Shown piece after piece: positions 1 through 20,740 of a stretch of DNA of 20,740 nucleotides. Under the pieces are notes generated by a model. That model was given only the letters and a program-made list of their open reading frames with translations, ran no database searches and was not told the origin of the DNA. Each line of letters opens with the position of its first letter. Within the stretch, counting starts at the first letter, position 1. Position numbers and translations under genes: made by a program. Source of the stretch: a virus; the IMG/VR virus record IMGVR_UViG_3300005663_000224, positions 1 through 20,740 of that record. One strand, 5' to 3'.

Positions 1-213
1 AAGAGACTCGTTAAGGAATTGGTCTCGATATTTGCCTGAAATTTTAGAGCTTAGCCAGTATCGTTCATCAAGGTATATCATGCCATCATGTTTCTTGGCG
101 ATTATACTACCTAAACTTTGAAGATACTTTATACCTGTGTCTGTGTCTATAATGATAAACTGGTCAATGGCCCTATTGCCCTTTGCGTTTGTCATATTTT
201 TTACCCATATCAT
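1..213 (-). CDS. Partial small phage protein, unknown function
   Basis: A minus-strand reading frame of 71 codons runs from ATG at 213 to the left window edge with no stop, so the C-terminus lies outside. The start is supported by a GAGAGG Shine-Dalgarno sequence seven bases upstream (220-225). The protein begins MIWVKNMTNAKGNRAIDQF. Around residues 30-65 it has a pattern of the type YLQSLGSIIA, IYLDERYW, SGKYRDQFL, which I associate with small phage proteins of unknown function; that resemblance is from memory. No catalytic motif is visible. It points away from the virion genes, like the other two minus-strand genes, and probably belongs to an early or accessory leftward group. Real-gene confidence is high, function unknown. 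Confidence 0.75.
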   Translation of the reverse strand, partial: MIWVKNMTNAKGNRAIDQFIIIDTDTGIKYLQSLGSIIAKKHDGMIYLDERYWLSSKISGKYRDQFLNESL

Positions 214-244
214 ATTATATCCTCTCAAATAATGCCGTCTTCTA

Positions 245-273
245 TATATAGTCAATATCTGCCTTATTTACAA
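245..273 (-). promoter_or_regulatory. Candidate leftward sigma70-like promoter
   Basis: On the minus strand TTGTAA (268-273) is followed after 17 bases by TATATA (245-250). The predicted transcript would start near 238, about 25 bases before the ATG at 213. Both hexamers match the consensus at only four positions each, so this is a plausible rather than a strong call. Confidence 0.35.
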
Positions 274-479
274 CCTTTTCATGAAGTTTTAACTTGACAG
301 AGAGTATCATAGCCATAATCAGGTCAATAACGCAGTAAATATTTGTTCATATGTCTGGACACACCCCCAGTATGCCAAGTTAAATCTTAAGTAAAACTTT
401 GAAAAATGTACGTAATACGTCTTGACGTGTTTTTGGGCTTTAATCAATGATGACTCGAATAATCTCGGACGGTTCTATA

Positions 480-512
480 ATTATATGTCCTTGACCGAAC
501 ATATGCATGGAC
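480..512 (+). repeat. 33-base imperfect direct repeat, copy 1
   Basis: This segment matches 921-953 at 27 of 33 positions by hand alignment, sharing the blocks ATTATATGT, CTTGACC and TATGCATGGAC. Its end coincides with one of the TGGAC motifs. An inverted fragment of the same unit, GGTCAAGAAC, occurs at 678-687. Confidence 0.7.
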
Positions 513-920
513 AGTACGTCCACACATAACGTCAAATGTCCAGACAAGTCCAGACATAATCGAGCATATTTTTTGTGTGGACATTGCTATAATTTCCTTG
601 TTATAAAGAGTTTACAAGTGTTGTGTCCACTACGTCCAGTCATATGGTATAAACTCCCCTTAGTAAAATAGAATATGGTCAAGAACCTTAATGGACAGAT
701 TCTGTGTATATGAGTAACATAGGGGAAAATGTCTGGACGTGTGGACGGATTGATATAAGTTCATTGCTCATATAGATTTAACGCGTCCACACATATTCGA
801 TGATAGCTTTTGTCTGGACATATCATGGACGTGGGCCTGATTCAGCCTAAGAACATCAGTCTCGCTGTCCACGTCCACACATTTGCACACTGATTGTCGG
901 TTTGTATCTGATTGGACGTG

Positions 921-953
921 ATTATATGTTCTTGACCTTGATTATGCATGGAC
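921..953 (+). repeat. 33-base imperfect direct repeat, copy 2
   Basis: Second copy of the unit at 480-512, 441 bases away, with the same three conserved blocks. The two copies bracket most of the GTCCA/TGGAC array. Confidence 0.7.
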
Positions 954-958
954 GTAAG

Positions 959-988
959 AATAGTCGGACGATATTCTGCCCGGCTATT
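959..988 (-). terminator. Weak hairpin downstream of the 999-1205 gene
   Basis: AATAGTCGG (959-967) and CCGGCTATT (980-988) can pair at eight of nine positions, or nine with a G-T pair, around a 12-base loop. It lies just past the stop of the leftward gene ending at 999. There is no clear T-run, so an intrinsic terminator is only possible. Confidence 0.25.
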
Positions 989-998
989 GGTGAAGTGA

Positions 999-1205
999 TT
1001 AGTCTATGCAATGTAATGCTACCGCTTCGCCTGATATGTTAATTTCATTCGGATATGGTTCATCGTTAAGGTGAACACGTTTCTTGCAGGTTTTACATTC
1101 AGACGACCACCAGTGTCGATACTTCCTATTAAACTGATTCATTTTATGCCCGCGAAATCTACATGTTTCTAATGCTTCTTTGCGTAAACGTTCTAATGTT
1201 CTCAT
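999..1205 (-). CDS. Small Cys/His putative metal-binding phage protein
   Basis: This 68-residue protein starts at ATG 1205, seven bases after a GGAG Shine-Dalgarno sequence. Residues C15, H20, C37 and C40 (CRFRGH and CKTC) are arranged like a small zinc knuckle, and the tail NEINISGEAVALHC adds C66. The combination of an RGH.M segment, a CxxC pair and a terminal GEAVAL.C is one I recognise from many small hypothetical phage proteins, but no function is established for it to my knowledge. It is the second gene of the leftward group, 48 bases after the 40-residue gene, and is preceded by the second copy of the 20-base leader repeat. Metal binding is inferred from the residues only. Confidence 0.8.
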   Translation of the reverse strand: MRTLERLRKEALETCRFRGHKMNQFNRKYRHWWSSECKTCKKRVHLNDEPYPNEINISGEAVALHCID

Positions 1206-1222
1206 ATTATAGCTCCTATTAA

Positions 1223-1242
1223 TAAGTTATCATTGACTATTT
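1223..1242 (-). promoter_or_regulatory. 20-base leader repeat, copy 2
   Basis: The sequence TAAGTTATCATTGACTATTT (plus strand) is identical to 1392-1411. It lies 17 bases before the start codon of the leftward gene at 1205, immediately upstream of its Shine-Dalgarno sequence. The core AGTTA-TCAT-TGACT is an imperfect palindrome, as expected of an operator or of a leader element that affects translation. Confidence 0.55.
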
Positions 1243-1253
1243 TATCCGCTTGA

Positions 1254-1376
1254 TTATTTTTTCTTGACTATTTTATAGCCATATTCATCCAGCTTTTGTT
1301 CGAGCATTTGATACCTATGGCTACCAATATAATCTGTTGTTGATAATGCCTTTTTGATTGCTTCTTTCTTGGTCAT
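1254..1376 (-). CDS. 40-residue basic protein, unknown function
   Basis: ATG at 1376 follows AGGGGA at a spacing of seven bases, and the frame ends with TAA at 1254-1256. The protein begins MTKKEAIKKALSTTDYIGSH and ends in a run of lysines (IVKKK). It is rich in Lys and Glu and probably mostly helical with one turn. It is the promoter-proximal gene of the leftward transcript that starts near 1411 and precedes the 68-residue gene by 48 bases. No family was recognised. A small DNA- or host-protein-binding role would fit its size and position but is a guess. Confidence 0.65.
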   Translation of the reverse strand: MTKKEAIKKALSTTDYIGSHRYQMLEQKLDEYGYKIVKKK

Positions 1377-1391
1377 TGTGCTATCCCCTAT

Positions 1392-1411
1392 TAAGTTATC
1401 ATTGACTATTT
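1392..1411 (-). promoter_or_regulatory. 20-base leader repeat, copy 1
   Basis: Identical to 1223-1242. It begins at the predicted transcription start of the leftward promoter and ends 15 bases before the ATG at 1376, just upstream of the Shine-Dalgarno sequence. A shorter version of its TTGACTATTT end also occurs at 1264-1276. Position at the start site suggests an operator; equal placement before two genes also fits a leader RNA element. Confidence 0.55.
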
Positions 1412-1417
1412 ATGTAG

Positions 1418-1446
1418 AGTATAGCATACTATCAATGACAATGCAA
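1418..1446 (-). promoter_or_regulatory. Leftward sigma70-type promoter with extended -10
   Basis: On the minus strand TTGCAT (1441-1446) is followed after exactly 17 bases by TATACT (1418-1423). The -10 is preceded by TGC, giving the extended -10 form TGnTATACT. The predicted start near 1411 is about 35 bases before the ATG at 1376. This is the best bacterial-type promoter seen in the window and should drive the leftward genes at 1376 and 1205. Confidence 0.65.
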
Positions 1447-1492
1447 GAACAAACTGAAAGAATGTACTTGAAAGCACACTCACTAACACAAA

Positions 1493-1529
1493 GTCCGATA
1501 ACCCCGTACCCGACCCTTGAATATCGGAC
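1493..1529. repeat. 8-base inverted repeat with 21-base loop
   Basis: GTCCGATA (1493-1500) and TATCGGAC (1522-1529) are perfect reverse complements. The element lies upstream of the leftward promoter and of the rightward genes, so it could be an operator shared by both directions. No T-run follows, which speaks against an intrinsic terminator. Confidence 0.55.
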
Positions 1530-1661
1530 GTTCACGCGAATGGACCCTTCTCCTGGGCAAAATCCATGCGTAAATATTTCGTTTCGAGGTTGTACTTGAC
1601 AAATATGGCCCATAACCGCAGTAATAGCAAGGATTTACAGAGATGTCCAGGCATATGTGAA

Positions 1662-1709
1662 ACTATATTACAAAAAATATATAAAAAAATAAATAATAAG
1701 TTGTCCACA
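1662..1709. other. AT-rich tract next to a DnaA-box-like site
   Basis: Bases 1661-1700 contain only three G or C in 40. They are followed by TTGTCCACA (1701-1709), one mismatch from the classical DnaA box TTATCCACA. AT-rich DNA beside such a box is typical of unwinding elements of origins, but one imperfect box is weak evidence. Confidence 0.35.
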
Positions 1710-1830
1710 GGGCAGAAACTGACCATGTATAGAGGGCAGGTAAAACGTAAGGCCCGATATGAGGGGCAACGTGGGAACGTCAACGATACGTAAGCCCACA
1801 ATAGCCCCCTCAAAGAGAAGGAGACCGAGA

Positions 1831-2028
1831 ATGAGCCATGAAGACCCATCGCCCATACAGGTTAGGGACGCAGCACACTATAAGGCTGAAGTGACATGCC
1901 TCAACTGCGGCAGTGAGACTGAGGTACACCCGCCTGCTGGAACTCTGGTATTAGAGTTTACCAAGGAACAGAAGATGGTGTGCCCGAATTGTGCATGTGT
2001 AGATGCAAGATTGGTGGTGAAGACCTGA
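1831..2028 (+). CDS. Small zinc-ribbon-like protein
   Basis: This 65-residue protein carries two Cys pairs, CLNC (C23, C26) and CPNC (C51, C54), separated by 24 residues, the layout of a zinc ribbon. The frame is open from an earlier ATG at 1759, but ATG 1831 is chosen because AAGGAG lies seven bases upstream and the earlier start would add a basic segment without a ribosome binding site. It is the first gene of the rightward series and its TGA overlaps the ATG of the next gene by one base (TGATG), suggesting translational coupling. Zinc binding is inferred; possible roles include nucleic-acid or protein contacts. No specific family was recognised. Confidence 0.75.
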   Translation: MSHEDPSPIQVRDAAHYKAEVTCLNCGSETEVHPPAGTLVLEFTKEQKMVCPNCACVDARLVVKT

Positions 2029-2255
2029 TGTTTACTGATCAAGAACTAACAGACTACTACAACAGCCTGCCGGAGAGTGGACGTGACATGACCATAGAGG
2101 CATTCAAGCAACAGGTCCATCGTATCCTAGACCCGGTGACGAACTCTGAGCAGCTTAAGCAGATGATACTAGATCGGCAGATGGACCGGACTGCCAGGCA
2201 CAACAAGGCTGTAGCTGATCGGGCACTTGAGAAGAGTAGATTGGGGATTAGGTGA
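2028..2255 (+). CDS. Small helical protein, unknown function
   Basis: This 75-residue protein starts at ATG 2028 inside the TGATG junction with the upstream gene; only a weak GGTG precedes it, so translation is probably coupled. It begins MFTDQELTDYYNSLPESG and is charged and mostly helical, ending in a Lys/Arg-rich helix (ARHNKAVADRALEKSRLGIR, residues 56-75). No Cys, membrane segment or catalytic motif is seen. It sits between two Cys-pair proteins, and the three genes are nearly contiguous, so they are probably co-expressed. Function unknown. Confidence 0.7.
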   Translation: MFTDQELTDYYNSLPESGRDMTIEAFKQQVHRILDPVTNSEQLKQMILDRQMDRTARHNKAVADRALEKSRLGIR

Positions 2256-2256
2256 C

Positions 2257-2442
2257 ATGGCAGGACGAGTTAGACTATTCAGTGAATGTAGATGCGAGCG
2301 TAAAGAGATACCAGTTAGGTCTATGGCTGATGCCAATGGTTATGTTAATGTAGGTTCAGTTCAGTGCTCACGATGTTGGGATGTGATTAATTTCGTTGCC
2401 ATAGAAGAACCTGATTGGCCGGTATTGCTTAGAGGATTGTGA
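2257..2442 (+). CDS. Small Cys-pair protein, putative metal binding
   Basis: The 61-residue product starts at ATG 2257, one base after the upstream stop, with a GGTG sequence just before it. It holds CRC (C11, C13) and CSRC (C37, C40), compatible with one zinc site. The rest is short and ends IEEPDWPVLLRGL. An earlier in-frame ATG at 2227 lies inside the upstream gene and is less likely. The TGA stop is embedded in one of the GTGACAT heptamers discussed in the findings. No family was recognised. Confidence 0.65.
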   Translation: MAGRVRLFSECRCERKEIPVRSMADANGYVNVGSVQCSRCWDVINFVAIEEPDWPVLLRGL

Positions 2443-2462
2443 CATAATAACGAGGAGATATA

Positions 2463-2813
2463 ATGGATAACTATTCAATGGACAACATGGGCAACAGAAT
2501 ACCAGCGGATGTGCACGCATCTGATCCTGTAGCAGGATCTGGTATTACATTGGCTACTGGTACTGCTGGTGATGATAAGACGCAAACATTGGTCGGTGGA
2601 CAGATGTACGTCATTACTCTGATAGGTACTGCTGGTACTGCGATTCTAGCCAGTTCTACTGGGGTGACATCAACAGCCGCTAACATAGAGTTTGTTTTCC
2701 CCGCTGGTTACTCCAGTGTGTTCAGGATGCCGGAAGGTCTGACCACCTTGTACTTTGAAGGTACTGAATCAAGCAAGAACGCTTACCTCCGTAAGCTGAA
2801 TAGTGATACATAG
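2463..2813 (+). CDS. Small beta-rich protein, possible virion decoration
   Basis: The 116-residue protein starts at ATG 2463 after GAGGAG. From residue 25 on it is rich in Gly, Thr, Ala and Ser with alternating hydrophobics (TLATGTAGDD, YVITLIGTAG, NIEFVFPAGYSSVFRM, TTLYFEG), as in a compact beta sandwich. There are no Cys residues and no signal peptide. The composition resembles small capsid-decoration or fibre-tip proteins, and the 14373 gene product has a similar style, but sequence homology was not established. It lies 20 bases after the small Cys-pair gene and 10 bases before the protease gene. A virion role is an inference from composition. Confidence 0.7.
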   Translation: MDNYSMDNMGNRIPADVHASDPVAGSGITLATGTAGDDKTQTLVGGQMYVITLIGTAGTAILASSTGVTSTAANIEFVFPAGYSSVFRMPEGLTTLYFEGTESSKNAYLRKLNSDT

Positions 2814-2823
2814 GAGTGGCACC

Positions 2824-3690
2824 ATGAAGAACATCCATAGTTATATATTGACAGTAGTTATTACAGTCGGCTTGGTTCTGACCTTCATAAGTTGGGGTGT
2901 TGCGGTCGTTAAATCTCCTAAGATGGTACACCAGGTTAATCTACCTGATATGATACAGGAGGTCATGCCGAGTGCCGTGCATATTATGTGTGATCAATGG
3001 CAGGGATCTGGTGTGGCCCTAACCCCGGATATTGTAGCTACTGCACGTCATGTTGTAGATGGAGTGAACTATACTGTCACATTGAATAATGGTTGCAGGC
3101 TTAAAGGTTATCAGGCTGTATCCCATAAGGATTATGATATTGGGTTTATAAAGGTAGGTTCTAGGTGTGTAGCTAAACGATCTGAGCACAGCGATGAATA
3201 TCGAGAGGACAATACCTTTTTGGTAGGGCATAAAGTAGAATTGAAACCTGCCGAGTTTGGCAGCATAGATGACTGTGTACTGGGCCAGTCTGTTTTCATT
3301 GTAGGCAGCCCTTACGGAAAGATAAACTACAACAACGTGACATTGGGAATTGTATCTGGTCTGGATAAAGACTGGGATAGCCTGTCACGCTATGGAGAAC
3401 CTTATGGCTGGAAAATTGCATTTACGTCTGATAGTGCTGCTCATCCAGGTAATAGCGGTGGGCCTGTATTCAGCATGGACGGTGTGGTGCGTGGACTCCT
3501 GGTTGGAGGTTTTAGTCCTGTACTTAACTGTAGCATGCCCTCTGACCTGTTTCTTGATGATGTTGAGCTTATTAAGATGTTATTCGCTCAAGAGAAGTAT
3601 AAGGTTGAAAAAGAAAATACAAGCGGCCCGGAAGATTGGTACGGGAACCCCATAGAGATTGAATCGCATGACTATTACATGAGTGATTGA
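2824..3690 (+). CDS. Membrane-anchored trypsin/HtrA-like serine protease
   Basis: The 288-residue protein has the trypsin-fold catalytic triad: H76 in TARHVVDG, D105 in KDYDIGFIKV and S211 in the classic GNSGGP motif (209-214). An N-terminal hydrophobic segment (about residues 8-29) follows a short basic start and would serve as an uncleaved signal anchor, placing the protease domain on the outer side of the inner membrane. No PDZ domain follows; the C-terminal 35 residues are polar. ATG 2824 is preferred over an upstream ATG at 2803 because a GGAG site lies eight bases before it. Chymotrypsin-fold proteases are known in bacteria as HtrA/DegP quality-control enzymes but are unusual beside a terminase gene. 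Substrate is unknown: host envelope proteins, phage entry or lysis factors, or virion proteins. Confidence 0.88.
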   Translation: MKNIHSYILTVVITVGLVLTFISWGVAVVKSPKMVHQVNLPDMIQEVMPSAVHIMCDQWQGSGVALTPDIVATARHVVDGVNYTVTLNNGCRLKGYQAVSHKDYDIGFIKVGSRCVAKRSEHSDEYREDNTFLVGHKVELKPAEFGSIDDCVLGQSVFIVGSPYGKINYNNVTLGIVSGLDKDWDSLSRYGEPYGWKIAFTSDSAAHPGNSGGPVFSMDGVVRGLLVGGFSPVLNCSMPSDLFLDDVELIKMLFAQEKYKVEKENTSGPEDWYGNPIEIESHDYYMSD

Positions 3691-3698
3691 AGGTCTAG

Positions 3699-4109
3699 AT
3701 GGATAAACAGAAGTCAACTCGGAAAGCAAAGGCTGAAGCTAAAAAGTTACTAACCGGTTTTATCAATGATATAGCCCTGGAAGACAGTGACATAACCAGG
3801 GTATCTGGTGAAGAAATCGGTGATGTTGAGTTTATATCTAAGGCCGAAGCACTGGCACGCTACATATGGAAAGCTGCCCAAGGCTATAGAGAAATCGTTG
3901 TAGCGGTGGATAGCAAAACCGGTGAAAGAACCGAGCGTACTGTAATACATGCTCCTGATAAGGCGTATGTAATCATGCTGTATGACCGTATGGAAGGTAA
4001 AGCAGCCAATACTGAAGCAGTTGTTGATGATAGTAAACCTACAGCAGCGGATAGAGTTTCCGATTTGGCTAAGGACAGACTGAATAGTATCGCCAAGGGA
4101 AAGAGATGA
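3699..4109 (+). CDS. Probable terminase small subunit
   Basis: The 136-residue protein is charged and helical with a basic N-terminus (MDKQKSTRKAKAEAKKLL). It has a helix of the form ISKAEALARYIWKAAQGY (46-63) and a further PDKAYVIMLYDRMEGKA segment (86-102), typical of podovirus small terminases that bind the packaging site and load the large subunit. Its stop overlaps the start of the large terminase gene (ATGA at 4106-4109), the usual arrangement. A GAAGG site precedes ATG 3699. The assignment rests mainly on position and general style, not on a signature motif. Confidence 0.7.
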   Translation: MDKQKSTRKAKAEAKKLLTGFINDIALEDSDITRVSGEEIGDVEFISKAEALARYIWKAAQGYREIVVAVDSKTGERTERTVIHAPDKAYVIMLYDRMEGKAANTEAVVDDSKPTAADRVSDLAKDRLNSIAKGKR

Positions 4110-6025
4110 CAGCCGTAATAGATAGCTTAAAACCTAGTCTATCGACCCCATTTCCGAACGTACAAGAGTTCTGGGAATGTACCAGGACCGGTCTAGTTGT
4201 ACCAAAAGAAATACTCCCCAATTTGAACTATAGAGCCAAGATTTTGCATGAGGCTGAATATGATAAGGGTATGCAAGAAGACTTGATGACTGCCTGTTCT
4301 GAGTCATTGCTGTATTGGGTAAATACATTTTGTTTCACTTACCATCAGTTTGATGTAGAAGGTGACACTGGTAAGCGTTATCAGTCTGAATCAGCACACT
4401 GTCCGTTTATATCGTGGGATGTTCAGGACCAATTATTTGAACGGTTCATATATCATCTCAATAATGCTAAAGATATACTGGTAAACAAGTCACGTGACAT
4501 GGGTGCCAGTTGGATGTGCAATATATTCATTCATTGGTTATGGCTATTCAGGCCGCAGTCGCAGCTATTAGAATTATCAAGGACTGAGTCTTATGTAGAC
4601 CAAGCGGGTAACATGAAGGCTCTATTCCAGAAACATGACTATATTAATAAATTTCTTCCTGAATGGATGCTGCCTCCGTTGTGTATGCCTAATCAGAAGT
4701 TCCGCACCAAGATGCACATGATGAACGACCTTAACGGTAGCTGTATAGATGGTGAATCTACTACTGAGCATGCTGCATCCGGTGACAGAAGGTTGGTAGT
4801 ATTGCTTGATGAGTTTGCCAAGGTTAAGAACGGTAAACTGATGCGGAGTGCTACACGTGATGCTGCCCTGATGCGTATTATAAACTCTACTGTAGCTGGT
4901 CCCGGCACCGAGTATAGTAAGTGGAAGAACGACGGCACCATAGTAGTATTCCCGTTAATGTGGTGGGATCATCCTGATAAGGGTACGAATCGTTATGTAG
5001 AACAGAATAAGGTGACACAGGAATGGAAGATAAGATCGCCTTGGTACAACAATGAAGAGAAAGAACGGTCTCCGAATGAGATGGCCAGGGAGATTGATGC
5101 CAATGATCTTGAGTCCGGGTCAACATTTTTTACCAACACCAATATAGACAAGCATATAGCTATATTCGGGAAAACACCAAGGTCACAATGGAACATAGAC
5201 TTCATTCGCGGTGTACCTAGTGACTCTATATCTACCATATTGAAGAAGAAACAGATAGCCAAGGTATCAGTTAAGCGGTCTTTGCACGGTAAACTCAAGA
5301 TATGGGTTAATCTCATAAATGGTAGACTAGATCAACACTATGACTACATAGTGGGCATAGACCTTAGCAAAGGGCAGGGTGCATCCAACTCTGTGTTGTC
5401 TATAAAGAACAGGCAGACTGGCGAGAAAGTAGGCGAATGGGCTGATGCTAATACACCTCCATACGAGATGGCCAGAATAGGTATGGCCGTAGCTCTGTGG
5501 ATAGGGGGACGCAGGAGACTACCACTTTTGAAGTGGGAGATGAACGGTGATCCCGGTTATGACTTTGGCAAGAATGTAGTCAAGAAATTTCATTATCCAT
5601 ATTATCATCGTGACGTTAAGCCCGGCAATATAAGAGATAAGAGCACCAAGAAATATGGCTGGCACAACAGTCGTGATGCCAAGGCTATACTGCTTAGGGA
5701 CTATGATAGGGCATTGGCCCACGGTGGCTATATCAATCATTCCATAATATCTTTGCAAGAAGCTAAGCAGTATATCTATTACGATTCAGGTGGAGTCGGA
5801 CCAGCTTGCCTTATAGAAGAGAGTCAGTCAGCTAAGAAGACACATGGTGACAGGGCTATGGCTGATGCTCTTACTATTGAAGATAAGTTTCGCAAGTTCA
5901 AGGATACCACCAAGGCTGCTGCTAAGCGTAATCCGCGTACAGCAATAGGTCGTAGACAGTTATTGAAAGATAAACGGGTTAAGAGAACTAGAGGTTGGAA
6001 AACATCGTTTGACTTTAGAGGATAG
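4106..6025 (+). CDS. terL: Terminase large subunit
   Basis: This 639-residue protein is the packaging motor and headful or cos nuclease. The ATPase part shows a phage-type Walker A, KSRDMGAS (128-135), lacking the canonical GxxxxGK, and a Walker B, RLVVLLDEF (229-237) with the catalytic Glu. The C-terminal RNase H-like nuclease shows acidic residues in YIVGIDLS (D419), LLKWEMNGD (E478) and HGDRAMADAL (D582, D587). The length is normal for large terminases, perhaps slightly long. It overlaps the small-terminase candidate by four bases and is followed two bases later by the portal gene, the standard packaging cassette. It acts at the portal vertex of the prohead. Confidence 0.93.
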   Translation: MTAVIDSLKPSLSTPFPNVQEFWECTRTGLVVPKEILPNLNYRAKILHEAEYDKGMQEDLMTACSESLLYWVNTFCFTYHQFDVEGDTGKRYQSESAHCPFISWDVQDQLFERFIYHLNNAKDILVNKSRDMGASWMCNIFIHWLWLFRPQSQLLELSRTESYVDQAGNMKALFQKHDYINKFLPEWMLPPLCMPNQKFRTKMHMMNDLNGSCIDGESTTEHAASGDRRLVVLLDEFAKVKNGKLMRSATRDAALMRIINSTVAGPGTEYSKWKNDGTIVVFPLMWWDHPDKGTNRYVEQNKVTQEWKIRSPWYNNEEKERSPNEMAREIDANDLESGSTFFTNTNIDKHIAIFGKTPRSQWNIDFIRGVPSDSISTILKKKQIAKVSVKRSLHGKLKIWVNLINGRLDQHYDYIVGIDLSKGQGASNSVLSIKNRQTGEKVGEWADANTPPYEMARIGMAVALWIGGRRRLPLLKWEMNGDPGYDFGKNVVKKFHYPYYHRDVKPGNIRDKSTKKYGWHNSRDAKAILLRDYDRALAHGGYINHSIISLQEAKQYIYYDSGGVGPACLIEESQSAKKTHGDRAMADALTIEDKFRKFKDTTKAAAKRNPRTAIGRRQLLKDKRVKRTRGWKTSFDFRG

Positions 6026-6027
6026 AC

Positions 6028-7815
6028 ATGGCAGACATTTTAATGGCCAGAAAATTAAGCTTGGCGGTTAAAGATGGTTTTGACCGCAATAGACGTTTCG
6101 CCCGTGCACGTGCTATGTTCATACGCGAGTATGTGGGCAAGTACTACGCACAGGAGTTCGGGCTTACGGGTGAGGAACCCATCAATCTTATATTCAATAC
6201 ACTTAGGGCTATGGTGCCTAATCTGGTTATGCAGTCAGGCGTGAATAAAGTAGGTACTGAGATTACAGCACACCGTGACTATGCATCCCTCTTGGGGTTA
6301 GGACTTAACAAGTTGGATAAGTTAATTGAGTTCAAGGACACCATGCGTGGTGGCATAGTGGATGCCTTTTTCCTTATGGCTATATTCAAGACTGGGTTAG
6401 CCACCAGTGGCAAACTTCTAAATTTCGGTGATGTGTTAATTGATCAAGGCCAGATATACTCAGATGTAGTAGACTTTGATGACTTCGTGTTCGACCCGGT
6501 ATGTAAGGACTACCGCAACGCTGCGTTTATAGGCGATAGGAATAGAGTGCCAAGGCAGTTACTCCTTGATGATAATGAGTTCAATCATGATCTTGTGATG
6601 CAACTTCCGCGATCTATATCTACTGATGCCAAGAAGAGAGTTGAGAGCATGTCGCGTAGGGGTATGAGTGACTCTGAGATGTTCGAGTTGCAGGATTTTG
6701 TAGACGTGGTAGAACTCTATGTGCCTGATGCTAATGCCCTACTTACTATACCTGATCCGCACCAGATCATATTAAATGACTGGCTGGCAGCACGTGACTA
6801 TTACGGTCCCAAGTCTGGACCTTATACCATTATGGCATTAACACAACCTGTACCAGGTAATCCATATCCGATAGCACCGGTAGGTATATTCTACGATCTG
6901 CACAAGATGGCCAATAGAATGATGGTCAAGCTTATGAATCAAGCTGACCGTCAGAAGGACATTGCCATAGCTGATCCGGCTGGTGCAGATGAGGCTGAAG
7001 ATCTTAGAACCGCGTCAGACGGTGATATCGTGATGGGTAATCCTGATACTGTAAAGGTCGTATCTTTCGGTGGTCAAAACCAAAAGAGCGAAGTTATGCT
7101 TGAACGTTTACAGGTGTGGGCCAACTATATGTCCGGTAATCCTGATCAGGTAGCTGGTCTCGCATCTGAAGCCGATAGTGCGACCCAGGCCAGTATCCTC
7201 CAAGCTAACTCTACTGTGACTATAGAAGATGCTAGAGGTATGGTATATGATGCCTCTGCTAATATAGCTAAGAAGAAAGCTTGGTTCATGCATACTGATC
7301 CATTTATAGATGTACCATTATCTAAGCGAAAACCAGGTGGTGAATACGTACAACTTGTGTTAACACCAGAACAAAGACGCGGTGATTTTTTGGAGTATAC
7401 ATTCAACATTAAAGCTCGGTCTATGTCGCGGTTAGATCCTGCTGTAAGGACCAAGCGTATCATAGAGTTCGCTACTAATGTTATGCCTAGTGTTGTGAAC
7501 TCAGCTATGGTAAACTCACAGATGGGCATACCTACTAATGTGCCAGGAATATTAACTGATATTGCTGATGAATTGGGTATATTGGAAGATGTGCAGGATT
7601 GGTTTGAAGACCCCCAGTTTATACAGCGTATGCAGTTAGTGCAACAACTAGGGCCGCAACCAGCAGGTAAGGCTCAGCAAGCCGGACCAGCGGCGGGTAC
7701 ACGCGGCAACGGGAACCAGACTAAGATACAGTCAGGCTTTCAGGAACGTAAACAAATTGAACAACTGGGTGCCGATGAAAGTCAAGGTGCCAGAACCTCA
7801 GAACCAGGAGTATAA
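6028..7815 (+). CDS. Portal protein
   Basis: The 595-residue protein starts at ATG 6028, two bases after the terminase stop, with GAGG upstream. It has the alternating helical and beta character of portals, an N-terminal NLIFNTLRAMVPNLV segment (53-67), and a SEADSATQASILQ stretch near residue 380 of the kind seen in the helical part of many portals. The C-terminal 45 residues are rich in Gln, Gly, Ala and Pro and are probably disordered. It would form the dodecameric ring through which DNA is packaged and to which the adaptor binds. Position directly after the large terminase and before the scaffold supports the call strongly. Confidence 0.88.
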   Translation: MADILMARKLSLAVKDGFDRNRRFARARAMFIREYVGKYYAQEFGLTGEEPINLIFNTLRAMVPNLVMQSGVNKVGTEITAHRDYASLLGLGLNKLDKLIEFKDTMRGGIVDAFFLMAIFKTGLATSGKLLNFGDVLIDQGQIYSDVVDFDDFVFDPVCKDYRNAAFIGDRNRVPRQLLLDDNEFNHDLVMQLPRSISTDAKKRVESMSRRGMSDSEMFELQDFVDVVELYVPDANALLTIPDPHQIILNDWLAARDYYGPKSGPYTIMALTQPVPGNPYPIAPVGIFYDLHKMANRMMVKLMNQADRQKDIAIADPAGADEAEDLRTASDGDIVMGNPDTVKVVSFGGQNQKSEVMLERLQVWANYMSGNPDQVAGLASEADSATQASILQANSTVTIEDARGMVYDASANIAKKKAWFMHTDPFIDVPLSKRKPGGEYVQLVLTPEQRRGDFLEYTFNIKARSMSRLDPAVRTKRIIEFATNVMPSVVNSAMVNSQMGIPTNVPGILTDIADELGILEDVQDWFEDPQFIQRMQLVQQLGPQPAGKAQQAGPAAGTRGNGNQTKIQSGFQERKQIEQLGADESQGARTSEPGV

Positions 7816-7817
7816 TT

Positions 7818-8051
7818 ATGTCACCATGTATATCAGAAGTTAATCCTAAAAAGATAGGTGGTTACGATAGGTACGATGTTGAGGATGCTGTTCGCGCTAT
7901 GCGAAAGTCGGCAGAGATTGAAGCTGATCCCAAGTTTCGTAAAGTGGTAGCCAAAGAAATGAACAAAGAAGCTGGCCAACTTGTAGAAAAGGCCAGTTTG
8001 TTAACCAAGACATCTGCCAAGCTAAAGGCAGTATTCGGAGGTAAGAAATAA
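7818..8051 (+). CDS. Small charged helical protein after portal, unknown
   Basis: This 77-residue protein starts at ATG 7818 after GGAG (seven-base spacing). It begins MSPCISEVNPKKIGGYDRYD and then forms an amphipathic Lys/Glu-rich helix (DVEDAVRAMRKSAEIEADPKF and following), ending LKAVFGGKK. Its stop overlaps the next start (TAATG at 8048-8053), so the two are probably translated together. Small genes between portal and scaffold are common in environmental podoviruses; the role is unknown, possibly head assembly. Confidence 0.75.
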   Translation: MSPCISEVNPKKIGGYDRYDVEDAVRAMRKSAEIEADPKFRKVVAKEMNKEAGQLVEKASLLTKTSAKLKAVFGGKK

Positions 8052-8317
8052 TGGCTAGTATAACGAATAATTTCAATGCGTTAAAAAACAAGAATCCAGG
8101 CATGACTGACGATGAAGCTATGAAACAAGCTATGGCCCTAACTGCTAAATCCAGGACCAGGTTCCGTAAGGCCAGCAAAGCTAAAGCTGCCAGCAAGAAA
8201 CCTAACTGGGCTAGCAGACTTAAGAGCAAGGTTAAGAAAACTCTGAAGTCACGCCATAGTAAAGCTGGCAAGGCATACAAAGAAAAGATGAAGAGCGGCA
8301 AAGGAAGAGGTTACTAA
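8051..8317 (+). CDS. Very basic Lys-rich protein, possible DNA-binding or internal head protein
   Basis: The 88-residue product has a near-neutral N-terminus (MASITNNFNALKNKNPGMTD) followed from residue 33 by a tail packed with Lys, Arg, Ser and Ala (SRTRFRKASKAKAASKK, LKSKVKKTLKSR, EKMKSGKGRGY). Such a tail suggests nucleic-acid binding or charge neutralisation inside the head. A GGAGG site precedes the ATG, which overlaps the upstream stop by one base, and its own stop overlaps the next ATG by one base. Composition supports nucleic-acid contact; nothing more specific can be claimed. Confidence 0.72.
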   Translation: MASITNNFNALKNKNPGMTDDEAMKQAMALTAKSRTRFRKASKAKAASKKPNWASRLKSKVKKTLKSRHSKAGKAYKEKMKSGKGRGY

Positions 8318-8667
8318 TGGTGACACACAGCTTCGTATGTGATAGTTGTATAGTGCTGGTACAGGATACTTCCACCAAGGGCGTTCATAGCTGCCCAAAA
8401 TGTGGTGGTGAGATGCGGTGGGATCTTAATATATGTATCCACGGTAACTACAAGACCCCGATACATTCAGATTCGCTAGCCATACATCCTGATCAACGAG
8501 CATGGCATGAAAAGACATTTCCCAATATAAGATTGGATGATGAATGTCGACCCATATTTGATAATTTTACCAACCACGAAGCTTATCTAAAAGCCACTGG
8601 GTTTGGTAAGGAAACACAGCGAGTTAAATCGCTTGGCAAAGAAGTAGTTAAGACAAGTATAACCTAG
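8317..8667 (+). CDS. Zinc-ribbon protein, FmdB-like N-terminus
   Basis: This 116-residue protein starts with a zinc ribbon made of CDSC (C8, C11) and CPKCGG (C26, C29), like the N-terminal domain of FmdB-type small proteins. The remainder contains SDSLAIHPDQRAWHEKTFPN and CRPIFDNFTNHEAYLKATGF, a pattern I recall from hypothetical phage proteins encoded next to scaffold genes. ATG 8317 overlaps the upstream stop by one base and follows GGAAGAGG. Zinc binding is likely; the biological role, perhaps in head assembly or regulation, is unknown. A 71-base gap follows before the scaffold gene. Confidence 0.78.
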   Translation: MVTHSFVCDSCIVLVQDTSTKGVHSCPKCGGEMRWDLNICIHGNYKTPIHSDSLAIHPDQRAWHEKTFPNIRLDDECRPIFDNFTNHEAYLKATGFGKETQRVKSLGKEVVKTSIT

Positions 8668-8738
8668 AAATTACCTACACCTCCGTACACTGGATGTTCT
8701 GGTGACATGAGGAAGCTAATTAGAATAGGAGAATTAGT

Positions 8739-9887
8739 ATGCGTGAAATGGCTAAAGAACTTAAGGAAGGGAATGCAGGAGACCATACGGAAGGTCTAAA
8801 AGAGGTTGATGAGAAAGCCATAACTGAACCTGAACTGGTAAACACAGTAGAGGAACGGTTAAAAAGTCTCAACGAACTCGTAAGTGGTGACGAACCAGAA
8901 GCATTACCAGACGGCGATACAGATTCTACACCTGATCCTCCCGACGAGAAAGATGATGTCGAGATTGATGAGGAAGTTGATGAAATCGACGATGGTGATC
9001 CTACCCTGGTCAAGGACGGGGTCAACACGGATAGCGAGGATGGCAACGATGTCACCATCCCCGATGCTTATGTAAGAGCAGCTATCCACAATGGAATGAA
9101 ACAAGAGGACGTTGATTTTCTTGTAAAGCAAGATCCCAAACTAGCATTGTCTACATTTACCAGTATGTACAATAGCGTGACCAACGCATCTAAAGAATGG
9201 TCACAGCTTGGCAGAGCCAAGGTAGAACAAGAGCGTGCTATAGCAGAGGCTGACAGTAGGCGTGTCGTTGAGAAGTCGCAACATGATGTAGATCCACTGA
9301 TAGGCAAACTCAAAGAGACATATGGTGATGATCCGTTGATAGAGGTAGTGACTAAACTTCTTGCCGATAGACCGACACCAGTTACTACAGCACCAGTTTC
9401 GCAGCCAGCAGATCTATATCAGACAGCTACAGCACGGGCTAACGCCAGTGCCAATGCTTCTACGGACGCCAGGGTAAATGTTTTCTTTGGTTCAAACGCC
9501 ATGAAACCGTATGAAGATTTTTACGGCATGATGGGGTTAAGCCAGTCGTTCAATGACCTATCTAATGGACAACAGGAGCATAGGTTGAATGTAATGCAGG
9601 AGGCTGAATACATTATGACCGGTCTTCGTATGCGTGGGATAGATTTACCTGTAGAACAGGTTCTTGAGAAAGCTCACCTGGTAGTCACTGAACCCATAAG
9701 GGAACAGGTTATACGCGAAAATCTTAAGAAGAACGCTGTTACAAGAAAAAAGGCCATGACATTCAGACCGTCTAAGAGTAAAAAGACGACCAATGCCGTT
9801 GTCGATAGTCAACGCAAACCTCAAAGCAGACAAGAACTTTTGAGTAGAGTAGAGCAGAGATTGGCCGGTGTGCCGAATCTGCGATAA
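8739..9887 (+). CDS. Probable capsid scaffolding protein
   Basis: The 382-residue protein lies directly upstream of the major capsid gene, the normal scaffold position. Its first 120 residues are strongly acidic with many Asp, Glu and Pro (SGDEPEALPDGDTDSTPDPP, DDVEIDEEVDEIDDGD). The middle is helical and charged, with a low-complexity Thr/Pro/Ala segment near residues 215-245. The C-terminal 60 residues are basic (NAVTRKKAMTFRPSKSKK) and end with a helix, as expected for the part of a scaffold that touches coat protein. ATG 8739 is chosen because GGAG lies seven bases before it; ATG 8748 is an alternative. No protease domain is present, so cleavage-driven scaffold removal is not evident here. 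Confidence 0.8.
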   Translation: MREMAKELKEGNAGDHTEGLKEVDEKAITEPELVNTVEERLKSLNELVSGDEPEALPDGDTDSTPDPPDEKDDVEIDEEVDEIDDGDPTLVKDGVNTDSEDGNDVTIPDAYVRAAIHNGMKQEDVDFLVKQDPKLALSTFTSMYNSVTNASKEWSQLGRAKVEQERAIAEADSRRVVEKSQHDVDPLIGKLKETYGDDPLIEVVTKLLADRPTPVTTAPVSQPADLYQTATARANASANASTDARVNVFFGSNAMKPYEDFYGMMGLSQSFNDLSNGQQEHRLNVMQEAEYIMTGLRMRGIDLPVEQVLEKAHLVVTEPIREQVIRENLKKNAVTRKKAMTFRPSKSKKTTNAVVDSQRKPQSRQELLSRVEQRLAGVPNLR

Positions 9888-9903
9888 TTAACAGGAGGCA
9901 ATT

Positions 9904-11016
9904 ATGGCCGGAGTAAAAAATGCAGACATGATCGACCTTATTGAGACGACCTTGCCTGATTTACCCGAACAGTATTTTGAAGTAACATGGACCAACCAGG
10001 ATTACGAGGCATGCCGTATCTATCAGCGTGATCGGATAGAGATCGACGGTGGAACTTCGATTAAGCGTAAAGTTATGTTTAATCCCACCGGCAACGCACG
10101 CTATCGTAGGATGTATGATACAGATGATCCTGCTGTATCAGATGTGATCCATGAGATCGACGTACCCTGGACTCAGATAGGTACGCATTACTCGTGGGAC
10201 AAGCTGGAGATTCTGCGTAACAGAAATTCAGCAAAGGGTTTCATCAGACTGCTTGAGACCAGACGTATTGACGGTCTGTGGAGTTTGGCTGACCTTATCG
10301 AAGAGAGATTCTGGAAGACACCTACAAGTTCTTCAGATGACCTCTACCCGTATGGCGTACCGTATTATCTCAACACGTTGGATGCGGATACAACCGGTAG
10401 TGACTTTAGCGGTCAGACTATTCGATTCCAGAATGGCAGCACTACTACTACCTGTGCTGGCATCGATGCTTCAACTGAGGCCAAGTGGAAAAACTATGCG
10501 GCCACTTATACCAAGGTGGACAATGCTTTACTTAAGATTTTCCGCAAGGCGTTCTTGCTCACCAAGTTCAAAGCACCACAGGCATTCGGCATCAATGATC
10601 CTGCACAGAAGAGAAATGCAGCTAAGAGAATTTATTGTGATGCTGATACAGCCGTAGCATTGCAGGAACTTGCCGATGCAAGAGATGATTTCCATCGCGG
10701 CAATGATGTCCTCGGCAACATTAAGATGGGCGATGATGCTGTTGTACGCATCAACCGTCTGCCGGTTATCTACATCAACCAACTTGATGGTGTAACTGAC
10801 CCCGTGACATCAGATGCTCTGGCACCATTGTATTGCATCGACTTCGAGAAGTTCATTCCTTATGTTCAGGATGGCTACTGGATGGAAGAGGGCGAACCCA
10901 TGACAGACAGATTACAACATACCACGTACACTGTCTTTCTTGATGGTTCACACAACAACCTGTGCGTCAATCGTAGGACCGCTGGTTTCGTAATCCATAA
11001 ACCGATTACAGCGTAA
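9904..11016 (+). CDS. Major capsid protein
   Basis: The 370-residue protein starts at ATG 9904 after a strong AGGAGG site. It has the position (after the scaffold), size and composition of a HK97-fold coat protein: no signal peptide, mixed alpha/beta sequence, Trp/Tyr-rich segments such as YFEVTWTNQDY and GLWSLADLIEERFWKTP, and a C-terminal beta region ending VNRRTAGFVIHKPITA. It should form the icosahedral shell. The sequence resembles coat proteins of uncultured podoviruses more than those of T7 or P22 in my memory, but this was not aligned. The gene is followed by a structured 79-base gap, consistent with control after a highly expressed gene. Confidence 0.85.
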   Translation: MAGVKNADMIDLIETTLPDLPEQYFEVTWTNQDYEACRIYQRDRIEIDGGTSIKRKVMFNPTGNARYRRMYDTDDPAVSDVIHEIDVPWTQIGTHYSWDKLEILRNRNSAKGFIRLLETRRIDGLWSLADLIEERFWKTPTSSSDDLYPYGVPYYLNTLDADTTGSDFSGQTIRFQNGSTTTTCAGIDASTEAKWKNYAATYTKVDNALLKIFRKAFLLTKFKAPQAFGINDPAQKRNAAKRIYCDADTAVALQELADARDDFHRGNDVLGNIKMGDDAVVRINRLPVIYINQLDGVTDPVTSDALAPLYCIDFEKFIPYVQDGYWMEEGEPMTDRLQHTTYTVFLDGSHNNLCVNRRTAGFVIHKPITA

Positions 11017-11020
11017 ACCA

Positions 11021-11078
11021 ACACCAATCATGTTGGTGTAACCAATATTAACCTGGTCATGGTGTGATAGCCATGATT
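11021..11078 (+). terminator. Tandem hairpins after the capsid gene
   Basis: ACACCAA (11021-11027) pairs perfectly with TTGGTGT (11033-11039) around a five-base loop. TCATGG (11057-11062) pairs with CCATGA (11071-11076), extendable by two G-T pairs. The TTGGT of the first stem can alternatively pair with ACCAA at 11041-11045. There is no T-run, so this may be a weak terminator, an RNA-processing or stabilising structure, or an attenuator between capsid and the next gene. Confidence 0.45.
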
Positions 11079-11095
11079 GAGAACAGGAGATTAAA

Positions 11096-12226
11096 ATGAG
11101 TAAAATTCAAAATATGGGCGTAGGTGCCTATGATGTGTACTGCGAGACCAAGCGGGTTTTTTATCGCCCTGTAACTGCTTCCACGGAAGTTAAGGTCGGA
11201 CAGCCGGTTTGTTATAACAGTGATTCTGTAACAGACCAAAAGGAACGAACCGCCCATCCTAATACTGGACACCTTAACGGTGGCGGTCTTACCGCTTATG
11301 CTGAGGGCGTACAGTCCTTTACTGGTAGATTGTTTATTGTAGAGGAACCTCTTACAGCTAACCTTCACGCGTGGGCAGGTATTGTAAAGTCACTCGGCCC
11401 GAAACTTGGTACTGATGGTGACATGATTGAGATCTTTATCCCAACAGAAGGTGCTATAGTTCCGGTTATTAGCGATCAGAATTGTATACTGGACAGAACC
11501 ATTATTGGTATCAGAAATGGTGAAGCCGCGACTTCTTATCCTGGTCGTCCGATTGGTGTAGCTATGGAAACCAAAGACCGCTCAAGCACCGATGGCTTGG
11601 TCTGGATGAGGTTCAAGAGCTTCGATTATGGTGCCATAAAGGGTGGTGGTGATTCAGCTTCTAATTCGCTGATTGTCGACGATGAGATTACATCCAATAA
11701 TGTTGTGTTGGATCAGAGAAACTATCGTTTTGACGGTACCGGTCGTGCAAGAGCATTATACTATGTCGGCGAAATTGCAGGACTTGGTAATGCAATGTGG
11801 GGTATGTGGAAGTTTAGAACATACGTTAATGCTGCTTTAGTAAGTAGCGTTGTGCATGTTGTTACTGCTAATTTGCACTTCAAGGACGCTGCAACAATAG
11901 CCGTTACTTCAGGCCATTGGAACTCTGCTTTCTATGGTACAGTAGAAACAGAAGTAACTTCAACCGCACCCACTTTGTCAGGTGGTAGTGTAGCTGGCAT
12001 CTCACTTGAATATTACGTTGATGAGTCAGTTGCTGCCCCGGCTAATGCATACGCCATTTATGTACATGCTGGTACATATAATTGGGATGGCTTGCTGGCT
12101 ATTAGAAATGCCGGTGACTGTGGTGACGTTGCTACAGTTGAAGCTGGTGATGCTGGTGGTGGCTCTATTCCTATCTACATTGCAGGTACTACTTATTACC
12201 TGCATTATTGGAACGCTGCTTCGTAA
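11096..12226 (+). CDS. Virion protein, probable capsid decoration or minor head protein
   Basis: The 376-residue protein starts at ATG 11096 after AGGAG. It appears to have two parts. Residues 1-175 form a beta-rich domain (VGQPVCYNSD, MIEIFIPTEGAIVPVI, YPGRPIGVAMETKD), in the style of capsid-associated decoration proteins. After a Gly/Ser-rich linker (GAIKGGGDSASNS, 179-191), residues 192-376 form a second beta domain rich in Ala, Thr and Val, ending IAGTTYYLHYWNAAS. There are no catalytic motifs and no signal peptide. Position directly after the coat gene, with strong ribosome binding site and structured flanks, fits an abundant surface protein; the second domain could be displayed outward. 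Function is inferred from position and composition. Confidence 0.7.
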   Translation: MSKIQNMGVGAYDVYCETKRVFYRPVTASTEVKVGQPVCYNSDSVTDQKERTAHPNTGHLNGGGLTAYAEGVQSFTGRLFIVEEPLTANLHAWAGIVKSLGPKLGTDGDMIEIFIPTEGAIVPVISDQNCILDRTIIGIRNGEAATSYPGRPIGVAMETKDRSSTDGLVWMRFKSFDYGAIKGGGDSASNSLIVDDEITSNNVVLDQRNYRFDGTGRARALYYVGEIAGLGNAMWGMWKFRTYVNAALVSSVVHVVTANLHFKDAATIAVTSGHWNSAFYGTVETEVTSTAPTLSGGSVAGISLEYYVDESVAAPANAYAIYVHAGTYNWDGLLAIRNAGDCGDVATVEAGDAGGGSIPIYIAGTTYYLHYWNAAS

Positions 12227-12232
12227 TTAACT

Positions 12233-12294
12233 GGCCAGTAACCGAGCACTCCTTTAACGTGGGGTGCTCGGCCTGGCTTCTATTAACCACGTTA
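12233..12294 (+). terminator. Strong hairpin with possible pseudoknot after the 11096 gene
   Basis: CCGAGCACTCC (12242-12252) pairs with GGGGTGCTCGG (12261-12271), 11 pairs with one T-G. An outer stem GGCCAG (12233-12238) with CTGGCT (12273-12278) extends it. The run after it is TTCTATT, a poor T-tract. In addition TAACGTGG (12255-12262), mostly in the loop, is the exact complement of CCACGTTA (12287-12294), just before the GGAG of the next gene, so an H-type pseudoknot or an alternative structure is possible. A terminator or translation-control element is likely. Confidence 0.65.
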
Positions 12295-12306
12295 TAGGAG
12301 AAAGTT

Positions 12307-12678
12307 ATGAAAAAGTTTAGATTAGATTTAAGCGAGTATGATGTGACAGTTACAGTGCCTGTCACTAAAGAAGATGGCTCTCATGTGTTCGAGGACCAGA
12401 CTAATACATACCCATTACGCGAGAATATCAGCACATGGCTTCGCAGTGTGGGTGTTTTTAAGTCAGCCGAAGATATTGCTGAAGCTGTCAGCGTGGCCAA
12501 ACAGATTCGTGATTGCACGGCAGATTCAATAGAATTAGACGGGCGTGAAACAGATGTGCTGAAGAAAGCTGTAAATCGTTTAGTCGAACTGACCGCAGAG
12601 GGTAAGGCTAATCTTGGCGGTGAAATTCACGAAGAGGCCATCATTCGTGTCGTGAAGATGCAGGAGCATAAACTATGA
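12307..12678 (+). CDS. Small acidic protein, unknown function, after head genes
   Basis: The 123-residue protein starts at ATG 12307 after GGAG (12297-12300). It begins with a beta-like segment KKFRLDLSEYDVTVTVPVTK and then becomes helical (ISTWLRSVGVF, EDIAEAVSVAKQIRDC, DVLKKAVNRLVELTAEGK). The layout, a short beta start followed by helices with an ELDG turn, resembles small uncharacterised proteins encoded between capsid and connector genes in other phages, but no function is established to my knowledge. It overlaps the next gene by four bases (ATGA). Assembly factor is a guess. Confidence 0.7.
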   Translation: MKKFRLDLSEYDVTVTVPVTKEDGSHVFEDQTNTYPLRENISTWLRSVGVFKSAEDIAEAVSVAKQIRDCTADSIELDGRETDVLKKAVNRLVELTAEGKANLGGEIHEEAIIRVVKMQEHKL

Positions 12679-13052
12679 ACGTAGACCAAGCTGCTATTAA
12701 TATGAGTAATGTACTGCAAGACAGTCGCATTGAAACACCTAAAGGCCCACTGACCTCACGCGAGCATCAACAGTTAGCTGCTGATTTGCACCTGCTGATA
12801 TCACGGGCTAAAGAGGTGGATGAAGCTACAGAGGAAGCCAAAAGGTTAGTTATAAAAGTTGCTAATCTAGAGGGTGAACTAATAGCGTTGAGAGAAGACC
12901 TCAAGCAGGCTAGAATAAAAGTGCATGAAGTGATTAAGAATGCAGGTGCCGAGGTACCGGGAGAGTTTCTCAGCGAAGAGGAAGAGAAAGAGCTCCTGAA
13001 AGAAATCAAAGGAGCACCTGATCCCGGACCGATTGAAGCACCAAAGGAGTAA
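12675..13052 (+). CDS. Small coiled-coil protein, unknown function
   Basis: This 125-residue protein is dominated by charged heptad-like helices, strongest over residues 44-88 (RAKEVDEATEEAKRL, VANLEGELIALREDLKQARI), followed by an acidic segment (SEEEEKELLKEIKG) and a Pro-rich tail (APDPGPIEAPKE). It starts within the stop of the 12307 gene (ATGA overlap), so the pair is probably made in fixed proportion and may act together. No enzyme motif is seen. An assembly chaperone or small structural role would fit the position. Confidence 0.7.
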   Translation: MNVDQAAINMSNVLQDSRIETPKGPLTSREHQQLAADLHLLISRAKEVDEATEEAKRLVIKVANLEGELIALREDLKQARIKVHEVIKNAGAEVPGEFLSEEEEKELLKEIKGAPDPGPIEAPKE

Positions 13053-13054
13053 AC

Positions 13055-14350
13055 ATGGCAAGTGAACCTTCAAATGCTAAAACATTCTATGACCTGATAA
13101 TCCATGTAGCTGAGAAGTTACATATAGTAGATTACAGATCTAACGGGACATTGTTAATACCCACTGACCAGTATGGTTTCGAGTTATGTAAGCGGGTAGT
13201 CAATGGTGGTATAGAGATGTTCATAACTGACTGCCCTGAGAAGGGATGGCGTTGGATGCGTAGGTTGGCCCCGGTGACATTCGCCGTAACATATACCGGC
13301 ACAGCTACAAGTGGTGGTGCTACAACCTTGGTAGACAGTAGCATAGCCGATACATATGCTGATGACTTCTTCAACACATATAAGATATTTATAGAAGTTG
13401 GTACTGGTAAAGGTGAATCAGCCACTGTCACTGATTATACAGGTTCGTCTGGTACGTTCACGTTCTCGGCATTGTCTGGTGGTTCTACTCCTGATACTAC
13501 AACCAAGTATAGCATAGCCAGGTCGCTTAATGCTATAGACGGTGACGGTTCAAGATATTTGCTCCCGGCTAGTTTTGGTGGTACTGTAGATGGTAAGATC
13601 GAGTATGTAAAAGACACCAATCGCGGTAGGTATATAGAATGGGTAGATGAGGCTTTCATGCGGGCACGTAGGTCTATAACGCTTAATTCAGGCTACCCAT
13701 TATGGTCGGCTATACTGCCCAATGAGCCTACAAGTGAGAATCTATCGGCATCGCGTAGGTGGGAGATCATGTTCGATCCCAGACCTATAGCCGCTGATAC
13801 AGTACAGTTTCCATTCACATTGTATTTTGATAAGATGCTGATGGAAACTGGTACTGCTACTGCTGGTGCTGCAACTAGTCTTACGGACTCAAACAGGTGG
13901 GAAGTTGATGATTATTTTAATGACTGGATCTTGACTGTACGTGATGGACCTGGGCGAGGTGAGACAGCTACTATAACTGATTATACTGGGTCTACGGGTA
14001 AGTTTGATTTTACAGCATTGTCTGGTGGTAGTACACCCACTACCGCCAGTGTGTACACAGTAGAGCCAGCCGCTAATCTACATCCTGCCGGACATCAGTT
14101 TGACAATAGTATTAAATCTGCATGCTTAGCATATGCAGAATTGGAAGTTCAAGACGAGCATATAGATAATCAATGGACTGAATATTATCACAAAAAGGAT
14201 CTACCTAATGCTCATAAATTAGACAAGCGTTCAGCACCGAGAACACTCGGTAAGATGCTGGACAGAACCGTAAGCTTGCATCGTAGCATAGGTATGCCCC
14301 AACCGTATCGGAGCTATAACAATGTCACTACGGAGCATGATCAAGCATAA
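13055..14350 (+). CDS. Probable head-tail adaptor with a duplicated beta domain
   Basis: The 431-residue protein starts two bases after the previous stop, with AAGGAG upstream. A helical N-terminus (FELCKRVVNGGIEMFITDCP, GWRWMRR) and a helical C-terminus (FDNSIKSACLAYAELEVQDE, NQWTEYYHKKDL) resemble connectors that dock on the portal. Between them lie two copies of a beta module, residues 82-154 and 266-335. Each reads TATxGxATxLxDS, then DDxFN, GxGxGExATxTDYTGS, then ALSGGSTP. The copies alternate with unrelated beta segments, so this looks like domain duplication rather than a tandem array. It would link the portal to the tail nozzle. Connector identity is inferred from position and the WRWMRR-type N-terminus. 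Confidence 0.68.
   Translation: MASEPSNAKTFYDLIIHVAEKLHIVDYRSNGTLLIPTDQYGFELCKRVVNGGIEMFITDCPEKGWRWMRRLAPVTFAVTYTGTATSGGATTLVDSSIADTYADDFFNTYKIFIEVGTGKGESATVTDYTGSSGTFTFSALSGGSTPDTTTKYSIARSLNAIDGDGSRYLLPASFGGTVDGKIEYVKDTNRGRYIEWVDEAFMRARRSITLNSGYPLWSAILPNEPTSENLSASRRWEIMFDPRPIAADTVQFPFTLYFDKMLMETGTATAGAATSLTDSNRWEVDDYFNDWILTVRDGPGRGETATITDYTGSTGKFDFTALSGGSTPTTASVYTVEPAANLHPAGHQFDNSIKSACLAYAELEVQDEHIDNQWTEYYHKKDLPNAHKLDKRSAPRTLGKMLDRTVSLHRSIGMPQPYRSYNNVTTEHDQA
13298..13516 (+). repeat. Internal domain repeat, copy 1 (adaptor residues 82-154)
   Basis: Encodes the first copy of the GExATxTDYTGSxGxFxFxALSGGSTP module. Protein identity with the second copy is high in the second half of the module; at DNA level the stretch encoding ALSGGSTP is also similar (CATTGTCTGGTGG shared). 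Confidence 0.75.
13850..14059 (+). repeat. Internal domain repeat, copy 2 (adaptor residues 266-335)
   Basis: Second copy of the module at 13298-13516, with DNGPGxGE replaced by DGPGRGETATITDYTGSTG. The distance between copies is about 550 bases. Confidence 0.75.
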
Positions 14351-14359
14351 CAAGCATAA
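14342..14359 (+). repeat. 9-base tandem repeat at a gene junction
   Basis: CAAGCATAA occurs twice in a row and is followed by CAAGGAG, a third partial copy that supplies the Shine-Dalgarno sequence of the 14373 gene. The first copy contains the TAA stop of the adaptor gene. Slippage at this site would change the spacing between the two genes. Confidence 0.7.
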
Positions 14360-14372
14360 CAAGGAGAACAAA

Positions 14373-14843
14373 ATGGGATTAAACAGATCGAACGTAAAGT
14401 ATTATCTTGAGAATCAGATTGAGAGTGACAATCGAGGAGTAATGGGTAAGGTGTATGAGGAAGAGTTTACGCTTACCACAGCAGAGATCCTGGCGTTGTT
14501 TACCACGCCAAAAACACTCGTAGCCGCACCAGGGGCTAATAAGACACTTCAGTTTATGGGTGCCGTGGCCTTCTTGGATTTCAACAGTGTCGCATACGCT
14601 ACGTATGGTATCGTAACTGTTAAGTATACTGATGGTTCAGGCACAGCGGTAAGTGCACCTGTAGCCGCTGCTGTGTTGGTGCAGCAAGCTGATGATGCTG
14701 TGATAGAGGTTGCCCAGTTATCAGATGACGCAGAACTCACGCAGAACGCAGCATTGGTTCTTGCTGTTGATACTGGTAATCCAACAGCCGGTGACAGTCC
14801 GATTCGTTTCAAGATTTTCTACCGTATCTTGGATTTCAGTTAA
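14373..14843 (+). CDS. Small beta-rich virion protein candidate
   Basis: The 156-residue protein starts at ATG 14373, six bases after AAGGAG; an upstream in-frame ATG at 14322 lies inside the adaptor gene and is less likely. After a helical start (RSNVKYYLENQIESDNRG) it is beta-rich: FTLTTAEILALFTTPKTLV, TLQFMGAVAFLDFNSVAYAT, GIVTVKYTDGSGTAVSA and a final RFKIFYRILDF. This TTPKTLVxAPGANKT to FKIxYRI layout is familiar from small phage proteins of unknown role found among head-tail genes. A tail or head-surface component is likely by position. No catalytic residues are seen. Confidence 0.7.
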   Translation: MGLNRSNVKYYLENQIESDNRGVMGKVYEEEFTLTTAEILALFTTPKTLVAAPGANKTLQFMGAVAFLDFNSVAYATYGIVTVKYTDGSGTAVSAPVAAAVLVQQADDAVIEVAQLSDDAELTQNAALVLAVDTGNPTAGDSPIRFKIFYRILDFS

Positions 14844-14852
14844 TATTATCAG

Positions 14853-14871
14853 GGGAGGGTGCGTCCCTCCC
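14853..14871 (+). terminator. GC-rich 7-base hairpin before the 14886 gene
   Basis: GGGAGGG (14853-14859) pairs perfectly with CCCTCCC (14865-14871) around TGCGT. No T-run follows; instead AAAGGA, the ribosome binding site of the next gene, comes immediately after. It could be a weak terminator or a structure that tunes translation of the downstream gene. Confidence 0.5.
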
Positions 14872-14885
14872 AAAGGAATTATACT

Positions 14886-15107
14886 ATGGATTTAGCATTT
14901 CCATTCAGGGGTTATCATGTCGGAGTGAGTACTGAGAAACAACCTGAAGGTACCACTCCATATATACAGAACATGCGAATATTGTCTGTGCTTAACGGCA
15001 AGATAGTAGGTGGTCAGCGTGGTGGCCTACAGAAAGCGTATACGCAGCAGATAGGTGGCCTGGCTTCACCTGTAGTTTTCTTAACCTATATTACTGTGGT
15101 GGATTAA
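14886..15107 (+). CDS. N-terminal fragment of a tail nozzle/hub-like protein
   Basis: The 73-residue product starts at ATG 14886, eight bases after AAAGGA. It begins MDLAFPFRGYHVGVSTEKQP and contains TPYIQNMRILSVLNGKIVGG followed by QRGGLQKAYTQQIGG. This N-(V/M)R...GGQRGGL...YxxQIGG start is what I would expect at the beginning of a large beta-propeller tail protein, not in a stand-alone 73-residue protein. It stops at TAA 15105-15107, one base before the ATG of the 709-residue gene, whose later part resumes with KTYTKKLVAIGNHELWQ, a natural continuation. It is probably the separated N-terminus of that protein, translated as its own chain. It could also be non-functional; only expression data would tell. 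Confidence 0.65.
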   Translation: MDLAFPFRGYHVGVSTEKQPEGTTPYIQNMRILSVLNGKIVGGQRGGLQKAYTQQIGGLASPVVFLTYITVVD

Positions 15108-15108
15108 T

Positions 15109-15618
15109 ATGGCTGTTACACTAAGAGATAATTATTCAGGAACAGCAACACCGTATTTTGCATTAACTCTTAATGCTTCTACAGATTGGGCTTTTCAATC
15201 ATTTACTACTACTCAAGGATATTCATTAAGTAGAATAGATTTTTGGATGGCTAAAAATGTAGGCGGCAGCATTGGTACTTTAACTGTAGAGCTATATGCT
15301 TCCGATGGTAGCGGAGAACCTACTGGTGGTTTATTAGCTACTGGTACTATAGCAAATGCAGATGTTGGTGACACTTCCAGTTATTCTTGGGTTCTTTGTA
15401 CTTTAACATCATCTTATAATTTACTACCATCTACAAAATATATTATTATTTTACGAGGGGCATCACTTAATGGGGCCAATTATATTATATGGTCATACGA
15501 CGATGATGGTATAGGGGCATCTGACTTCGCTGGTGGAGACCAAGGATGGAGTACTGATAGTGGAAGTAATTGGTCTATTGATACGACACAAGATCAACTG
15601 TTCAGGTGCTACGGCGAT
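15109..15618 (+). mobile_element. Candidate inserted domain cassette splitting a tail gene
   Basis: These 510 bases encode the extra N-terminal domain of the 709-residue protein. Hand counts on sample 60-base lines give 30-33 percent GC, against about 43 percent in a line of the downstream part (16201-16260). The cassette lies exactly between two parts that look like one ancestral protein. No transposase, terminal repeat or intron feature was seen, so acquisition by recombination is the best guess. Confidence 0.45.
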
Positions 15619-17238
15619 ACTACCCCGCCTACAGATAAAACCTATACTAAAAAACTTGTAGCTATCGGCAACCATGAATTGTGGCAGGAGTCTGTAGCGG
15701 GTACCATGAGTGAACTTACAGCGGCTAATTCTGACTTCAATACTTCTAACAAACTCAATGCAGTAGTGGCCTTTCAGAAATTATTTATAGCTAATGAATC
15801 TGCTCTTAAGATAGCTGATTTCGTAAACGCTAAGATAGCTACTGCTGATGTAGGTTCTAACCCTCCACATCGTGACATAATACTTACGGGTGGTTCTTCC
15901 GGTGCTAAAATGGTGGTGGACTATATAACATCCACCAGCAGTGCGTGCACTATATATGGTAAGAGAACTACAACTGCTACATTCACAGCCGGTGAGACAG
16001 TGACAGGAACTAACCCATCTACTAGTCCATACGGTACCAGTGTGTCGTTTGTAATGACCGGTGTAGCTGAAGTAGCGGCACCACACTGGTACGACTGGAC
16101 TGTGTACGGTACTGATGCCACCAACTATGGTGCCATGCCAGCCAAAGCTTACCTGGTGTGTAATTTTATGGGATGCTTGATGTTGAGTGGCGATCCTAAC
16201 TACCCGCACCAATGGTATATGTCACGACAGCTTAATCCATTTGATTGGTTGTACGCACAAGATGATGCCCAGTCTGCTGTAGCTGGCAATGATGCTGATG
16301 CCGGTGAAGTAGGTGATATTATAAAAGTAAACATACCATACAAGGATGATTATGTTGTACATGCCTGTGCTAACACATTGTGGTATATGACCGGGCATCC
16401 ATGTGCCGGTGGCACTATTGTAGAACTTGACCTCACTACCGGGATATTAGGTGACCGTGCTTATTGTTGGGACGACAAAGGTAACCTATACATGATGTGT
16501 ACAGTAGGTTTGCTAAGAGTGCCACCTGGATTCGGGCCATTAGAGAACTTGACTATAGAACTGTGGCCTAATTTTATAGCTGATCTTGCATTTGACGCTT
16601 CACTACACAGGATTACTTTAGCGTTCAATCCTGAAGATAGAGGTGTACACATATTCAAGACTACGCTATCTAACGGTACCAGTTCTGCCTGGTGGTATGA
16701 TCTAAGAGTAGAAGGTTTGTTTCCTGATTCTTATTCTACTGATCACGGTGCGTTTTCGTCAGTATACTATCAGAGTGAAGATCCTAGTTATAGAAAATTG
16801 TTGATAGGGTGCAACGATGGGTATATAAGGTTCCTGGACAAAACTACTAAGAATGATGATAGCACAGCTATCGACAGTTATGTAGGCTTCGCACCCTTGG
16901 GCCTTAGTACGAGTATCAGGAAAGACGGCATAATTGAAAATATAGATGTGGTAACAGGCGGTGGTGAATCGAGTGGTTCATTAAGTGACTCTGATGATAT
17001 CTTATGTTCAGTGCATGTAGCACGCACAGCAGCCAAAATCATTGAAAAACTAGATGGTGGCACTGCTGCTAAATTTACTAAAACATTCTCAGGGCCTGGT
17101 TGGTCACGCAACAATATGGATCGTAGATCTGCACGTGGTCAATGGGGTGGCATAGTGCTGAGCAATAACACGGCTGGCGAAAGCTGGTCTATAGAAAGAT
17201 TGATTCTTGATACACGTGAAGTAGGAAGGAGCATATAG
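15109..17238 (+). CDS. Tail beta-propeller-like protein with an added N-terminal beta-sandwich domain
   Basis: The 709-residue protein starts one base after the previous stop (TAAtATG), so reinitiation or coupling is likely; only GGTGG is seen as a ribosome binding site. Residues 1-170 form a separate domain (QSFTTTQGYSLSRIDFWM, TVELYASDGSGEPTGGLLAT, STKYIIILRG, DQLFRCYG) of a type I recall as a repeated beta-sandwich in other phage and surface proteins. From residue 176 on the sequence looks like a beta-propeller tail hub or nozzle (KLVAIGNHELWQES, YLVCNFMGCLMLSGDPNYPH, NLYMMCTVGLLRVPPGFGP, KLLIGCNDGYIRFLDKTT). The N-terminal part has lower GC than its neighbours. In short-tailed phages such propellers form the nozzle below the adaptor. 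Confidence 0.65.
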   Translation: MAVTLRDNYSGTATPYFALTLNASTDWAFQSFTTTQGYSLSRIDFWMAKNVGGSIGTLTVELYASDGSGEPTGGLLATGTIANADVGDTSSYSWVLCTLTSSYNLLPSTKYIIILRGASLNGANYIIWSYDDDGIGASDFAGGDQGWSTDSGSNWSIDTTQDQLFRCYGDTTPPTDKTYTKKLVAIGNHELWQESVAGTMSELTAANSDFNTSNKLNAVVAFQKLFIANESALKIADFVNAKIATADVGSNPPHRDIILTGGSSGAKMVVDYITSTSSACTIYGKRTTTATFTAGETVTGTNPSTSPYGTSVSFVMTGVAEVAAPHWYDWTVYGTDATNYGAMPAKAYLVCNFMGCLMLSGDPNYPHQWYMSRQLNPFDWLYAQDDAQSAVAGNDADAGEVGDIIKVNIPYKDDYVVHACANTLWYMTGHPCAGGTIVELDLTTGILGDRAYCWDDKGNLYMMCTVGLLRVPPGFGPLENLTIELWPNFIADLAFDASLHRITLAFNPEDRGVHIFKTTLSNGTSSAWWYDLRVEGLFPDSYSTDHGAFSSVYYQSEDPSYRKLLIGCNDGYIRFLDKTTKNDDSTAIDSYVGFAPLGLSTSIRKDGIIENIDVVTGGGESSGSLSDSDDILCSVHVARTAAKIIEKLDGGTAAKFTKTFSGPGWSRNNMDRRSARGQWGGIVLSNNTAGESWSIERLILDTREVGRSI

Positions 17239-18014
17239 TGGTAGAGTATTCTAAATTATATCAGGAAGCCTTATCAGGATTAAAATCTGGTGGTAAAGAG
17301 CTTGAATCTGAATTAGCAGATATAGAAGCTGGTAAGAAGAGTGCCATAGCCGGAGGTCAGCAATCTCTTATTGGCGGCGGTCTTGGTGGGACTACTGTGA
17401 TGGGTGCTATACCATTAGCAGCAGAAAAAACAGCAGGGCGGGCACGGTTAGGTGCGAAGGGTCGTGCTGAAACAAGATATTGGTCTGCACTTATGTCGTT
17501 TGCCGGTCTCGCTGAAAGTGCCAGACAAGCAACATTAGACAGACAAGCCACCAGACAAAATATACTCTTAGAATCTAGATTAGGTCAACCCCCAAAACCT
17601 GGTACGGCGGCTAGTCCTTATGATGTTTTTGGGAGTTATAAAGAAGGTCGCGGACCTTCAAGTGGTGGTACCGGCACCGGTGGTGCTATGGCAGATGCGT
17701 TCCCAACGATGTATGGCACTTCGGGGGGCGGTGCTCCTAACGCACCTGATCCATTCGGTGGTATGGCTGGTGGCACTACGGGCGGCTACAACGCTCCTAG
17801 GGAATATGATCCATCTATGGTAGGAAAGTCATTGTGGGGACAGCAAGGATCTCAGGTACAGACACTCGAACAAGGTACACAACAGGCAGTGGCAGCAGGT
17901 TTGCCGCAATCAGCACAATCTGGTACTACATCCAGGACTATAACTAATGCAAGGACAGGACAGACCCACTCGGTAGTGGACCTGGTGGGTTCAAAGATGA
18001 AAAAACATATTTAG
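17238..18014 (+). CDS. Internal virion / ejection-type protein candidate
   Basis: The 258-residue protein begins with GTG at 17238, overlapping the upstream TAG by one base and placed after AAGGAG. Residues 1-115 are helical and alanine-rich (YSKLYQEALSGLKSGGKELE, ESELADIEAGKKSAIAGG, GLGGTTVMGAIP, AGLAESARQATLDRQ). Residues 116-235 are low-complexity Gly, Thr, Pro, Ser and Gln. The GGGLGGTTV followed by charged helices is a pattern I associate with small internal or core proteins of podoviruses, which are packed in the head and ejected. Position between the tail hub and the fibre fits. No lytic enzyme motif is seen. Confidence 0.6.
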   Translation: MVEYSKLYQEALSGLKSGGKELESELADIEAGKKSAIAGGQQSLIGGGLGGTTVMGAIPLAAEKTAGRARLGAKGRAETRYWSALMSFAGLAESARQATLDRQATRQNILLESRLGQPPKPGTAASPYDVFGSYKEGRGPSSGGTGTGGAMADAFPTMYGTSGGGAPNAPDPFGGMAGGTTGGYNAPREYDPSMVGKSLWGQQGSQVQTLEQGTQQAVAAGLPQSAQSGTTSRTITNARTGQTHSVVDLVGSKMKKHI

Positions 18015-18033
18015 CCCATGTACCATCGGGATA

Positions 18034-18045
18034 TAGGCTAGCCTA
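18034..18045. repeat. Perfect 12-base palindrome before the fibre gene
   Basis: TAGGCTAGCCTA ends two bases before the ATG at 18048 and covers the region where its weak ribosome binding site should be. TAGCC at 18012-18016 can also pair with the GGCTA of the palindrome, giving two alternative hairpins. It could limit fibre translation. Confidence 0.5.
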
Positions 18046-18047
18046 AT

Positions 18048-20723
18048 ATGTCAAGCAACAAAACATTACAAGTGCCGAAAGTAATACCAAACGATTGGGT
18101 CAGACTTAGGATTATCATAGATAAGCTTAAGCACCTGCGTCTGGGTGGTGGCTCCACTCCTGAGTTCGCAGGGATAAAGTTAACAGGGTTAACAGATGAC
18201 TCGTTGATATACCCTTCAGGTGGAGGTACACTAACTTCTCTCGGTGTAGCCGCCAATGGACAACTGCCCATAGGTAGTACTGGTGCTACTCCTGTGCTAG
18301 CTACGATAACAGGTACCACAGATCACATTAGCGTCACCAATGGTGCCGGGAGCATTGCCCTTGATCTGGACACCAATACACAGACCTTGCTTGGCTCGTT
18401 CAATGGTATGATGCTGGAGAAGTTGGATTTTACAATCAGCGAAGCTGGAGGTACGGTAACAGGCTCACTCGAACAGGATAGTGGTGGGGACTTAACACAA
18501 CGATTCTCTGATGGGTACACTACGCTTGATTGCACTCCTGCTCTTACAATAGATTTAACAGCTTATGTGGGGACAAATGCAGTTCCAAAAGTAGTCTATG
18601 TGTATATATTACAATCAGCAAAGACAGTAATGGCTGCATCAAATTCAGATTGGCCCGCTACCGAGCATATTAGAATAGCTAATCTCTTATTGAAAAGTGC
18701 TGCGACTACGGGAACTGATGGGGGTGCTTTAGTAAATCGAAATTGGAATGACTTTGCATTTGATGGCGTCTCTCAGGGACATATTACTCATATAGAAAAC
18801 AGAATCAGACAAGAACCTACCCAGTGGGATTCCGGTGTTGCTCTAACCTTGAAAAATTCTGCGGGTGCTGCGTTAAATACAGGTAACTCTTCCACAGCAG
18901 TAGAAATAGTTACAACAGCGGGGACTGCGTATCAACTTCATAAACATACATTTCCTGCATTTGATATGTACACTACGGCAACAGATGATGCCCATATTGT
19001 TAATCAGCCTACAGATGAAGGCGGGGCTTATGAGACTACGGCGGATTTGGTTACAGATGTAACGCATTATGTTGATGGTACGGCGGCTGGTGTAGCTATA
19101 GGCATTAATAAATATTTCAATCTGGTAATATGGGGAATACAGAACCGCATGGGGGAGGCTTCTCATGTAATGATAAATCTTCCTACAGGACAGTATAATA
19201 CATCAGCCGATGCTACATCAGATATAGATGGAACATCTATATATGACATCCCTGCACTATCCAAGGGGGTGGGATTCTTGATAGCCCGATTGACCTTTAG
19301 GTTGATAGCTGGCTCTCAATGGACATATATTGCACAGGAGGATTTGAGGGGTCAAGTTCCACCTGTGTCTGCGGGAGTAGGTGTAACGACAACAGATCAT
19401 GCTCTACTTGCTAATCTTGATTTCGCAAGTGCAGGACACACAGGTTTCCAGGCACAGGGCGATGTGCTTGATGATCTTAATACACTTGGTCAAGTTGGTG
19501 CCAACAGTGAATTTCTGGTAGGTACTGGTGCGGGTACATTAGCATGGGAATCAGGAACGACTGCAAGAACTTCGATAGGACTTGGTACAGGGGATAGTCC
19601 ACAATTTGCTGGATTAACAATTCTAACAACGGGTGAAATCAACTTCCGAGACACTGACATATCTATAGGTTCAACCCTCTTTGACGGTATTCTTGATATA
19701 AGTGCTGATATTGAAGTTGACTTCTTTTATGACAACGCTGATGTAGGAGATGCAGTTGACGGGCAAAGTGTTTATATTTATAGACGGGCGGCAGTGGGGG
19801 ATGACTATATAAGATTATATGTTGATAGCGACAGGAAGGGGTCAATTAATTTTAATGGTGTTGATTTGCTTCAATTATCAACTACTGCCGTGACAGTGAA
19901 TGGAGCTATTGAATTAGGTCATGCTTCTGATACCACATTAGCAAGAGCTACTGCTGGTAATGTTAATATTGAAGGCAAACTTGTTTATCGTGCAGATGGT
20001 ACAGATGTTCCTATAGCAGATGGTGGTTCAGGACAATCAACTGCTCAGTTAGCTATTAATGCTTTGTCTGCTGTGAGTGGTGCAACTAACGAACATGTAT
20101 TGACTAAGGATACTGGGACGGGGAATGCCATATTCAAAGCTGCTGCTGGTGGTGGGTCAGATGTGAAGGTTGGCGTTGATGTTGGAGCTACGGCAGGATT
20201 TTTAGGTGCAGCCAGTGGGGATGGTGTATTAAGAACTGGAAGTAAATTATCTTATACAGATGGTGGAAATTTTGTCACTATAGATACAGTATTAGGTACA
20301 AGGTTCAGTGCGTACCAGGTTGTTGCGGATGCTCAGTCTATAACCAGAATTACATACACTAAAATATTATTTCCTACAGAAGATTGGGATATAGGTGGTG
20401 AGTTTGCAAGTAGTAGGTTCACACCCACTGTTGCTGGTTATTACAGAGCAAGCATGGGTGTTACAATGTTGGGTATGGCAGATGGTGACTACATAGAAGC
20501 TGGTTTATATAGAAATACTATATTTGCTGATGGAATTGCTCGTAATATTGTTATTCTTGGCGGCAGCGGAGCTGCCGCCATAAATGCCATAAGAGTTTTT
20601 TACTTAAACGGCTCTACGGATTATCTCGAATGCTATGTATACCATGATAGTGCCACCAGCAAAAGCACTCAAGGACACGATACCGCTTATCCTACATTCT
20701 TTGACGCGGAAAGAGTAGGGTAG
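18048..20723 (+). CDS. Tail fibre / receptor-binding protein with C1q-like C-terminus
   Basis: The 891-residue protein begins with a short basic N-terminus (SSNKTLQVPKVIPNDWVRLR) that may dock on the tail. Repeated Gly/Thr-rich beta segments follow, including the fibre motif pairs STPEFAGIKLTG (36-47) and DSPQFAGLTI (516-525) and GHASDTTLARATAGNVNIEG (624-643). Residues about 118-435 form a distinct module with YFNLVIWGIQNR and an HKH motif (298-300). The C-terminal 140 residues (ILFPTEDWDIGGEF, SRFTPTVAGYYRASMGVTM, GDYIEAGLYRN) look like a C1q/TNF-type jelly roll, a trimeric tip that often binds ligands. No S74 chaperone is seen. The ribosome binding site is weak and embedded in a palindrome. 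It should decide host recognition. Confidence 0.8.
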   Translation: MSSNKTLQVPKVIPNDWVRLRIIIDKLKHLRLGGGSTPEFAGIKLTGLTDDSLIYPSGGGTLTSLGVAANGQLPIGSTGATPVLATITGTTDHISVTNGAGSIALDLDTNTQTLLGSFNGMMLEKLDFTISEAGGTVTGSLEQDSGGDLTQRFSDGYTTLDCTPALTIDLTAYVGTNAVPKVVYVYILQSAKTVMAASNSDWPATEHIRIANLLLKSAATTGTDGGALVNRNWNDFAFDGVSQGHITHIENRIRQEPTQWDSGVALTLKNSAGAALNTGNSSTAVEIVTTAGTAYQLHKHTFPAFDMYTTATDDAHIVNQPTDEGGAYETTADLVTDVTHYVDGTAAGVAIGINKYFNLVIWGIQNRMGEASHVMINLPTGQYNTSADATSDIDGTSIYDIPALSKGVGFLIARLTFRLIAGSQWTYIAQEDLRGQVPPVSAGVGVTTTDHALLANLDFASAGHTGFQAQGDVLDDLNTLGQVGANSEFLVGTGAGTLAWESGTTARTSIGLGTGDSPQFAGLTILTTGEINFRDTDISIGSTLFDGILDISADIEVDFFYDNADVGDAVDGQSVYIYRRAAVGDDYIRLYVDSDRKGSINFNGVDLLQLSTTAVTVNGAIELGHASDTTLARATAGNVNIEGKLVYRADGTDVPIADGGSGQSTAQLAINALSAVSGATNEHVLTKDTGTGNAIFKAAAGGGSDVKVGVDVGATAGFLGAASGDGVLRTGSKLSYTDGGNFVTIDTVLGTRFSAYQVVADAQSITRITYTKILFPTEDWDIGGEFASSRFTPTVAGYYRASMGVTMLGMADGDYIEAGLYRNTIFADGIARNIVILGGSGAAAINAIRVFYLNGSTDYLECYVYHDSATSKSTQGHDTAYPTFFDAERVG

Positions 20724-20731
20724 TTTTAATA

Positions 20732-20737
20732 AAGGAG
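20732..20737 (+). promoter_or_regulatory. Shine-Dalgarno sequence of a gene beyond the window
   Basis: AAGGAG lies in the last ten bases, after a 17-base gap following the fibre stop. Its distance to the edge implies that a further rightward gene starts within a few bases outside the window. Confidence 0.6.
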
Positions 20738-20740
20738 AGT

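Follow-up and report, generated by a model that had tools for sequence, protein, structure and literature searches.

Sites in a gene-free gap

What does a dense cluster of one short word do in a gene-free gap of a phage genome? The window, which here means the whole stretch of 20,740 bases that was analysed, is the record of a 20.7 kb virus fragment. It contains 47 copies of GTCCA/TGGAC, and 18 of the 47 lie within positions 356 to 953. About 1.1 copies per 600 bases are expected, and the highest number in any 598-base stretch of 200 dinucleotide-preserving shuffles was 7. In the same 200 shuffles, the clustering z score reached 9.3 at most, against 14.3 in the window, and no other 5-mer equalled it. 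The original prediction, made from the letters of the window, had described 18 copies where about one is expected, and it had proposed a count over the whole genome; the count over the window bears out both the array and its concentration in this gap.

Alignment of the sites gave a longer unit, YGTCCANNCATA, which fits them better. With up to one mismatch, it has 17 matches in the window, compared with 3.0 expected in all. Of the 17, 12 fall in positions 350-954 and a single one at 1644-1655, the other four being in the rest of the window. The two extended variants that had been noticed do recur, with three copies of CGTCCACACAT and five of GTCCAGACA. Some copies approach a dyad (ATGTC-CA-GACAT).

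The sites are found on both strands. A full-word site without mismatches, TGTCCAGACATA (350-361, minus strand), is the left outlier of the array. It is followed by TGTCCATGCATA (502-513, minus), CGTCCACACATA (517-528, plus), TGTCCAGACAAG (537-548, plus), which stands in tandem at 10 bases with AGTCCAGACATA (547-558, plus), and TGTCCACACAAA (572-583, minus). Two plus-strand GTCCA sites 9 bases apart, with cores at 625 and 634, occupy 624-644, the second being CGTCCAGTCATA (633-644). A weak site on the minus strand has the GTCCA core only (692-696), and a minus-strand pair 8 bases apart (728-746) consists of CGTCCAGACATT (728-739) and a second core at 742-746. Another CGTCCACACATA (784-795, plus) is followed by TGTCCAGACAAA (809-820, minus), by a weak site 11 bases from the latter (826-830, minus), and by two plus-strand sites 6 bases apart (867-883), of which the second is CGTCCACACATT (872-883). 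The right end is formed by CGTCCAATCAGA (907-918, minus) and CGTCCATGCATA (943-954, minus). An outlying perfect site, TGTCCAGGCATA (1644-1655, plus), lies near the divergent transcription boundary.

Longer repeats also carry the sites. The 33-base imperfect repeat reported earlier (480-512 and 921-953, both on the plus strand) is 82% identical between its copies, and the sites at 502-513 and 943-954 overlap its left and right copies, respectively. A second imperfect pair, of 37 bases (548-584 and 785-821), is 81% identical, and its right copy is made up of the sites at 784-795 and 809-820. The A+T-richest 60 bases or so of the array (565-625, 72% A+T) are a candidate melting segment, weaker than those of the relatives described below.

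The array region has no ORF of at least 60 amino acids, and the gap has no match to Rfam families. The gap measures 785 bases, as was originally stated, if the left gene begins at an ATG near 213, and 743 bases if it begins at the TTG at 255. Small leftward genes lie on both sides of the array, and rightward terminase, portal, and capsid genes come after them. The terL gene for the large terminase subunit (4106-6025, plus) served as the anchor for finding relatives and for synteny. A TerS-like gene (3699-4109) lies just upstream of it, nearly 3 kb from the array. Just upstream of these two, a serine-protease-like gene (2803-3690, plus) has a PHROG protease match (E 5e-13), and similar-looking proteins are encoded at its place in L004, L006, L025, and L046.

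A DnaA-box origin was considered and rejected: the box TTATNCACA has no exact match, one-mismatch matches are below chance, and none cluster in the array.

Arrays of relatives at the same place

Is the array conserved? A terminase scan found 55 relatives, every one a metagenomic viral contig. Isolated phage genomes gave no DNA match, with only distant matches to the terminase and helicase proteins, and genome contigs contained no integrated relatives. The left flanking gene as a query found no relatives, and a second helicase alignment added almost no new near ones. A pattern search of viral contigs for inverted pairs of the word returned 49 stretches.

The GTCCA word is not enriched in the relatives. 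An unbiased k-mer scan located clusters of sites in both orientations in about 12 related uncultured phages, at the same place, approximately 3-6 kb upstream of terL, with differing words. These words are TGTCTAGGTA in G002; TGTCTGGGTA in G004, G005, and G008; TGTCTATGTA in G014; GGTCTATA in G019; TTAGGTGGAT in G015; TATAGGAC in G012; TGTCATACCA in G028; TTAGTTAT in G030; TGTCCCG in G031; GTGTGCTAT in G032; TTTGTGGCAT in L007; and TAGTACAG in L042. For the most specific words, every exact copy in a genome lies at the single array locus: 9 of 9 for GTCTAGGTA (50.3 kb), 8 of 8 for GTCTGGGTA (36.6 kb), and 9 of 9 for ATCCACCTA (37.9 kb). The original prediction had named a lack of conservation in close relatives as an argument against the array. 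The word does change between relatives, but the array persists in place and layout.

In some relatives, such as G009, G021, G033, and G041, the k-mer scan found no array. G042 has a 15-bp tandem direct repeat (CGGACCTACAGG plus 3) in one orientation throughout, at 27025-27235 in joined-record coordinates, about 6 kb upstream of terL, which is the usual array position. More distant relatives contain short repeats at very high density, such as GCAGCA, ACGCCGAG, CTTCTGCC, and CGAACCTC, in some of these genomes near an HTH gene. Such loci are found (joined-record coordinates) at 30.57 kb in G027, 22.6-22.8 kb in G035, 40.48 kb in G038, 40.64 kb in G039, and 0.4 kb in G040.

Five close relatives could be aligned across the array. 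They share nine site positions, at which the orientation is kept and the letters are genome-specific. The central letters switch jointly across the aligned sites, as in GTCTGGGTA, GTCTAGGTA, and GTCTATGTA; at alignment position 192, the five genomes have GTCTGGGTA, GTCTGGATA, GTCTGGGTA, GTCTAGGTA, and GTCTATGTA. Some positions, such as 269, hold GTCTATATA in most genomes. Thus, the letter change between relatives is not total. Of the signs that the sites of an array share a reader, this joint change of letters in fixed places is the strongest.

The layout is also shared. In 12 arrays with different words, the sites of one half tend to be oriented as a mirror image of those in the other (p ~0.005), and the longest stretch free of sites and the 60 bases richest in A+T are in most cases found towards the middle. 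Most arrays consist of two site sets about an A+T-rich centre, a layout that is weaker and less clear in the window's own array. Over 15 arrays, which are partly related so that the counts are not independent, tandem sites are spaced at about 10, 20, 30, 50, and 62 bases, which is close to whole numbers of helical turns (57 distances, vector strength 0.41 at 10.5), and convergent pairs have centre distances of 18 and 28. Could the arrays be repeats without any function, expanded neutrally? Slippage and conversion can generate short repeats. However, the two orientations, the helical spacing, and the homologous positions with joint letter change in several genomes make this the least probable of the readings considered.

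In 9 of 10 genomes, the cumulative GC skew has its minimum at a distance of 0.1-1 kb from the array; in the tenth, the distance is 2.1 kb. The switch of gene direction near the array confounds the skew. The window has its minimum at 1553, nearer to that switch.

The candidate reader of the sites

Which protein would read the sites? The conserved leftward genes of relatives with long enough records include one for a primase-helicase of 760 amino acids, along with genes for a Sak4-like protein, an exonuclease, and, as judged by eye, an A-family-DNA-polymerase-like protein. The 20.7 kb record of the window encodes no primase-helicase, in keeping with the earlier expectation that the recognising protein is probably encoded outside the window. 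Thus, the pairing of array and helicase was drawn from the relatives, in which the two lie approximately 15-19 kb apart. In G014 (L065), two DNA methyltransferases (MT-A70 and C5-cytosine; 11534-13165) adjoin the primase-helicase gene. The same genome has adjacent paralogues (6955-7371 and 7405-7836) whose middle parts are nearly identical and whose ends are unrelated.

The primase-helicase matches a primase PHROG, DUF5906, RFX_DNA_binding, and Pox_D5. Its profile has its best PDB match in the SaPI5 primase-helicase (7ola, E 1.5e-21) and a weak one in RFX5 (0.0015). When the C-terminal half was modelled (pLDDT 86), the model ended with the element order of a winged helix, and its closest fold was again the SaPI5 primase-helicase (TM 0.68). 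The RFX-like winged helix, of about 90 amino acids, is 89-94% identical between same-word genomes and 60-69% in most different-word pairs, a comparison of low power because a word is common to one genome group only. Outside the winged helix, the protein is 86-89% identical between same-word genomes and 72-83% between different-word genomes. G014 is an exception: its word is unlike that of the G004, G005, and G008 group, yet its winged helix is 80-82% identical to theirs. Thus, the domain tracks the word imperfectly. Specific binding of the iterons by the initiator is a prediction, on which this covariation bears only indirectly.

The TerS-like protein is the one other conserved protein that matches the winged helix in following the word. 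Its contrast ratio between same-word and different-word pairs is 0.27, the strongest of all, compared with 0.31 for the winged helix. Terminase subunits bind repeated sites. An array that is a packaging site (pac or cos-type), recognised by a small terminase subunit whose gene directly precedes terL, would agree with both points. On the other hand, a directional signal would not be expected to have mirrored site sets with a centre rich in A+T, and in the window almost 3 kb separate the array from the TerS-like gene. The protein has no DNA-binding domain recognisable in Pfam or PHROGs, and the TerS label was given from the gene position and a resemblance seen by eye. The packaging reading is disfavoured by the layout and is regarded as improbable.

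It is somewhat less improbable, though still unlikely, that the array is regulatory, with a phage transcription factor on many operators controlling the leftward early genes. The array sits within the leftward transcription unit, and promoter-like matches in window positions 1-2000 exceed those in shuffles (15 vs 6.9). Several kb leftward of the array lies the gene for a conserved sigma-r4-like protein with two HTH motifs. However, this protein is 56% identical between two same-word genomes and 58% between genomes with different words; since its identity does not follow the word, it was rejected as the reader. HTH_3 gave only sub-cut-off matches in 16 genomes, and neither tyrosine integrases nor serine recombinases/resolvases were found in them. 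Furthermore, the array is a single locus, with more sites than a promoter needs. Dispersed-operator immunity of the L5 stoperator type was also rejected: the exact words lie at one locus, an integrase is absent, and repressor matches are below the cut-off.

A centromere-like partition site of a phage-plasmid would also have many short sites in a non-coding block and a word that diverges fast. ParB_N, however, had no match in the 16 genomes, while the control matched in 10 of 14, and no lysogeny genes were found. The partition reading is therefore very improbable.

Of the three options originally offered, namely an iteron origin, a multi-site operator, and a partition site, the iteron origin is favoured. 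The immunity operator and the partition site lack support in the 16 genomes, in which integrase, recombinase, and ParB were not found and HTH_3 stayed below the cut-off, and the most specific words are not scattered. I estimate at about 0.68 the probability that the array is a phage replication origin of the PICI/P4 type, with iterons predicted to be bound by the phage's own primase-helicase. In such an origin, the words of about 12 bp would be the iterons, placed in both orientations about a central A+T-rich segment, where the DNA would melt. They would be bound by the phage-encoded D5/SF3-type primase-helicase, which is like SaPI5 Rep, through its C-terminal winged-helix domain. The primase-helicase would assemble on the site sets, open the A+T-rich centre, and start replication, which would probably be bidirectional from the array. 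The binding, the melting, and the direction are inferred, as is the presence of the same primase-helicase in the phage of the window. Iteron word and reading domain may co-evolve, and each lineage would therefore have its own code.

Do lineages rewrite the code of their origin? It is a tentative and rather doubtful idea that the iterons and the reading domain switch together and so create origin types that are incompatible. Conflict may drive the switching, with satellites or rival phages copying the origin or nucleases targeting it. If the origin reading is right, the same layout would occur in an autonomous phage family with about 12 origin words and a candidate reader domain to match them. 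This would provide a natural data set in which an initiator and about 10-18 scattered sites change specificity jointly. It also predicts origin-based incompatibility between related phages and offers a route to origin prediction in uncultured phages.

Comparison with known systems

The alpha protein of satellite phage P4 is a primase-helicase with a C-terminal iteron-binding domain. The P4 origin and crr are two separate elements with type I iterons, which are repeated short sites in both orientations. The phages studied here resemble P4 in having a primase-helicase with a C-terminal domain and short repeated sites in both orientations. They differ in their words and in the members of the protein family, and one array per genome was found, unlike the two elements of P4.

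Iterons are read by the C-terminal domain both in SaPI Rep and in the related Cch2 (PMC7581432). The Cch2 of SCCmec resembles the candidate reader: it is a D5-family helicase, and it binds short direct repeats, the AAGTG iterons, with its C-terminal domain (PMC7581432). Unlike the phage array, there are only three of these iterons, directly downstream of the gene, in an integrative element.

In the PLE satellites of Vibrio cholerae, the initiator's DNA-binding domain and the origin vary together, and conflict may select for the diversification (PMC8263062). The likeness is the covariation of initiator domain and origin. The PLE RepA, however, is an unrelated protein, a RepA_N initiator, and its origin has three semi-palindromic iterons of about 30 bp.

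Among the closest known systems are the PICIs. In their origins, an A+T-rich region invariably lies between two sets of iterons, the whole being placed directly 3′ of rep (PMC6092414). This arrangement is said to be absent from all other known bacterial replicons (PMC6092414). The phage arrays are like the PICI/SaPI origins with Rep (PDB 7OLA) in their short iterons in two sets, the non-coding block, the A+T-rich segment, the element-specific iterons, and the D5-type primase-helicase with a C-terminal DNA-binding domain, which the phages encode in the relatives. In contrast, the phage array is about 15-19 kb from the helicase gene instead of directly 3′ of it, and it is strongly mixed in orientation with up to about 18 sites. 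It belongs to an autonomous, apparently lytic phage lineage, which has terminase, portal, and capsid genes and, in 16 genomes, no integrase or resolvase. Because of this location, the number and orientation of the sites, and the autonomy of the phages without integrase, the array is treated as a variant within this kind of origin rather than as a PICI origin proper.
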